Origin: Pleurocapsa sp. PCC 7319
GTDB lineage: Bacteria > Cyanobacteriota > Cyanobacteriia > Cyanobacteriales > Xenococcaceae
Assembly (NCBI RefSeq): GCF_000332195.1
Contig: NZ_KB235922.1
Span: 6,235,322-6,299,321, forward strand
DNA: 64,000 bases
Direction of reading: 5' to 3'
The notes beneath the pieces were generated by a model. That model was not told the origin of the DNA. It saw only the letters and a program-made list of their open reading frames with translations, and ran no database searches. Positions 1-64,000 of this stretch are shown piece by piece. The position numbers and the translations under genes are program-made. Each line of letters starts with the position of its first letter. Position 1 is the first letter of the stretch.

Positions 1-26
1 AACGTTTTATATTTAATTCCGCCTAG

Positions 27-920
27 CTACTTATAGGACTCTAGCCATTGGGATGTTATACGCTTCTCTGCAAGCTTGAGAGTAACTACACGGACACGTC
101 CATTCCATTGTCCGTCTAAATCACAAGCTTCTTTCCAGGTATCGGAATGCATGAGACCTGGACCATCTGAAAGAAAGACAAGTTTCAGTTGTGTCGAAGT
201 AAAGCCGTCAAATTGTTTAGCTTTTTCAACCTTGTTTGCATTACCTCCAGTTCGATCATCTGACTGAGCACCTCCACGAGTAGAATCATATCGAGCAAAT
301 CCGACTGCTAAAATTTCTTCATCCGTAATGCGCTTAATAACAAAGTCGCAAGGATATGATTGTTTAAAATCTGGATAAAGCTCAGAAAGTTCGATATCGC
401 GCCCTGCCCCTCGTGGTCCTTCGATGCTATAGCGATCACGAAAATGCTCCTCAAACCAGTCGAAGAAAGATTCAGTAAGTTGATATCCTAGTTGTCCCCT
501 TGTGTCGTATTCTCCTACTAAAGCAGCTAAAGCATACTTATATTCCATTGGTAAGTCAGAGAATTGATTTTTTAGTTTCGCGATCGGTTTAAAAGTATTT
601 CCATAGGTCTCAATTAGCGTCTCGGTCTTAATCTTCTTTATTTTCTTCGTTGTCTCAGTATCTAACACTGGAGAAACACAGCGTCGATACATCTTCAAAA
701 GAGCCATTCTCTCTTGAGCTGGACGCTTTGAAGAGCGAATACGCTCAAGAACTTCTGCGCTTGATTGAGAATCCTTTATTAGAGTACAAAAAATATCTAT
801 AGCATTACCATATTTGTCTGTTAACACTTGAAGAACTTCTGGAAATCGAATTGTACTGTCTATAGGTGTTATTACTTTACTAATATCTGTAATTTGGCTA
901 AGAAATTTATGTTCGCTCAT
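27..920 (-). CDS. putative type II restriction endonuclease-like protein
   Basis: A 297-residue soluble protein with no signal peptide or membrane segment. The C-terminal half carries a conserved-looking core: PCDFVI near residue 197, then EEILAVGFARYDS, then RGGAQSDDR and GGN. From memory, the ARYDS-RGGAQ-DDR pattern occurs in cyanobacterial restriction endonucleases, and the Asp followed by an acidic beta strand could be a variant PD-(D/E)XK nuclease centre. That assignment is an inference. The N-terminal half is helical and charged with no recognised domain. The ATG at 920 is the only strong start. A partner methyltransferase would lie left of the window; none is visible to the right. It could instead be an unrelated conserved cyanobacterial protein. 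Confidence 0.5.
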   Translation of the reverse strand: MSEHKFLSQITDISKVITPIDSTIRFPEVLQVLTDKYGNAIDIFCTLIKDSQSSAEVLERIRSSKRPAQERMALLKMYRRCVSPVLDTETTKKIKKIKTETLIETYGNTFKPIAKLKNQFSDLPMEYKYALAALVGEYDTRGQLGYQLTESFFDWFEEHFRDRYSIEGPRGAGRDIELSELYPDFKQSYPCDFVIKRITDEEILAVGFARYDSTRGGAQSDDRTGGNANKVEKAKQFDGFTSTQLKLVFLSDGPGLMHSDTWKEACDLDGQWNGRVRVVTLKLAEKRITSQWLESYK

Positions 921-1370
921 TTAAGCTACGCTTACGCTTTTTATCTTACTTGAGGTTAATCTATACAGGTCGCAGCGTAAGCTAAACATAGGAAAATGAC
1001 AAGCGAATAAAACAATCTGACATATTAGGGAATGAAGTCTAAATCTTTCCCAAAACTCAGCGATCGCTCTCCCGTCTGAAATATTTGAAAGCTATCCCTC
1101 TTTTGTCACTTTCCGAGATTTCCTATTAATAAAAAATTCTCAAAAGCAACGATATCAATTCGTTGAGCCGTTTGTAATTACATTTTCGTCATTTGGTCGC
1201 CCGAACAAATTTGTACTAAGAAATAACTAAGCGATCGTTGAACAGACAAGGGTTACAGAATTTAGAAATGACAAAAGTTTTCGGAGAGTGACAAAAGAGG
1301 GGTGAACAATTTTGACAGTCAAAATAAGATAAAATGCTTTTACTAAGTAAGTTGAGCATTACTCTATATA
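921..1370. other. intergenic region with no convincing gene
   Basis: About 450 bases without a convincing gene on either strand. Just upstream of the endonuclease-like gene there is an imperfect inverted repeat: AGCTACGCTTACGCT near 924 and AGCGTAAGCT near 974. The rest is AT-rich with scattered HIP1-like GCGATCG sites. No clear promoter with well-spaced -35 and -10 boxes was found. Confidence 0.5.
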
Positions 1371-1407
1371 GCGATTGCGCTCCGCGCACCAGCAAAGCTG
1401 ATCGCCG
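1371..1407. repeat. dispersed GCGATT/AATCGC palindrome, copy 1
   Basis: A 37-base GC-rich imperfect palindrome (GCGATTGCGCTCCGCGCACC ... GCTGATCGCC). It belongs to a family with other copies at 6704-6739, 31870-31906 and 46712-46748, all sharing a GGCGATC/CAATCGCC frame around a GCGC or GCCC inner stem. It lies directly before the transposase remnant. Confidence 0.65.
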
Positions 1408-1410
1408 GCG

Positions 1411-1542
1411 ATGAAAGAAACTACTCCCACAGCTATGCCTCCCTGTTTCGATAGATGGTGCAAAAAGTTTGATGATTTACTAAGAACAAAGGCACAAAAA
1501 AGAGAGTGCGGAATGCACCGTGCTGCGTCAACTCGGATTTAA
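1411..1542 (+). pseudogene. N-terminal remnant of an IS701-like transposase
   Basis: An ATG-started frame of 43 codons beginning MKETTPTAMPPCFDRW and continuing with LLRTKAQKRE. From memory this matches the N-terminus of cyanobacterial IS701-family transposases, which go on to about 400 residues. After KRE at about 1507 the similarity stops and the frame ends at TAA 1540-1542. No downstream transposase sequence was found, so this is a decayed fragment. It runs into a porin 3' remnant in another frame, which marks a deletion or recombination junction near 1507-1537. Confidence 0.5.
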
Positions 1543-1609
1543 TCCAGAGAATAATAGTGATAATGATACGTAGTATGTAGGAATATTGCGTACCACCTTT
1601 AATTTTTAG
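1538..1609 (+). pseudogene. 3'-terminal remnant of an OprB-type porin gene
   Basis: Read from TTT at 1538 this gives FNPENNSDNDT, a TAG stop at 1571-1573, then YVGILRTTFNF and a TAG stop at 1607-1609. The intact porin at 13753-15405 ends FNPENNSDNDTQYVGVLRTTFNF, so this is a relic of a paralogue or a duplicated copy. Over 72 bases the two differ at about six positions; all but one are C-to-T or G-to-A in the relic, including the CAG-to-TAG that makes the internal stop. Nothing upstream of 1538 matches the porin. Confidence 0.75.
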
Positions 1610-1709
1610 TTAACTTTATTCTCCCTTGTTTGGTTTTTCTTTTACTCCCAAATTAATTTATTATTTTCGCTCAATTTGAGATGTGTTTGCCCTGCCCTGA
1701 AGCTATGCC

Positions 1710-3158
1710 TTAGGGCTTATCGCGCTTGACGGGGCTGATTACTGCGATCGCTTTAACTAGTTGGTAATTTATTTTGCCTCGATCATTGCGTGGTAGACTG
1801 TTTACCTTAATCCATTTTTTGGGTTGCTTATATTTAGCTAATTGCAACTGTATTTTTTGCTTGATTAGATCTAAATCATGCTCTGAGTTCAGTGGAACAT
1901 AGATAGCTGTAACTACCTGTCCCCATTGTCGATCGGGTAAACCAATTACACAAACATCTCTAATTAGTTGGGTTGACCAAATAGCAGCTTCGACTTCTGT
2001 GGGAAAAACATTTTCGCCTCCTGTAATAATTTTCTGGCTATCTCTACCTACCAGATATAAATAGCCATTTTCGTCTAAATAACCCAAATCATCAGTCACC
2101 AAAGATTGAGATTGATTTAATAGCCGGGGATAATATCCCAGGCAAAGAGAGGTCGAACTAATTCTAATTAAACCTGTCTTGTTATCTGGAAAGGAGTTGG
2201 TTCCAGACTGAATTTCAACTCGGGCGTGAGGTAAAATTTGACCACTACTGTTATTACCTGCTAAAAATTCGTTGGGTTTAAGTGTCACTACCCCAGAAGC
2301 AGTTTCCGTCATTCCATAAGTCGGCGCGAGAGGAATTTGAGATCTTCTAGCGAGTTCTAATAGCGATCGCGATGCTGGCGCGCCACCCAGCAAAACTGTT
2401 TTAAATTGCTTTAGCCATTCAGGGATAGTTTTCAGTAGAAATTGCAGTTGAGTAGGAACTAAAGAAATAAAATATTCTTGTTTATGTAAAGTAATTGGTT
2501 CAGTTTTAATCACTTTATAGGGGCAGATAATTAAATTGCCTTGAGTTGAAAATGAACGCATAAACTGCATTAAACCACTGACATGATAGAGAGGTAAGAT
2601 GCAGCAAGAATTAATTGTGTGACAACCAAAATAATTCTGAAACCCAGTTACAGAGGCAGTTAAAGTTGACCAAGTATGCATGGTAAATCGAATTTTACCT
2701 GAAGTTCCTCCAGTGGGAATCATAATACAAGATTGCTCGGGTAAATCATATTTTTGGCTGGCTAAACTATTAACTGATGCTTTTGTTTTGATAATTAAAT
2801 CTTTGGTTACTCGATCAGCAAATACTAAATCAGGTGAGACTAAACTTAATACTTGTTGCCATTCCTGCTGTTGCCAATGGCGATCGCAGAGAAATAAATC
2901 TATATCCGCTATTACTGCTGCTAAAAAAGTCGCTAAAAATTTAATTGGATGTGATTCAACAATTACAACTTTTAACTTTCTTTGATGCTTAGTCGTTAAT
3001 GATTGTATCTGCTTTAATCTAGTTTGAGTTAGCTTATATAACTCTTGACTACTATTATTTTGAATCAGTAGATTGCTCTTATCTACTTGTTCGTCATAGT
3101 TTTCTAACCAGTTTCTTTGAGTAGATTTTTTTAATTGCGTTAATAAATCAGGTTTCAT
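1710..3158 (-). CDS. menE: o-succinylbenzoate--CoA ligase
   Basis: An acyl-CoA ligase of the ANL superfamily that activates o-succinylbenzoate with ATP and CoA in phylloquinone (vitamin K1) synthesis for photosystem I. Visible motifs are the phosphate-binding loop TGGTSGK at residues 149-155, YGMTETASG in the middle, the hinge GYLYLVGRD, GGENVFPTEVE, and the C-terminal adenylation lysine in RNDRGKINYQ. The length of 482 residues is normal and the N-terminus is short, as in cyanobacterial MenE. The ATG at 3158 gives a sensible start. The upstream menC is not adjacent in this window. A generic acyl-CoA ligase is the main alternative, but the compact size and absence of fatty-acyl features favour MenE. 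Confidence 0.85.
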   Translation of the reverse strand: MKPDLLTQLKKSTQRNWLENYDEQVDKSNLLIQNNSSQELYKLTQTRLKQIQSLTTKHQRKLKVVIVESHPIKFLATFLAAVIADIDLFLCDRHWQQQEWQQVLSLVSPDLVFADRVTKDLIIKTKASVNSLASQKYDLPEQSCIMIPTGGTSGKIRFTMHTWSTLTASVTGFQNYFGCHTINSCCILPLYHVSGLMQFMRSFSTQGNLIICPYKVIKTEPITLHKQEYFISLVPTQLQFLLKTIPEWLKQFKTVLLGGAPASRSLLELARRSQIPLAPTYGMTETASGVVTLKPNEFLAGNNSSGQILPHARVEIQSGTNSFPDNKTGLIRISSTSLCLGYYPRLLNQSQSLVTDDLGYLDENGYLYLVGRDSQKIITGGENVFPTEVEAAIWSTQLIRDVCVIGLPDRQWGQVVTAIYVPLNSEHDLDLIKQKIQLQLAKYKQPKKWIKVNSLPRNDRGKINYQLVKAIAVISPVKRDKP

Positions 3159-3382
3159 TCCCTATATCCGAAGTTAAGAGCTATGAATATCTATGGGGAT
3201 ATCTATATTTTTCTCAATCAATAGTATTAATATGCTTGATTTAACTACGAACAAATAACCATTAAATCCATATAAACACTGACAAATAAGAACTTCCAGA
3301 TGCAAATATTTCTGTAAAAAAACTAATGGCAAACTTTAAACTCTAGCTCAAAATTGAGTTGTACTTTTAACTTATTTATACG

Positions 3383-3514
3383 ATGTTTGAGCGAGCCGCT
3401 ATTTTTTCAGCCATCTTTGTTTTTATTTGCTTTGGTATTATCGGACTAAAGTATTTTGATGCTGTTAAATCGAAGAACCAAGTAAGTACTTTATCAATAT
3501 TTAGATATTACTAG
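3383..3514 (+). CDS. possible small single-span membrane protein
   Basis: A 43-codon frame starting MFERAAIFSAIFVFIC and ending FRYY. Residues 6-23 form one hydrophobic helix followed by a short basic tail (KYFDAVKSKNQ). The shape is like the small photosystem or cytochrome b6f subunits of cyanobacteria, but I do not recognise it as any of them. It has no clear Shine-Dalgarno sequence and sits alone between menE and frmA. The hydrophobic stretch and ATG are seen; its being a real gene is inference. Confidence 0.35.
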   Translation: MFERAAIFSAIFVFICFGIIGLKYFDAVKSKNQVSTLSIFRYY

Positions 3515-3589
3515 CCCAATAAAACAACTACTAATTTTTATTAACTAGCAACTAGCTTTAATATTCTATTGTGTATGCTTCAGAACCTT

Positions 3590-4708
<1,119 letters not shown>

Positions 4709-4878
4709 CTACTCAACTTGTTAACTATAGTTAAGGAAATTTTAGCTTATTAGAGATCGAGTCAGTATTGCGAGTTTTTCCTAAACTTTGCAGCGTGTAA
4801 ATAAATAGTAAGTAATAATTTATTTTAGTTGCCGAATTTCCGGCAAAATCGTTGAAATTATCTAATTACAATAAACTG

Positions 4879-5904
4879 ATGTCAACTTTTTCCCAGTCAC
4901 CTAAGAATAACGCCAATAATCTTGAAGCAAGATTACAAATTGATTATTTATTAGATAATAAAACGATAGAAATAGAGGATAGGCAAGAAGTAATTAACGG
5001 TTTACAGCGAATACCAAAAACACTTCCTGCACGTTATTTTTATGATAGTAAAGGTTCCCAGCTATTTGAGCAAATTTGTCAGTTGCCAGAATATTATCCT
5101 ACTCGTACTGAGGCTGGTATTTTAGAACAATATGCTGTCGAAATTGTAAATCAGACTAAGGCAGAAGAACTGATTGAATTGGGCAGTGGAAGTTCAAGTA
5201 AAACCCGCATTTTGTTAGATGCCTACCAACGTTTAAATAGGATTTTATATTATACTCCTGTTGATGTTAGTGACAGTATTTTAAAAGCAAGTGCTTACAA
5301 TTTACTAGCTGATTATGAAAATTTAAAAATAGATGGAAAAGTTGCTACTTATAGTCAAGCACTGCAACAGTTGCAGAATTCGTTTCTTGGCACAAGAATG
5401 ATTATTTTTTTAGGTAGTAGTATTGGTAATTTTGATAACTCAGAATGCGATCGCCTGATTGAGCAAGTTACCGCAGCTTTAAATCCTGGAGATTATTTTC
5501 TACTAGGTATTGATCTCCAAAAACCTTTGGAAATACTAAATGCAGCTTATAACGATGCCCAAGGGGTGACTGCTGCTTTTAATCTTAATATGTTGCAACA
5601 TCTTAATCATCGTTTTCAAGGAAACTTTGATTTGTCATTATTTAAACATCAGGCTATTTATAACCAAATTGACAATCAAATTGAAATGTATTTGATCAGT
5701 CAGCAAACTCAATCTGTGACCTTAGAAAAACTTAATTTAACTATCGATTTAGCTGAAGGAGAGGCTATTTTAACTGAGATTTCTCGTAAATTTAATCTGG
5801 AGCAAATGGGGTCATATTTAGGCGATCGCCATTTAAAGCTAATTCAATCCTATACCGACCCTCAACAATGGTTTGGTTTATTGTTATGCCAAAAATCTAA
5901 TTAA
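4879..5904 (+). CDS. egtD: L-histidine N(alpha)-methyltransferase (EgtD family)
   Basis: A SAM-dependent methyltransferase that makes hercynine, the first step of ergothioneine synthesis. LPARYFYDSKGSQLFEQICQ and PEYYPTRTEAGIL are family signatures, followed by the SAM-binding IELGSGSSSKT and the FLGSSIGNF motif. Starting at ATG 4879 gives 341 residues, close to family length; a TTG at 4852 would add nine residues, and neither start has a strong ribosome-binding site. No egtB (sulfoxide synthase) is adjacent, so the second step must be encoded elsewhere or the product is hercynine itself. The divergent neighbour frmA also acts on a thiol. Confidence 0.88.
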   Translation: MSTFSQSPKNNANNLEARLQIDYLLDNKTIEIEDRQEVINGLQRIPKTLPARYFYDSKGSQLFEQICQLPEYYPTRTEAGILEQYAVEIVNQTKAEELIELGSGSSSKTRILLDAYQRLNRILYYTPVDVSDSILKASAYNLLADYENLKIDGKVATYSQALQQLQNSFLGTRMIIFLGSSIGNFDNSECDRLIEQVTAALNPGDYFLLGIDLQKPLEILNAAYNDAQGVTAAFNLNMLQHLNHRFQGNFDLSLFKHQAIYNQIDNQIEMYLISQQTQSVTLEKLNLTIDLAEGEAILTEISRKFNLEQMGSYLGDRHLKLIQSYTDPQQWFGLLLCQKSN

Positions 5905-5945
5905 CTAGATCCTCTCCACGGAAGTAGGAAGTAATCAGTAAAAGT

Positions 5946-5982
5946 GCTACTCATTACTCATTACTTTTTACTCATTACTCGT
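5946..5982. repeat. heptamer short tandem repeat (CATTACT type)
   Basis: Imperfect tandem copies of CATTACT after egtD. The same motif occurs on the opposite strand at 59444-59486 (AGTAATG) and again near 62725-62745 and 63037-63070. This matches the short tandemly repeated heptanucleotides known from cyanobacteria. Confidence 0.7.
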
Positions 5983-6018
5983 GAAAGATATTAACTAACA
6001 GCGAGAAACTTTGCTCCT

Positions 6019-6594
6019 TTATCCATTTCGCGATGCTTTCACTTCATCGCCTGCCTCCGCAAGCATTTTCCAAACACTTGGCTGAGGGTGTTGTTGAGTA
6101 ATTTTTAACCAGTATTGTTGTTGTTGCATTAGAGAACTTGATTCAGTTTTAGAAACTAATATCGTCATTCCCCCAGTCAATTTTGACTGTTGATAGTTTA
6201 TTTCTGGCTCTAACAATCGTTGTAGCTTACAGTATAATTCTTCAAATTCAAAAGGTTGATCGAGTACATCATTGGCACCTGCTACCAAAATTTGAAACTT
6301 AGAAATATTGTGGGAAATACACAAACAGATCAACGGAACATCATATAGAACTGAGTCTTGACGAAAGCCTTGAATAATTTCTAAAGAGTTTTTTACACTT
6401 GGGGCGATACTTAAGATTACTAACTGAGGCTTGACGATCTGACAGTGAATTTCAAATGCTAAAGCTTCAACATAGTTAAATCTAACAACTTCATGACCCC
6501 AATTTTCTAGGAGCAATTGAAGTAGCCAAAGGCTTTCAGAAGGATGCTCGATAAGCCATATAAGTTGGCGGGATCGACTAACAGTTAAAGACAT
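6019..6594 (-). CDS. degenerate response-regulator receiver protein
   Basis: A 191-residue protein with the CheY-like fold pattern in its first 130 residues: IWLIEHPSESLWLLQLLL, PQLVILSIA, VPLICLC, AGANDVLDQPFEFEEL. The key residues are missing. The acidic pair of beta-1 is EH, the phospho-acceptor Asp in the LVIL strand is replaced (LSIA), and the conserved Lys of the KPF motif is Gln (DQPF). It is therefore a pseudo-receiver that probably cannot be phosphorylated in the usual way. The tail after residue 135 is Gln-rich with no output domain seen. It may be a docking or adaptor protein. No histidine kinase is adjacent. Confidence 0.7.
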   Translation of the reverse strand: MSLTVSRSRQLIWLIEHPSESLWLLQLLLENWGHEVVRFNYVEALAFEIHCQIVKPQLVILSIAPSVKNSLEIIQGFRQDSVLYDVPLICLCISHNISKFQILVAGANDVLDQPFEFEELYCKLQRLLEPEINYQQSKLTGGMTILVSKTESSSLMQQQQYWLKITQQHPQPSVWKMLAEAGDEVKASRNG

Positions 6595-6703
6595 TTATAT
6601 TAGAGGCTTAAATAACGGTTTATAATCATTGCCTTGATTTTATCTGTTTGAGTATATATACCCCAGAGTAAAACTACTTAAATGGGGTGTAGCAAAATTA
6701 AAA

Positions 6704-6739
6704 GCGATTGGCTTTGCCACTGCCCGAAGGGCAATCGCC
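6704..6739. repeat. dispersed GCGATT/AATCGC palindrome, copy 2
   Basis: A 36-base palindromic repeat (GCGATTGGCTTTGCC ... GGGCAATCGCC) between the pseudo-receiver gene and the OmpA-fusion gene. It is related to the copies at 1371, 31870 and 46712, with the inner stem changed to GCCC/GGGC. Confidence 0.65.
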
Positions 6740-6775
6740 ATATTGCTTTTCCTGCCAATGCTATTCCTCATCAAA

Positions 6776-8437
6776 CTACGAACGAATGCGAACCAAGCGA
6801 ATTACAGTCCGTTGATTGAGAGAAGATTCAGGGCTGACTCCTGGTAAAGGTTGGGAAGAACCCAATCCTTCAGAGACAAAATTATGGGGAAGGCTTTTAC
6901 TTTTTAGATAATTCTGAACCACTTGAGCTCTTTGCTGGGAAAGGGTTTTATTTAGGGCAGCACTACCAGTACGGCTGGTATGACCTTGAACTTTAACAGC
7001 AATATTGGCAGCACTAAATTCATCAATTTCAGCAACCAATTGATCTAGGGTCTGTTTGCCTGAAGCAGTCAACTGTGCTGAACCAGTTTGGAATTGAACC
7101 TCTCCACGAACTTTTAGATTACCGATTGGGGCGGCTTGTTGAACTTGGGAAGAAGAAATTTGTTTTGTGGAACTATCTGATTTTCCCTTGAGCAGGGAGG
7201 CTAGTTCGGGGTTATCTGCTGCAATTGAATCAATGATAGTTGCTGTTTGTTCAGCTATGGGGGCAAGATACTGAGAATCATATAAAGCTTGGGGATTATC
7301 AGGGATGTTGTTAATACGTCCCGATAGGGTAAGAATTCCGGAGATCGCCTTAATTCTCTTTTCAAGGGTTCCATTATTCATCCAGTCTTGAGCTTCGACT
7401 GAGGTAAAAAACTTAATGCCATCTTTAATGGTTTGAGCTTCGGAGATGTTTAAATTGCCATCAGTAGCAATTTGCCTTACTAGCAGTCCTTTATCTTGTA
7501 AGGAGCTATCCAGTCGCCGATAATATGCTTCGACAAAATGTTTAACTACCTCTGGATGAGTTTGTAGTATGCGATCGCGCGCAACTGCTACGTCAACAAT
7601 TGTTTTAGGAGCGTCACTGCTGCTAATTACTACGGTATTTCCTTGTTGTTTAGCTTCTGTGACATAGGGTTCCCATAATACCGCTAAGGCGATCTCTTTA
7701 TCCTTCTGCATTTGTGACCAAGCAACACTGGCATCTTCGACTTTAACAATGTCTAAATCAGCAAGATTAAAGTTATCAAATTTGGTATCTAAAACGGTTG
7801 CTAAAAATTCACTGGGAGTATCGCCAGCATAGACTATTTTTAGCCTTTTTCCTTTGCCAGCTTGTTCTTGGATTAACTTTTCTAAATCGATTAGAGACTT
7901 TAGTTGCGGGTAATATTGACTATTGAGAACTACAGCATCAGCACCGACAGTGCGATCAAGTAGGGCAACAATTGTCCCCTTAGGTTGATGGATTAAATAT
8001 TGATCTAAGGAGGTAACAATTAGATCGGCTTTTCCTTGATTAAGAGCTGATGTTCGTGCTTTTTGATCGAATTCATCAGCATACTTTAGTTCAATTCCTC
8101 GTTCTAGTAGAGAACCCTGAAAAGCACTACTTCGTAAAGTTGAATAACCGCTAAATGTATCACCTAAAGTGTTTAAAGTTGTTTTAGATTGGGGATTGGT
8201 TGTAGATGTGCGATCGCCTAAAGTTGTTTGATTGTCAAGAATTCCTAATTTATGGGCAAGCCATGCTCCTCCGAGGAGAAGAGAACCTGTAACTACAAAG
8301 GTTGTACCTAAGACGAGGATTTCTCGGTTTTTGTGTGTGGGCATGATTATTTTGTTAATTAAATCAGTTAGTTGCTCCAACCGATTTCCTTCGCGCCCTT
8401 GCCATTCAGTTTGGCTTGCCCAGCTTGGAGCTTTCAA
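6776..8437 (-). CDS. periplasmic solute-binding domain fused to OmpA-like domain
   Basis: A 553-residue protein with three parts. Residues about 40-65 form one membrane anchor (ILVLGTTFVVTGSLLLGGAWLA). Residues about 85-370 form a type II periplasmic binding domain of the NMT1/PhnD kind, with SLDQYLIHQPKG, YAGDTPSEFLATVLD and ALAVLWEPYVTEA visible. Residues about 440-553 are an OmpA-like peptidoglycan-binding domain, with VKVQGHTSRTGSAALNKTLSQQRAQVV. The protein would sit anchored in the inner membrane with the binding domain in the periplasm and the OmpA domain on peptidoglycan. No ABC permease or ATPase is adjacent, so it may sense a ligand rather than import it. The start at 8437 has alternatives at internal Met codons before the anchor. 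Confidence 0.8.
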   Translation of the reverse strand: MKAPSWASQTEWQGREGNRLEQLTDLINKIIMPTHKNREILVLGTTFVVTGSLLLGGAWLAHKLGILDNQTTLGDRTSTTNPQSKTTLNTLGDTFSGYSTLRSSAFQGSLLERGIELKYADEFDQKARTSALNQGKADLIVTSLDQYLIHQPKGTIVALLDRTVGADAVVLNSQYYPQLKSLIDLEKLIQEQAGKGKRLKIVYAGDTPSEFLATVLDTKFDNFNLADLDIVKVEDASVAWSQMQKDKEIALAVLWEPYVTEAKQQGNTVVISSSDAPKTIVDVAVARDRILQTHPEVVKHFVEAYYRRLDSSLQDKGLLVRQIATDGNLNISEAQTIKDGIKFFTSVEAQDWMNNGTLEKRIKAISGILTLSGRINNIPDNPQALYDSQYLAPIAEQTATIIDSIAADNPELASLLKGKSDSSTKQISSSQVQQAAPIGNLKVRGEVQFQTGSAQLTASGKQTLDQLVAEIDEFSAANIAVKVQGHTSRTGSAALNKTLSQQRAQVVQNYLKSKSLPHNFVSEGLGSSQPLPGVSPESSLNQRTVIRLVRIRS

Positions 8438-8565
8438 CCATTCTAACTAGAATTACTATAGTAGTTGCAATAGTTCCAAGCGATCTTGTTGGTATCTTTA
8501 AATTGTTAGCTATTGACTTTATACTTCTGGTCTAACAACCACTTCAGTTAATAACAAATCGCTTT

Positions 8566-11151
8566 TCAATCATTGCTTTTCGCCTCTAACTTAGCTAGCC
8601 GACTGGTAAGGTCTTGGTTAGCTTGCTTAAGGCGATCAAGTTCTTGTCGCAACTCTTTGACGGCTTTATCCGATCCCAAGTTTTTTTGGACTTTAGTTAC
8701 AGCTTCCTCTGCACGGCGACGTACTCTACCGTCGGGAGTTTGTGCTGCCAAATCATTGAGAATGCTAATAGCCTGGGCAGTTTGCATCTGTCCTAATGCT
8801 CCAACTACTGCTACTTGGGTTAAGAAAAAAGACTCCCCAGCGATCGCTTCTAATTGTTCTAAAATTTCTCCTAATTTTTCGGGAGTTTGACCAGTGGAAA
8901 CAGTTCCTAAACACCTTATAGCTGCTAGCCTTAAAGCCTGAGGAATACCGGGCTTAGTATATTCGAGGATCATATCAACTGCATCAGGAGAGGTTTTCAT
9001 TTTACTCAACCCTGCGATCGCACCACTGCGGACTACTTCATTCCAGCCAGCCCGTTGTTCCAAAATAGTTTTGAGTAAAGCGATCGCCTCTGGTTGTTTC
9101 GCTTTTAGATTTCCTGCAACCATTCCTCCTAAACTCCGAGCAGCAGTAGCTTCGGCGTAGTAACTAGGATCTCCCTGATTTAGACAGTCTGCAATTATGT
9201 CAAAACTGACAGCAGTTTTAAAGTTGCTTAAGGCATCAATCACAGCTCGGCGTACTCTGGCATCTTGATCTTTTAAACCTTTTTTTAAAGCATCCACAGC
9301 TTGGTTAAGTTTGATTTTGCCCAGTTTTTTGGCTACTTCTACCCGAACTCCCCAGAATGAATCATTGACTAAAGATTCAGATAGGGCTTTGACTGCTTCT
9401 AATCCGCCTTTCTTGGACAACGCCGCCGCCGCATAAATCCGAGAAATGGGATCGGGGTCGTATTTGAGCTGATTTTTTAACTCAGCCACAGAATACTTAA
9501 GAGTAACGGTTTTCAGAAAACTATTACCAACATCAAAACTAACAAAATCAGGTTTGTTTTCTAGAGGGAAGTAAAAGCTTTGTTCTGCTTGATGAATACG
9601 TAGAGGAAATGTTTTGAGTTTGGTATCAGAATTATCTTTAGAGATATAGCCAAAGGCTACAGGTAGTTTCAAATCAAACAAATCTTTGCTGTCACTATCT
9701 TTTTTTGCTTGTTTTTGAGTAACAGTTAATTTCGCCAGATTACTATCCCCATCCCAGGAATAAGCCACTTGATAATCGGGATGACCACCACGAAAAACAT
9801 ACTGATCGAACAAAAACATCAAATTATAACCAGTAGCTTTATCGATCGCTCTTAACAAATCAATCGTTTCTACTGTTTTATGGGCATTGTCCTGAACAAA
9901 GGTCTGAATTGCGCGATCAAATAACTCATCTCCCAAAATTGCCCGAATCATGTGATAAACACAAGCTCCTTTTTCATAGAGGTGTCGGTCATAAAGCTCG
10001 ATCGCTTCACGATAAACATTAGTAACAATGGGACGGCGATAGCGGGAACTATCTTCGCTGATATAGCTACGAGCTTCGTTAAGGAGATAATAGGCAGCAT
10101 CATCCCGACCATATTCTTCTTCTGTCCACAAGACTTCGGCATAGGAAGCCATCCCCTCTTTGATCCAAGCGTGGGACCAGTGCTTAATAACTACTAAATC
10201 ACCAAACCACTGATGAGCTAATTCATGCAGTACTAAACTCTCTGTACGCATATTGTCGATCGCTGCCCGTTCATCTAACAAACATCGATCTGTTAACAGG
10301 GTAGTGGAAGTATTTTCCATCCCACCAAAGATAAAATCATCTACACATACCTGAGCATATTTAGGATAGGGATAAGCATAACCATATTTGGCTGAAAGAT
10401 ACTCCACCATGCGAGGGGTTTTACCCATACTGCGTTTGCCATCGGCTTCCCGTCCTTTTTCCACGTAATACGTTACGGGAATACCTTGCCACTGATCGGC
10501 AATTTCAGCAAAATCTCCTACTGCTAAAGTCATCAAGTAGGTAGGATGAACCTGCTTTTGTGACCAATGGTAAATTACGCCTCCGTCTATTTCCTCTTTA
10601 TTAATTAACTCTCCATTAGAAATTGCCCGCATTCCTGCTGATACTTGTACTCTAATTTCTGAGGTAGCCAATTGACCAGGATAGTCAAAACAGGGAAACC
10701 AAAAACGGGAATCTTCATCTTCTCCTTGAGTCCAAACCTGAGTGGGTTTGTCAGGATAATCTTCATTCGGACCAATAAAGTAAAGTCCTCTTTGAGGATG
10801 ATCTACCGAATAGGCGATCGCTACTTTGAGCACTGCTGAAGTGGTGGGTTGCTGTAGATAAATCTTTATTTGTTCCCCATCATAATCAAAGGGTTGACTT
10901 ATGCCATCAACTAATACTGACTCAATAGCTAGATCTACGGCATCCATAGTTAGTTGCTGGATGCCAGAACGTACAGGAGTAAGAGTAGTAGTACAAGTCC
11001 CTTTAAAACTTTGATTAGAGATATCTAATATTAAATCGAGCAAAATATGATTGACTTGTCCCGGGCGGTCTGGATTGTAGTGAGGTTTCGCCCCTGGAAG
11101 TTCAAAAGATTTGCGATCGCTTTCCTCGACATCAAAATATAAGTGAGACAT
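8566..11151 (-). CDS. pepN: M1 family metallo-aminopeptidase with HEAT repeats
   Basis: A zinc aminopeptidase that removes N-terminal residues from peptides in the cytoplasm. The N-terminal beta domain is followed by the exopeptidase motif GGMEN at residues 276-280 and the zinc motif HELAH at 309-313, with the third zinc ligand Glu in WIKEGMASYAE. The C-terminal third (from about residue 570) is a series of HEAT-like repeats such as ARVRRAVIDALSNF and WGVRVEVAKKLG. A coiled-coil tail (about 830-855, LRQELDRLKQANQDLTSRLA) follows. The 861 residues fit the cyanobacterial type of M1 protein. No neighbour suggests a special role. Confidence 0.92.
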   Translation of the reverse strand: MSHLYFDVEESDRKSFELPGAKPHYNPDRPGQVNHILLDLILDISNQSFKGTCTTTLTPVRSGIQQLTMDAVDLAIESVLVDGISQPFDYDGEQIKIYLQQPTTSAVLKVAIAYSVDHPQRGLYFIGPNEDYPDKPTQVWTQGEDEDSRFWFPCFDYPGQLATSEIRVQVSAGMRAISNGELINKEEIDGGVIYHWSQKQVHPTYLMTLAVGDFAEIADQWQGIPVTYYVEKGREADGKRSMGKTPRMVEYLSAKYGYAYPYPKYAQVCVDDFIFGGMENTSTTLLTDRCLLDERAAIDNMRTESLVLHELAHQWFGDLVVIKHWSHAWIKEGMASYAEVLWTEEEYGRDDAAYYLLNEARSYISEDSSRYRRPIVTNVYREAIELYDRHLYEKGACVYHMIRAILGDELFDRAIQTFVQDNAHKTVETIDLLRAIDKATGYNLMFLFDQYVFRGGHPDYQVAYSWDGDSNLAKLTVTQKQAKKDSDSKDLFDLKLPVAFGYISKDNSDTKLKTFPLRIHQAEQSFYFPLENKPDFVSFDVGNSFLKTVTLKYSVAELKNQLKYDPDPISRIYAAAALSKKGGLEAVKALSESLVNDSFWGVRVEVAKKLGKIKLNQAVDALKKGLKDQDARVRRAVIDALSNFKTAVSFDIIADCLNQGDPSYYAEATAARSLGGMVAGNLKAKQPEAIALLKTILEQRAGWNEVVRSGAIAGLSKMKTSPDAVDMILEYTKPGIPQALRLAAIRCLGTVSTGQTPEKLGEILEQLEAIAGESFFLTQVAVVGALGQMQTAQAISILNDLAAQTPDGRVRRRAEEAVTKVQKNLGSDKAVKELRQELDRLKQANQDLTSRLAKLEAKSND

Positions 11152-11265
11152 AAATTAATTAGATAATTGCAATTTACGGTTATTGATTAGGGTATCTAAT
11201 CCAGCAAAATTTAACTTGAATATTATGCTTTTGTTTACTGGGTAATAGCTTAGAGAGCAGCATAA

Positions 11266-11697
11266 TTAACCAAAATATTCTCGATTTAAAGCCTGTTCTA
11301 AAGTAATAATCGCATCTTCTGGAAGTAAAAAGTATCCACTGACTGTTTCTTTAGCATCAACCAATTCCTTCTCAAAAATTGAAGCTAAATAATTCTTAAG
11401 GCTAGGGCTTTCTTCTAACAACTCTCGTATTTTCTTACGGAAAGCACGAATCTCGATTTTCCACCCATTGGCACATCTTTCTTTTTCCGTTTCCCAATAA
11501 CGCAATTTAAGCAGATGCTCTAGAAGCCTTCCTAAGTTACTTCTTAATGCCCTTTTGTCGCTTCTGCCCATATCTTCGATTTCTTCTAGCAAATTTGCCC
11601 AATCTAAAGTCTCAGTGTCTTTGTTTTTAAGGGCGATCGCCTGTTGCTCAAGCCATAAGTTAAAATCGCGATCGTGTAAATCTTGAATCATCTCCAA
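11266..11697 (-). CDS. DUF29 family protein
   Basis: A 143-residue protein of the DUF29 family, which is much expanded in cyanobacteria and has no known function. The N-terminal DRDFNLWLEQQAIALKN, the LDWANLLEEIEDMGRSDKR block and RLLEHLLKLRYW are hallmarks. It is highly charged and all-helical, with no signal peptide. It is a single gene between the aminopeptidase and clpP, all on the minus strand. A hairpin lies between it and clpP. Confidence 0.88.
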   Translation of the reverse strand: MEMIQDLHDRDFNLWLEQQAIALKNKDTETLDWANLLEEIEDMGRSDKRALRSNLGRLLEHLLKLRYWETEKERCANGWKIEIRAFRKKIRELLEESPSLKNYLASIFEKELVDAKETVSGYFLLPEDAIITLEQALNREYFG

Positions 11698-11768
11698 ATA
11701 TCAAGCTCAATTTCCTAATCTTGCTTTTGCTTTTATATTAATTCTTGGTCGCAAGTCTAATAAGTAAA

Positions 11769-11798
11769 ATACCCGAGGTATCATTACCTTTCGGGTAT
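11769..11798 (-). terminator. hairpin downstream of clpP, possible terminator
   Basis: ATACCCGA at 11769-11776 pairs perfectly with TCGGGTAT at 11791-11798, and GGTA/TACC extend the stem inside. On the minus strand the hairpin is followed by ATTTTACTTATT, which is only a weak U-tract. It stands between clpP and the DUF29 gene. Confidence 0.45.
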
Positions 11799-11880
11799 CA
11801 ACTGACGTTAATTACATTATGCTTTACTTGGATGTTACACAATAAATCAGTTTACTTGATCTTGAATTGCTAGATAAATA

Positions 11881-12489
11881 TTAACTAACGGGTTGGGGAG
11901 GGTTACTGGCAGAAGGACGACGGGCAATCACCTGATCTATCAAGCCATATTCTTTGGATTCTTCCGCAGACATAAAGAAATCTCTTTCGGTATCTTCCTC
12001 AATTTTAGATAGGGGTTGTCCCGTATGATCGGCTAAATGTTGATTGAGTTTTTGTTTGAGATAGAGAATTTCTTTGGCTTGAATTTCGATATCTGTTGCT
12101 TGTCCCTGTGCTCCACCTAGAGGTTGGTGAATCATGATACGCGAGTTAGGAAGACTCATGCGCTTGCCTTTTTCCCCAGCACTGAGCAAGAAAGCTCCCA
12201 TACTAGCTGCCAACCCGATACAGATTGTACAGACATCAGGGCGAATTTGATTCATGGTATCAAACATACCCATGCCTGCGGATACTGAACCACCAGGGGA
12301 GTTGATATAAAGATAAATATCTTTTTCTGGGTCTTCTGCTTCTAGAAATAGTAGTTGAGCAACAACTAAGTTAGCAATTTCATCGGTGACTTGTTGTCCT
12401 AGGAAGACAATTCTTTCTCGCAATAAACGGGAATAGATATCAAAGGCGCGATCGCCGCGACCTGAACTTTCAATAACTGTAGGAATCAT
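11881..12489 (-). CDS. clpP: ATP-dependent Clp protease proteolytic subunit
   Basis: The serine-peptidase subunit of the Clp chamber. It degrades proteins fed by ClpC or ClpX in the cytoplasm. The catalytic triad is visible: Ser96 in GLAASMGAF, His121 in [10 protein letters not shown] and Asp170 in DTERDFFM. The 202 residues and the N-terminal [23 protein letters not shown] fit a cyanobacterial paralogue with an intact triad, not ClpR. Cyanobacteria keep several clpP copies; which number this one carries cannot be decided here. No clpX or clpR lies next to it. Confidence 0.95.
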
Positions 12490-12684
12490 GCAGCTATGCC
12501 TTATTTATGTTTATCTGATTGTAGCTATTTTAAAGGATCAAGGAGTTCTGATGAGGGCTGAAACAAGGGGGGAAATCACCAATGTCAAGTCATCAGTTAT
12601 CAGCTATCGATAGTTAGCTTAATTGACCAGTGCCCTTCAGTTAAGCAATACCGTTTTAAATTTAAAAGACAACAGATCGTTTGT

Positions 12685-12712
12685 GTAGGGGCGCATGGCA
12701 ATGCGCCCTTAC
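12685..12712. repeat. GTAGGGGCG palindromic repeat, intergenic copy
   Basis: GTAGGGGCGCATGGCAATGC followed by GCCCTTAC. The stem GGGCGCAT/ATGCGCCC is perfect with a four-base loop. The same family is at 47795-47820 and, inside nifJ, at 42093-42116 and 43900-43922. Confidence 0.75.
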
Positions 12713-12740
12713 GATCAATGTGTAGTCAAAGCTATTCAAT

Positions 12741-13718
12741 TTAGTATAAAGCATTAATTTCATCTGGATCGGGTTGAGCAGCGATCGCTCCCAATTTAGT
12801 CGTAGTTAAACTACCTACAGTACAGGCGTATTTAACGATATCTTCTGCTGTTTGAGAATTTGACAGTTGCTCGATGCCATAGCAACACAACTGATGAATA
12901 AAGCCTGCCAGAAAAGCGTCTCCTGCACCAGTAGTATCTTTGACAATAACTTTAATTGGCTCGACTACTCCTTCATTCTTTCTCAAACAATAACTAACCT
13001 GAGCATCACCGTTGCTGACTAAAACACCTTCAATTGAAGCAAGACGATCGCAAATCTCTCCAGCATCGGCAGTATTAAACAACCACCGAGCTTCTTCTTG
13101 CGCTAGCTTGAGAAAATCAACATACTGCCAAAGCTCTTGAATCAATGGTAAAGCTCGATCTGGATCGAGCCAAAACATTGGTCGCCAGTTAACGTCTAAA
13201 ACAATCTTTAAATTGTTTTCTACAGCTAACTCTAAGGCACGAAATATTGCAGCTTTAGCTTGATGATAGGCTAACTCTAGAGTCCCTAAAACCAAATATT
13301 CCGCTTCTTGAAATAGTTCAGTCGGTAACAAATCTTTGTTTAAATAAGCATCAGCAAATCGATCGGCTTGTCGCTCGCCGAAACCAGCAAAAGTGCGATC
13401 GCCTTGCTTAGAACGGGTAACGTATACTTTTCTGGTAGGTGCTTGTTCGTCATATTGAATACCCGAAATATCTACTCCAATTGATTCTAGGAGTTGAACC
13501 AATTGTTCTCCCTGCGGGTCTTTGCCCACACGACCAATAAACGCTGAAGGAGTTCCCAACTTTGCTAAGGCACAAGCAACATTTGCTGGTGCGCCTCCTG
13601 GATAATCAGTCCAAGATGTAACTTCCGATATTGTTTTGCCAGCTTGGTCAGCAAGACAATCGAACAATATTTCCCCAAGACAAATAACTTTTATCGGGCG
13701 ATTTGCTGTTGCCATCAT
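12741..13718 (-). CDS. fructokinase-like PfkB family sugar kinase
   Basis: Phosphorylates a sugar, most likely fructose to fructose 6-phosphate. Ribokinase/PfkB signatures are clear: GGAPANVACALAKLG near the N-terminus and DTTGAGDAFLAGF with the catalytic Asp near the C-terminus. The frame stays open further upstream to 13838, but that would overlap the porin stop codon. Starting at the double ATG at 13718/13715 (MMATANRPIKVICLGE) gives 326 residues, the normal length. The location downstream of the porin, mannitol dehydrogenase and polyol transporter suggests that it takes the fructose made from mannitol or sorbitol into central metabolism. Confidence 0.88.
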   Translation of the reverse strand: MMATANRPIKVICLGEILFDCLADQAGKTISEVTSWTDYPGGAPANVACALAKLGTPSAFIGRVGKDPQGEQLVQLLESIGVDISGIQYDEQAPTRKVYVTRSKQGDRTFAGFGERQADRFADAYLNKDLLPTELFQEAEYLVLGTLELAYHQAKAAIFRALELAVENNLKIVLDVNWRPMFWLDPDRALPLIQELWQYVDFLKLAQEEARWLFNTADAGEICDRLASIEGVLVSNGDAQVSYCLRKNEGVVEPIKVIVKDTTGAGDAFLAGFIHQLCCYGIEQLSNSQTAEDIVKYACTVGSLTTTKLGAIAAQPDPDEINALY

Positions 13719-13752
13719 AAATCTTAGTTCCGTTTTACTACGAGTATTTAAA

Positions 13753-15405
13753 TTAGAAATTAAAGGTGGTACGCAATACTCCCACATACTGCGTATCGTT
13801 ATCACTATTATTCTCTGGATTAAAAATTGCCCAAACACCTGGAGTTACTGAGATATTGTCGTTAACTCGCAAGCGATAAAATGCTTCAACGTGGTAGGCA
13901 TTGTCATTCTCTTCACGAACGTCGCTGGAGGTAACGTGGGGTGGCACGCCGAAGATGATTCCTGGTAGATTGCCCTCGCCTCCAAGATCGGGGAAAGAAA
14001 GACCGACCGCTCCATACCAAGCATTAGCACTATCACCCGCGTTAACTAAAAGAGCGTCTGTTCCACCCAAACCATCAGAAATGTCACTTAAGCCAGAGTC
14101 CTTCGCATTTGCCCAGATATAGCCACCCCAGCCGTGGATTTGGAAATTATCAGAGAAGCGATAGAATCCCTGCCCAGCGACGATATTGTTGGAAGTGGCA
14201 ATACTATTTCCGAAGGGAGATGCTGATAGAGCGCTACCCGTTCCCCCAGTAAGATTGACTCCCCCGTCAGGAGTATAACCATGAGAATATGCCAAACCCG
14301 CGCCTGCGCGATCGCCTAAATATACTAAATGTGCCAGGGCATTGTAACCGCCGTTGAATAAACCGTTTTCCTGTAAGGGAGAATCGGGGTTGTCTGCCAA
14401 ATAACCAATGGTTAAGGTCAACTCATCAGAAAACTTCCAATTAGCACCTACACCACCACCACCTCGGCGGAAAATCGGATCGTAAGCACCAAACAACGAA
14501 GGAACACCGTTGCCGTCATCGGCAATTACGGCAGGAGTCACAGTAGTTGTAATATCGGTATAGCCGATACCAACTGGACCTACAGCAAAGGATAGGGAAT
14601 CACTGACGGGAAAATAGTAACGGATATGGGGAACACTAAGCTCATTAACTTTATTATCATCGAAATTGAGACGGGTCATTCCCGTACCCGTGGCTAAACC
14701 AATTTTACTATTGTTATCTTCATCAAAAAAGTTACCAAATTGCATGCGTACTCGCAGTAAGTCTTCTCCTGTAAAGCTGCTTTCAAAATTAAGACGACCA
14801 CGATAGGCGAAGAAGGTTTCGGTTGGATCTTCGTCACCACCAACTCCATTACCAAAGCTATCGGTAACGGCAGTGATAACCTCAGCCACAAGTCTGGTCG
14901 TAGTCGAAAACTGATTGTCTTCCAAGACTGCAGTACGTGCCTCTATGTTATCTACTCGTCCTTGTAAAGTAGCTAGCTCGGTGCTAAAGTCTGCCTCCAA
15001 TCTTTGTAACATGCTCAAGTCTTCTGGGTCGATCCGATTGATATTGTCAGCAACCAATTGACTAATTTGATTCAGACAGGCATTCAAACTGGCAGCAAAC
15101 TCGTAACGAGTCAAAGGGCGATCGCCACGAAAGGTATTATCGGGATAACCTGATATGCAACCATAACGCTGCACCAGCGATTGTAATGCTTCATAAGCCC
15201 AGTCAGTCGGCTTTACGTCCGATAGCTGTCTGACGGAGGGAACTTGCCCTAAAGAACTATCTTTATCTTTTAGTAGAAAAGAATCTTCCGATGGTGCTGC
15301 CAAGGCTACTGAGGGAAGTAATAGAACCATAAAAGAACTGGATAACAGACTTTTCAAGATTAAATTATTTGAATGGCGTGACTGATGTTCTTGATAAATA
15401 GTCAT
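13753..15405 (-). CDS. SLH-domain OprB-type carbohydrate porin
   Basis: A cyanobacterial outer-membrane channel. The start at 15405 (MTIYQEHQSRH) is preferred over 15450 because GGAG lies about 11 bases before it. A signal peptide follows (SSSFMVLLLPSVALA). Residues about 55-115 hold one SLH domain that binds the cell wall (DWAYEALQSLVQRYG, GYPDNTFRGDRPLTRYEFA). Then come a coiled-coil stretch (LQRLEADFSTELATLQGR) and an OprB beta barrel ending in the C-terminal aromatic LRTTFNF. These proteins carry sugars or inorganic solutes. The polyol locus context suggests sugar or polyol entry here. A decayed copy of its 3' end lies at 1538-1609. Confidence 0.9.
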   Translation of the reverse strand: MTIYQEHQSRHSNNLILKSLLSSSFMVLLLPSVALAAPSEDSFLLKDKDSSLGQVPSVRQLSDVKPTDWAYEALQSLVQRYGCISGYPDNTFRGDRPLTRYEFAASLNACLNQISQLVADNINRIDPEDLSMLQRLEADFSTELATLQGRVDNIEARTAVLEDNQFSTTTRLVAEVITAVTDSFGNGVGGDEDPTETFFAYRGRLNFESSFTGEDLLRVRMQFGNFFDEDNNSKIGLATGTGMTRLNFDDNKVNELSVPHIRYYFPVSDSLSFAVGPVGIGYTDITTTVTPAVIADDGNGVPSLFGAYDPIFRRGGGGVGANWKFSDELTLTIGYLADNPDSPLQENGLFNGGYNALAHLVYLGDRAGAGLAYSHGYTPDGGVNLTGGTGSALSASPFGNSIATSNNIVAGQGFYRFSDNFQIHGWGGYIWANAKDSGLSDISDGLGGTDALLVNAGDSANAWYGAVGLSFPDLGGEGNLPGIIFGVPPHVTSSDVREENDNAYHVEAFYRLRVNDNISVTPGVWAIFNPENNSDNDTQYVGVLRTTFNF

Positions 15406-15504
15406 GATTTTATTCTCCAAAAATAGATAGATTTTGTTATTTATTTGCAATAGAAAATAGAAGCAAATTGATTAAACATTTGCTAAATAAACTTGAGTTT
15501 TTTC

Positions 15505-15688
15505 TTAGCCTTTAGCCTTTAGCCTTTAGCTTTGGATTTCGTGTCCTCTCTTCTATTACGTAGTAATAAAGAGTCTCAATTAATTAGTAGTTCGGGCGGT
15601 CAACATTTGAAACAAGCCCCCGCTCTTCCGCCCTCAAAATTTACGGGTTTATTAGCTAATGGCTAACAGCTAATAGCTAAAGGCTTTT
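15505..15688. repeat. heptamer-armed element with a structured core (porin upstream region)
   Basis: The left arm 15505-15532 is TTAGCCTTTAGCC-type heptamers and the right arm 15653-15688 is the inverted form (AGCTAATGGCTAAC...). The core has two strong hairpins. CTCTT-TATTAC at 15548-15559 pairs with GTAATA-AAGAG at 15563-15573 with one bulged C, and GGGCGG at 15594-15599 pairs with CCGCCC at 15628-15633. The core differs from those at 36.0 and 55.8 kb. The block fills the region upstream of the porin start, so it may be part of its leader. Confidence 0.6.
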
Positions 15689-16330
15689 TTAAGAACCTAG
15701 TAACTCTCCAAAGAATCCCAGTAATAAAAGCAATAAACTAGCTATCTTTAATAAGCGATCAAGAGAAGGATGTTCGAGGAGATGTGCCAGGGGTCGAAGC
15801 AAAATAGAATTAATTGTAAGACCTAGCAAAGCTACTGTGACAATTGCTAAAACGGTAAATAAAGGAGCGATAGATACTAATAAACATCCAAAGATAAATA
15901 TAGCTTCAACTAAGAAGAACCAATTAAAAATATGTAATTCTGCTAAGAATACAGTAAATACAGTTAACAAAAAACAGATCGCATAATTGAGAATATTCAA
16001 TTGAAAAAATTTATTTTTCGATTCTTTATTGGTAGAATCTCTCGTATAGTCTTTCATAATTGTTTGACGAAAGATTACGACGTACCAAGCAAAACAGCGT
16101 TTGAGAAACTGAATCAGGGTCTTGGGCGAATTTGTGCTTTGTAGAGATGTACCAAATTTGCGAATTTTCTCGGGTCCAATAATATCGGCAACGATAGTAG
16201 TTGCTCCTAAAAACTGCATCACCTTGCCAATTCTCTCCCACCAAAAGATACTTATGCCCCAAAGTATTGCATCGGCAGGTAGGTTATCGGATAACCAAAG
16301 TTTCCAGGTTTCGCTAAGAGTAATTTCCAT
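15689..16330 (-). CDS. hypothetical integral membrane protein
   Basis: A 213-residue protein I do not recognise. The first half has one weakly hydrophobic segment (AILWGISIFWW) and a soluble, basic middle part. The second half holds three or four strong membrane spans: LNILNYAICFLLTVFTVFLA, FNWFFLVEAIFIFGCLL, APLFTVLAIVTVALLGL and LLKIASLLLLLLGFFGELLG. It lies within the polyol locus on the same strand between the mannitol dehydrogenase gene and the porin, flanked on both sides by heptamer-type repeats. It may be a passenger of those repeats rather than part of the pathway. Confidence 0.6.
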   Translation of the reverse strand: MEITLSETWKLWLSDNLPADAILWGISIFWWERIGKVMQFLGATTIVADIIGPEKIRKFGTSLQSTNSPKTLIQFLKRCFAWYVVIFRQTIMKDYTRDSTNKESKNKFFQLNILNYAICFLLTVFTVFLAELHIFNWFFLVEAIFIFGCLLVSIAPLFTVLAIVTVALLGLTINSILLRPLAHLLEHPSLDRLLKIASLLLLLLGFFGELLGS

Positions 16331-16548
16331 TTGTTGACCGCTTCGCGGTAGCCGTTAGCTTTTAGCCCTTCGGGAGCGGGCGCGTTCCCTTGCGTCTTAC
16401 GCCGTCAAACAAGGATACCGCTTCGCATAACGCGGGGTCGCCCTTACTTTTAGCTTTTAGCTGTAGGCGAAGTTCATATCAGATTTCGGACATCTGTGCA
16501 ATCGCTCGTGAAATTGTCAGAGCTTTAGTCTCGATCGCATTATTTCAT
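16331..16548. repeat. repeat-rich spacer with heptamer fragments and GC-rich palindromes
   Basis: It contains GTTAGCTTTTAGCCC near 16355 and CTTTTAGCTTTTAGCTG near 16448, both in the same orientation, around a GC-rich segment with ACCGCTTCGCGGT and GGGAGCGGGCGCGTTCCC palindromes. No gene was found. The composition is unlike the flanking genes and suggests layered insertion of small repeats. Confidence 0.55.
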
Positions 16549-18126
16549 TTATTTATCCTCCAATATTGATAATTTGAGGGACTTTTCTAAGAATTGCAAT
16601 AGGGCTACGTTTGTTCCCAAGCGATCGATTTCGCTCCTGTATTCGGTTACAGCCCGAACAAAACGCGGGGATTGAGTGAGGTCGCCAAACACTTCCTCTA
16701 TATCCAGTAAGGGTTGGGGATTTGAGCCAGCTACACGAGCGCGTTCTGTAAGAAGATCTGCTCTAGAATCTTCGATAGTTAGAGGCTGACCTTGCTCATC
16801 AGTACCTTTTAGGCAGCGAAACCAAAGGGCGATGGTAAAGCTTAAGTAATCTATCGAACCATCTTGTTCTAGCTGATCGCGTAGGCTACCAAAGATAAAC
16901 TTAGGCAGTTTGTCAGAGCTATTGAGACAAAGACGGGATAGGCGATCGCTAACTTTAGGATTGGCAAATCGCTCGATTAGGGTTTGTTTGTATTCCTTAA
17001 TGTCCACACCTGGCAGGGGTGAGAGAGTGGGTGTTACCTCATCCATTAAGCCTGCAATAGCCCGTCGGATCGGTTCGTAGTTCATGGCTTCTGAGGTATA
17101 GGTATAGCCCAGCAGCGAACCTAAATAGCCTAATAACGAATGACCCGCATTGAGCAATCGCAGCTTCGCCAGTTCGTAGGGATGAACATCATCGGTCATT
17201 TGTATGCCGACAGCTTCCCAGTTGGGTCGTCCCGCACAGAATTTATCCTCAATCACCCACTGATTAAAGGGTTCGGCTACCACGGGCCAAGCATCGTCAA
17301 TGCCAAAGCGATCGCGCACCAATTGGATCTCGGCGGGAGTAGTGGCAGGGGTAATGCGATCGACCATGCTGTTAGGAAATGCCACGTTACGCTCGATCCA
17401 CTCTCCCAAATCTGGATTTTGCAGCTTGGCAAAGGCGGTCAGCATTTTACCGAGAACCCTGCCGTTGCCCTGGACATTATCGCAGGATAAGACGGTGAAA
17501 GGCGGCAAGCCATTTTGTCGTCGTTGTTTCAGGGCAGCGGTTAGGAAGCCATACACCCCTTTCGGGCGATCGGGATGCTGTAAGTCATGCTGGATAGTGG
17601 GATGTTGGGCATCGAACTCGCCAGTACCTTCAATTACAAAGTAACCTCCTTCGGTAATAGTTAGAGTAACAATTTTGCACTCCTCCCCTGCTAGGACATC
17701 TATCACAGCCTGGGGGTTTTCTGGTGCCATTAAATATCGGGTAATCGAGCCGATAATTCGGGCAGTGTCTTGCTCTGGAGAACGTTCGATCAAAGTGTAC
17801 AGACAGTCTTGAGTCTGCAAAATATCTCGCTTGTTCTTATCGTTTGACAAACCAACACCACAGATACCCCAGGTGCTTCCCTGGTTGTCGTTCCCTCGTT
17901 GCTCGTGTTCGATATATTCGTCTAAATAGAGAGCTTGGTGGGCGCGATGAAAACCGCCTACGCCGATATGAACAATGCCATTTGTCACCGCATTACGATC
18001 GTACTGAGGGATGCGAGCCTGCTCAGACAGTTGCGAGAGATTGCTCTGATTAAGAGGAATAGCGGTCTTTGTCGATTGTTTGTTCGATTGAGTTGGGGAA
18101 TGGTTGGATGGGGCGAAGCTGCTCAT
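16549..18126 (-). CDS. mannitol 2-dehydrogenase family (long-chain polyol dehydrogenase)
   Basis: An NAD-dependent enzyme that would oxidise D-mannitol to D-fructose (fructuronate reductase is the alternative within the family). The N-terminal NAD-binding motif GIVHIGVGGFHRAHQALYLDEY is clear at residues about 50-70. The catalytic K-x4-N-x2-H motif is seen in KLRLLNAGH. The 525 residues slightly exceed the usual 490 because of a polar Ser/Asn/Gln-rich N-terminal extension. That extension overlaps the 3' end of the upstream ATPase gene by 77 bases, so translation may be coupled. Gene order (importer, dehydrogenase, fructokinase) matches mannitol or sorbitol catabolism of rhizobial smo/mtl loci. 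Confidence 0.88.
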   Translation of the reverse strand: MSSFAPSNHSPTQSNKQSTKTAIPLNQSNLSQLSEQARIPQYDRNAVTNGIVHIGVGGFHRAHQALYLDEYIEHEQRGNDNQGSTWGICGVGLSNDKNKRDILQTQDCLYTLIERSPEQDTARIIGSITRYLMAPENPQAVIDVLAGEECKIVTLTITEGGYFVIEGTGEFDAQHPTIQHDLQHPDRPKGVYGFLTAALKQRRQNGLPPFTVLSCDNVQGNGRVLGKMLTAFAKLQNPDLGEWIERNVAFPNSMVDRITPATTPAEIQLVRDRFGIDDAWPVVAEPFNQWVIEDKFCAGRPNWEAVGIQMTDDVHPYELAKLRLLNAGHSLLGYLGSLLGYTYTSEAMNYEPIRRAIAGLMDEVTPTLSPLPGVDIKEYKQTLIERFANPKVSDRLSRLCLNSSDKLPKFIFGSLRDQLEQDGSIDYLSFTIALWFRCLKGTDEQGQPLTIEDSRADLLTERARVAGSNPQPLLDIEEVFGDLTQSPRFVRAVTEYRSEIDRLGTNVALLQFLEKSLKLSILEDK

Positions 18127-19240
18127 GGGATTGTTCTGCTGTAAAGTTATGTTGTTGGGCTTTAGGAATAGCTAGATCGTTGGAGTCGAATATGTGGCAT
18201 AGGTTGCCGTCGATATAAATAGGTACGCGATCGCCAACTGTCGCTCTGATATCACCTTCGGCTTGGACGATCAGGGTATCGCCACCTGGCGCTCTAACAT
18301 AGAGAGAAGTAGCATCACCAAGACGTTCCACTACAAGGACTTCACCCATTAGAGTAGGATTATTGGCATCGATGCGTAGATGTTCGGGGCGGATGCCCAG
18401 AGTAGAGCGATCGCCTACTATTAAAGTTTTTGGCTGTACTGGCACGGTTACAGTCCCATCACCAGGCAGTCTTAAGGTAGTGCCTGAATCTTGAACGCTA
18501 GTAGTCATGACCGATAGGAAATTCATCTTCGGAGAACCAATAAATCCCGCGACAAAGCGATTGCGGGGATGATGGTATAGTTCCATCGGCGTACCGATTT
18601 GTTCGATAATGCCACCTTGGAGAACCACAATTTTGGTAGCTAAGGTCATTGCTTCAATCTGATCGTGGGTGACATAGATCATCGTAGACTCTAAGCTGTT
18701 ATGCAGACTGGCAAGCTCTAATCGCATCTGTCCCCGCAAAGCTGCATCCAGGTTAGATAATGGCTCATCAAACAAAAATACTTTAGGATTTCGGACTAAT
18801 GCACGACCGATAGCTACCCTCTGTCGCTGTCCCCCAGAAAGCGCACCAGGCTTACGTTGTAACAGTGGTTCTAGCTGTAAAACCCCAGCGACTTCTTTTG
18901 CCCTGGCGAGTCGTTTGGCTTTGGACATCCCTGCTAGTCGCAAACTAAAGGACATATTTTCGGCTACCGTCATGTGAGGATAGAGGGCATAGGTTTGAAA
19001 CACCATTGCCAGCCCTCGTTGGTCTGGGGGAACGTGGTTCATCCGTTCGCCATCGATTAATAGATCTCCAGAGGTAATTTCCTCTAGTCCCGCGATCATT
19101 CTGAGGAGGGTAGATTTACCGCAGCCAGAGGGTCCGACGAAGACTACAAATTCGCGGTCTTCAATATCTAGATCTATGCCTTTAATAATCTCTGTATCGG
19201 TGTAGGTTTTGCGGATGTTTCTTAAAGTTACAGTTGACAT
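18050..19240 (-). CDS. smoK: polyol ABC transporter ATP-binding protein (UgpC/SmoK-type)
   Basis: The energy-coupling ATPase of a CUT1 carbohydrate importer on the cytoplasmic face of the inner membrane. Walker A GPSGCGKST, the signature LSGGQRQR, Walker B KVFLFDEPLSNLDA and the switch His in VTHDQIEAM are all present. The C-terminal TOBE/MalK-like regulatory domain follows from about residue 240 (GIRPEHLRID). The 396 residues are a little long; the last 25 or so residues overlap the next gene and look like an extended tail. The name is by context with the mannitol dehydrogenase gene. The gene is separated from its permease genes by an inserted heptamer-repeat element. Confidence 0.85.
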   Translation of the reverse strand: MSTVTLRNIRKTYTDTEIIKGIDLDIEDREFVVFVGPSGCGKSTLLRMIAGLEEITSGDLLIDGERMNHVPPDQRGLAMVFQTYALYPHMTVAENMSFSLRLAGMSKAKRLARAKEVAGVLQLEPLLQRKPGALSGGQRQRVAIGRALVRNPKVFLFDEPLSNLDAALRGQMRLELASLHNSLESTMIYVTHDQIEAMTLATKIVVLQGGIIEQIGTPMELYHHPRNRFVAGFIGSPKMNFLSVMTTSVQDSGTTLRLPGDGTVTVPVQPKTLIVGDRSTLGIRPEHLRIDANNPTLMGEVLVVERLGDATSLYVRAPGGDTLIVQAEGDIRATVGDRVPIYIDGNLCHIFDSNDLAIPKAQQHNFTAEQSHEQLRPIQPFPNSIEQTIDKDRYSS

Positions 19241-19271
19241 GATTTTAATTTTTTTAATGAACTATGAATGG

Positions 19272-19434
19272 TTTTGGCTTTTAGCTTTTAGCTTTTAGCC
19301 TTTAGCCTTTAGCCTTTAGCTCTTAGCCTTTAGCCTTTAGCCTTTAGCCTTTAGCTCTTAGCCTTTAGCCTTTAGCCTTTAGCCTTTAGCCTTTAGCTTT
19401 TAGCCTTTAGCCTTTAGCTTTTAGCTTTTAGCTG
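19272..19434. repeat. (TTTAGCY)n heptanucleotide tandem array
   Basis: About 23 consecutive seven-base units, mostly TTTAGCC with TTTAGCT and CTTAGCC variants. This is the longest array in the window. Shorter relatives lie at 15505-15532, 20927-20953, 36016-36049, 36141-36170, 55794-55819 and 55913-55935. Confidence 0.85.
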
Positions 19435-19475
19435 CTTGTAGTACAATATGGGTATTAATAATTACTATTGTTTAG

Positions 19476-19883
19476 ATGCAAAGCTTTACCGATCTCAAAG
19501 TCTGGCAAAGAGCTCATGAATTCACCCTGCTAATCTACAAAGCTACAGCTAACTTTCCTAGCGAAGAAAAATTTGGTTTAACTAGCCAATTAAGAAGAGC
19601 AGCAGTTAGTATTGAGTCAAACATAGCTGAGGGAAGAGGTAGAGGCAGCGACAAAGATTTTGGCAGATTTATATCTATGGCAATGGGTAGCTGTTTTGAA
19701 CGTGAGAGATGCGTCGTTTTACGGCGCAAATCTAATCACGTTGTTGAAGTTAAAAGCCAGATATTAATTGCTAGAGACTTAAACTTTATTTCAGCAACAC
19801 AATCAGATTTTCTAGAAGTAAAGGTTGATGAAGTATCAAGGATGCTAAACTCTTTAAAGATAAAGCTAATGGCTAATAGCTAA
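19476..19883 (+). CDS. four-helix-bundle protein (S23/IVP family) with a palindrome insertion
   Basis: The 135-residue protein begins FTDLKVWQRAHEF and has the family block LTSQLRRAAVSIESNIAEGRGR and later LIARDLNFIS. The family includes proteins encoded in 23S rRNA intervening sequences and Avd of diversity-generating retroelements; it binds nucleic acid in some members. Between MAMGSC and the third helix an extra stretch of about 15 residues (FERERCVVLRRKSN) is encoded by a 44-base palindrome at 19699-19742 that keeps the frame. The last codons (KLMANS) are read from the heptamer right arm. It may or may not still be functional. It lies opposite to the surrounding operon. Confidence 0.85.
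   Translation: MQSFTDLKVWQRAHEFTLLIYKATANFPSEEKFGLTSQLRRAAVSIESNIAEGRGRGSDKDFGRFISMAMGSCFERERCVVLRRKSNHVVEVKSQILIARDLNFISATQSDFLEVKVDEVSRMLNSLKIKLMANS
19699..19742. repeat. 44-base palindrome inside the four-helix gene
   Basis: AACGTGA at 19699-19705 pairs with TCACGTT at 19736-19742. Inner arms GAGATGCG and CGCAAATCT pair imperfectly around a TCGTTTTACGG centre. It encodes residues not expected in this family. Similar-looking bases TGTTTTGAA before it and TGTTGAA after it could be a short target duplication. Confidence 0.5.
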
Positions 19884-19982
19884 TGGCTTTAAACAAATAC
19901 TCTGATTGTTATTTACATAAACAACTTGAAATTAAATCAAGCTAATGGCTAATGGCTTACAGCTAATGGCTGGAAGCAAAGC

Positions 19983-20810
19983 TTACTTGACTGCTCCAAA
20001 TGTAAGACCTCGAACCAGTTGCTTTTGACTAATCCAACCAAAGATTAGAATTGGCGCGATCGCCATTGTGGAAGCTGCTGATAGTTTTGCCCAAAATAGT
20101 CCTTGGGGACTGGAGAAAGAGGCGATAAACGCGGTTAAGGGGGCTGCATCGAAGGTAGTTAGATTGAGACTCCAAAAGGCTTCATTCCAGGAGAGGATAA
20201 TTGAAAGCAGTGCGGTGGAGGCAATTCCAGGCAGGGCTAGAGGTAGCAGTACATATGCCACTTCTTGATAGGTGGTTGCGCCATCCATGCGATCGGCTTC
20301 GAGAATTTCTTTTGGCACTTCTTTGAAAAAGCTATAGATCATCCAGACCACAATCGGCAAGTTAATCAGGGTATAGATGATAATCAAACCGATACGAGTA
20401 TCTAACAATCCTGTTTCGCGACCGAGTATATAAATTGGTACTAATACACCAACTGAGGGCAGCATTTTGGTTGAAAGCATCCACAGCAAAGTGCTTTTAG
20501 TGCGTTTGGTCGGGAAGAAAGACATAGCGTAGGCTGCGGGAACTGCTAAGAGTAGTGCCAAGATGGTTGCACCGACGGAGATAATGATACTGTTCCAGGC
20601 GAAGTTAAAATAAGCAGCCCGTTCTTGAACGGCAACATAGTTTTCTATGGTTGGGGTAAAGAATAGCTGAGGTGGTGTTGCTACTGCGACTACTTCGGTT
20701 TTAAAGCTGGTGATAAACATCCAGAAGATCGGGAAGAACAGAATACAGGCGACTAGCCAACCTAGCAAGCCGATGAGCCACTTATTAGATTTAGATTTAT
20801 TGGTAGTCAT
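19983..20810 (-). CDS. smoG: polyol ABC transporter permease (MalG/SmoG-type)
   Basis: One of two inner-membrane channel subunits of a CUT1 importer. The 275 residues contain about six membrane spans, starting with WLIGLLGWLVACILFFPIFWMF. The permease EAA-loop, which docks to the ATPase, is seen in EADRMDGATTYQEVAYVLLPLALPGI. The C-terminal RGLTFGAVK is typical of MalG-like permeases. It follows the partner permease after about 150 bases that contain a solo heptamer arm (20927-20953). It should work with the ATPase at 18050-19240. Substrate (mannitol or sorbitol) is inferred from the neighbouring dehydrogenase. Confidence 0.85.
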   Translation of the reverse strand: MTTNKSKSNKWLIGLLGWLVACILFFPIFWMFITSFKTEVVAVATPPQLFFTPTIENYVAVQERAAYFNFAWNSIIISVGATILALLLAVPAAYAMSFFPTKRTKSTLLWMLSTKMLPSVGVLVPIYILGRETGLLDTRIGLIIIYTLINLPIVVWMIYSFFKEVPKEILEADRMDGATTYQEVAYVLLPLALPGIASTALLSIILSWNEAFWSLNLTTFDAAPLTAFIASFSSPQGLFWAKLSAASTMAIAPILIFGWISQKQLVRGLTFGAVK

Positions 20811-20926
20811 TTTATTTTAAGTACGTCTAATGTGAATTAAGAAATTTTGAAATCCTTTGAATACGTTTTATGGAGATAAAATTTTCTTTGTCTAACTGAT
20901 AAATTCAAATTTACGAATTTTTTCAG

Positions 20927-20953
20927 AAGCTAAAAGCTAAAGGCTAAAGGCTA
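20927..20953. repeat. solo heptamer arm between permease genes
   Basis: AAGCTAAAAGCTAAAGGCTAAAGGCTA-type units, the inverted orientation of the TTTAGCY array. No opposite arm was found close by. It lies in the spacer between the two permease genes. Confidence 0.7.
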
Positions 20954-20959
20954 GACTTT

Positions 20960-21877
20960 TTAAGTATCTAAATTACTCGCAACGCTACGGACTAAGAAAA
21001 TCGCGACGATATTAGCTAGCACTACAGCAATCAAACCGCCAGCAGAAGCTCCACCAACGTCAAACTCTAGTAATGCTTTTAGATAGATGTAGTAAGCTAA
21101 GTTAGTGGTTGCCAGTCCTGGTCCACCACCAGTGGTAACGAAAATTTCGCCAAAGATAGCTAGAAAGAAGATCGTCTCGATCATTGCTACTACTGCGATC
21201 GCCCGACTTAAATGAGGCAGCACTACAAATCGAAACAGTGCAAAGGGTTTAGCCCCATCCATGCGCGCAGCTTCAAGCTGGTCGGTACTAAGGGACTGAA
21301 TCGCCGTTAATAAAATAAGTAAGGCAAAGGGCAGCCATTCCCAAGAAACAATGATGATAATTGACAACAGGGGAAAATCGGTAAACCAGTCGATCACACC
21401 TAAACCCAGACCCTGAGTAATTTGAGCAAACAGCCCGTTAACTGGGTGCATCAACATATTTTTCCAAATCAAGGCACTCACCGTTGGCATAACGAAAAAC
21501 GGTGAAATTGCTAGGACGCGGGCAATACCCTGACCTGGAAATTCCTGGTTAAACAGTACTGCCAAGAGAGTGCCTAAGCCAATTGTAATCAGCAGTACGG
21601 ACGCGACTAGAATCAAGGTAGTACCAATCGAGATCCACAATGCAGGATCGGTCAGAATAAAGATAAAGTTTCCTAAACCAATAAACTCGCGGTTATCGGG
21701 AATTAAGAGGTTATATCGTTGGAAAGCAAACCAAATTGCCATTGCCAACGGCACTACCATCCAGAGAATCAGCACGATTACTGAGGGAGCGACCAACCCT
21801 AAAGTAGGAATCTTTCCTGACGATCGCTTTACAGGTTTAGAAGGTGGTTTTTGCGGTCTTGTTGCTACTGAAGTCAT
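20960..21877 (-). CDS. smoF: polyol ABC transporter permease (MalF/SmoF-type)
   Basis: The second channel subunit of the importer, 305 residues with about six membrane spans (LVAPSVIVLILWMVVPLAMAIWFAF first). The EAA loop is present in LEAARMDGAKPFALFRFVVLPHLS. Its start overlaps the stop of the binding-protein gene by four bases (ATGA-type overlap), which indicates translational coupling. The N-terminal basic stretch TRPQKPPSKPVKRSSGK is cytoplasmic. Confidence 0.87.
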   Translation of the reverse strand: MTSVATRPQKPPSKPVKRSSGKIPTLGLVAPSVIVLILWMVVPLAMAIWFAFQRYNLLIPDNREFIGLGNFIFILTDPALWISIGTTLILVASVLLITIGLGTLLAVLFNQEFPGQGIARVLAISPFFVMPTVSALIWKNMLMHPVNGLFAQITQGLGLGVIDWFTDFPLLSIIIIVSWEWLPFALLILLTAIQSLSTDQLEAARMDGAKPFALFRFVVLPHLSRAIAVVAMIETIFFLAIFGEIFVTTGGGPGLATTNLAYYIYLKALLEFDVGGASAGGLIAVVLANIVAIFLVRSVASNLDT

Positions 21878-23247
21878 CGATTTACCTCTGTCTTAGCTTG
21901 CTCGTTGTTCTGGCTTTCTTCGATATAGCCCGTGTGACGCATAAACCGTTCGGCTACATTTTGCGATTGAGAAATCGCCTTTTCGACCGAAACCTTATCC
22001 GCCAAAGCTTCTGCCATACGCTGACCTACCTGAGTTCCGATCGCCTGAAATTCGGGAATGTCTACATATTGAATTCCCTTATAAGGTGTGGGTAAGGGAG
22101 AAGGCTGCTCGATATCGGCAGACTCAATTGAATTCAGTACGGTTTTGGCAAAGGGAGCAACTTCTTGATAGTTAGAATTTTCGTAAGTCGAGGTGCGTGT
22201 ACCTGGTGGTACTCCAACCCAACCCGATTCGTCCGCCACCAGTTTGATGTATTCTTTAGAGGTTGCCCAAGTAATAAATCGCTGTGCTTCTTCGGGCGAT
22301 CGCGATGTTTCAGGAATTGCTAAAGCCCAAGCCCACAACCAGTTTGAACCATTGGGATAAGACGCGACTGGTGCAGGGGCAAAACCAACTTTGTCGGCAA
22401 CTTGCGAACCTTCAGGATTAGATAACAGCCCTGCTGCAACCGTGGCATCAATCCACATCCCGCATTTACCCGTTGAGAATAATGCTAGATTCTCATTAAA
22501 GCCATTAGAACTAGCTCCAGGTGGACCATATTCGTTCAACACATCTACATAAAAACCGACGGCACTTTTCCATTCTGGGGTGTCGAGTTGAGGCTGCCAG
22601 TCCATATCGAACCAGCGTCCGCCATTAGTATTGACCAGCGTGGTTAAAAACGCCATGTTTTCACCCCAACCAGGCTTACCCCGTAGGCACATACCGTAAA
22701 CACCATTGGCTGGATCGTGTACTTTACTCGCCCATTCTTCTACCTGATCGTAAGTGGGATTTTTTGCCATCGTGATACCTGCTTTCTCAAACAGATCTTG
22801 ACGGTAGTACAGCATCGAACTCTCCGCATAGAAAGGTAAAGCATAAAGTGAACCTTCATGGGAAAGACCAGTGCGGACGGGATCGAGCAGATCCTCAACC
22901 TCATATTCAGCAGGTAGATCGTCGAGGGGCTTTAACCAACCACGTTTTGCCCAAATCGGTGTTTCATAAGAACCAATCGTTAAAACATCAAATTGACCGC
23001 CCTGACTGGCAACATCGGTGGTAGTGCGTTGACGTAAAATATTTTCTTCTAAAACTACCCAGCGCAGCTCGATATCGGGATTCTCGTCTTCAAACTGGCG
23101 CGATAAATCCTGCATGACCACCATGTCACCGTTATTGACTGTGGCAATGGTCAATCGCGTTTTCTCCTTTGCCTCCGATTGACCTCCACAGGCTGACAAT
23201 AACGGTATCAGCATGACGCTACAGAAGAATGTCGTTATTTTGTTCAT
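21874..23247 (-). CDS. smoE: sugar/polyol ABC transporter substrate-binding lipoprotein
   Basis: The extracytoplasmic receptor of the importer. The N-terminus MNKITTFFCSVMLIPLLSAC is a lipoprotein signal with lipobox LSAC, so the mature protein is anchored by Cys20. The rest is a type I extracellular solute-binding fold: TIATVNNGDMVVMQDLSRQFE, DVLTIGSYETPIWAKRGWL, LPFYAESSMLYYRQDLFEKAGI and FITWATSKEY are typical of mannitol/sorbitol receptors of the SmoE kind. It is the first gene of the operon (receptor, permease, permease, ATPase, dehydrogenase). The upstream region 23248-23498 holds possible operator palindromes. Confidence 0.87.
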   Translation of the reverse strand: MNKITTFFCSVMLIPLLSACGGQSEAKEKTRLTIATVNNGDMVVMQDLSRQFEDENPDIELRWVVLEENILRQRTTTDVASQGGQFDVLTIGSYETPIWAKRGWLKPLDDLPAEYEVEDLLDPVRTGLSHEGSLYALPFYAESSMLYYRQDLFEKAGITMAKNPTYDQVEEWASKVHDPANGVYGMCLRGKPGWGENMAFLTTLVNTNGGRWFDMDWQPQLDTPEWKSAVGFYVDVLNEYGPPGASSNGFNENLALFSTGKCGMWIDATVAAGLLSNPEGSQVADKVGFAPAPVASYPNGSNWLWAWALAIPETSRSPEEAQRFITWATSKEYIKLVADESGWVGVPPGTRTSTYENSNYQEVAPFAKTVLNSIESADIEQPSPLPTPYKGIQYVDIPEFQAIGTQVGQRMAEALADKVSVEKAISQSQNVAERFMRHTGYIEESQNNEQAKTEVNR

Positions 23248-23306
23248 ATTAATTTGTCTCCTAAGGCGTTGAAACCTAGTTAACGATCGAGATTAAAAAA
23301 AGAATA

Positions 23307-23392
23307 TGAGCAAGTTATGAAGAAAAAAACATATGTACTGTTTTACTTCTATTATTTTGAATAAATTAAAAAATATTTTGAGCTTTTGCTCA
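23307..23392. promoter_or_regulatory. candidate operator sites upstream of the polyol operon
   Basis: TGAGC-TTTT-GCTCA at 23379-23392 is a perfect inverted repeat. A half site TGAGCAA lies at 23307-23313 as the inverted partner of TTGCTCA at 23386-23392. Another TGAGC-like site (TGAGCATATATTCA) lies near 23767, before the regulator gene. These could bind the SorC-type regulator. This is inference from repetition and position only. Confidence 0.35.
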
Positions 23393-23498
23393 TGACTTGT
23401 TCAAATGCTCTTTTTATAATTGAAATTATACTTTTTTTCTTAAAAATTATGAGAATAACGTTACTATTTGAAACAATTAGTAATTTTGAGATAAATCC

Positions 23499-23672
23499 AT
23501 GTCAGCGATTGCCAGTTATAGTTTTCAGAGCAAAACCATTCTTATTACAGGTGGTGCGGGAGACATTGGCAAAGCCACAGCTCATCGTTTTGCTGAGAAT
23601 GGAGGGGGAATAATGTTGCTAAATATTAACGAAGCTAAGATAAGTGAAGTTGTCAGCATTTCCACCATATAA
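23499..23672 (+). pseudogene. truncated short-chain dehydrogenase (possible sorbitol dehydrogenase remnant)
   Basis: A 57-codon frame starting MSAIASYSFQSKTILITGG. The SDR cofactor motif TGGAGDIGKATA is intact. The normal next strand and the Tyr-x3-Lys active site are absent because the frame ends at TAA 23670-23672 (about 250 residues expected). Sequence after it does not resume the family. In rhizobial smo loci an SDR sorbitol dehydrogenase (SmoS) accompanies the same importer, so this may be the relic of that gene, here on the opposite strand and next to the regulator. Confidence 0.65.
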
Positions 23673-23830
23673 CCAGTCAAATCTCGGTCAAGAACAACAC
23701 CAGTACTTTCCAAAGCGAGATCGCTTTAACCAAATTTCTTTCTCAAATCGAGCACAACTTACTTTGTTGAGCATATATTCAGATAGAGACGAGATCGCAT
23801 ACAATATATAGGTATTGAATAGCAGAAAAT

Positions 23831-24796
23831 ATGGCAACAACTCGTTCCAAGCAGCGCAGTAGTAAACTCGATTTGGCAGCCCGCGCAGCTTGGCTCTATT
23901 ACATCGCCGACAATACCCAAGAAGAAATTGCTACCAAACTAGATGTATCGCGGCAGGCAGCTCAGCGATTAGTTGCTTTGGCAGTCAGTGAAAAGCTGAT
24001 CAAATTTCGACTAGACCACCCCCTTAGCGATTGTATTGCTTTAGCTGAAGCCCTACGGGATAAGTTTGAACTATCTACTTGTGAAGTAGTGCCGAGCAGT
24101 GCGGACGGCTCGCGTAATGGTATAGCTGTTTCTGCTGCTGCTCACTTAGAGACATATCTTTTGGCAAAAACGCCTACTATTGTCGCATTTTCCTCTGGTA
24201 AAACATTGCGAGCGATGGTCGAGCAAATTCCCTCTATGAATCAGCCTCAGCATAAAATTGTTTCGATAATCGGCAATATGGCTCACTATGGTCGGGCAGG
24301 TCGCCATGAAGTAGTCATCCACCTAAGCGAACGTACGGGTGCTGAAGCTTATCCAGTACCAACTCCAGTAATAGCTAGTAGTATTAAAGAACGTAAACTA
24401 CTGCAAACACAACAATCTTTTATCACCATCAAATCTTTAGTAAATCAGGCAAAAGTTACCTTTGTCGGCATTGGTGATATCGGCTGGAATGCCCCACTTC
24501 ATGAAAGTGGCTTTATCAACGATCAAGAAATTACTGAACTCATGGAATTAGGTGCTGTGGGAGAAGTGGCAGGATGGGCATACGATCAGCATGGTACTTT
24601 ATTGAAAAAGGGTACAAACACCAGAATCGCGGGCGTTCCCCTTGAACAGCCAGTTCAGCGACTGACGATTGGAGTTGCAGGGGGTTTACACAAAAAAGAA
24701 GCTTTGTTCGCTGCGCTAAGAGGCAAGCTAATTAATGGATTAATTACAGATGAAGCAGTTGCTAAATCAATTCTTCAGATGGCACTGGTCAACTAA
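23831..24796 (+). CDS. SorC-family sugar-binding transcriptional regulator
   Basis: The 321-residue protein has an N-terminal helix-turn-helix (LYYIADNTQEEIATKLDVSRQAAQRLV, residues about 23-50) and a C-terminal sugar-phosphate-sensing domain (IVAFSSGKTLRAMVEQIP, FVGIGDIGWNAP, GEVAGWAYD, RLTIGVAGG). SorC/DeoR-type proteins usually repress or activate polyol operons in answer to a phosphorylated or free sugar. It is divergent from the transporter operon and is the likely controller of it. The 3' end overlaps the stop region of gmk by four bases in a convergent arrangement. Confidence 0.87.
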   Translation: MATTRSKQRSSKLDLAARAAWLYYIADNTQEEIATKLDVSRQAAQRLVALAVSEKLIKFRLDHPLSDCIALAEALRDKFELSTCEVVPSSADGSRNGIAVSAAAHLETYLLAKTPTIVAFSSGKTLRAMVEQIPSMNQPQHKIVSIIGNMAHYGRAGRHEVVIHLSERTGAEAYPVPTPVIASSIKERKLLQTQQSFITIKSLVNQAKVTFVGIGDIGWNAPLHESGFINDQEITELMELGAVGEVAGWAYDQHGTLLKKGTNTRIAGVPLEQPVQRLTIGVAGGLHKKEALFAALRGKLINGLITDEAVAKSILQMALVN

Positions 24797-25368
24797 GAAG
24801 TATCAATAAGGGAAAAAATAGCAGTCTCTAGCTGCGCGATCGCTGACTCTAAATCATCGTTAACAATTTGGAAATCAAATTCATCACTAGCAGCAATTTC
24901 TTGCTTAGCAATTTCTAAGCGTTGAGCAATCGATTCTTCCGAATTCTTGCCCCTGATTCTAATCCTTTGCTCTAATTCCTCGATGGAGGGAGGCAAAATA
25001 AAAATACGCCGTGCCTCGGGAAAAATATTGGCGATCGCTCTAGCTCCCGCCAACTCTATTTCTAAAATAATGTAGTTACCATCTTCTATCTGCTTAACAA
25101 CTTGAGCTTTAGGTGTACCATAATAGTTGCCTGCGTATTCTGCCCACTCCAAAAGTTCTTGATTCAGAATTGCTGTCTCAAAATCTTTTTTACTGAGAAA
25201 GTAATAATCTACTCCCTCTATTTCACCAGGTCGGGGTTGCCTGGTGGTAGCGGAAACAGAAACGCGCAGTTGAGGGTAACGTTGCAATAGTAAACTAACA
25301 ATCGTCCCTTTCCCTACGCCACTGGGTCCTGTAATAACAATGAGTTTACCTGGCTGTTCGGCTGGCAT
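24793..25368 (-). CDS. gmk: guanylate kinase
   Basis: Phosphorylates GMP to GDP with ATP in nucleotide synthesis. The P-loop GPSGVGKG at residues 14-21, the GMP-binding SVSATTRQPRPGE and VDYYFLSKKDFE, and YGTPKAQV are all present. The 191 residues are normal. It follows remA after 20 bases, the common gene pair in cyanobacteria and Firmicutes. Confidence 0.96.
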   Translation of the reverse strand: MPAEQPGKLIVITGPSGVGKGTIVSLLLQRYPQLRVSVSATTRQPRPGEIEGVDYYFLSKKDFETAILNQELLEWAEYAGNYYGTPKAQVVKQIEDGNYIILEIELAGARAIANIFPEARRIFILPPSIEELEQRIRIRGKNSEESIAQRLEIAKQEIAASDEFDFQIVNDDLESAIAQLETAIFSLIDTS

Positions 25369-25388
25369 TTAATGATAATCTGATTAAG

Positions 25389-25640
25389 CTAAGAGTCTTT
25401 GTTAACCACAAAGCGATGGGCTACAGTTTCAGGTTGTATTGCGGACAATACTACATGAGAAGAATCTGTAATAATCACGGCACGGGTACGACGACCATAG
25501 GTTGCATCTATAAGTAGGCTTTTTTCTCTTGCTTCAGTGATAATTCTTTTGATAGGTGCAGATTCAGGACTAACTATAGCAATAATGCGATTAGCTGAAA
25601 CAATATTACCAAAACCAATGTTAATTAATTGAATATCCAT
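25389..25640 (-). CDS. remA: RemA-like DNA-binding protein (DUF370)
   Basis: An 83-residue member of the DUF370/RemA family. [20 protein letters not shown] and [16 protein letters not shown] are signatures. RemA in Bacillus is a DNA-binding activator of biofilm genes; its role in cyanobacteria is not settled. It lies directly upstream of gmk and is probably cotranscribed with it. Confidence 0.9.
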
Positions 25641-25867
25641 ATTGTGTTGTTAATTGCCAATGTTACGGTAATTTATCGCCAAGTTAGAAAATCTAATTCT
25701 AATACTATAGTTAAAAATTCCGATTAACAAGGAAAAAGAGATATAGATGACGTTATTTTAAGAAATTTTAGGTTTTACCATCGATAATTGCTGACAATCT
25801 AAAAAATTTGTATTCCAGATTACATTGATTCAATTACTAATTTAAACTTTTATTCTGTTTTACTACT

Positions 25868-27655
25868 ATGCAGGCTGTTGATTACACTACCTTGATGGCA
25901 AGTTGTGCCGAATTAAATCGCGATTGGATCCCTTCAAAAATAGAACAGGTATATCAGCGCGATCGCTTTACTATTTCTCTAGCTCTACGAACTTTCAATG
26001 CTAGACCCTGGTTAACTATTTGTTGGCATCCTGAAGCCGCCCGAATTAATCTCGGCGATCCACCACCCCGGATCAAGGATACTTTTACCTTTAGCGATCA
26101 ACTACGTCACCAACTTAATGGTTTGGCTTTGATTAACATTAAGGCGATCGCTCCTTGGGAAAGAGTATTAGATTTACAATTTGCTCAACGTCCAGGAGAA
26201 AAACCGCTATGGCATTTATTCGTAGAGATTATGGGCAAATATAGTAACGTTATTCTCACTGATGCTGAACAACAGATTGTTACCCCAGCTCGTCAAATTA
26301 GTCCTACCCAATCGAGTGTTCGCCCCATCCAAACTGGTCAATCTTATGAACCCCCCCCTGCCCTTGCTGGTACTATCCCCAAACTAGAGGAATCATTTGA
26401 GCGGTGGCAGGAAAGAGTGAGTTTAATTCCCGGAAATCTTCAACGTCAGTTACTTAAATCCTATCGAGGTTTAAGTCCTAGAGTAGCAGCAGAAATTATT
26501 CTTGCTGCCAATTTATCTCCTCAACAGAATACCGATTCCTTACGACCCGAACACTGGCAGGAATTATTTCATTATTGGCAAAAGTGGTTAAAAGTCCTAG
26601 AAGATCATCAATTTGACCCTGGTTGGTTAAGTAATGGCTATACTGTTTTGGGCTGGAACAAAACTCAATCTGTAGAGCAAGTACAAGCTTTACTTAATCG
26701 TTACTATACCGATCAAGTCAATCGGCAACAGTTTAAACAACTGCATCATCAATTAAACCAAAAGCTAACCAATCTCCTCAAAAAACTCAATATCAAAGCC
26801 AATACCTTTAGGCAACGCTTACAACAGTCAGATAATGCTGATAGCGATCGCCAAAAGGCAGATTTATTGATGGCTAATCTCCACCAATGGCAACCAGGGA
26901 TGACATCCATCAGCTTGTCAGATTTTGAAACAGGTAAAGCAGTCAAAATCAAACTTAATCCTGAAAAAAACGCCGTTCAGAATGCCCAGTCGTTGTATAA
27001 AAATAGCCAAAAACTCAAACGAGCGAAAAAGGCGGTTGCGCCTTTATTAGCAGAGGTAAATGCCGAAATTAATTATCTATCCCAAGTCCAAACCTCTCTT
27101 AATCAGTTAAAAGATGAGTCTAATACTCAAGGCAATTCAGAGGATTTACAAGCCCTAGAAGAAATTAGAGAGGAATTAATTCAGCAAAAATATTTTGCTG
27201 CGGAACGTGAGGGTAATAAAGGAAAACCAGCTCAGGAATCTCAACCTTATCGCTATCAAGTACCATCGGGATTTGAACTCTGGATCGGTCGCAATAACCG
27301 TCAAAACGATTTGTTGACTTTTCGTACTGCTGTTGAATACGATCTTTGGTTTCATACCCAAGAGATACCCGGTAGCCATGTTTTGCTACGTTTAGATCCT
27401 GGAGCTGTCCCACAGGAGCAAGACCTTCAATTTGCAGCCGATCTGGCAGCTTTCTATAGTCAAGCTCGCGAAAGTGAACAGGTGCCAGTAGTTTACACCA
27501 AACCGAAAAATGTCTACAAACCCAAAGGTGCTAAACCTGGAATGGCAATCTATAAAAAGGAGACGGTCATCTGGGGACGACCTCAGATAGCTAAAAAATA
27601 TCTTTCTCAAGGTGAGTCAGGAGTTAGAAGTTCGGAGTTCGGAGTTAAAAATTAA
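25868..27655 (+). CDS. rqcH: Rqc2/RqcH homologue (NFACT family)
   Basis: A ribosome quality-control factor. It binds the obstructed 50S subunit and directs C-terminal alanine tailing of stalled chains in bacteria where it has been studied; older annotations call it fibronectin-binding. The NFACT-N domain spans about residues 1-250, a coiled coil about 280-460 (HHQLNQKLTNLLKKLN and following), and the NFACT-R domain about 475-570 (GFELWIGRNNRQNDLLTF, YDLWFHTQEIPGSHVLLR). The last ten residues (VRSSEFGVKN) come from a GGAGTTC heptamer repeat that the frame runs into, so the natural C-terminus was probably just before it. Confidence 0.9.
   Translation: MQAVDYTTLMASCAELNRDWIPSKIEQVYQRDRFTISLALRTFNARPWLTICWHPEAARINLGDPPPRIKDTFTFSDQLRHQLNGLALINIKAIAPWERVLDLQFAQRPGEKPLWHLFVEIMGKYSNVILTDAEQQIVTPARQISPTQSSVRPIQTGQSYEPPPALAGTIPKLEESFERWQERVSLIPGNLQRQLLKSYRGLSPRVAAEIILAANLSPQQNTDSLRPEHWQELFHYWQKWLKVLEDHQFDPGWLSNGYTVLGWNKTQSVEQVQALLNRYYTDQVNRQQFKQLHHQLNQKLTNLLKKLNIKANTFRQRLQQSDNADSDRQKADLLMANLHQWQPGMTSISLSDFETGKAVKIKLNPEKNAVQNAQSLYKNSQKLKRAKKAVAPLLAEVNAEINYLSQVQTSLNQLKDESNTQGNSEDLQALEEIREELIQQKYFAAEREGNKGKPAQESQPYRYQVPSGFELWIGRNNRQNDLLTFRTAVEYDLWFHTQEIPGSHVLLRLDPGAVPQEQDLQFAADLAAFYSQARESEQVPVVYTKPKNVYKPKGAKPGMAIYKKETVIWGRPQIAKKYLSQGESGVRSSEFGVKN
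27622..27649. repeat. GGAGTTC heptamer repeat at the rqcH 3' end
   Basis: About four imperfect GGAGTTC units overlapping the last codons of rqcH. The same heptamer occurs at 41336-41363 upstream of the DHOD-like gene. Confidence 0.7.
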
Positions 27656-27708
27656 CTCAAATAGTTATTTTAGAGATAGTTGGAAAATTTTGAGGTCTTC
27701 AAAATATT

Positions 27709-28716
27709 ATGGAACGTCGCTCTTTACTCAAATGGCTAGCAGGCTTTACCGCAGGTATTATACTTTCGGCTAAAACTAATGCCCAAAATAAAAATCAACC
27801 AAGTGATTCTTCCCGTGGCGGAAGAGATCGCTTAGGTAAATTATTGCCATTAAGAACTTTAGGTAGAACCGGTGAAGCAGTAACCATGCTGGGTGTAGGA
27901 GGTTGGCATTTAGGAGGATTGAGCGAAAGAGATGCGCAAGAAACTATTGAAATTGCCTTACAGGGAGGGGTGCGTTTTTTCGATACGGCTAAGATGTACC
28001 AGTCCGGGGGTAGCGAAACTCGGATGGGCAAATTATTAACTCCTAAATATCGGGATGTTATTTATCTGATGACCAAAACGGTTGCTCATGATGCCAAAGG
28101 TGCCCGTCGTGATTTAGAAGAATCTCTACGTAGATTGAATACCGACTATCTTGACTTGTGGCAAGTTCATACAGTAGAGAGTCCCCAAAATGTCGATGAA
28201 CGCATTGCTAATGGGGTGTTTGAGGTGATGGCGGAAGCAAAAGCATCAGGTAAAGTTCGTCATATAGGCTTTACTGGTCATCGTCAACCAGAAGCGCATC
28301 TGCAAGTATTGGAAAAGTCAGATATTTTTGATACTTGCCAACTACCAATTAATATTGCCGATCCTAGTTATTCCAGTTTTATTCAACAAGTACTACCTAA
28401 ATTAGTTGAGCGAAATATTGGTGTGTTAGCTATGAAGTCTTTAGCCAATGGTGGCTTTTTTGGTGGTTCTTCTCATGGAAGACATGGAAACAATCCAAAA
28501 ATTGTACCGGATCGAGTTACTGTTGCTGAAGCGATAAATTTCGCTTGGTCTATGCCTGTGAGTGTCTTGATTACAGGGTTTGACAACCCCCAACAGATGC
28601 AGGAGAAAATCGATCTGGCTCATTCTTTTGTAGCTATGGATGAACAACAGCGTCAAGATTTAATTGATAAAGTTGCAGATTTAGCTGGCAGAAGGGTTGA
28701 GTTTTACAAGGCTTAA
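27709..28716 (+). CDS. aldo/keto reductase with N-terminal export-like signal
   Basis: The 335-residue NADPH-dependent reductase has the AKR tetrad in view: Asp and Tyr in RFFDTAKMYQSGGSE, Lys in LMTKTVAHD and His in LWQVHTVES. The substrate is unknown. The N-terminus MERRSLLKWLAGFTAGIIL has two arginines before a hydrophobic stretch, a Tat-like signal, so export with bound cofactor is possible. An ISAs1-type IS is inserted exactly at the 3' end; its target duplication includes the TAA stop, so the product is intact. Confidence 0.88.
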   Translation: MERRSLLKWLAGFTAGIILSAKTNAQNKNQPSDSSRGGRDRLGKLLPLRTLGRTGEAVTMLGVGGWHLGGLSERDAQETIEIALQGGVRFFDTAKMYQSGGSETRMGKLLTPKYRDVIYLMTKTVAHDAKGARRDLEESLRRLNTDYLDLWQVHTVESPQNVDERIANGVFEVMAEAKASGKVRHIGFTGHRQPEAHLQVLEKSDIFDTCQLPINIADPSYSSFIQQVLPKLVERNIGVLAMKSLANGGFFGGSSHGRHGNNPKIVPDRVTVAEAINFAWSMPVSVLITGFDNPQQMQEKIDLAHSFVAMDEQQRQDLIDKVADLAGRRVEFYKA

Positions 28717-28720
28717 AAGT

Positions 28721-29867
28721 CAGGGCTATTTCATTCTAGGTGATATTGTAATTGTGGTAGTGTAAATAAACTAGAAAAGTGAGTGAAATAGCGATAATAG
28801 AAGCATTCTCTCGAATGCCAGATCGTAGAAGAAAACAGGGAACAAGGCATTCATTACAATTATGTTTGGCTCTGTTTACACTGGGGGTGACAGCAGGCAA
28901 CCAAGGCTTTCTTGCGCTCGGAGATTGGCTAAAATCGTACAGTGAAGAATTAAAAGAGTTATTTGAAGTCAGAAGAATCCCTTCTTACAGCACAATTAGG
29001 AGAGCATTATTAAATTTGGATTACGAGGAGTATTCAGCTAGATTAGCAAGTTTTTTTGAAATCAAACCGTTAGCAGGTGAGACTTTGGCATTGGACGGAA
29101 AAGTGTTAAAAGGCTCATACTTACTTTCGTCAGACAACCCTCATTGTGAGCCACACAAGGCAATCACATTAGTTACGGCTTACCTAGTTGAAAGAGGACT
29201 AATCCTAAGACCAGAAAAAGTTAAAAACAAGAGTAATGAAATTACCGCAATACCCAAATTTATTGAGGCTTTAGCCGTTGAAGGGGTAGTTTTTGCATTT
29301 GATGCAATCAATACACAAAAAAACTATTGAAACAATTATCAATAGCGGAAATCACTATCTTGCTGCTGTCAAAGGAAATCAACCCAAACTAGATCAAGCT
29401 GTAAAAACGAAATTTGTCGAACATGACAGTTTTTACAATATTTTTAAAGGTCACGGAAGAATCGAAAAACGCAGAGTTAGTACTGCTTACTTAGATTTGA
29501 AGTTGCCTAAATGGTCGAGTATTAAAACGCTCATTAAAGTAGAATCAGAACGCCAACTCAAGTATAAAACGGAGTTTAGTACCAGATACTATATCTCTGA
29601 TTTGACCGAATCAGCCTTCGAGTTTTATCAAAGAATTCGTGGTTATTGGGGTGTAGAAAATAAAGTTCACTATGTTCGCGATGTTACTCAAGGAGAAGAC
29701 AAATCTAGAATTCGTACCTTACCATTACCTCAGATTTTAGCGATCGCACGTAACTTAGCTCTCAATTTATATCGAGATTCTGGATTTGACAATATGGCTC
29801 AGGCACAACGTAAATGCCAATTCAGTTTAAAACAGATTGCTTCTCTTTTTAGAATGAAATAGCCCTG
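28721..29867. mobile_element. ISAs1-family insertion sequence with perfect ends
   Basis: A 1147-base element with perfect 18-base inverted repeats, CAGGGCTATTTCATTCTA at 28721-28738 and its complement at 29850-29867. A nine-base direct repeat CTTAAAAGT flanks it (28712-28720 and 29868-29876). Size, ends and duplication length fit ISAs1. The identical ends and duplication indicate a recent insertion. The transposase gene inside has a frameshift. Confidence 0.93.
28779..29862 (+). pseudogene. ISAs1 transposase, frameshifted
   Basis: Two overlapping frames together make one DDE transposase. The first (28779-29330, GTG start) carries MPDRRRKQGTRHSL, TLALDGKVLKGS and VKNKSNEITAIPKF; it should continue as FDAINTQK but ends at TGA. 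The second (29293-29862) carries NHYLAAVKGNQP, HGRIEKRR and RGYWGVENKVHYVRDV. The break is at a run of seven A near 29316. One A fewer would restore the frame. Either an inactivating insertion or slippage on the A run could explain it. Confidence 0.88.
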
Positions 29868-29873
29868 CTTAAA

Positions 29874-29988
29874 AGTAGGTGGGTGAAATTAAATATAAAA
29901 CGGTTTTTGCCGGGGTTAGGGGTTAGGGGATGGGTGATAGGGAAAAGATTAATTACTTGGGTTTTATAAATTATTATGCCTACCTACT
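29874..29988. repeat. 115-base MITE-like repeat, copy A
   Basis: It starts AGTAGGTGGGTG and ends GCCTACCTACT, with imperfect inverted ends and an inner AAATATAAAAC / GTTTTATAAATT pairing. Copy B at 55675-55789 has the same length and differs at about four positions. It encodes nothing. The ISAs1 element inserted one or two bases from its left edge. Confidence 0.8.
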
Positions 29989-30108
29989 AAAATATTTTTG
30001 TAATTGTCAGAATAATAGGAATAAGGAGATAGAAGGCGATCCTTTACAAGGAAAGGGAGCCATTATCTAATCTGCAATAAAGATATGTCCCATACACAAA
30101 CAACATAA

Positions 30109-31482
30109 TTAATTATGATGTGAAGTATTAGCAACCATCTGCATCTTTGCTGGTGGTGCAAAAGTCAAACCGCGACGTATGGGTTTAACAGGACGATTAT
30201 TGAGCAATTTCAGCTCAAAACGGGAAATAATATTAGCCAGTACCAGTTTCATCTCTAATAATGCTAATGCTGAGCCAATACAGCGACGATTGCTACCACC
30301 AAAGGGCAAGTACTCGTAGGGAGAATATTGCCTCTCGATAAAACGCTCTGGTTTAAATTGTTTTGGTTGAGGATATAAATCTTCTCGCTGATGGAGTAAA
30401 TAAATAGAAAGAGCCAATGCGGAACCCTCTGGAAACTGATATCCCATTATTTCTATTGATGATTTGGGCATTCTCAGAAAAGCAGCAGGAAGAACTGGAT
30501 AAATACGTAGAGTTTCATCACACACAGCACTAAGATAGGGAAGTTTAGCAATGTCAAGGGGATGAGAATTTTCCCCCAGGCGATCGAGTTCGTCAAGCAA
30601 CTTGGTGCGTACTTCTGTGAGATGAGTCACCCAATATAACGCCCATACTAAAGCTGAAGCAGTAGTTTCGTGACCAGCAAGGAGTAAACTCATTAGATTA
30701 TCGTGTAACTCTTCATCGGTCATTCCCTGACCATCTTCATCTTTTGCCAACAGCAACAAACTAAAGATATCCGTATAATCTGATGAAAAAGACTCCTCAT
30801 TTTCCATCTTGGCACGCCTTTCGCGAATTTCTGCATGAATGAGTTGTTTGATTTGCTGCTTGAGGCGTAAAAAGCGTCCCCACGGACTCCGTGCGCCCCA
30901 ATCTTTCTGGAGAAAGGGAAAAAAGATTAAACTGGAACTAAGGGGAGTGTCAAAGGAATCGAGTAGAGCAGTAATTAGTTGCCTCAATTGTTGCGATCGC
31001 TCTTTTTGCTCTATCCCAAACACTACTTGCAAAATGACTCGCAGGGTAATCTCTTGTGTTGTGCAACGAATGGGAAACGGCTTACCCATTTCCCATTGAT
31101 CGGTTACTTTATCAGTAATATCCCAGATTAACTGGCTATAGTTACGGAGAAGCTCTCCATGAAACGGAGGCATAATCAGTTTTCGTTGCCTTTGATGGGT
31201 ATCCCCGTCCTTTAAAATTAGGGAGTTGTCCCCCAACAAAAATCTGATAATTCTACTTCCTCTACCTACTTCAAATAATTCTGGATCGGCAGTTAAAATT
31301 TGTTTAATCCCTTCTGGATTGCCGATATAAACAAATGGAGGTGACTTTTCCCCTCCTATTTTAAAAATATCTCCATACTTTTGAGCATAATCTTCCAAGT
31401 ATTCTAAGGGACGAAAAATTAGCTTAAACCGCCGAAAAATTTCGAGAATTCCTGGAGTCTTCGGACCATTAGGCAATGTCAT
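30109..31482 (-). CDS. cytochrome P450 (CYP110-like)
   Basis: A haem monooxygenase of 457 residues. The haem-binding loop is FGGSNRRCIGSALALLEMK with Cys near residue 400. The oxygen-binding I-helix is LLAGHETTAS and the K-helix ExxR is ETLRIYP. It starts PNGPKTPGILEIFRRF, typical of the cyanobacterial CYP110 family, which hydroxylates fatty acids or alkanes in known members. There is no N-terminal membrane anchor. No ferredoxin or reductase gene is adjacent. A methyltransferase remnant lies divergent next door. Confidence 0.9.
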   Translation of the reverse strand: MTLPNGPKTPGILEIFRRFKLIFRPLEYLEDYAQKYGDIFKIGGEKSPPFVYIGNPEGIKQILTADPELFEVGRGSRIIRFLLGDNSLILKDGDTHQRQRKLIMPPFHGELLRNYSQLIWDITDKVTDQWEMGKPFPIRCTTQEITLRVILQVVFGIEQKERSQQLRQLITALLDSFDTPLSSSLIFFPFLQKDWGARSPWGRFLRLKQQIKQLIHAEIRERRAKMENEESFSSDYTDIFSLLLLAKDEDGQGMTDEELHDNLMSLLLAGHETTASALVWALYWVTHLTEVRTKLLDELDRLGENSHPLDIAKLPYLSAVCDETLRIYPVLPAAFLRMPKSSIEIMGYQFPEGSALALSIYLLHQREDLYPQPKQFKPERFIERQYSPYEYLPFGGSNRRCIGSALALLEMKLVLANIISRFELKLLNNRPVKPIRRGLTFAPPAKMQMVANTSHHN

Positions 31483-31612
31483 AAACTTCTCAAATTAAAC
31501 AATGAACAGAAGGTGGTACCAAGAGCGAAAACAAAATACAATCAATTATTTTTGTAGATGTATCTCTAGATTATGATATTTTTATCATTTTTAAACTTGA
31601 GAACAGTTGGTC

Positions 31613-31795
31613 ATGAAAGCTACCTCAACTCAACCATTTCCAACCTTAACTACCCGTTTAGTTAATGCTTTACTTGCTATCAAGCTTTTAGTCAGATTAC
31701 TTAAGTAGTAAGTCTGCAACATAATGATTAAGCAAGCAGAACAAATCGGTGTTTCTTGGCGAGAAACTGTCAACCAATTATGCGATCGCAATTGA
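31613..31795 (+). pseudogene. N-terminal remnant of a class I SAM methyltransferase
   Basis: One frame reads MKATSTQPFPTLTTRLVNAL, then LAIKLLVRLLK and two stops at 31706-31711, and continues in the same frame with MIKQAEQIGVSWRETVNQLC to TGA 31793-31795. From memory this resembles the start of a cyanobacterial methyltransferase family in which RLVNxLLAIKPL is followed by a linker, then KRAEQIGVPW. The SAM-binding domain is gone. Medium confidence because no alignment was possible. Confidence 0.4.
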
Positions 31796-32792
31796 AAAAA
31801 AAATTAAATCAAGTTCACAAGACTCGCTACTGCTTAAAAAGAACCCAAATGGGTTCTATAGAGGATTTTGGCGATCAGCTTCGCTGGTGCGCTTTGCGCA
31901 ATCGCCTCAAGGTGTTCTGTTAGCTTTTTTTCTTCTTCTGGTGTAATCTGTTTCCTCTTATAACCACACCTAATTTTAACGTCGTAATGACTCCCATTTC
32001 CTGAGTTTTTCAACTCTACTTATTTGTCTATTTTCCAGATAGGTCTATTAAAAAATACATTGAGACCAAGAATATCTCGTTTAGTACTTAAAACTATACC
32101 TTTCTCCAAATCCTTAGAAAATCATATAGTTGCTATCTGATATTTTGTTCATTACTACAAGTTTCATTACATCTTTAGTACTACTCCTAGAGTTATTAAT
32201 GTTGATTACAGTAGAAGAAAATTGTCTAATTTCTATTTTAAATTACTATCTAAAAAATTAGAAAAGTACAGAATTATTATGTCTATAAAATCTTTAAATA
32301 AATAATATGGCAAAAAATATATAGCTATGTTTCCTAGTTGATACACTTCTTAAACAAGTCATACCTACAGAAATTTACATAAGTAAGTATCAAAAAAAAC
32401 AGTGTTTTCCACAGTAGACGAACAATGTTTTAGTTTCATAGGATGGTATCCGGTATATATAGTTAACCTTTCAAGAAACAAAACTGTTTCTGTTAGATAT
32501 TCCCGGCGATTACTGCTCATGGAATTCTTCTGTCAATAAAATGGTGTTTTAAGCAATTCACTTGAAGTAATTTAATGAAATTTGAATACAGTAGATAGTT
32601 GTATTTTTTAAAACCAATCCTCAAAAACATCTATTATTTTTTAAAATTCTAGTAATAAAAGCAATTATAGAAATTTAATTCTAATTTTTAAAGTAAATAA
32701 AAAGTAATAGTTATTAATAGAAAATAATTGATTTCATATTTATTCAATTTTACAGTTTTTCAATTATTCTGAAAACCTAACATCATTTTGAT
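31796..32792. other. AT-rich intergenic region
   Basis: Nearly 1000 bases without a gene. It contains one palindrome of the GGCGATC family (31870-31906) and then a very AT-rich stretch (about 32150-32790) with many runs of A and T. No promoter or RNA gene was recognised. Confidence 0.5.
31870..31906. repeat. dispersed GGCGATC/AATCGCC palindrome, copy 3
   Basis: GGCGATCAGCTTCGCTGGTG continuing to GCGCAATCGCC. It is the closest relative of the copy at 1371-1407, present here in the opposite orientation. Confidence 0.7.
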
Positions 32793-33392
32793 ATGCGAAA
32801 CTTTTTATTTATCTCCATAGACGATCTCAACGATTGGACAAATGATTTAGGTGGTTACTCAGGAGTAGTTCACACACCAAATTTGGATGCGTTGATGGCC
32901 TCTGGTGTCACATTTAATAACGCATATTCTCAAGTCGCACTTTGTAATCCTTCTCGTATTTCAATTCTGTCCGGTAAAAGTCCCCTACAAACACAAGTTT
33001 TTTCAAACGGAGAAGATTGGGAAAAAACGGTCGATCCATCAGAAACCCTTTTTGGTGTAATGAAAGCTAATGGTTATCAGAGCGTAGGTACAGGAAAGCT
33101 TCTCCATGGACATAGGTTTTCTCCGGCTCAGAATATGATGTTCGATAGCTATTTTTTTGGAGGGGGGGACAACACAAGAGTTAATTTAGATGGTAAGCCA
33201 GTCGGTGTCTATAATGGTACAGAGCCTCTAGCAGATGAAATTCGAGCAGATTTTGTTGTAGATTTTTTACAAAACTATACTTCAGATCCCAATAACCCAT
33301 TATTCATGTCAGTGGGTTTGATAAAACCCCACACAGAGTGGGTTGTTCCGCAAAGGTTTTTTGATTTATATCCTCTCGATAGTATTAGGTAG
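32793..33392 (+). pseudogene. N-terminal fragment of a sulfatase, cut by an IS
   Basis: A 199-residue frame similar to iduronate-2-sulfatase-type arylsulfatases. The metal-binding FISIDDLNDW starts it, and NPSRISILSGKSP is the formylglycine site with Ser rather than Cys at the CxPSR position: it reads ALCNPSRIS, with C then N-P-S-R, so the Cys is present. Later come GTGKLLHG and LIKPHTEWVVP. It ends at TAG 33390-33392, inside the left end of the IS. About 250 or more residues of the normal enzyme are missing. RTX sequence follows the IS. An AT-rich region precedes it. Confidence 0.82.
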
Positions 33393-34805
33393 GGCGAACG
33401 CATCTTAAATTGAGTGAAAATGATAGATTAATTTGGTAGCAAAACTAAGGCATAACTGAGAGAAAATGAAGCTGAAGCCGAAGGTTACTCTGTTAGATCA
33501 TTTTAGCAATTTGACCGACCCTAGAATAGACAGAACCAAAGATCATAAACTCATAGATATTATAGCCATTGCGATCTGTGGAATGCTGTGCGGTGCCGAT
33601 AATTGGGTAGCTATGGAACAGTACGGGAACGCCAAACAAGAATGGTTACAGCAGTTCTTAGAACTACCTAATGGCATACCATCTCATGACACCATTTCTA
33701 GGGTGTTTGCCAGGATAGACCCAAAAGAATTTGAACAATGTTTTCGAGACTGGGTAAAAACAATATCGGAACTAATTCCTGGGGAGATAATTAGCATTGA
33801 TGGCAAAACGGCTAAACATTCTGGCTCCAAGAGCAAAGGAAAAAAAGCGATTCATATCGTAAATGCTTGGGCAACAGAGCAAAGATTAGTTTTGGGTCAA
33901 GTCAAGGTCAAGAACAAATCAAATGAGATTACAGCAATCCCAGAATTAATCAAAGTTTTGGAACTATCTGGGTGTTTAGTAACCATAGATGCGATCGGGA
34001 CTCAGACGAAGATAGCTCAGTTAATTCAAGATAACGGTGCTGATTATTGTCTAGCATTGAAAGAAAATCAGCCGAATCTTTTCCAACAGGTAGTTAATCT
34101 ATTTGACCAAGCAGAAGAGATTGATTGGTCGGAAGTAGAACATGATTTCCATCGCACTATTAATAAGGGTCATGGTAGAACGGAAATACGTCGTCATTGG
34201 ACGATGGCAGTGAGGAGATTGTTCTTTGATGAGTCGAAATGGGCGGGGCTTCAAAGTATTGGCTTAGTGGAATCTGTCAGAAAAATCGACGGCGAAACAA
34301 CCACTAATAAACGTTATTATCTCAACAGTTTTAGAAGTAATGCTCAAGTACTAGCTAATGCTGTACGCAAGCATTGGGAAGTGGAAAATAATGTTCATTG
34401 GATTTTGGATGTGGCATTTAAAGAAGATGATTGTCCCGTTCACTCCGACCATGCTCCTGAGAATCTAGCTCAATTGAGAAAGATATCTTTGAATCTTTTA
34501 TCAAGCGAGAAGACCGCCAAGGTTGGTGTAGCTAATAAACGACTCAAAGCTGCTTGGGATAATCAATATCTGGCTAAAGTTTTAGGTCTTCAATAACCTA
34601 CAATCAGCTCTCACTCTTTCTTGGAAATGTTTGTTCTCTGAGTAACGAGAATCAAACAGAATTTTGAGCTGCCAAAATTTGCTTTATATACCTTTGTTTC
34701 TTTTATATCAAGGTTATTTTGGCTTGTTTCAACTTATCTGATAAGTTGATTTTAATAATTTCATCGTAACTCCTTTTTTCTCCAGATTTAGATGCGTTCG
34801 CCCTA
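33390..34805. mobile_element. ISAs1-family insertion sequence, second type
   Basis: Ends TAGGGCGAACGCATCT at 33390-33405 and the complement at 34790-34805, matching over 16 bases. The transposase inside is intact. The flanks (GTATTAGG on the left, GGGATGAC on the right) do not form a target duplication, so the neighbouring DNA was probably rearranged or deleted after insertion. The element differs in ends and protein from the one at 28721. Confidence 0.85.
33466..34596 (+). CDS. ISAs1 family transposase
   Basis: A complete DDE transposase of 376 residues. DHFSNLTDPRIDRTKDHKL starts it. Likely catalytic acids lie in ISIDGKTAKHSG (first Asp), VTIDAIGTQ (second) and the HWEVENNVHWILDVAFKEDD block (Glu). 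KGHGRTEIRR and APENLAQLRKISLNLL are typical of the family. No frameshift was found, so the element may still be active. Its two flanking gene fragments show it sits in the middle of a broken sulfatase/RTX locus. Confidence 0.93.
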   Translation: MKLKPKVTLLDHFSNLTDPRIDRTKDHKLIDIIAIAICGMLCGADNWVAMEQYGNAKQEWLQQFLELPNGIPSHDTISRVFARIDPKEFEQCFRDWVKTISELIPGEIISIDGKTAKHSGSKSKGKKAIHIVNAWATEQRLVLGQVKVKNKSNEITAIPELIKVLELSGCLVTIDAIGTQTKIAQLIQDNGADYCLALKENQPNLFQQVVNLFDQAEEIDWSEVEHDFHRTINKGHGRTEIRRHWTMAVRRLFFDESKWAGLQSIGLVESVRKIDGETTTNKRYYLNSFRSNAQVLANAVRKHWEVENNVHWILDVAFKEDDCPVHSDHAPENLAQLRKISLNLLSSEKTAKVGVANKRLKAAWDNQYLAKVLGLQ

Positions 34806-34807
34806 GG

Positions 34808-35755
34808 GATGACTCTATCACATTCTATGACGATCCTCAGCTAGCATTCGGAGAGGGAGGACATGACGAAATCACCATGGGTAAGGGTAATGATACTGCT
34901 GCGGGTGGTAATGGTAATGATTTAGTCCGGGGCGAAGGAGGTGATGACTTGCTCTCTGGTGGAGCAGGGGATGATGCCCTAGACGGTAACCAAGATAGCG
35001 ATCACCTTGTTGGTGGAATAGGCAATGATACTGCTGCGGGTGGTAATGGCAATGATTTGATTAAAGGAGAAGAGGGTGACGACTTGCTCTCCGGTGGGAG
35101 AGGGAAAGATACCCTCGAAGGCAACCAGGATAACGATCGCCTTTTTAGTGGAATAGGTAATGATACTGCTGCGGGTGGTAATGGCAATGATTTGATTAAA
35201 GGAGAAGAGGGTGACGACTTGCTCGCCGGTGGGAGAGGGAGAGATACTCTCGAAGGCAATGAGGATAGCGATCGTCTCTTTGGTGGCTGGGATAATGACG
35301 TTTTGGATGGAGGTGCTGGCGATGACTCCATCTATGGGGGAATAGGCAATGATACTGCTTACGGCGGGAACGGCAATGATTTAGTCCGGGGCGAAGGAGG
35401 TGATAACCTACTCTCTGGGGGGAGAGGGAAAGATACCCTAGAAAGTGGCTTCGGTAACGATGTTTTTGCTTACACTTCGGCTGATGATTCATCAGTTGAG
35501 CAGCCAGATATAATTACCGATTTTACTGTTGGCTCCGATAAACTATTGTTAGATTTTGATTCTTTTGCACCTACAGCAATAGGTTCAGTCTACAACATCA
35601 ACGAAGCCAATGCCTATTTTGACGGTTCATCTATTCAAGTTGCATTTTCTGCATCCGAATCTGTCTTGTATGTAGATTCCTCAACCCAAGGAGTAGCAGA
35701 TATGGCAATCAACTTAAAAGATGTTACTTCCTTGAATATATCTGATTTTGCATAA
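34808..35755 (+). pseudogene. RTX calcium-binding C-terminal fragment
   Basis: Open from the IS edge at 34808 (DDSITFYDDPQLAFGEGGHD) through the ATG at 34877 to TAA. It is an array of hemolysin-type nonapeptides (GGxGxDxLx), with units such as GNDTAAGGNGNDL and GGRGKDTLEGN repeated about every 54 residues. A non-repeat tail follows (DIITDFTVGSDKLLLDF) like the C-terminal region of type I secreted RTX proteins. It was probably the 3' part of a secreted protein, perhaps the sulfatase before the IS. The fragment alone lacks a start of its own with a ribosome-binding site. Confidence 0.75.
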
Positions 35756-35881
35756 TCAGGAATTTCTTTCATAAATCCAGGTATTACTCCTAGAAAAAAA
35801 GACAGGGAGCAAAAGGAAAAAACAATTTGCTCTCTCTGCTCTCTGCCTTCAAGGGTAAAGCTCAAACAAACTCAACTGCTA

Positions 35882-36241
35882 TTAAATTAGCCAGTTTCTT
35901 AACTTAGATGAAATCGTATCAATGATACTGGTGGCTAAAATTAAAATAATCAAGATAGCGCAAACTTTACCATAGTCGAAAGATTGAAAGCTTTGATAAA
36001 GAAACGGCTACGCCCTAGCTATTAGCTATTAGCTCTTAGCTCTTAGCTTCAATCAAATAGAGTCTTAAACTCTACCTGATTGTCGACGACCTAAGAGGTC
36101 GGAGTCTTAAACTCAATTACGCTTTTAGCAGTCAAACCAAGGCTAAAAGCTAAAGGCTAAAGGCTAAAAGCTTTAAGATAAAGTGAAACACCAATTCCCC
36201 CTGCACCAACAATTCCCAGCACAGAGGCAGCACGAACATTA
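35882..36241 (-). pseudogene. phnE: phosphonate ABC permease (phnE) 3' fragment, interrupted
   Basis: On the minus strand, 36241 down to about 36178 reads NVRAASVLGIVGAGGIGVSL, the conserved C-terminal loop of PhnE. After an inserted repeat element (36002-36167) the frame resumes as YQSFQSFDYGKVCAILIILI and ends RNWLI with a stop at 35882-35884. The N-terminal two thirds are missing because a TnpB element lies at the upstream break. The phosphonate uptake gene is thus destroyed while phnM next door is intact. Confidence 0.8.
36002..36167. mobile_element. heptamer-armed structured element, copy 1 (inside phnE)
   Basis: The left arm is TTAGCTA/TTAGCTC heptamers (36016-36049); the right arm is GGCTAAA/AGCTAAA (36141-36170). 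The core has four hairpins: TAGAGT-CTTAA-ACTCTA (36058-36074), CGACC-TAAGA-GGTCG (36087-36101), GAGT-CTTAA-ACTC (36102-36114) and GCTTTTAGC/GCTAAAAGC (36121-36150). Imperfect direct repeats flank it: AAGCTTTGATAAAG at 35988-36001 and AAGCTTTAAGATAAAG at 36168-36183. Copy 2 at 55794-55935 keeps the loops but has different, still paired stems. Confidence 0.7.
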
Positions 36242-36264
36242 GTCTTTTCTATATGATGATAGAC

Positions 36265-37479
36265 ATGATTAGAGTAGCCCAAAAGATACGAATTTACCCA
36301 ACTTTTGGGCAACAGCAACAATTAGCAAAAGCTATGGGCTGTTGTCGGTGGTGGTGGAATTATGCTCTAAATGTTTGTAATCAAACTTATAAAGAGACTG
36401 GCAAAGGAATATCTCGTAGTGGCTTAAATGCTTTGTTGCCTAAGCTAAAGAAAGAGTACGAATGGCTAAAAACCGATGTTTATTCTCAATCTTTGCAGCA
36501 AACAACTCTCAATCTATCTCGTGCTTTTATCAACTTTTTTGAGAAAAGAGCTAAGTATCCTAAATTCAAATCAAAACACAAAAAGCAGTCTGTAGGTTTT
36601 CCTCAATCAGTCAGAATAGAGGGCGACTATATTTATCTGCCAAAAATCAAGTTAGTAAAAGCTATATTTGACCGTAGGTATGTAGGTAAGATAAAGACTG
36701 TTACTGTCACGCTTGATAGTGATGATAGATATTTTGCTTCTATTATCTATGAAGTTGAGGCTTGTTTTAGATCTGGTAATAGTGACAAAATTTTAGGAAT
36801 CGACCTTGGAATTAAAGATTTTGCCATAGTCCACGATGGAACTAAAACCAGTAAATATGCCAATCCAAGACACATTAAAAAGCATGAGAAAAACCTAGCT
36901 AGAAAACAAAAGAAGCTAGCTCGTAAGCAACTAGGGAGTAGAACCAGACAAAAAGCCAAGAAATTAGTAGCTAAGGTTCACACACGTATTAGCAATTCCC
37001 GTCAAGATTTTCTGCACAAACTGAGTAGAAAACTGACAAACGATAGCCAAGTCATTGTGGTAGAAAACCTCAATGTGAGGGGATTAGTGCGTAACCTAAA
37101 GCTCGCTAAAGCAATATCTGATGTAGGCTGGGGAATGTTTGTAAACTTCCTCAGTTATAAACTTCGTAGAGAAGATAAAAAGCTCGTTGAGATTGATAGA
37201 TTTTTTCCCAGTTCTCATATCTGCCCTGAATGCCTAACTCAACAGCCAAAGATGGATTTATCTGTTAGAGAATGGATTTGTATCAACAGTGCGTGCAATG
37301 CTCATCACGATAGAGATGAAGCAGCAAGCAAAAACATTAGGGCAGAAGGAATCAGAATACTACAGGCGGATGGTGCAGCCGTCTCTGCTAGTGGAGGGAG
37401 CGTAAGACAAGATCGGGGTCGCAAGACCAAGGTAGTGCAGCACCCAGCGAAGCTAGAAACTACCTGCTCAACGAAGTAG
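36265..37479 (+). CDS. tnpB: IS200/IS605-family TnpB, RNA-guided nuclease
   Basis: A TnpB of about 404 residues (start taken at ATG 36265, MIRVAQKIRIYP; ATG 36253 adds four residues). Counting from 36253, the RuvC acids are Asp184 in GIDLGIKDF, Glu271 in VVENLNVRG and Asp355 in HDRDEAASKNI, all intact. The zinc ribbon CPEC...CINSAC is between them. No tnpA is present, so it cannot move itself without help. Its end region should encode the guide (omega) RNA. It lies at the break of phnE. Confidence 0.9.
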   Translation: MIRVAQKIRIYPTFGQQQQLAKAMGCCRWWWNYALNVCNQTYKETGKGISRSGLNALLPKLKKEYEWLKTDVYSQSLQQTTLNLSRAFINFFEKRAKYPKFKSKHKKQSVGFPQSVRIEGDYIYLPKIKLVKAIFDRRYVGKIKTVTVTLDSDDRYFASIIYEVEACFRSGNSDKILGIDLGIKDFAIVHDGTKTSKYANPRHIKKHEKNLARKQKKLARKQLGSRTRQKAKKLVAKVHTRISNSRQDFLHKLSRKLTNDSQVIVVENLNVRGLVRNLKLAKAISDVGWGMFVNFLSYKLRREDKKLVEIDRFFPSSHICPECLTQQPKMDLSVREWICINSACNAHHDRDEAASKNIRAEGIRILQADGAAVSASGGSVRQDRGRKTKVVQHPAKLETTCSTK

Positions 37480-37500
37480 CAGGTAGTAGTTCATTATTAG
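37330..37500 (+). ncRNA. putative omega RNA / right end of the TnpB element
   Basis: The 3' part of tnpB and the bases after it are GC-rich for this genome and palindromic. A perfect ten-base stem ACTACCTGCT / AGCAGGTAGT (37459-37468 and 37478-37487) spans the tnpB stop codon. TnpB elements encode their guide RNA at this position, with the guide taken from the flanking DNA just outside the right end (here about 37488 onward). The exact limits are inferred. Confidence 0.45.
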
Positions 37501-37608
37501 GAAAATCGATATTTTACTAAATCATTAACCCTTTGCTAAACTTTCCTTAATTTATATTCTCTGATAGATGCCCTAAACTGCGAAGTAATATAAACAGATC
37601 CACACAAG

Positions 37609-38751
37609 ATGCAGGAACAAATCTATACTAATTATCGCTTGCTCTTACCCACTGAAGAAGTATTAGGAACTTTAGTAATTCGAGATCGCCTTATTGCCGA
37701 TATTCAACCAGGAATAGTTGACCAAGGACAAAATGGTCATGGCAATTATCTATTACCTGGATTAATTGAACTCCATACGGATAACCTCGAAAAATGTATT
37801 TCTCCTCGACCAGGGGTAAGGTGGAACTTAGATGCAGCAGCAGTTAATCACGATCGCGATTTGATTAGTTCTGGGATCACTACAGTCTGTGATGCGATCG
37901 CGATTGGGGATGTTACCCCCAGAGAAGATTCATTACGTAATCATCATTATGCACCGATGATAGATGTCATTGCTGAGGGCAAAACAGCAGGAAGGTTTAA
38001 TGTCGATCACTGGCTACATTTGCGTTGTGAACTTGGTTATGAACATCTCTACGATATTGTTGAACCATACTCACAGCATCCCTTGTTGGCTCTAATCTCC
38101 TTGATGGATCACACTCCTGGTCAGCGTCAATTCGTCAATATTGATAAGTATAAGCAATACTATATCGGCAAACATGGCGTTCCAGAAGCCAAGATGGAAG
38201 AGTTTATTAATATGCGCCTCGAAAGTCAACGACAACATGCGGTTAAAAATCGTCAAGCATTAGTCAAAATAACTCAAGAAAAAGGAATCTCTCTTGCTAG
38301 TCATGATGATGCTACGGTAGACCATGTCCAAGAAGCGATCGCTGAAGGAGTTGTCTTAGCAGAATTTCCAACTACCGTTGATGCTGCCCAAGAAGCACAC
38401 AGCAATGGTTTACAGGTACTAATGGGTGCGCCCAATCTAGTTTTAGGTGGTTCTCATTCTGGTAATGTTTCGGCTATGGAACTAATTGAACAGGATGTAG
38501 TTGATATTATTTCTTCCGATTATGTCCCCAGAAGTTTACTCCAGTCTGTGTTTGTCATCAGTCAACAAACCCACAAAGCACTATATGAAGCAATTAAATT
38601 AATTACCCTTAATTCTGCTAAGGCAATTAATTTAGATAGTGAAATTGGCAGTTTAGAAATAGGAAAAAAAGCAGACTTTATAACTGTCCATGATGATGGT
38701 GTAGTTCCCAGAATTTTAGAAGTCTTAAAAAATGGTATCAGAGTCGCTTAA
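37609..38751 (+). CDS. phnM: alpha-D-ribose 1-methylphosphonate 5-triphosphate diphosphatase
   Basis: An amidohydrolase-family enzyme of the C-P lyase pathway that removes diphosphate from ribose 1-methylphosphonate 5-triphosphate. The 380 residues include LPGLIELHTDNLEKCISPRP, the metal-binding start, and ISSGITTVCDAIAIGD, SLMDHTPGQRQF, SHDDATVDHV and SDYVPRSLL. Length and motifs are normal. The core C-P lyase genes are not in this window. A 2H-phosphoesterase-like gene follows after 22 bases, probably in the same operon. Confidence 0.94.
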   Translation: MQEQIYTNYRLLLPTEEVLGTLVIRDRLIADIQPGIVDQGQNGHGNYLLPGLIELHTDNLEKCISPRPGVRWNLDAAAVNHDRDLISSGITTVCDAIAIGDVTPREDSLRNHHYAPMIDVIAEGKTAGRFNVDHWLHLRCELGYEHLYDIVEPYSQHPLLALISLMDHTPGQRQFVNIDKYKQYYIGKHGVPEAKMEEFINMRLESQRQHAVKNRQALVKITQEKGISLASHDDATVDHVQEAIAEGVVLAEFPTTVDAAQEAHSNGLQVLMGAPNLVLGGSHSGNVSAMELIEQDVVDIISSDYVPRSLLQSVFVISQQTHKALYEAIKLITLNSAKAINLDSEIGSLEIGKKADFITVHDDGVVPRILEVLKNGIRVA

Positions 38752-38773
38752 GTGAATTAGTAATTAATAATTA

Positions 38774-39337
38774 ATGATGATAAGTAGATATCCAAGTGAT
38801 ACTAGAAAATTTATTATTTATGCTTGTCCAGTAGGTAAGTTGAATCGTTTCCTAGAAACTTACTTGGCAAAAAGTTGTCAATTGTGTGGAGAAAATACGG
38901 CACATAAGTATATGCCTCACTGTACTTTAACAGGATTTTTTAACGCTGACTTTCAATCAGTTACTCTCTATATTGAAGCTTTGAATCAGACATACATAGA
39001 AGCAAAATATCAGAATTTATCATTGGATATAGAAATTATCAAACTGACTTTTAATGAGAAATGGCACGGTTTAGAATTACAAGCTAATGGTCTAAAACAA
39101 TTAATTCGTAATTTTACTTTATTAACAAACTATTCAAATCGACTGGAACAATTAAGGTTAAAAGATTGGTTGCATCTCAGTTTAGCTTACGATTTTGATC
39201 CTGAAGATAGCAATAAATTACAAAATTTAGCTACAGAAATAATTGATCTTAAAGCAGATGTAAGTTGGGAATTGCGTTTCTATCAGAAAAATATGGATTG
39301 GTCTTGGAATTGTTTAAAATCGTGGGTTTTATGTTAA
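38774..39337 (+). CDS. 2H phosphoesterase-like protein
   Basis: The 187-residue protein carries two HxT/S motifs, HCTLTGFF near residue 49 and HLSLAYDF near residue 137, the mark of the 2H phosphoesterase superfamily (LigT and cyclic phosphodiesterases). In the C-P lyase pathway PhnP opens the cyclic ribose 1,2-phosphate formed by PhnJ, and 2H-family proteins occur in phn operons. Position directly after phnM suggests this one does that step here. The motif is seen; the function is an inference. No PhnP (metallo-beta-lactamase fold) is nearby. Confidence 0.6.
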   Translation: MMISRYPSDTRKFIIYACPVGKLNRFLETYLAKSCQLCGENTAHKYMPHCTLTGFFNADFQSVTLYIEALNQTYIEAKYQNLSLDIEIIKLTFNEKWHGLELQANGLKQLIRNFTLLTNYSNRLEQLRLKDWLHLSLAYDFDPEDSNKLQNLATEIIDLKADVSWELRFYQKNMDWSWNCLKSWVLC

Positions 39338-39435
39338 TTAAAATGCACATTTTTTTATCAATTGTCTATTGTCGATCTTTGAACTGCGATCGCCATTAAA
39401 AATAATCTTACAAGTATTATCAAAGTACTATTAAA

Positions 39436-40092
39436 TTAGATTTCCCATTTCTCTAGCCGATACGCGCTATCCCAAAACATCCATTCAAATTGTGACGCAC
39501 GATAAAAAACTTTATTCATCAATTCTAGTTCTTCAACTGAAGCTTTATCTGCTATTTGAATAACATAATTCACTGAAGCCTCAAAATCTGCATCAATGTA
39601 GGTGTCAATCCATTTTTGATAGGGATTGGCTATAGTGCTTGCTTGTTTGTAAATATGTTTTCCTACTTCCAAATAAATCCAAAAACAGGGTAAAACCGCA
39701 GCCACTATCACAGCAAAATTATATTGATAGGCAGTAGCAATCAAAAAATTAGTGTAGTTTAAACAAGTGGGAGAAGGTTCTGTTGCTAGAGCCTCTTCGG
39801 GTGTGATTCCAAATTCGGCGAAAAAATTTTCGTGCAAACCACGTTCGACGACAATAGCTTCTTTGACACTATTAGCAAACTGTAACTGTATATCTGGTTG
39901 TGGTGCTTTAGCCGAGATAATAGCCAAAACGCGAGCAAATTCACCAAGATAAATACTATCTTGAATTATGTAGTGTTGAAATATTTGTCTGTCTAGAGAA
40001 CCCAATTCAAGTTCTTTAACAAAAGACATCTTGAGAATAGCCTGATAGATAGTTTCAATATTCTTCCAAGCTTGAAGAGAAAATTGCACCAT
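39436..40092 (-). CDS. tenA: TenA/thiaminase II family protein
   Basis: Hydrolyses aminopyrimidine breakdown products of thiamin for salvage, or thiamin itself. The 218 residues fit TenA: FQHYIIQDSIYLGEFARVLA near the N-terminus, and LPCFWIYLEVGKHI with the conserved active-site cysteine near residue 135. The C-terminal helix has EWMFWDSAYRLEKW with the conserved glutamate. There is no thiamin riboswitch in the short upstream region and no thi gene beside it. Confidence 0.92.
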   Translation of the reverse strand: MVQFSLQAWKNIETIYQAILKMSFVKELELGSLDRQIFQHYIIQDSIYLGEFARVLAIISAKAPQPDIQLQFANSVKEAIVVERGLHENFFAEFGITPEEALATEPSPTCLNYTNFLIATAYQYNFAVIVAAVLPCFWIYLEVGKHIYKQASTIANPYQKWIDTYIDADFEASVNYVIQIADKASVEELELMNKVFYRASQFEWMFWDSAYRLEKWEI

Positions 40093-40320
40093 AACTTTAG
40101 TAGTTATACAAATAAATAGGCAGTGAATTACAAAGAGCTGGCATTATTAATTTACCCCAAAGACTAACCTGGCTGAATTCTGATAATTCACCCCAATATA
40201 ATCCCCAGATCAAAAAGAACAGACACGCAACCAAGTAGGACATAAAGTTGCATTTAAATTTCCTCTGTTAATTGTCAAAATCGCTGTCCTGAAAAAGTTG
40301 TCAATATTCAACTTAAATTA

Positions 40321-41331
40321 CTATACTTGCATTTGCTCTGGTCGATAAGATTGGATTGCTTTCATGTACTGCACTCTTTCAAAAGCACTTTCGTCAGGAC
40401 AATTAATTTGACTCATGCTACCCTGCATTTGCTTAACTGACTCGTATTCGTATTCTTCCATCCATTGATGCATTTCCTCTTCAATGACCCGGATATGTTC
40501 GATGCCATGACGCAATAATACGCTTACCAACATAGTGACATTTGCCCCAGCCATTAACATTTTGAGGACATCTTCAGGTTTATGGATACCGCTAGTTGCT
40601 GCTAAGTCAACCTTTAGCCGCCCATAGAGAATTGCAATCCAACGCATTGGCAAACGCATTGCTTGGGGTGTACTTAACAGTACATTGGGTTGTACTTCCA
40701 AAGCTTCGATATTGATATCAGGCTGGTAAAAACGATTGAATAGCACTAGTCCATCTGCTCCAGCTTCGGTTAACTGTTTTGACATATTTGCCATGTTATT
40801 AAAGAAAGGACTGAGCTTAATCGCTACAGGAATATTTACTGCTGATTTAACTGAGCGGAGAATATTGAGATAATTGGACTCGATTTGGCTTGCTGTCAGG
40901 TCAAAATCGGTTGGTACATAATATATATTTAATTCCAGCGCATCTGCTCCCGCCTGTTCGATTTGCCGAGCGTAATCAGTCCAACCGCCCAAAGTCGAAC
41001 CATTGAGACTAGCAATAATAGGAATATTTACCACTTCTTTGGCTTGACGAATATGGTTAAGATATTCTTCTGGTCCCACGTGAAAGACTTCTGGCTCTGG
41101 AAAGTAAGTCAAAGCTTCGGCAAAGCTTTCATTGTAGGCAGTTGTATGATGGTGTAGTTCGTACTGCTCTTGGGTTAGCTGCTCTTCAAACAAAGAGTGT
41201 AAGACGACAGCTGCCGCTCCTGCATCTTCGATGCGTTTAATATTGTCAAGATCTTCTGTCAGTGGGGCAGCAGCTCCAACGACTAAAGGCGATCGCAATT
41301 GTAATCCTAGATAGGTAGTGGAAAGGTTCAT
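40321..41331 (-). CDS. dihydroorotate dehydrogenase-like protein
   Basis: A TIM-barrel flavoprotein of the DHOD-like group, 336 residues. MNLSTTYLGLQLRSPLVVGA, ADALELNIYYVPTD, PVAIKLSPFFNNMANM, DGLVLFNRFYQPD, and ATSGIHKPEDVLKMLMAGAN are visible. It lacks the true catalytic pattern of a biosynthetic PyrD and is commonly found with nifJ in cyanobacteria. It follows nifJ after 50 bases on the same strand, so a redox role linked to pyruvate:ferredoxin oxidoreductase is likely but unproven. Confidence 0.85.
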   Translation of the reverse strand: MNLSTTYLGLQLRSPLVVGAAAPLTEDLDNIKRIEDAGAAAVVLHSLFEEQLTQEQYELHHHTTAYNESFAEALTYFPEPEVFHVGPEEYLNHIRQAKEVVNIPIIASLNGSTLGGWTDYARQIEQAGADALELNIYYVPTDFDLTASQIESNYLNILRSVKSAVNIPVAIKLSPFFNNMANMSKQLTEAGADGLVLFNRFYQPDINIEALEVQPNVLLSTPQAMRLPMRWIAILYGRLKVDLAATSGIHKPEDVLKMLMAGANVTMLVSVLLRHGIEHIRVIEEEMHQWMEEYEYESVKQMQGSMSQINCPDESAFERVQYMKAIQSYRPEQMQV

Positions 41332-41335
41332 AATA

Positions 41336-41363
41336 AGTTCGGAGTTCGGAGTTCAGAATTCGG
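41336..41363. repeat. GGAGTTC heptamer repeat in the nifJ-DHOD gap
   Basis: About four imperfect GGAGTTC units between nifJ and the DHOD-like gene, the same unit as at 27622-27649. Confidence 0.7.
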
Positions 41364-41381
41364 AATTTGTCGTGATATTAA

Positions 41382-44300
41382 TTAAGAATCTGAGTTCATT
41401 TGCTGTGCAGCGAGGTATTGATACATCTGCCAGCGAGTATTGACATCTTGTTGTGCCTTTTGGAGCAGCCGTTTGGCATCAGCAGGTTTACTCTTGGTCA
41501 GCATTTTAAAGCGATTTTCGGCGTACATAGACTGGCTGACGGGCTTCTTAGGCGATCGCATATCTAACTGGAGTGGATTTTTCCCTTCTTGTTTCAGATT
41601 GGGATTGTAACGATAGAGTAGCCAACGTCCGCTATCAACCAGCTCTTTTTGATGGCTCATAGCGGTGGTCATGTTAATACCATGAGCGATACAGTGACTG
41701 TAGGCAATGATTAAAGAAGGACCTTCGTATGCTTCGGCTTCGATAAACGTTCTTAAGGTATGCTCGTCTCGCGCCCCCATAGCCACACTACCTACATAAA
41801 CGTTGCCATAAGTCATAGCAATTAAACCCAAGTCTTTTTTAGGTGCTGGTTTGCCTCCCGCAGCAAATTTAGCTACCGCAGCCCTAGGAGTTGCTTTAGA
41901 AGATTGCCCCCCAGTGTTGGAATATACCTCCGTATCCATTACTAAAATGTTGACGTTGCGACCACTAGCAATTACGTGGTCTAGCCCCCCAAAACCAATA
42001 TCGTAAGCCCAACCATCACCACCAACAATCCAGACGCTTTTTTTCACGAGATAGTCGGCAAGACTCAAAAGTTGTTTTATTTGGGTTGTTGGGGGCGAAC
42101 CGCCGTTCGCCCGTACAAGGGTTTGGAGTTTGTTTTTTAATTGTGTTACGAGATCGCGCTGTTCGTAGATATCGGCTTCGTCTTTTTGTTCGGCAGTTAA
42201 GATACTGCTAGCTAATTCTTCTCCTACCTCACTTGCTAAAGATCTGAGTAACTCAGCAGCAAACTGAGCGTGTTTATCGATCGCAATTCGAAAACCCAAG
42301 CCAAATTCGGCATTATCTTCAAACAAACTATTAGACCAGGCTGGTCCTCTGCCTTCAGCATTTTGTGCCCAGGGAGTGGTCGGTAAGTTACCACCGTAGA
42401 TCGAGGAACAACCTGTAGCGTTAGCAACGACAGCGCGATCGCCAAATAGTTGGGTCATTAATTTAATGTAAGGGGTTTCCCCGCAACCAGCACAAGCACC
42501 TGAGAATTCAAATAAAGGTTCTTGCAATTGCTGTTGCCGAATCTGATTCAGTTTTAGCTGACGGCGATCGGGATTGGGCAAATTGAGGAAGAAATCCCAA
42601 TTAGCTCGCTCTTGCTCCCGTAGGGGTGGTTGGGCTTCCATATTAATTGCTTTAAGAGAAGGCTGAGATTTGTTTTTAGCAGGACATACATCTACACAAA
42701 TGCCACAACCAGTGCAGTCTTCAGGTGCGACTTGAATCGTAAATTTTTGACCAGCAAAATCTTTATCTCTCACTTCAGTAGATTTAAAGCTGTTAGGGGC
42801 ATTAGCTAATTGAGCAGGATCGTAGGATTTACCTCGAATCACCCCGTGAGGACATACCATGACACACTTGCCACACTGAACGCATACATCTGGATCCCAA
42901 ACTGGGATAAATTGAGCAACATTTCGTTTTTCCCATTTAGACGTACCAGTAGGATAGCTGCCATCACAAGGCAAAGCACTGACGGGAAGATCATCTCCTT
43001 CTCTAGCGACCATCTTGCCCAGTACTTGTCGCACGAATTCGGGGGCAGTGTCGGGAATAGGCGATCGCTGATGAATCTGACTGGTAACTTGGGTGGGAAC
43101 TGGAACTTCAAAGAGATTATCCAAAGTATTATCCACCGCTTGTAGATTCATCTGGACAATTTTTGCTCCTTTTTTGCCATATGTTTTTTTAATTGCTTGC
43201 TTGATTTGGGCGATCGCCTGTTCTTGGGGTAATACTCCGGCTAGAGCAAAGAAGCAAGTCTGCATCACTGTATTAATTCTGCCACCCATACCGCTTTCTC
43301 GGGCAACTTTATTGGCATTGATGACATAAAATTTCAATTCTTTAGCAATAATTTGCTCCTGAATTTCTACTGGTAACTTCGACCAAACTTCATCGACACT
43401 GTAAGGACAATTAAGGAGAAAAGTAGCTCCAGGTACGGCAGCTTTCAGGACATCGAGTTTTTCTAAGAAATTCCACTGATGACAACCGATAAAATTAGCC
43501 CGATCTATGAGATAGGAAGAACGAATGGGTCGATCCCCAAACCTTAGATGGGAAACGGTAACGGCACCAGATTTTTTGGAGTCGTAAACGAAGTAGCCTT
43601 GAGCGTAATTTTCAGTTTCTTCGCCAATAATCTTAATTGAGTTTTTATTTGCCCCTACCGTACCATCAGAACCCAAACCATAAAACATGGCTCTGACTAC
43701 GCTATCGGGTTCGGTGGAAAATTCAGGATCGTAAGCTAGAGAAGTTTGGCTCAGGTCGTCATTAATTCCCACAGTAAAATGGTTTTTGGGCTTATCTTGC
43801 TTTAAATTCTCAAAAATCCCCTTAATCATGGCAGGATTAAATTCTTTCGAGGAAAGACCGTAGCGTCCACCTACTATTTTTGGGAAAGCTTCCTCTGCTG
43901 GGCGCAAGCCCTGCGCCCCTACTTCTGCTTGCCAGCATTCACAAATTGCTGTTACCACATCTAGATACAAGGGTTCGCCACTAGAGCCTGGTTCTTTAGT
44001 ACGATCCAGTACCGCAATTTTCTTAACAGTTTTCGGTAGGCTAGCAACCAAACTTTGAGCATCTAAGGGTCTGTATAAACGGACTTTCAGTACACCGACT
44101 TTCTCGCCTTGTCGATTGAGATAATCTACAGTTTCGTGAACAGCTTCGCATCCCGAACCCATGAGCACAATTATCCTTTCGGCATCTGCCGCACCGTGAT
44201 ATTCATATAAGCGATAGTGTCTTCCTGTCAGTTTGCCAAATTTATCCATTAACTGTTGAACAATTGCGGGACAGGCATCATAGTAAGGATTAACGCTCTC

Positions 44301-44990
44301 ACGGGCTTGGAAGTAAACATCTGGATTTTGGGCTGTTCCCCTTAAAACAGGACGATCTGGAGTTAGTCCTCTAGCACGATGAGCCAAAACTAACTCGTCG
44401 TCAATCAGCGATCGCAAATCGCTCTCTTCTAGTAATTCGATCTTTTGAATTTCATGGGAAGTCCGAAAGCCATCAAAAAAGTGAATAAAGGGGACTCGCG
44501 ATCGCAAGGTAGCTGCTTGGGCAATTAAAGCAAAGTCATGGGCTTCTTGAACTGAAGCCGAACAAAGGAAGGCAAAGCCTGTGGCGCGGGCTGCCATCAC
44601 ATCACTGTGATCGCCAAAAATCGAGAGTGCTTGGGCTGCTAAAGAGCGAGCAGCAACATGAATTACTGCACTGGTAAGTTCTCCCGCAATTTTATACAAA
44701 TTAGGAATCATCAACAGTAAGCCCTGAGAAGCAGTAAAAGTAGTAGTTATCGCGCCAGCTTGTAATGCCCCGTGTATTGCTCCTGCTGCTCCACCTTCTG
44801 ATTGCATTTCAACTACACTCGGTACTGTCCCCCAAAGATTAGTCATTCCTTGGGATGACCAAGCATCTGCCCATTCTCCCATCGGTGAAGCGGGGGTTAT
44901 GGGATAGATCGCGATCGCTTCGTTTAGCTTATAAGCCACTCTAGCTACGGCTTTATTGGCATCTAAGGTTGCAACGGTTCTCTTAGTCAT
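41382..44990 (-). CDS. nifJ: pyruvate:ferredoxin (flavodoxin) oxidoreductase
   Basis: Oxidises pyruvate and CoA to acetyl-CoA and CO2 with ferredoxin or flavodoxin as acceptor, using thiamin diphosphate and three iron-sulfur clusters. The 1202 residues include YPITPASPMGEWAD at the N-terminus, the two ferredoxin-type motifs CVQCGKCVMVCPHGV and CTGCGICVDVCPAK (about 700-770), CAGCGETPY and the TPP region GGDGWAYDIGFGGLDH. Two palindromic repeats are read in frame: EVGAQGLRPAEE (near residues 357-364) and VRANGGSPPTT (near 959-966). In cyanobacteria it works in dark, micro-oxic or mixotrophic metabolism. Confidence 0.95.
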   Translation of the reverse strand: MTKRTVATLDANKAVARVAYKLNEAIAIYPITPASPMGEWADAWSSQGMTNLWGTVPSVVEMQSEGGAAGAIHGALQAGAITTTFTASQGLLLMIPNLYKIAGELTSAVIHVAARSLAAQALSIFGDHSDVMAARATGFAFLCSASVQEAHDFALIAQAATLRSRVPFIHFFDGFRTSHEIQKIELLEESDLRSLIDDELVLAHRARGLTPDRPVLRGTAQNPDVYFQARESVNPYYDACPAIVQQLMDKFGKLTGRHYRLYEYHGAADAERIIVLMGSGCEAVHETVDYLNRQGEKVGVLKVRLYRPLDAQSLVASLPKTVKKIAVLDRTKEPGSSGEPLYLDVVTAICECWQAEVGAQGLRPAEEAFPKIVGGRYGLSSKEFNPAMIKGIFENLKQDKPKNHFTVGINDDLSQTSLAYDPEFSTEPDSVVRAMFYGLGSDGTVGANKNSIKIIGEETENYAQGYFVYDSKKSGAVTVSHLRFGDRPIRSSYLIDRANFIGCHQWNFLEKLDVLKAAVPGATFLLNCPYSVDEVWSKLPVEIQEQIIAKELKFYVINANKVARESGMGGRINTVMQTCFFALAGVLPQEQAIAQIKQAIKKTYGKKGAKIVQMNLQAVDNTLDNLFEVPVPTQVTSQIHQRSPIPDTAPEFVRQVLGKMVAREGDDLPVSALPCDGSYPTGTSKWEKRNVAQFIPVWDPDVCVQCGKCVMVCPHGVIRGKSYDPAQLANAPNSFKSTEVRDKDFAGQKFTIQVAPEDCTGCGICVDVCPAKNKSQPSLKAINMEAQPPLREQERANWDFFLNLPNPDRRQLKLNQIRQQQLQEPLFEFSGACAGCGETPYIKLMTQLFGDRAVVANATGCSSIYGGNLPTTPWAQNAEGRGPAWSNSLFEDNAEFGLGFRIAIDKHAQFAAELLRSLASEVGEELASSILTAEQKDEADIYEQRDLVTQLKNKLQTLVRANGGSPPTTQIKQLLSLADYLVKKSVWIVGGDGWAYDIGFGGLDHVIASGRNVNILVMDTEVYSNTGGQSSKATPRAAVAKFAAGGKPAPKKDLGLIAMTYGNVYVGSVAMGARDEHTLRTFIEAEAYEGPSLIIAYSHCIAHGINMTTAMSHQKELVDSGRWLLYRYNPNLKQEGKNPLQLDMRSPKKPVSQSMYAENRFKMLTKSKPADAKRLLQKAQQDVNTRWQMYQYLAAQQMNSDS
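42093..42116. repeat. GTAGGGGCG-type palindrome inside nifJ (1)
   Basis: GGGCGAACCGCCGTTCGCCC, a perfect eight-base stem with a four-base loop, then GTAC. On the coding strand it reads GTACGGGCGAACGG..., the same orientation as the intergenic family members. It adds codons between two conserved nifJ blocks without a frameshift. Confidence 0.7.
43900..43922. repeat. GTAGGGGCG-type palindrome inside nifJ (2)
   Basis: GGGCGCA-AGCCC-TGCGCCC followed by CTAC. On the coding strand it is GTAGGGGCGCAGGG... The encoded residues lie just before FPKIVGGRYGLSSKEF, where the family has a variable surface linker. The frame is kept. Confidence 0.7.
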
Positions 44991-45046
44991 AATTGTTAAA
45001 CCTTTAATGATGTTCTTTAGAAGTGGCGTGAATTTTGCCCGACAGT

Positions 45047-46579
45047 TTAGGTTATTGAATACTTAACAGTATTTTTGGCAATATTTAACAAAGTCATGAG
45101 AGAGTTATTACTTAATTTTGCTCCAGATTCAATTGTCTGACAGGTATCAGTTGCTTGTTCTCTAACAGCCTGACGTAAAGACTTTTCTACTAAGCTAATC
45201 TTATCCAATGGCACAATATCGAAAATTCCTTGAGTAACAGCCAATAAAACGGCGATTTGTTCCGCGACGGGAATCGATTGATATTGAGTTTGTTTGAGAA
45301 CTTCTCGCACTCTCTGACCCCGTTCGATACTTTTTCGGGTGGCGTCATCCAGTTGTGTCCCAAAACGAGAAAATGCCTCTAATTCTTCAAATTGAGAATA
45401 AGATAAGCGTAAATCTCCAGCTACAGATCGATACGAGGGTAACTGAGTTTTTCCCCCAACACGAGATACCGATTTTCCCACATCAACGGCAGGTAAAATG
45501 CCTTTATGAAATAAGTCTGGAGTGAGATAAATTTGACCGTCAGTAATGGAAACTAGATTAGTGGGGATGTATGCTGAAATGTTTTGAGCTTCGGTTTCTA
45601 CTATGGGTAAAGCTGTTAACGAACCTCCTCCAAATTCTGGACACAGATGGGTAGCACGTTCTAACAAACGAGAATGAATGTAAAAGATATCTCCAGGAAA
45701 GGCTTCTCTTCCAGGGGGACGACGCAACAGCAGAGATAATGCTCGATATGCTCTAGCGTGTTGAATTAGGTCATCATAAACTATCAGAACATCCTGACCT
45801 CGTTCCATAAAATATTCTGCCATAGTCGTTGCTGCATAGGGGGTAATGTATTGTAACCCTGGGGATTTTTCTCCTCCTGCGACTACAACTATGCAGTATT
45901 CCATTGCTTTTCTTTGTCTTAACTCAGCAATTAATTTGGCTACCGCAGAACTTCTTTGTCCGATCGCACAGTAAATGCAGATAACATTTTTGTCTTTTTG
46001 ATTAACAATCGTATCCAACGCGATCGCTGTTTTGCCCGTAGTGCGATCGCCTAAAATTAATTCCCTCTGTCCCTTACCAATGGGAATTAAGGCATCGATA
46101 ACTTTGATCCCCGTTTGAAGCGGTACAGTAACCGGTGCGCGTTGCATTATCCCTGGTGCTTCTCTTTCTACCGGTAGCCTATTAGCTGTCGAGATTGCAC
46201 CTTTATTATCTAATGGACGGCCAGTCGCATCAATCACTCTCCCTAATAGTTCTTCTCCTACAGGTGCATCTAAGACTCTTCCCGTTCGCAATACCTCACA
46301 ACCCGCTTTTAAATCTTCACTATTATCTAAGAGAATAATTCCTACTTCATTGCGATCGAGATTGTAAGCTATCCCAAAGCGATTTCCGGGAAACCTTACT
46401 AATTCTTCTGCTTGTACTCCGGGCAAACCAACAGCACGGGCAATCCCGCCACCCAAATAAGTTACAGTTCCCACTTCTTCAATCTGTAACTGAGGGTTGT
46501 AGTTATCTAATACTTGCTGGGAAATAGTAAGAGTTTCATCTAGAAGATTTTGGTAAGATAAAGAGTTAATATTTACCAC
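45047..46579 (-). CDS. F1-type ATPase alpha subunit, alternate (N-ATPase-like) form, orphan
   Basis: The 510-residue alpha subunit has the P-loop GDRTTGKTA, the start [20 protein letters not shown] and the [21 protein letters not shown] block. This is unlike the standard cyanobacterial AtpA, which begins SIRPDEISSIIRQQI; it resembles the alternate Na+-type (N-ATPase) alpha. No beta, gamma, delta, epsilon or Fo genes are beside it, although in N-ATPase loci they form one cluster. It sits just upstream of nifJ (56 bases), so both may be on one transcript. It is either a stray copy or serves another function. Confidence 0.8.
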
Positions 46580-46711
46580 GGCATCTTTTTATAACCACTT
46601 CTAAATATATAAGGCAAAAATTTGAGGAAGTTGTGAATAGAGTTAAATTAGGGTAAATAAGTTCAATTGATGTTTATAATGCGAGATTTAATTGATAACT
46701 ATATTTTTGAG

Positions 46712-46748
46712 GGCAATTGGCTTTGCCAGTGCGCGGAGCGCAATCGCC
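46712..46748. repeat. dispersed GGCAATT/AATCGCC palindrome, copy 4
   Basis: GGCAATTGGCTTTGCCAGTG continuing GCGCGGAGCGCAATCGCC, between the hydrolase and the alpha-subunit gene. Related to copies at 1371, 6704 and 31870. Confidence 0.65.
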
Positions 46749-46808
46749 TAAAGACTATGGTGCAAAATTACTTGCAGGAAAACAAATCCTGATAGTGTTG
46801 GACAATAT

Positions 46809-47660
46809 TTAAACAACCGCACTACCAACTTGCAAAAATTCTCTGACTGCATTCAAATAAGCAGTTGGATCTTCAAGCATCGGAAAATGAGAGGTTTGGG
46901 GTAGTTCTACATAGTGAATCTTATTATTTAAGGCTGCGGCTTGTTTGCCCATTGCTGCTGGAATAATGATATCTTTTTCACCAGATACCATTAGAGTTGG
47001 CACAGTAAGTTTAGAAAACTCCTGAGGCATAGTTTCTACAGCTTTTTTGCTAACAGAAGTATAGATTGTTTCTGCTGCCGCATTATAGTCAGCCATCAAA
47101 AAATCTTCTAAAAATGCCAGGCGATCGCTTTTGCTAATTGGGCGATGCAGAAATCTTGCCATAAACATTCTGTCGGCGAAGGGAACTTTTAAAAACCAGT
47201 TATAGCGAAATCTAACAACATACTCACCAAATTTATGAAAAGCAGCAAATGCTTTAGCATCGTACTCAAAAATGCCATTACAGGTTAGAATTGCTTGCTG
47301 CACCCTCTCGCCATAACGATTAAGAAATAAAGTGGCGATCGATGCTCCCATGGAATGAGCATTAAGATAAACTTGAGTCAGATTTAAAGCATCTAATAAT
47401 CCCGCTAGATCCTCTGCGTAATCTTCCATTTCGTAACCCAAGTTACCAGAATCATGGAGTAATTTAGAACGACCAAAGCCACGCATATCGTAGAGTAGGC
47501 AATCAAAATCATTAGCTAAAGCTTCGGCAGTACTACGCCAATATCTTGCCGAGCCTCCCCAACCATGAAGAAATACCATCACTGGCTTATGGGATTTAGT
47601 TTCTGAGTGACGAATCCACTCATAATGATGATTTACCCCGCGAACATCTACTGTAGGCAT
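46809..47660 (-). CDS. alpha/beta hydrolase
   Basis: A 283-residue serine hydrolase of the alpha/beta fold. The oxyanion region HGWGGSARYW, the nucleophile elbow AHSMGAS (Ser), Asp in GEKDIIIP and His in TSHFPMLED form the triad. The substrate is unknown. It follows the SRPBCC gene on the same strand after about 170 bases that hold a palindromic repeat. Confidence 0.88.
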   Translation of the reverse strand: MPTVDVRGVNHHYEWIRHSETKSHKPVMVFLHGWGGSARYWRSTAEALANDFDCLLYDMRGFGRSKLLHDSGNLGYEMEDYAEDLAGLLDALNLTQVYLNAHSMGASIATLFLNRYGERVQQAILTCNGIFEYDAKAFAAFHKFGEYVVRFRYNWFLKVPFADRMFMARFLHRPISKSDRLAFLEDFLMADYNAAAETIYTSVSKKAVETMPQEFSKLTVPTLMVSGEKDIIIPAAMGKQAAALNNKIHYVELPQTSHFPMLEDPTAYLNAVREFLQVGSAVV

Positions 47661-47794
47661 AGTAACTTGCTAACAAACTATTTGATCGTTACTTTTTAGT
47701 CTATTCTTTTGGGCGGAGATATTTCCACTTATTCTTATTGTTTTAACAAAAGTGTTATGTCAATTTAAATTAAAGACATTACAAGTCATCTTTT

Positions 47795-47820
47795 GTAGGG
47801 GCGAACAAATGTTCGCTTAC
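47795..47820. repeat. GTAGGGGCG palindromic repeat, second intergenic copy
   Basis: GTAGGGGCGAACAAATGTTC then GCTTAC. The stem GCGAACA/TGTTCGC is perfect. Related to 12685-12712. Confidence 0.7.
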
Positions 47821-47832
47821 GATATATCTGTA

Positions 47833-48282
47833 CTAAAATTTTTCACATTCAGTTTTAGTTACATCATGACGATAACGAAACATATCTTTGAGCCGAGCAT
47901 CTACCCACCAGCCTAAGAAAAATTCTGCCAACCAACCACCAGGAATTTCGTAGGCGATCGCATCGGTTAATCTAGTCCGACCATTTTCGTCAATAAATTC
48001 ATGACGATGGATCCAAGACTTCATTGGTCCTGTGGTTTGTTCGTCGACAAAAAGACGGTTGGGCTGACACTCAATGTGTGTGGCAATCCAGCGTACTGGA
48101 ATTCCAGCTAGGGACAAGCGAAATTCACTAATTGCCCCAACTCCTAAACCTCCTTCGCGGCGAATTACCGTGACGGGTTGCCAGGGAGGAGTCAAGAGAT
48201 CAAGAATATCTGGTCGCTCATGAAACTGCCATACTGTCTCTACAGAAGCATTAATTAAACTAGAGTAGGTGAAATTTAGCAT
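47833..48282 (-). CDS. SRPBCC family protein
   Basis: A 149-residue START/Bet v 1-type ligand-binding fold. SSLINASVETVWQFHERPDIL at the N-terminus, FRLSLAGIPVRWIATHIE, and the C-terminal helix with FLGWWVDARLKDMFRYRHD are typical of the cyclase/ligand-binding SRPBCC proteins of cyanobacteria. No ligand is known. It follows the aminotransferase after 18 bases and is probably cotranscribed with it. Confidence 0.85.
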   Translation of the reverse strand: MLNFTYSSLINASVETVWQFHERPDILDLLTPPWQPVTVIRREGGLGVGAISEFRLSLAGIPVRWIATHIECQPNRLFVDEQTTGPMKSWIHRHEFIDENGRTRLTDAIAYEIPGGWLAEFFLGWWVDARLKDMFRYRHDVTKTECEKF

Positions 48283-48300
48283 CGAGTTAGATTATTATTA

Positions 48301-49461
48301 TCATTGCTCCACAAATTCCGTTAATCGTTTAAGACCCTCTTTAATAGTGTTTAAATCGGTTGCGTAAGAAAAACGAACACAGTCATCCATGCCAAAAGCA
48401 ATACCTGGAATGGCAGCAACTTGTTTAGATTCTAGTAACTCATTACAGAAGTCAAGAGATTTCTTTCCTGTCTGGGAAATATCCACAAAGAGATAAAAAG
48501 CGCCGTAGGGTTTAGGACAGCTTAATTTGGGAATGGCATTGATTGCTTCATACATATAAATTCTGCGTTGAGCAAAAGCCTGAACCATTTCTTGCACACA
48601 TTCCTGAGAAGATTCTAAAGCAGCGATCGCGCCATACTGAGCAAAAGTACAAACATTCGAGGTACTGTGACTTTGGATTTTCGCCATTGCCTGCAAAAGT
48701 TCTAAGGGAGCAGCAGCATAGCCTACCCGCCAACCAGTCATGGAGTGACTTTTGGCAAAACCACTACTGACAATAGTACGAGCCAAAATTTCATCATTTA
48801 TCGAGCCAATACTGAGATGCTGAGCATCATCGTAGAGAATCTTTTCGTAGATTTCGTCAGAAACCACTAAAATATCTCGTTCCACAATGATCTTGGCTAG
48901 TGCACGAACTTCATCAGGACTATAAACAGTTCCCGTTGGGTTAGAAGGGGAATTAAAAACAAAAAGTTTGCTATTGGGTGTAATAGCTTGTTCTAATTGT
49001 TCTGGGGTAATTTTATAGTCATTCTCTGCCAGGGTATTCACAATTACAGGAGTACCGCTAGCCAGCTTAACCATTTCTGGATAGCTTAACCAATAGGGAG
49101 CGGGAATAATGACTTCATCTCCTGGTTCAATCAAGGCTTGCATCAGGTTAAACAGAGAAAACTTGCCACCATTGGTCACAATGATATTTTCTGCTTGGTA
49201 GTTGAGATTATTATCAGTTTTTAGCTTGTTGGCGATCGCCTGTCTCAGCTTCAGCTCTCCTACTGCAGCACCATAACGGGTCTTGCCCTCATCCAAGGCG
49301 GTTTTGGCAGCTTCACAGATATGCTTAGGGGTGGGAAAATCTGGTTCTCCGGCACTAAAGCTACAGACATCAATTCCCTCAGCTTTCATTGCTTTAGCTT
49401 TAGCGGAAATTGCCAAGGTAAGAGAGGTCGATACTTGATTTACTCTTGCTGCTAGTTTCAT
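48301..49461 (-). CDS. aspC: aspartate aminotransferase (class I)
   Basis: A PLP enzyme that moves the amino group between aspartate and 2-oxoglutarate. [39 protein letters not shown], and the PLP lysine in [15 protein letters not shown] are present. The 386 residues and the type Ib pattern fit. A related substrate range (for example prephenate) is possible in this subgroup. Confidence 0.92.
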
Positions 49462-49623
49462 TTCGTCAAACCCAAGAAATTCAGTTGCGCACCCAGTAGA
49501 CTAATTTATAGTGTGGCAAAGTCTGATAAAGTTAACCGAAATTAGCTTATTTTTCTTTACATTTTGCTGATTTTCGGCAAAACAGAATTTTAAAAGTATG
49601 TTCTAGATTTTGATGAGAGTGTG

Positions 49624-51993
49624 TCAATTTTTAGATACCATCTCATGCTTAGAAAATATTCCATGCTTTTCTAATAAAACTAGTAGCTTTTTCTCATCAA
49701 TGGGTTTAGTCAGGAAACCTTGACAATCATAAGTTTTACTAGCTTTTTTCAATGATTCATAATTACAGGATGAAATGAGAATAACAGGAATAGTCTTGAA
49801 TTGTGGTGTTTTTTGTAGGTCTCGAATTAATGTAAATCCAGTTTTAACCGGCATGAATAAATCGAGTAAGATTAAGTCTGGTTTAACCATAGCTGCCATA
49901 TCTAGTCCTTGTTTTCCATTAATGGCAGAGAACACTTCAACGCCTAAAGGGGTAAGTATGCTAGATACAAAAAAATAATTTTCTTCTTTGTCATCGATAA
50001 TCAAAATCTTTGATTTCCAAAGATTAGCAGGCAATGCTTTTGAAGATCCATTGTGCTCAGTTTCTGCAATAATATCCACAACTTTTTCTTTGTCTAAAGT
50101 TCTTAAGCTATTGCCTACCACAGGTAAGCTGATGTCAAACCAAAAAATTGACCCTACACCCAATTGACTCTTGACATTTAGTTGACCACCCATCAGTTCC
50201 ACTATTTGCTTGCTGATCGATAAACCAAGCCCTGTTCCATTTATTTGCTGTTCAGGAGTACTAACTTGTTCAAAAGGCTGAAAAATTTTCTCCAAATGTT
50301 TTGAACTGATTCCCACCCCAGTATCAATAACTTCAAAGCGAAGTTTCTGTTGAGGACGCGAGTCGTTGACATCCAACACTTCTGTTGTCTGGAGAACACT
50401 GACTTTGAGAGTTACTTGCCCTTGATCGGTAAATTTAATCGCATTGTTGAGCAAATTAATCAGCACCTGTTGTAGCCTTTTTTGATCTACCCAAGCACCT
50501 GTAGTTAAGTTATCTACAGTTTCATATTCCAAGAGAATTTGCTTTTCTTGCGCGCCTAACTGAACCATAGCTAATGTCGCATCTAAGAAAGAATGCCATT
50601 TCAAATATGTAGGATTAAGTTCAATTTTATTGGCCTTAGCTTTGGAAAAATCTAAAATATCTTCAATTAAATTTAAGAGATAAATTCCACTTTCGCGGAT
50701 AACTTTTAATTCCTGAGTGCTTTTAACCTGATCCTCAAGCTTACTTGACGGGTAATAACCGTTCGAACTAGGATTTTTCTGCAATATATCTGCATAGCTA
50801 ATTATGGTGTTCAGTGGAGAGCGTAATTCATGACTTATTCGAGCTAAAAATCTATCTTTAGTTTGATTTGCTTTTTCAGCTGCTTTTTTAGCTTTGTTAA
50901 GTTCGGCAGTTCTTTGTCTAACTCGATGTTCTAGCTCCTTAAATGAAGTTTTCAAACGGCTCGCCATCAGATTAAAAGCCCCAGCCAGAATTCCCAGCTC
51001 ATCTTGACGATTTATTTCTACTTCTCCGTCTAACTTACCTTTAGAAAGTTCTGTTGCAGCTTTAGTTAGCTTGCCAATTGGTTGAATTAGATAATTTGCC
51101 AATAACCAAGTCAGAATACAGACAGTTATCACAGCAACCAAACCCACTAGATATGCTAATCTGTTAAATTCTTGTTCATTTTTAAAAAATTCAGCTTCTC
51201 GTTGGACAATAGTAATTTTCCAGCCATTATCTAGATTAGTACCGTAGGAAATCCACCTAATATCTTTATAGTCAACGAAAGAAAAGAAACCATCGCGACC
51301 TTCCAAAATATTTTTAACAGGGGGATATCGATTTAAATTGTGTAATTGAGTACCAGAGATTAAGGCTGAGTTGGGATGAGCCAGTACCTTACCAGTTTGA
51401 TCTACCAAAATAACATAACCAGTTTCGCCAAATTGAAGTTGACCGATTTGCTCGGCTAAATCTGAGAGTTCACTGCAAAGCATCACCACTCCCTCAATTT
51501 CCGATGGTTCTTGACGGATTGCTTTCCCCATACAGATCGCTGGCTTCAAAATAGTACGACCGATCAAAGTTTGGTAACTTATTTCCTGACCTGCTTTAGC
51601 TCTTAGAAACCAGGGTCGATCTCCATAATAAAGGGGTTTGCTACTATCACTGCGGGCTATATTCCACCCATCAAGATTAACTGTGCTAGCCAAATAGATA
51701 TTAGGATTTGTGGCGACTACATTATCTAGTATTAGCTTTTGTCGCTTGGCATCCATACGAACTATATCGGGTTGCTGACTCAATTGCTGTAAATTCAAAA
51801 CATTTGATTGATTCCACCAAAAGATGGTGTTTGCCAACAATTCTGCTTGAGAAGCAATATTCTCTTTAGCATCCTCGCGAAATCGCACATCAGCACAATA
51901 ACTAGCGTAAAAAATAGCCCCCAGCATTGGTGGAATGACTCCAAACAAAACTATCGCAGGCATTCTAAAGCGTAAACTGTTCCAAAATGACAT
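49624..51993 (-). CDS. hybrid sensor histidine kinase/response regulator
   Basis: A 789-residue membrane sensor. A first transmembrane helix (PAIVLFGVIPPMLGAIFYAS) and a second near residue 275 (LVGLVAVITVCILTWLLANY) enclose a large extracytoplasmic sensory domain of the dCache kind (SKPLYYGDRPWFLRAKAGQE, TGYVILVDQTGKVLAHPN). HAMP follows, then HisKA with the phospho-accepting His in RISHELRSPLNT, HATPase_c (INLLNNAIKFTDQGQ, VIDTGVGIS, GTGLGLSISKQIVELMGG), and a C-terminal receiver with Asp in LILLDLFMP and Lys in FLTKPI. The ligand is unknown and no partner regulator is adjacent. Confidence 0.92.
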   Translation of the reverse strand: MSFWNSLRFRMPAIVLFGVIPPMLGAIFYASYCADVRFREDAKENIASQAELLANTIFWWNQSNVLNLQQLSQQPDIVRMDAKRQKLILDNVVATNPNIYLASTVNLDGWNIARSDSSKPLYYGDRPWFLRAKAGQEISYQTLIGRTILKPAICMGKAIRQEPSEIEGVVMLCSELSDLAEQIGQLQFGETGYVILVDQTGKVLAHPNSALISGTQLHNLNRYPPVKNILEGRDGFFSFVDYKDIRWISYGTNLDNGWKITIVQREAEFFKNEQEFNRLAYLVGLVAVITVCILTWLLANYLIQPIGKLTKAATELSKGKLDGEVEINRQDELGILAGAFNLMASRLKTSFKELEHRVRQRTAELNKAKKAAEKANQTKDRFLARISHELRSPLNTIISYADILQKNPSSNGYYPSSKLEDQVKSTQELKVIRESGIYLLNLIEDILDFSKAKANKIELNPTYLKWHSFLDATLAMVQLGAQEKQILLEYETVDNLTTGAWVDQKRLQQVLINLLNNAIKFTDQGQVTLKVSVLQTTEVLDVNDSRPQQKLRFEVIDTGVGISSKHLEKIFQPFEQVSTPEQQINGTGLGLSISKQIVELMGGQLNVKSQLGVGSIFWFDISLPVVGNSLRTLDKEKVVDIIAETEHNGSSKALPANLWKSKILIIDDKEENYFFVSSILTPLGVEVFSAINGKQGLDMAAMVKPDLILLDLFMPVKTGFTLIRDLQKTPQFKTIPVILISSCNYESLKKASKTYDCQGFLTKPIDEKKLLVLLEKHGIFSKHEMVSKN

Positions 51994-52797
51994 AATTATA
52001 CTTCTCTAAAATTAAAAATAAGGATCAAATTGTGCCTAATGTAAATAGTTTTAATGTCTGCTTCACTGATTCAACTTTTTTGACCAAGTTAGCTAACAGA
52101 AGAGTGTAAAATCCTGACTCAAATAGTTATTGGAAGTAACAACAGGTCAAACTATTACTCTGCAACTAAAAATAGCTAACATCTAACCAGTTGCTTCTAC
52201 AATTATCTCTGGCTTTTCTATTCACATTAGACTCAAAATACAATTTACAGCCAAGCTTATTTTGAATTTAATACTAATTTTACTTGACAAAGACACTTTA
52301 AAAAAGAAATTATTTGCTTAATATAAAAGAAATACTAAGTATATAGTTTAAATGAAGCGATAAGCAATAAATTATTGACAACCATAGGCTTACAACCTTT
52401 TTTATGCATTATTTTCATGGTTATCTCCATCTAATAAATCACACTCTAATATGCTCTAAGAGCTATTCTTTTATAACTTTCTGATCGAAGAGTAATTTCT
52501 CCCAAATTACTCAATTTTTTTTTCCTTGTTACTTTAAAGTTGACAAAAATTAAGTATAAAAGATTACTAATAAGTTTTTTAAAGGCAATTTAGATTATTC
52601 TTTTAGATAACTCTGCTACTTGAATTATTTGATGAAGTATCAGATTTTCTAATACCACCTACATTTTGACTTCTGACCTCTTTTAGATTCAAGTGACTTT
52701 GTTATGTCTCATCGCCAACACCCAAAAGCCATCACCTAATACTAAATGATAGTATTACTAAGCAAAGCTCAAAATATCAACTTAATTAGGTTTAATA
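51994..52797. other. intergenic region without a recognised gene
   Basis: About 800 AT-rich bases between the divergently transcribed histidine kinase and ABC ATPase genes. No coding remnant or RNA gene was seen. It presumably holds both promoters, but no well-spaced boxes could be assigned with confidence. A run of T near 52508-52517 is not linked to a hairpin. Confidence 0.5.
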
Positions 52798-54099
52798 GTG
52801 GCAAAAGTCGTAGTCGAAAACGTCTATAAAAGCTACTCTCGCGTCAAGGCGGACAATAGTAATTTATCCGAATCAGAAGCGAGGTACGAAACAGCTCTTT
52901 CTTCCACCAAAACTAAATCTAAACAAGTAAATGTTTTGCGGGATATAAATTTTACCGTTGAAGATGGAGAATTTTTAGTTTTAGTTGGACCCTCTGGTTG
53001 TGGTAAAAGTACTTTATTACGACTGCTAGCAGGATTAGAAGAATTGACGGGGGGGAATATCAAAATTGGCGATCGCCTGGTCAATGATTTACCTCCCAAA
53101 GTTCGAGACATTGCCATGGTATTTCAAAATTATGCTCTTTATCCCCATCTAAATATTTACGACAATCTGGCTTTCGGCTTACGACGCAATCCGGAGACTG
53201 GAAGACTAGGAGACAGTGAGACTGATAGAAAAGATCCAGTTGACCCTAATTTACTAGAAGATATATTGACAGCCGTAACTCGTCATTTACCCCGAAGTTT
53301 GCGTTATGTATCGACAAAAGAAAAACTTGTCAGGGATAGGGTGAGGTACGTAGCCAGCTTGTTGCAAATAGAATCCTTACTTGGCAGATTGCCGAAAGAA
53401 CTTTCGGGAGGGCAAAAACAACGGGTCGCTTTAGGTAGAGCGATCGCTCGTAACCCCCAGGTATTTTTGATGGATGAACCACTATCTAATTTGGATGCTA
53501 AACTACGAACTCAAACCCGCGCCCAAATTGTTAAATTGCAACGACAGCTAGATACTACTACGATCTATGTTACTCATGATCAAACTGAAGCAATGACTAT
53601 GGGCGATCGCATTGCGGTAATGAACAACGGACAAATTCAACAAATTGCGCCACCTTTAGAAATATACGAGCAACCTGCTAACCGCTTTGTAGCAGAGTTC
53701 ATTGGTTCGCCACCGATGAACTTTTTATCTGTAGCTCTCGTTTTACCTGTCAAATTAGTACATAAATGCTTTGAGCTTGATTTACCAGAAACTTGGGCAA
53801 AACCACTACAAGAAAGTCAAGCAAAATCTCTGATTCTAGGTATTCGTCCTCAACATTTAGTCCTCGACTCAGCCAGCAAATCAAGTATTCAAGTTACGGT
53901 AGATTTAGTAGAGGCATTAGGAAGTGAAACTTTTATTTCTGCCCATTTAACAGCAGATGCCAACAACACAATGACGGTATCTTTACCTCCAGATAAACCA
54001 GTTGGGGTCGGTGACTCTCTTTGGTTAGCTGTAGACATTAACAAAATCCATCTTTTTACAGTTGATGATGGACGAGCAATATTCCTAAATAATAGTTAG
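52798..54099 (+). CDS. sugar ABC transporter ATP-binding protein (MalK/UgpC-type)
   Basis: A 433-residue ATPase of a CUT1 importer; GTG start. Walker A GPSGCGKST, signature LSGGQKQR, Walker B QVFLMDEPLSNLDA and switch VTHDQTEAM are present. A family-typical cyanobacterial insert of about 50 residues (GRLGDSETDRKDPVDP... KEKLVRDRV) lies between the Q-loop and the signature. A TOBE domain ends the protein. No permease or binding protein is adjacent; such shared ATPases can serve several sugar transporters. It precedes a GH13 enzyme gene. Confidence 0.9.
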   Translation: MAKVVVENVYKSYSRVKADNSNLSESEARYETALSSTKTKSKQVNVLRDINFTVEDGEFLVLVGPSGCGKSTLLRLLAGLEELTGGNIKIGDRLVNDLPPKVRDIAMVFQNYALYPHLNIYDNLAFGLRRNPETGRLGDSETDRKDPVDPNLLEDILTAVTRHLPRSLRYVSTKEKLVRDRVRYVASLLQIESLLGRLPKELSGGQKQRVALGRAIARNPQVFLMDEPLSNLDAKLRTQTRAQIVKLQRQLDTTTIYVTHDQTEAMTMGDRIAVMNNGQIQQIAPPLEIYEQPANRFVAEFIGSPPMNFLSVALVLPVKLVHKCFELDLPETWAKPLQESQAKSLILGIRPQHLVLDSASKSSIQVTVDLVEALGSETFISAHLTADANNTMTVSLPPDKPVGVGDSLWLAVDINKIHLFTVDDGRAIFLNNS

Positions 54100-54160
54100 T
54101 AGAAACAAAAGAAAAAAGCTGAAATTGTCTGGTGTAATAAAAATCACCGAGTTTGCACTA

Positions 54161-54190
54161 TTAACCATTAACCATTAACTTTTAACCATG
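54161..54190. repeat. TTAACCA heptamer repeat spanning the GH13 start codon
   Basis: Three or four units of TTAACCA directly before the GH13 gene; its ATG at 54188 is formed by the last unit (TTTTAACCATG). It leaves no room for a normal ribosome-binding site. Confidence 0.7.
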
Positions 54191-55639
54191 ATTAAAACGC
54201 CAGATTGGGTCAAAAACGCTGTTTTCTATCAAATATTCCCTGATCGCTTTGCCAAAAGCCCCGCCACAATTAAGGGACAGTGGCAAGCTTCTACTTATGA
54301 AGGTTGGGATGCGACTCCCACAATGCAAGGTTATAAAGGTGGAAATCTTTGGGGAGTAATAGATAAGCTAGACTATCTCCAAGACTTGGGAATTAATGCG
54401 ATCTACTTTACACCTATATTCCAGTCTGCTTCTAATCATCGCTACCATACTCATGATTACTATGAGGTAGATCCTATTTTGGGAGGAAATGTCGCTTTTG
54501 ATGCCTTAATTAAAGCAGCCCATAGCAAAGATATGAAGGTAGTGCTGGATGGAGTATTTAATCATGCCAGTCGCGGGTTCTTCTTCTTTAACGATATTTT
54601 AGAAAACGGTCCTCATTCCCCGTGGTTAGACTGGTTTAAAATTAAGGATTGGCCATTATCTGCCTATGACGGGGATAAGCCTGCTAACTACGAAGGCTGG
54701 GTAGGGAATCGTGCTTTGCCTGAATTCAACCACGACAATCCTCAGGTTAAAGAATATATTATGCAAATTGCTGAATATTGGCTGCATAAAGGGATAGATG
54801 GCTGGCGATTAGATGTACCCAATGAAGTTGATACCCCTGGGTTTTGGCAAGAATTTCGCGATCGCGTTAAAGCCGTAAACCCTGAAGCTTATATTGTTGG
54901 TGAAATCTGGGGGGATGCCAGTCCCTGGCTAGACGGTACTCAGTTTGATGGCGTAATGAATTACCGCTTTACTGAGGCAACTATTGCCTTTGCTGGGGGA
55001 GAAAATTATCTTCCCGAATACTGTCAACATGAACTGCAACCTTATCCACCAATTTCTGGAGTCGAATATGCTGTCAGAATTAAAGCCCTACTAGAACAAT
55101 ACGATTGGGAAATACAGCTAACTCAACTCAACCTTTTAGATAGTCACGATACCCCCAGAATGTTGACTACCGTAGGTGAGGATTACAACAGCTTTTTGTT
55201 AGCTACAGTTTTATTAATGACTTTTCCTGGTGCGCCCAGTATTTTTTATGGCGATGAAGTGGGTTTACCTGGAGGCAAAGATCCTGATTGTCGTCGCACT
55301 TTCCCACAACCCGAAAACTGGAATGTAGAACTATTAAAAGCTCATAAAGAATTAATTGCTTTACGTCACCAATATCCTAGTTTACGCACAGGAACTTACA
55401 AAACTTTGTATGCTGAGCAGAATATCTATGTCTTTGCCAGGATATTGAATGATGAGGAGCTAGTAATTGCGGTTAATACTGATAGCCAACAAGCTAATGC
55501 TAATTTCTCGGTTACAGAATTAGAGTCCCAACCCCAGAAGCTAGTATACGGCTCCGGAAGATTAGAGTGGCACGACACCACAGAATCACGAAAACTAGAA
55601 ATTACTTTGCCCGCTAAAAGTAGCATGATTTTTGTCTAG
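54188..55639 (+). CDS. glycoside hydrolase family 13 (alpha-glucosidase/neopullulanase-like)
   Basis: An alpha-amylase-superfamily enzyme of 483 residues. The nucleophile Asp is in GWRLDVPNEV, the acid/base Glu in IVGEIWGD, and the third Asp in LLDSHDTPR. Region I is in DGVFNHAS. The compact protein starts directly with the catalytic barrel (DWVKNAVFYQIFPDRFAKS) and ends with a short beta domain. There is no signal peptide, so it acts on oligosaccharides in the cytoplasm. It lies 88 bases after the ABC ATPase, with a heptamer repeat between, and the two may work together on imported maltodextrins. Confidence 0.92.
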   Translation: MIKTPDWVKNAVFYQIFPDRFAKSPATIKGQWQASTYEGWDATPTMQGYKGGNLWGVIDKLDYLQDLGINAIYFTPIFQSASNHRYHTHDYYEVDPILGGNVAFDALIKAAHSKDMKVVLDGVFNHASRGFFFFNDILENGPHSPWLDWFKIKDWPLSAYDGDKPANYEGWVGNRALPEFNHDNPQVKEYIMQIAEYWLHKGIDGWRLDVPNEVDTPGFWQEFRDRVKAVNPEAYIVGEIWGDASPWLDGTQFDGVMNYRFTEATIAFAGGENYLPEYCQHELQPYPPISGVEYAVRIKALLEQYDWEIQLTQLNLLDSHDTPRMLTTVGEDYNSFLLATVLLMTFPGAPSIFYGDEVGLPGGKDPDCRRTFPQPENWNVELLKAHKELIALRHQYPSLRTGTYKTLYAEQNIYVFARILNDEELVIAVNTDSQQANANFSVTELESQPQKLVYGSGRLEWHDTTESRKLEITLPAKSSMIFV

Positions 55640-55674
55640 TCACGATCGTCAATAAAGGGGCTACGCCCCAGCTA

Positions 55675-55789
55675 AGTAGGTGGGTGAAATTAAATATAAA
55701 ACGGTTTTTGCCGGGGTTAGGGGTTAGGGGATAGGTGATAGGGAAAAGATTAACTACCTGGGTTTTATAAATTATTATGCCTACTTACT
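55675..55789. repeat. 115-base MITE-like repeat, copy B
   Basis: Same length, ends and orientation as copy A at 29874-29988, with about four differences. It is followed after four bases by the structured element copy 2. It has a partial third relative at 62766-62798. Confidence 0.8.
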
Positions 55790-55793
55790 TAAT

Positions 55794-55935
55794 AACTATT
55801 AGCCATTAGCTATTAGCTTCAATCAAATATGGTCTTAAACCATACCTGGGCAGTAGACATTGCATAGGCAATGGGGTCTTATACCCAATAACGCTTTTAG
55901 CAGTTAAACCAAGGCTAAAAGCTAATAGCTAAAAA
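55794..55935. mobile_element. heptamer-armed structured element, copy 2
   Basis: Perfect inverted arms TTAGCTATTAGCTT and AAGCTAATAGCTAA bracket a core with four hairpins: TATGGT-CTTAA-ACCATA (55828-55844), CATTGC-ATAG-GCAATG (55858-55873), GGGT-CTTAT-ACCC (55874-55886) and GCTTTTAGC/GCTAAAAGC (55893-55922). Compared with copy 1 the loops and linkers TACCTG, ACGCTTTTAGCAGT and AAACCAAGGCTAAAAGC are kept, while the first three stems differ on both sides in matching pairs. It has no coding capacity. Confidence 0.7.
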
Positions 55936-56011
55936 CAGTTTAATCTGAACGAAGCCATTTCACATCAAACGTTTATAGTTAATGATAAGTGTTTTCTAGG
56001 AGCAAGACTGG

Positions 56012-56440
56012 ATGAGCGATCGGCTCGGGATGATATGTGGTTTTTTAGGTGGAACGATTATTGCTGTAGAGTCTGGGTATAAGGTTTTCCCCCATCCCAA
56101 AGAAGATAAAATTTACAATAGATTAAGTGACGCTAAATGGTTTTTGACATTAAGATGGTGTGATAATCTTTCAACGCCCGCAGGCATTATTACTAACACT
56201 GGAGAACTTTCTTTTTTTAATCAAATTGTGCTGGAGATGGGAGAAGAACAATTTATTCCCCGGAAATATCGACAAGAGATTTTCGCTCAATGTTTGCATC
56301 TTCATCCGGATGAAACGGTTACTTACCTTATCCCCGATAGCGATCGCGTTATGGAAATAAGGGCTTTAACAATAGATTCTCGATATGGAAAAGTAGCTTT
56401 AGTTAGTGAATTGCTAGAATTCTCTCCCCTTGAAAGTTAA
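56012..56440 (+). CDS. hypothetical protein
   Basis: A 142-residue protein I do not recognise. It starts MSDRLGMICGFLGGTIIA, a short hydrophobic stretch but not a clear signal peptide, and is otherwise soluble and balanced in charge, ending in ELLEFSPLES. Downstream rimM is convergent. GAGC about 12 bases before the ATG could serve as a weak ribosome-binding site. No domain could be assigned. Confidence 0.6.
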   Translation: MSDRLGMICGFLGGTIIAVESGYKVFPHPKEDKIYNRLSDAKWFLTLRWCDNLSTPAGIITNTGELSFFNQIVLEMGEEQFIPRKYRQEIFAQCLHLHPDETVTYLIPDSDRVMEIRALTIDSRYGKVALVSELLEFSPLES

Positions 56441-56476
56441 CCTCTAAAACGGTATCGGCGATCGCCAATCGCCTTT

Positions 56477-57151
56477 CTATTCATGGATATTGATTAATCC
56501 GTCAGGAGGTGATACCTCTAATCGATGATTAGCAATATCCACTATGGGAACAATTTCTTTGACAAAAGGAACAAATATCGTCAGTGGCTTATTTTTTTGG
56601 GGGCGATATTTTTTGCGTTTACTGCGACGGCTTATTTGAGAAAGATCGCGATGAGACTTTGCCTCCGCTGCGCGATCGCTTTTAGTTGTTGTTTCTGGTT
56701 GTTGGTGCAGTTTAATCTCTAGTAAATCGTTGCCCGCAGAGTATAAATCTATAACTACTCCAATATTTTCCCCCGTTTCTTGATCGTAAACTTCTAAGCC
56801 GACTAGATCTGAAACATGATACTCATCTTCTTGAAGTTTAGGGCGATCGCTTTTACTAACGAGTAATTTATAATCACGTAATTCCTCAGCTTGATTGCGA
56901 TCTTCGATTCCTTCTAGTTTAATTACATACAAATTTTTGCCCGTCAGATATCTTCCACTCAACAACTGCACTTCTGTAATAGCTGAAGTATGAGGGTGCT
57001 GTAGCCAACGAGTCCCTGCTTGGGTAAACCTTTCAGGAAAATCAGAGTCAGGATACACCCTTAATTCACCTTTTAAACCCTGAGGAGAAGTGATTTTTCC
57101 TACTTCTAACCATTCTATTTGTTGCTTAGAAGTCGATTGTTCATCATTCAT
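56477..57151 (-). CDS. rimM: ribosome maturation factor RimM
   Basis: Binds S19 and helps mature the 30S head. The N-terminal domain starts EWLEVGKITSPQGLKGELRVYP. The linker and PRC-barrel domain follow (HVSDLVGLEVYDQETGENIG, NDLLEIKL, FVPFVKEIVPIVDI). A basic insert of about 40 residues (KSDRAAEAKSHRDLSQISRR) splits the PRC barrel, as in other cyanobacterial RimM proteins. The 224 residues fit that type. trmD and rpsP are not beside it. Confidence 0.93.
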   Translation of the reverse strand: MNDEQSTSKQQIEWLEVGKITSPQGLKGELRVYPDSDFPERFTQAGTRWLQHPHTSAITEVQLLSGRYLTGKNLYVIKLEGIEDRNQAEELRDYKLLVSKSDRPKLQEDEYHVSDLVGLEVYDQETGENIGVVIDLYSAGNDLLEIKLHQQPETTTKSDRAAEAKSHRDLSQISRRSKRKKYRPQKNKPLTIFVPFVKEIVPIVDIANHRLEVSPPDGLINIHE

Positions 57152-57185
57152 TGTTGAAGGTCAAATTATTGATTATTAATTCCAA

Positions 57186-58463
57186 CTAAACTGCTACAGC
57201 TTGATAAACTTTTTTAGCTACTTGAGCTAAGCGCTGCATTGCTTCTGCTATTTCAGTTTCGGTAGCAGTTAGACTAATCCGTAAACATTGTTGTTTGTGC
57301 TGCCAATTTTCTCGCAACCCGGGAAAAAAAGTACTTCCAGGTACAGCAATTACCCCAACTTGTTTTAATTCCTGATAAAATTCCCAGTCTGTCATTGGTA
57401 AATCCTTGAGCCATAGCCAAGCAAAGATTGCGCCTTCACCTTGATGGAGAAACCAGGGAATATCATCGGGCATAGATTGATCGAGAGTGCTTTCTAAAAT
57501 CTCAATTTTACGTTGGTAATGGGGACGAATAATATTAGTTGCAATATCTGCTAGTTTACCTGAGGAGATCGCCTTTGCTGCAATCGCCTGTCCATAGCGG
57601 GAAGAATGAATACAAGCGTTAGTTTGAAAAGATTCTAATACCTGAATCAATTCCGGCTCGCCGATAGCAATGCCAATTCTCTCTCCTGGTAATCCTGCTT
57701 TCGATAAACTCATGCAGTGAATGATATTATTACCAAACTGCGGGGTCATCTCTGTAAAGTTCAACGACGGATAGGGGGGAGCATAGGCAGAATCAATTAA
57801 TACAGGAACATCATAATTAGCAGCTAAAGCCGCTATCTTAATTACTTCATCATCGGTCAAAACATTTCCTGTAGGGTTACAAGGACGAGAAAAAATTACA
57901 CAACCAGTTTGCTGATTAATTTGCAGTTGACTAAAATCAGGACGATATTTGAAACGATGTTGTTTTTGGTCGATTTCTAAAGTTGGTTTATATGCTACTA
58001 AAGCTTCTGGAGTAAGGCTAACACCGCCATAGCCTGTGTAGTCCGGACTAAGAGGCAAGACAATTTGTCTCAGGTCTCCAGACTCAGTGTAGCCACCAAA
58101 GGCATTCGCAGCATAAAGATACAATGCCTGAGAACCACCTGTGATCAGAACATGGCGATCGCTCAAATTCAAATTATAACGAGTATTAAAGTCATTAATT
58201 ATGGCTTCAATCAGAGGAGTATAACCTTGAGAAGAACCATAACGACAAACAACTTCACCGTATTCGTTGCTGTCTAACAACTTTTGAGTACAATCTCGCC
58301 ACAACTGCTCAACCTCTGGCAAAATGACAGGATTTCCCGCACTGAGATTGATAAACTCTTTTCCTGCACTATTGTTCAAGGTTTCAATAATGTCTTTCAT
58401 AATTGCTCTAACTCCAGTTAGTTGCGACATCTGAGAACCAAATTGAGATAGAACAGGATTCAT
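57186..58463 (-). CDS. avtA: valine--pyruvate transaminase
   Basis: A class I PLP aminotransferase converting valine and pyruvate to 2-oxoisovalerate and alanine. The 425 residues start NPVLSQFGSQMSQLTGVRAIM, typical of AvtA. PLP motifs are SRPCNPTGNVLTDDE, DSAYAPPYP and the lysine in SLSKAGLPGERIG. It lies 34 bases upstream of rimM on the same strand, so both may be read on one message. Confidence 0.88.
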   Translation of the reverse strand: MNPVLSQFGSQMSQLTGVRAIMKDIIETLNNSAGKEFINLSAGNPVILPEVEQLWRDCTQKLLDSNEYGEVVCRYGSSQGYTPLIEAIINDFNTRYNLNLSDRHVLITGGSQALYLYAANAFGGYTESGDLRQIVLPLSPDYTGYGGVSLTPEALVAYKPTLEIDQKQHRFKYRPDFSQLQINQQTGCVIFSRPCNPTGNVLTDDEVIKIAALAANYDVPVLIDSAYAPPYPSLNFTEMTPQFGNNIIHCMSLSKAGLPGERIGIAIGEPELIQVLESFQTNACIHSSRYGQAIAAKAISSGKLADIATNIIRPHYQRKIEILESTLDQSMPDDIPWFLHQGEGAIFAWLWLKDLPMTDWEFYQELKQVGVIAVPGSTFFPGLRENWQHKQQCLRISLTATETEIAEAMQRLAQVAKKVYQAVAV

Positions 58464-58586
58464 GATAAATAACTATCCAAAATTAAACAAAAAAATAACT
58501 GTATCGCCCATTTTAACTTGAGTTCTCTCGGCAGATCTTGACATTCTCCCATCGCGTTGACAAATAGGCTCCGTAGCAATTAATTA

Positions 58587-59333
58587 TTACTTTTCATGTG
58601 TAGATTTCAATAGATTTTGGTCTTTACTAGAATAGAGCGACTGTGCTATTTGCCAACATTGATAAATTCCTACAATAAATATCCCTTCGGCAAATATTTT
58701 AACTGAATCTTCTAACGCACTCAGCCATTTCCTGAGCATTCGAGCTTGGATTTCATTATCAATCATCATAGATATAAAATATTCGTTATTCGTTACTATG
58801 TCTAACACAACCATCATCAAAGATAGGAGAAAACCAATCTTAAAAAAGATAAATGAGCGTTTATAAATTTGAATTATCTGCCATTTGATGACGATATAAA
58901 TTAAGAACAGCAGTAAATAGCCCCCGACAATTAAATCATCGGCTAAATCGGTAATGTCTGTCTCCTCAATACGAAATAAGTCATGTAACCAAAAATCTAT
59001 TTGTTCGTGGATACCGATCGCATCATCCAAAGTCAAAAAAAATAATCCCCAGCTAACAATCAGCCAAAATAAGCTACTTTGGCTGAGTTTTTCTAACTGA
59101 GAACCTTTAGCTAGCTGATAAATTTTCCAAGATAAGCTAGCAGCAATCAATAATTGTATGCAAGATACGATAGTAATAAATCTTCCTTCTTGGAAATGAA
59201 AATCTGGAGATCGATCAACAGTAACTGCTCCGACGACTGCCAACGTAACACAAAGACTATTTAAGAACAGCGTAGTGAATAGTACCCGCTTAGTCGAGTT
59301 ACTCTTAATCCAAGTCAATAGCTTCCTTCTCAT
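58587..59333 (-). CDS. hypothetical polytopic membrane protein
   Basis: A 248-residue protein with about six membrane helices: VLFTTLFLNSLCVTLAVVG, FITIVSCIQLLIAASLSW, FWLIVSWGLFFLTLDDA, LIVGGYLLLFLIYIVI, FIFFKIGFLLSLMMVVL and KIFAEGIFIVGIYQCW. Between spans three and four is TLDDAIGIHEQIDFWLHD, an acidic/His-rich loop that could bind metal. A basic N-terminus (MRRKLLTWIKSNSTKR) is likely cytoplasmic. The family was not recognised. Confidence 0.65.
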   Translation of the reverse strand: MRRKLLTWIKSNSTKRVLFTTLFLNSLCVTLAVVGAVTVDRSPDFHFQEGRFITIVSCIQLLIAASLSWKIYQLAKGSQLEKLSQSSLFWLIVSWGLFFLTLDDAIGIHEQIDFWLHDLFRIEETDITDLADDLIVGGYLLLFLIYIVIKWQIIQIYKRSFIFFKIGFLLSLMMVVLDIVTNNEYFISMMIDNEIQARMLRKWLSALEDSVKIFAEGIFIVGIYQCWQIAQSLYSSKDQNLLKSTHEK

Positions 59334-59403
59334 TAAGATTCGATTAATCTAAGTTGATTTTAAAGTTAACAATATAGCAACTTTCCTGTATTTGCCCATA
59401 TAT

Positions 59404-59486
59404 AGCCGTACAAAGTTACGTTAGGACAAGTTTATTTGATTGCTCGTAAGTAATGAGTAATGAGTAACGAGTAACGAGTAATGAGT
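59404..59486. repeat. GTACAAA...GTTAGGACA repeat followed by AGTAATG heptamers
   Basis: The motif GCCGTACAAAGTTACGTTAG lies before about six imperfect AGTAATG/AGTAACG units. Nearly the same pair recurs at 62682-62745 (GTCGTACAAAATTATGTTAG and then AGTAATG units), so the two parts probably spread together. Confidence 0.6.
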
Positions 59487-59637
59487 CTCCTAATAAAAGT
59501 TCGTATTGCTATATATCGCCAACAATTAGGAAATGACACAGATAGTTTTCCAGCCAATAATTTACTTAAAACCAACTTTTAGAGACAATATGTGAACAGA
59601 TTAAGCCGATCGCCATGTTGAGGGGAGAAGATTTCGA

Positions 59638-60843
59638 GTGAGCCAACCAGAAACAAAAGAGCTAAATAATAATCAGATAGATTCTCAAGATTATCATTGG
59701 CGATTTTGGCCAACGGTACCCATTTATCCCTATAGCAAGCGGCGCACGATCCGCAAAGAGGTACTGAAAGATACAATTTGGACTTTCGATCAACTACAGG
59801 GGATTTTTTATGTGGTTGTACCAATTCGGATGACTGTAATTAGGTTAGAATCTGGTGGATTGCTGGTGTACGCTCCTGTTGCTCCTACTAAGCAATGTAT
59901 CCATCTAGTTAAAGAATTAGTTGACCAACATGGGGATGTTAAGTATATCATTTTGCCCACAATTTCCGGGTTAGAGCATAAACATTGTGTTGGTCCTTTT
60001 GCACGCAAGTTTCCCCAGGCTATTGTATTCGTTGCTCCTAAACAATGGAGTTTCCCCGTTAATTTACCTTTGAGTTGGCTGGGTTTTCCTGCCAAACGAA
60101 CTCAAGTTTTGCCCGCCGATAGCACTCAAACTCCTTTTGCCGATGAATTTGATTACGCTATTTTAGGAGATATCAATCTCAGGTTAGGTCAATTTGAGGA
60201 AGTAGCTTTCTTACACAAGCGATCGCAAACATTACTGGTCACTGATTCAATTATCTCGATTCCCACTAAACCGCCTGAGATTATTGAGCAAGATCTTTAT
60301 CCTTTGCTGTTTCATGCTAGAGATAGTGCTACAGAAGCGATCGTCGATACTCAAGGCAATCGCATCCGAGGATGGCAAAGAATCTGTTTATTTGCCCTAT
60401 ATTTTAAAGCCAGTGTCTTAGAAACACCTAGTATTAGAAAGACTATAATCGATGCCTGGCGATCGCCGAACAAGTCAGCAAAAGCTTACTGGGGCTTGTA
60501 TCCTTTTGAATGGAAAATCAACTGGGAAGAGTGCTTTGATACGTTACGCAGTGATGGTCGTTTATTAGTGGCACCAATTCTCCAGACTTTAATTCTCAAT
60601 CGCGCTCCCCAAGAGACTTTACAATGGGCAGATACGATTACTCGTTGGAACTTCAATCGTATTATTCCTTGTCATTTCGATGCTCCAATCCACGCTACTC
60701 CCCAAGAATTTCGTCAAGCATTCACCTTTTTAGAACCGAATGCTAAAAATATCGCTCGCTTTCCTGATGCTGACTTAAAAACATTAAAATATATTGATGC
60801 TTTCTTGTACAAACCCGGTCTTGTACCTCCGCCAAAAATTTAA
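59638..60843 (+). CDS. DUF4336 domain-containing protein
   Basis: A 401-residue protein with the DUF4336 domain, common in cyanobacteria and plastid-bearing plants. YHWRFWPTVPIYPYSKRRTIRKE starts it and IRMTVIRLESGGLLVYAPVAPT follows. The fold is thought to resemble metallo-beta-lactamases (KYIILPTISGLEHKHCVGPFARKFP, VAFLHKRSQTLLVTDSIISI), but the HxHxD motif is not present in full. GTG start at 59638. No signal peptide was seen. The function is unknown. Confidence 0.82.
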   Translation: MSQPETKELNNNQIDSQDYHWRFWPTVPIYPYSKRRTIRKEVLKDTIWTFDQLQGIFYVVVPIRMTVIRLESGGLLVYAPVAPTKQCIHLVKELVDQHGDVKYIILPTISGLEHKHCVGPFARKFPQAIVFVAPKQWSFPVNLPLSWLGFPAKRTQVLPADSTQTPFADEFDYAILGDINLRLGQFEEVAFLHKRSQTLLVTDSIISIPTKPPEIIEQDLYPLLFHARDSATEAIVDTQGNRIRGWQRICLFALYFKASVLETPSIRKTIIDAWRSPNKSAKAYWGLYPFEWKINWEECFDTLRSDGRLLVAPILQTLILNRAPQETLQWADTITRWNFNRIIPCHFDAPIHATPQEFRQAFTFLEPNAKNIARFPDADLKTLKYIDAFLYKPGLVPPPKI

Positions 60844-60887
60844 GTAACCAGAAAGGCTATCCTGCAATCAACTTCTGATGACCAAAA

Positions 60888-61595
60888 TTATCTGGGGACA
60901 CAATTATCTGAGGGACAAGAAACCTCAATAGCTGCAATCACAGCATCTTCACGATATTTATCAGTTTTATAGGATACTTGAGGATATTCTGGATAAATAC
61001 CGGAAAAGCTCAATCCATTGGAACTTGATTTAAAATATGACGCTCTAAAGCGCATATTTGGCGGCATATAGTTACTAAAGGTGATGTATTCTCTCGATTC
61101 ATTTTCGACATTATAAGATAAAGTAGCGTTCCCATAAATTTTCTCAGCTTCTTCAATTCTAGTGCCGACTTTAACGCCTTCTTTGGTTTGATAATTAAAA
61201 TTATCCGTCATTAAGGTGGTAATGAGATCTTCGTCGGTGGGAGTTACTCGATCAGGATGAGACGTGGTTCCCGCGGGATAAAGAATATAATACTGGACAA
61301 TACTACCCTGACTAACAGCGATCGCATTCACATCAACCATAAAAGGTGATATTAGTTTGAACTCAGTTTTGTGATCGGATATTTGTTTAAGCTTACCCAG
61401 TGTCATTCCTAATTTAGCTCGGCCAATGCCTTCTGATGAGATCATGAACTCTTTCCCTACAGAAGTTCTGATATTCGGCTTAGTTTGACTAGGTTCAGCA
61501 GATTGAATCTCTTGAGATTTAGTTTCAAGAGATTTAGGTTGACAAGCTGACAAAAATAATCCGGTCAACAAAGTCAACAAAACAATTTTTTTCAT
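60888..61595 (-). CDS. hypothetical lipoprotein
   Basis: A 235-residue protein with the lipoprotein signal MKKIVLLTLLTGLFLSAC (lipobox LSAC, Cys18). A Ser/Gln/Glu-rich linker follows, then a domain with ISSEGIGRAKLGMTLGKLKQ and RASYFKSSSNGLSFSGIYPE. I do not recognise the family. The C-terminal pair of cysteines (VSCPSDNC) may form a disulfide in the periplasm. Confidence 0.75.
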   Translation of the reverse strand: MKKIVLLTLLTGLFLSACQPKSLETKSQEIQSAEPSQTKPNIRTSVGKEFMISSEGIGRAKLGMTLGKLKQISDHKTEFKLISPFMVDVNAIAVSQGSIVQYYILYPAGTTSHPDRVTPTDEDLITTLMTDNFNYQTKEGVKVGTRIEEAEKIYGNATLSYNVENESREYITFSNYMPPNMRFRASYFKSSSNGLSFSGIYPEYPQVSYKTDKYREDAVIAAIEVSCPSDNCVPR

Positions 61596-62235
61596 TAGTA
61601 CAATTTGAATTATGAAGTCTATTAGTAGGCTTTATTACTATTGAATTTTATGGACAAGCCTTATTTTAGCTAATAACAAATAAAATATAGTAAAGCCCTG
61701 ATTTCAAGCTTCTATTAACGTTTCTAGATGTTGCTTTCTTCGCCAAATAATTGATTTTGGGACCTCAAGCAATTGCTAAATCAAATCTAGCTTTAGTGAG
61801 CTTAAAAAGAGACTAATATTCTTGAAAAACAGATTGTATGACCGCAATGATAAAACTAGATTTTGTATTTAAACGAGCTACAATTACTAAAATTCATCTT
61901 AATTAAAGAGTGATTCAAACTATAAGCATAGTAATTAGCTATTATTTCTAGGCCTGATTTTGTTGCCATCTTAGGCAACATTTTTATTTGATTCCATCTA
62001 GTACCCCTTCACGCAAGTAAAAAGCCAAAAGAAAGAAGTACTAATTTTCAAGCTGTTCAAAAATTTTAGTTAATGAACTTATGTTAATATACATTTGCCA
62101 GCCACTTAAACTAATCAATTTAAGCGGAATCGTTGCTTATAGCTTATTGATATTTTGCTTAAGAGAATTATACTAACTAAACGCTTGAGCTACTTTTGAG
62201 GTGACAATTTATTAGTAATTACATAAACATAAGAA
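61596..62235. other. intergenic region with one terminator and no gene recognised
   Basis: About 640 bases, AT-rich, without a convincing ORF. It holds a strong hairpin at 61961-61980 that would end a plus-strand transcript, although no plus-strand gene was found between 60843 and this point. A small RNA is possible. Confidence 0.45.
61961..61989 (+). terminator. rho-independent terminator without an assigned gene
   Basis: TGTTGCC at 61961-61967 pairs with GGCAACA at 61974-61980 around a six-base loop, and TTTTTATTT follows. The seven-base stem with a U-tract is a typical intrinsic terminator for the plus strand. Confidence 0.7.
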
Positions 62236-62457
62236 TCATGCTTTTTGTAATAATCCCGTAAAAGTATTTGCTTCTGGTAAAGAAGAGCCTTCAGCAATAG
62301 AGGAACTAACCATTAACTGTAAAACTTCTTTAGCATTTTGTAGGGCTTCTTCGTAGGTATCTCCGTAAGTATGACATAACTCTCCCCACTCTGGAAGAGT
62401 AACTACAAAGCAGTTATCTTTATGAGACCATTGAATGACCATACTATAATTCAGCAT
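62236..62457 (-). CDS. HicB-like antitoxin-domain protein
   Basis: A 73-residue HicB-fold protein. SMVIQWSHKDNCFVVTLPEW and the TYGDTYEEALQNAKEVLQLMV helix are the family core. It lacks a DNA-binding helix-turn-helix or ribbon-helix-helix tail. The HicA toxin (usually just upstream) is missing, so this is a solitary member, common in cyanobacteria, with an unknown role. Confidence 0.8.
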   Translation of the reverse strand: MLNYSMVIQWSHKDNCFVVTLPEWGELCHTYGDTYEEALQNAKEVLQLMVSSSIAEGSSLPEANTFTGLLQKA

Positions 62458-63239
62458 TTTTTCTTTTTCTTGGTAATCTTATAGATAAAGGTAAATTGTG
62501 ATAGTGGTATAAGTAACTGGAGTTAAAAATATAACAAAAGCTAGTAATTATAAGAGCTTCAGTACTTAATTTATTTTTCAAAACATCTATTAATCATATT
62601 TTTAAGATTATTATTCAATCTTAAATAAAGATCGTCAGAACGTCATCTTCTAATATCAATTATCTTTAATAATGCAGTATGGTCGTACAAAATTATGTTA
62701 GGACATTAAAAGTGGTTGGTTCGGAAGTAATGAGTAATGAGTAATAATTTTTTAATAGACAGAATAGTAGGTGGGTGTAATTAAATATAAAATGCCTAGG
62801 GCAAGGAAATAGGGAACAGGGAATAGAGAAACAGCTTATTATCCACAAGCTTGTAAGCCCCGCTCAAGACCGCATGCGTCCGCTTCTAACTCAACTGTGA
62901 CAAGTTAAGAAAAAAGATTGAGTGTCAACCACCATATATGGTGTTTAATTAAAACAAATACACAATATATGGATTTAGATATTTAGTGCGCACGGCGGTT
63001 TGATATTTAACTCTTGAGCAAAAAAAGTAATAACAGTACTTGTTACTTGTTACTCATTACTCGTTACTCAAAAACAATTTGACAAACGACGTAGACCCTT
63101 AACTTGTCAACAATGCTTCTAACTGGCTTATGGCTTATAGCCACGAGTTTTGCTCGTTTATCGAAAAGCTGACAGCCTAAAATAAGTCTTAAGCAGATAC
63201 TGCCCAACGCTTTAATTAAACCTGTAACGAGATACTAAT
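62458..63239. other. intergenic repeat-rich region
   Basis: About 780 bases with no gene. It holds a GTACAAA...TTAGGACA repeat with AGTAATG heptamers (62682-62745), a partial copy of the 115-base MITE-like repeat (62766-62798) and CATTACT-type heptamers at 63037-63070. The bases between do not resemble a gene. Confidence 0.55.
62766..62798. repeat. partial third copy of the 115-base MITE-like repeat
   Basis: AGTAGGTGGGTGTAATTAAA then TATAAAATGCC matches the left 30 bases of copies A and B. The remainder is different, so it is a truncated or diverged copy. Confidence 0.6.
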
Positions 63240-63443
63240 TTATTTCATTGGGTTTAGTTCAGTTTCTTGAAGCTGATAAATTGTTTCTGGCACTGATTGT
63301 GCATTGCTACTAAATGGTGTGTATGAAGCAATCATTATTAGAGGAAGAATCAAGGTTACTACCGCAACTCCTGTTCCTAAAATTCCTGCCCACCTATGAC
63401 CAGGAGAGTCTTCTGCTTTTCCTGGGTGTTTGCTAACTTCCAT
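63240..63443 (-). CDS. conserved small single-span membrane protein
   Basis: Starting at ATG 63443 (MEVSKHPGKAEDSPGHRWAG) gives 67 residues with one membrane span (ILGTGVAVVTLILPLIMIAS) and a polar periplasmic tail ending NPMK. The upstream frame to 63491 is less likely. From its basic, proline/glycine-rich N-terminus and location next to rsmH it looks like a conserved cyanobacterial small protein, but I cannot name it. Confidence 0.6.
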   Translation of the reverse strand: MEVSKHPGKAEDSPGHRWAGILGTGVAVVTLILPLIMIASYTPFSSNAQSVPETIYQLQETELNPMK

Positions 63444-63629
63444 ATATGGATATGATAAATTCAGCTTTATCTCGATCAACAGACGGTGCAATTAGAGAAA
63501 TAAAGCCAATATTATAACTTTCTTTTTCTAACTACATTACAATTGTAACTACAACATCCCATTAAATTGGTATCTTATCTAACTTAGGTTATAAAATCTT
63601 AATTAAGATTTTGGGGAAGGAGTAAATTA

Positions 63630-64000
63630 TTGAAAGCACAGGAAGCAACATCATTTAATCATTATTCTGTGCTAAGTCGAGAATTGATTGTCGGGTTGGA
63701 GATCTTGGCAGAAGGACAATATCTTGATGCTACTGTTGGCGGTGGCGGGCATAGTGAATTGATTTTAAATCAAGGGAAAAATATTAAGTTACTGGCAATA
63801 GATCGAGATCAAATTGCGATCGCCGCAGCTAAAAGTAGATTAGCCGATTACTATCCCCAGCAAATAGATTTTTGGCAAGGTAACTTTGCTGACTATCAAC
63901 CAGGCGATTTGTTATTTGACGGCATTATTGCCGATCTGGGGGTTAGTTCTCCGCAACTAGACATTCCCGAACGAGGCTTTAGTTTTCGTCATACTGCTCC
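63630..64000 (+). CDS. rsmH: 16S rRNA m4C1402 methyltransferase RsmH (partial)
   Basis: The first 123 residues of RsmH/MraW, running off the window. It methylates N4 of C1402 in 16S rRNA. TTG start at 63630 with GGGGAAGGAG about eight bases before it, a strong ribosome-binding site that decides the start. [16 protein letters not shown], the SAM-binding [14 protein letters not shown], and [13 protein letters not shown] with ERGFSFR are all typical. It is too short for the ORF finder because of the window edge and the TTG. Confidence 0.94.

What the first reader, a model, noticed from the sequence alone, without database searches (positions are those of the whole stretch)
36002..36167. Two-copy structured element with compensating stem changes (with 55794-55935)
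The copies at 36.0 and 55.8 kb share linkers and loops (CTTAA/CTTAT loops, TACCTG, ACGCTTTTAGCAGT, AAACCAAGGCTAAAAGC). Their first three hairpin stems differ, and each difference is matched on the other side: TAGAGT/ACTCTA versus TATGGT/ACCATA, CGACC/GGTCG versus CATTGC/GCAATG, GAGT/ACTC versus GGGT/ACCC. Within a copy, hairpins 1 and 3 have nearly the same stem sequence, with a variable segment between them. This points to selection for folding, as RNA or single-stranded DNA, in a non-coding mobile element. I know of no described family with this layout.
Basis: partly seen in the sequence, partly recalled or inferred. Interest (0 to 1): 0.78.

Follow-up and report, generated by a model that had tools for sequence, protein, structure and literature searches.

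The report
Folded mobile repeat of cyanobacteria
The two matching DNA stretches are copies of a small non-coding jumping element with a conserved folded core, found in many cyanobacteria, which inserts next to one fixed four-letter word and probably moves as single-stranded DNA.

Summary
The copies at 36.0 and 55.8 kb belong to a non-coding repeat family with 67 covariance-model matches in this genome (39 at E<=1e-4). The core (hairpin 1, GAC, hairpin 2, hairpin 3) was found in 104 of 388 genomes, 50 of 149 genera, of the order. Covariation on an alignment not fitted to the structure is strong (score 0.533 against 0.162 shuffled). Hairpin 1's AA/CC 'internal loop' becomes G.T pairs on the other strand (48 A.C, 0 G.T of 70 cells), so I place the fold on the minus strand.

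Empty sites show insertion. Near the window's genus the unoccupied site has one RTAA, or RTGA in two relatives. In Nostocales the left end differs (TTGAAG), and two sites show insertion directly before ATAA without target duplication. Read on the minus strand, this is insertion 3' of TTAY with an end in TCAA, the rule published for IS608.

Best explanation: a non-autonomous, IS200/IS605-like single-strand element moved in trans. No enzyme was identified. Elhai et al. 2008 on cyanobacterial small repeats is not held, so part may already be described.

The parts
35996..36181 (.). Copy 1, whole (subfamily A), from the left word ATAAAG to the right word ATAA
   Evidence: Coordinates; ends by comparison with near-identical copies
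36006..36014 (.). Left terminal hairpin GGC-TAC-GCC (reduced in this copy; GC-rich hairpin in most copies with an intact left end)
36016..36047 (.). Left heptad arm (TAGCTAT/TAGCTCT repeats)
36050..36082 (-). Hairpin 1: outer stem CAATCA/TGATTG, AA/CC (G.T pairs on the minus strand), inner stem TAGAGT/ACTCTA, loop CTTAA
   Evidence: Covariation; strand; minus-strand DNA fold
36087..36101 (-). Hairpin 2 (CGACCT-AAG-AGGTCG), sequence free to vary
   Evidence: helix 2: all 5 pairs show changes on both sides
36102..36114 (-). Hairpin 3 (GAGT-CTTAA-ACTC), same apical hairpin as hairpin 1
36121..36150 (-). Hairpin 4 (GCTTTTAGC/GCTAAAAGC), absent or replaced in other subfamilies; its 3' side can also pair with the left arm
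36141..36171 (.). Right heptad arm, complementary to the left arm
36178..36181 (.). Right word ATAA: the target word (TTAT on the minus strand)
55799..55931 (.). Copy 2, recognisable part: left arm, hairpins 1 to 4, right arm; ends not recognisable
55820..55886 (-). Core of copy 2: hairpin 1 (55828-55844, outer stem broken), hairpin 2 (55858-55873), hairpin 3 (55874-55886)
   Evidence: Core model R2 match 55817-55889, E 5.3e-11

Best explanation
A non-coding mobile element that moves as single-stranded DNA by a route like that of IS200/IS605 elements (HUH/Y1 transposase), with the transposase supplied in trans. Shown: a multi-copy family with fixed ends and a conserved multi-hairpin core, inserted next to RTAA; in the Nostocales form no target copy is made. 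Inferred: on the minus strand it inserts 3' of TTAT/TTAC and ends in TCAA or a similar word; hairpins 3 and 1, which share one apical hairpin on the two sides of a variable segment, are the two palindromes that a transposase dimer grips; the heptad arms are a later clamp that pairs the two ends and changes length by repeat slippage.
For: Empty sites: L007 against own-genome L303 ungapped over 239 nt; L148 against L304; L155 against six relatives ungapped, with one RTAA (four) or GTGA (two) at the site. In Nostocales L283 and L293, each against two relatives, read G|ATAA when empty and G|TTGAAG...TTTG or TTAG|ATAA when occupied, so no duplication. Three further genera have left words TTAAC, TTGAAG, ATTAAAG and right word ATAA. 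IS608: insertion 3' of TTAC kept on the left flank, C_R TCAA, purine disfavoured at +1 (PMC5934647, passages). Base at +1 on the minus strand: pyrimidine at 24 of 26 subfamily-B sites. Fold placed on that same minus strand. Hairpin 3 lies 11-12 nt from the target end in G320 and G139.
Against: No transposase was identified: 27 Y1 genes in this genome; of those whose ends I inspected (a part of the 27) none has these ends or a TTAY target. GTAA words in the flanks also tend to follow a purine (35 of 55), so the +1 bias is partly background; in Nostocales it is 15 of 21 (my count). The orientation expected for lagging-strand insertion was not significant (8 of 26 positive GC skew, p 0.076; 20 of 29 on one strand, p 0.061). 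Guide sequences were not tested. The left ends vary between lineages. The fifth Nostocales comparison (L276 against L343) is not clean. L171 is not a precise insertion.
Confidence: 0.55

Rival explanations
1. The element spreads through a folded RNA that is copied back into DNA (retro-mobilisation), as I recall Elhai et al. 2008 suggested for small dispersed repeats of Nostoc.
For: Strong conserved fold; A.C on + that reads as G.U on a minus-strand transcript; copies with a missing left hairpin (L007, L135).
Against: In subfamily B left and right ends go together: 26 complete copies against 29 exact right ends, so no general 5' truncation. Outside the AA/CC positions G.T and A.C are equal (18 to 19). 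No reverse transcriptase was searched for.
Confidence: 0.15
2. It is a REPIN-like element moved by a RAYT (TnpA_REP): GTAG stands before hairpin 2 in many copies.
For: GTAGAC before hairpin 2 in many copies; GTAG repeats and RAYT-type Y1 proteins are reported from cyanobacteria (PMC3733652, PMC6006769, passages).
Against: GTAG is not kept (GTCG, GAAG, GCAG, GGGG, GGAG in other copies), partly pairs in hairpin 1, and no inverted GTAG-hairpin pair was seen.
Confidence: 0.12
3. The matching stems arise by hairpin-templated repair or template switching, not by selection for the fold; the mobile element is real but the fold has no function.
For: Equal G.T and A.C in the stems; the heptad arms change in step on both sides.
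Against: Unpaired GAC, loops and spacing are conserved across genera while hairpin 2 stems change freely; A.C 48 to G.T 0 at two positions.
Confidence: 0.12
4. A DDE-type MITE with a 4-bp target duplication RTAA.
For: RTAA on both sides in the window's genus.
Against: In Nostocales the target is not duplicated; left words differ from the target in other genera; no terminal inverted repeat, only subterminal heptads, by eye.
Confidence: 0.03
5. The minus-strand RNA is an omega-RNA-like guide used by a TnpB in trans.
For: A target word at one end and a structured segment up to the other end is the layout of IS605 guide RNAs (recalled); tnpB genes are present, one 72 nt after copy 1 (36253-37479).
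Against: No match to any Rfam family at gathering score; no transcript known; no consistent tnpB neighbour was looked for.
Confidence: 0.06

Closest known systems
IS200/IS605 elements (IS608) and their non-autonomous derivatives
   Same: Insertion 3' of a fixed TTAY word kept on one side, no target duplication in the Nostocales form, TCAA at the other end, two similar hairpins inside.
   Different: No gene; no partner found; heptad arms and a third variable hairpin; left word varies between lineages.
Small dispersed repeats (SDR) of Nostoc, Elhai et al. 2008
   Same: By recall: small, often set in tandem heptads, hairpins with compensatory changes, mobile. Citing papers seen only in passages.
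   Different: By recall the units are 21-27 nt; here the unit is about 90-500 nt with defined ends. Sequence comparison was impossible: paper not held.
REPIN/BIME repeats with RAYT transposases
   Same: Short palindromic non-autonomous repeats, a Y1 enzyme expected (PMC3116915, PMC3733652, passages).
   Different: No inverted pair of GTAG hairpins; defined target RTAA.
Heptad stem of the Nostoc tRNA-Leu intron (P6b)
   Same: Two complementary 7-nt repeat arrays pair, and the repeat class differs between lineages while the fold stays (PMC4476775, passages).
   Different: Lies in a group I intron stem; no hairpin core and no RTAA insertion.

Membership tests
IS200/IS605 (non-autonomous) | Insertion 3' of a fixed short target, without duplication | tested here: met
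   Nostocales: two sites, four comparisons. In the window's genus both sides read RTAA, so duplication cannot be told from an element end of the same word
IS200/IS605 (non-autonomous) | Cleavage words C_L and C_R (IS608: TTAC and TCAA) | tested here: met
   Nostocales TTAT and TCAA on the minus strand; other lineages have TTAY, TTAA or TTAAT at the second end
IS200/IS605 (non-autonomous) | Subterminal imperfect palindromes recognised by TnpA | tested here: inconclusive
   Hairpins 1 and 3 are candidates; binding not testable
IS200/IS605 (non-autonomous) | A cognate TnpA element with the same ends | tested here: inconclusive
   27 Y1 genes; ends inspected for a part of them, none matches
MITE of a DDE transposase | Terminal inverted repeats and target duplication | tested here: not met
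   No duplication in Nostocales; no terminal inverted repeat by eye
REPIN/BIME | Two inverted REPs, each GTAG plus hairpin | tested here: not met
   Read by eye; GTAG not kept, no inverted pair
IS110-derived element with bridge RNA | Ends shared with an IS110 element | tested here: not met
   The IS110 beside one left end begins at its own end in seven other copies
Rfam RNA families (including HEARO and other known guide RNAs) | Score at or above the gathering threshold | tested here: not met
   0 matches in the window and in eight related loci; four weak matches at E up to 5 far below threshold in three loci
SDR of Elhai et al. 2008 | Published SDR consensus sequences | not testable with these tools
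   Paper not held

The most novel reading that the evidence does not exclude
A distinct, order-wide class of coding-free transposon whose identity is a folded single strand: two copies of one apical hairpin around a freely variable hairpin, later clamped by self-complementary heptad arms whose sequence turns over in step on both sides. It is served by a dedicated, still unrecognised HUH enzyme that reads TTAY, and its minus-strand transcript may guide a TnpB in trans to re-cut the emptied site.
Probability: 0.15. Interest if true: 0.82.

Novelty: new variant of a known kind. Interest (0 to 1): 0.6.

Why it matters
It would tie the well-known but poorly explained heptad repeats of cyanobacterial genomes to a structure-defined mobile element with a precise insertion rule, and give a natural series of compensated hairpins for testing which folded strand a single-strand transposase reads. 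It also warns that covarying hairpins between cyanobacterial genes need not be regulatory RNAs.

Tried and rejected
IS110 as partner: the IS110 beside a B-type left end (L224) is inserted there; seven other copies begin at query 66-69, its own end. Y1 elements of this genome: the ends inspected do not match. A Y1 element (L147 and L223, one place) and its Rippkaea plasmid relative (L382) carry a GGGGTRTTGAACCCC hairpin after tnpA that resembles hairpin 3 (2 hits, one place, in 148,495 bases of 29 Y1 loci). The hairpins shared by the two ends of that element are different ones, so this stays a lead; Stanieria (L383) and Chondrocystis (L384) do not show it by eye. Tolypothrix PCC 7601 plasmid against NIES-3275 as a test of recent movement: the PCC 7601 record repeats much of its gene set, so it was dropped. 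Reading frames restored at Nostocales sites: only short, probably spurious frames. Orientation test: not significant. Viral contigs: 0 pattern matches.

Rows dropped: from the 35 stretches, L268, L280, L284, L289 (other phyla) and L300 (already in hand) were left out; L271, L279, L281, L291 also of some later scripts. In one search the words TTGAAGAA and GATAA were themselves the search anchors; the left word was found at 21 of 31 places, the right word at all but three, and at least two of the right words (L277, second place in L297) look spurious. For A4, L087, L099, L100, L103, L105 and near-identical rows were left out. A5 was chosen by hand. In one search the right end printed for L393 and L394 is an internal GATAA, and one G320 row (L386) is cut before its left end.

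Full report
Observation. The two window copies are real and related (79% identity, E 5.3e-23), and the three compensating stem differences are as stated. Copy 1 also has an outer stem on hairpin 1 (CAATCA/TGATTG). In copy 2 that stem is broken and no element ends can be recognised by eye.

Copy number and anatomy. A DNA search of the own genome (7.39 Mb, 10 contigs) gave 67 matches at E<=10, many of them heptads only; nine, copy 1 included, are 97-100% identical. A covariance model from seven copies (R1) gave 67 matches at E<=1, a few of them weak or overlapping on the other strand, 39 of them at E<=1e-4 (150 of 2753 candidates scored). Subfamilies differ in heptads and hairpins: A (TAGC arms, copy 1), B (TATAAGC/TGTAAGC arms) and C (TAGT arms with hairpin 4 changed to GTTTTTAGT/ACTAAAAAC). 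For B, 29 exact right ends and 36 left ends (32 exact, 4 with one mismatch) were found, making 26 complete copies of 190-516 nt. Left terminal hairpins vary with matching changes (GCGGC/GCCGC, AGGGC/GCCCT, AGGAGC/GCTCCT, ACGGC/GCCGT), but that scan accepted perfect stems only. Two A copies (L010, L011) have lost the stretch between hairpins 1 and 3 at their shared sequence.

Covariation. On a MAFFT alignment of 35 hairpin-1 sequences (A4, not fitted to the structure) 90.7% of cells pair; the score is 0.570 against 0.219 +- 0.019 (0 of 500 shuffles), at most 0.110 with slid partners; the number of pairs with two-sided change (8 of 12) is reached by 128 of 500 shuffles. On 25 hand-chosen diverse cores (A5, MAFFT) the values are 93.2%, 0.533 against 0.162, at most 0.192 slid, 15 of 20 pairs with two-sided change. 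On 82 distinct model-aligned copies (A6, which leans towards the structure) they are 93.7% and 0.528 against 0.155. The copies are related, so these are not probabilities.

Strand. In structured RNA G.U is tolerated and A.C is not (general knowledge). In the twelve hairpin-1 pairs of A4, G.T and A.C are equal, 18 to 19. But the two positions read as an AA/CC internal loop on + are A.C in 48 of 70 cells, G.T in 0 and Watson-Crick in 15; in A5 the same two positions give 13 A.C to 1 G.T, 31 Watson-Crick of 50. On the minus strand these are G.T pairs, and hairpin 1 of copy 1 folds as one 14-bp stem against two stems on +. Over the 20 pairs of A6 the count is 29 G.T to 62 A.C, 28 to 39 without the pair next to that loop. 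I place the fold on the minus strand, with the caution that AA/CC is largely one inherited motif.

Distribution. R1: 20 of 27 genomes of the family at E<=0.1; 15 of 291 of the order at E<=1e-4. Core model R2: 104 of 388 genomes of the order at E<=1e-4, 50 of 149 genera, 12 candidates scored per genome, so copy numbers there are lower bounds. An exact pattern hit 35 stretches of named genomes: 4 in other phyla, without hairpin 1 by eye, the rest cyanobacterial, among them Nostoc, Tolypothrix, Calothrix, Desmonostoc, Mastigocoleus, Prochloraceae and Pleurocapsales LEGE 10410. The LEGE 10410 contig has the length of G004:C101, so the window's genus is probably that of LEGE 10410. A Nostoc-type query hit 44 of 72,556 plasmid records, all of genera I know as Nostocales. 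Viral contigs: 0. Rfam: none at gathering score.

Insertion. Joined flanks were compared with uninterrupted relatives. L007 (A; inside a transposase-like frame, label by eye) aligns ungapped over 239 nt to L303 of the own genome; L148 to L304; L155 (B; inside a Uma2-like gene, label by eye) ungapped to six relatives, whose site reads GTAA, ATAA or, in two, GTGA. Joining L155 at one GTAA gives a 242-residue open frame. L171 is not precise: split matches suggest about 132 nt missing beside it. In Nostocales the left word is TTGAAG and the right word GATAA (anchored on these words). Two copies (L283, L293), each against two relatives, show that the empty site reads G|ATAA and that nothing is duplicated, save possibly the single G; a third (L276) is not clean. 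In G320 (7 of 8 rows; the eighth is cut), G375 (7 of 7) and G139 (5 of 5) the left words are TTAAC, TTGAAG and ATTAAAG; the right word ATAA is seen at the end in 8 of 8, 5 of 7 and 5 of 5 rows. So RTAA on the right is the target and the left word belongs to the element. A few copies in or near the window's genus have RTCA on one side only (L010, L041 left; L003 right).

Mechanism. On the minus strand the rule reads: insert 3' of TTAT/TTAC, end in TCAA or a similar word. IS608 inserts 3' of TTAC, keeps it on the left flank, has C_R TCAA and disfavours purines at +1 (PMC5934647, passages). In B the +1 base on that strand is a pyrimidine at 24 of 26 sites (0.496 expected from composition; 35 of 55 GTAA words in the flanks also follow a purine); in Nostocales at 15 of 21 (my count). 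Hairpins 1 and 3 share one apical hairpin around a variable hairpin 2, and hairpin 3 lies 11-12 nt from the target end in G320 and G139. Shown: family, fold, ends, target, lack of duplication in Nostocales. Inferred: single-strand intermediate, enzyme class, role of hairpins 1 and 3, role of the arms. Not found: the enzyme. The orientation test was not significant.

Known work. A heptad stem whose repeat class changes while the fold stays is known from the Nostoc tRNA-Leu intron (PMC4476775, passages). GTAG repeats and RAYT-type proteins occur in cyanobacteria (PMC3733652 and PMC6006769, passages). Elhai et al. 2008 is not held; I know it by recall and citing passages. Six core words gave no paper. 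Of the other searches I saw listings and starts of abstracts, and none of those named this unit. The claim of novelty is limited by that.

Noticed in passing
window 19277-19887: A gene for a 23S rRNA-intervening-sequence protein (19476-19883, Pfam PF05635) stands between a long TTTAGCC heptad array and a complementary short one.
   Followed up: no
window 15505-15530 and 15652-15684: Two complementary heptad arrays flank about 120 nt without the hairpin core.
   Followed up: no
window 36253-37479: A tnpB-like gene (PF01385, PF07282) begins 72 nt after copy 1.
   Followed up: partly
L010:1430-1600, L011:1480-1650: Two copies lack everything between hairpins 1 and 3, joined at the shared hairpin sequence.
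   Followed up: partly
L124, L200, L201: Several subfamily-B copies carry large palindromic inserts between hairpin 3 and the right arm, up to 516 nt in all.
   Followed up: no
L223:3380-3470 and L382:2405-2500: An IS605-type element has a GGGGTRTTGAACCCC hairpin after its tnpA that resembles hairpin 3; possible link to the missing enzyme.
   Followed up: partly
L368:1400-1600: Two cores stand in tandem, the second without its left arm and directly after the first one's GATAA.
   Followed up: no
NZ_CP064883.1: The plasmid record of Tolypothrix PCC 7601 repeats much of its gene set, perhaps an assembly duplication.
   Followed up: no
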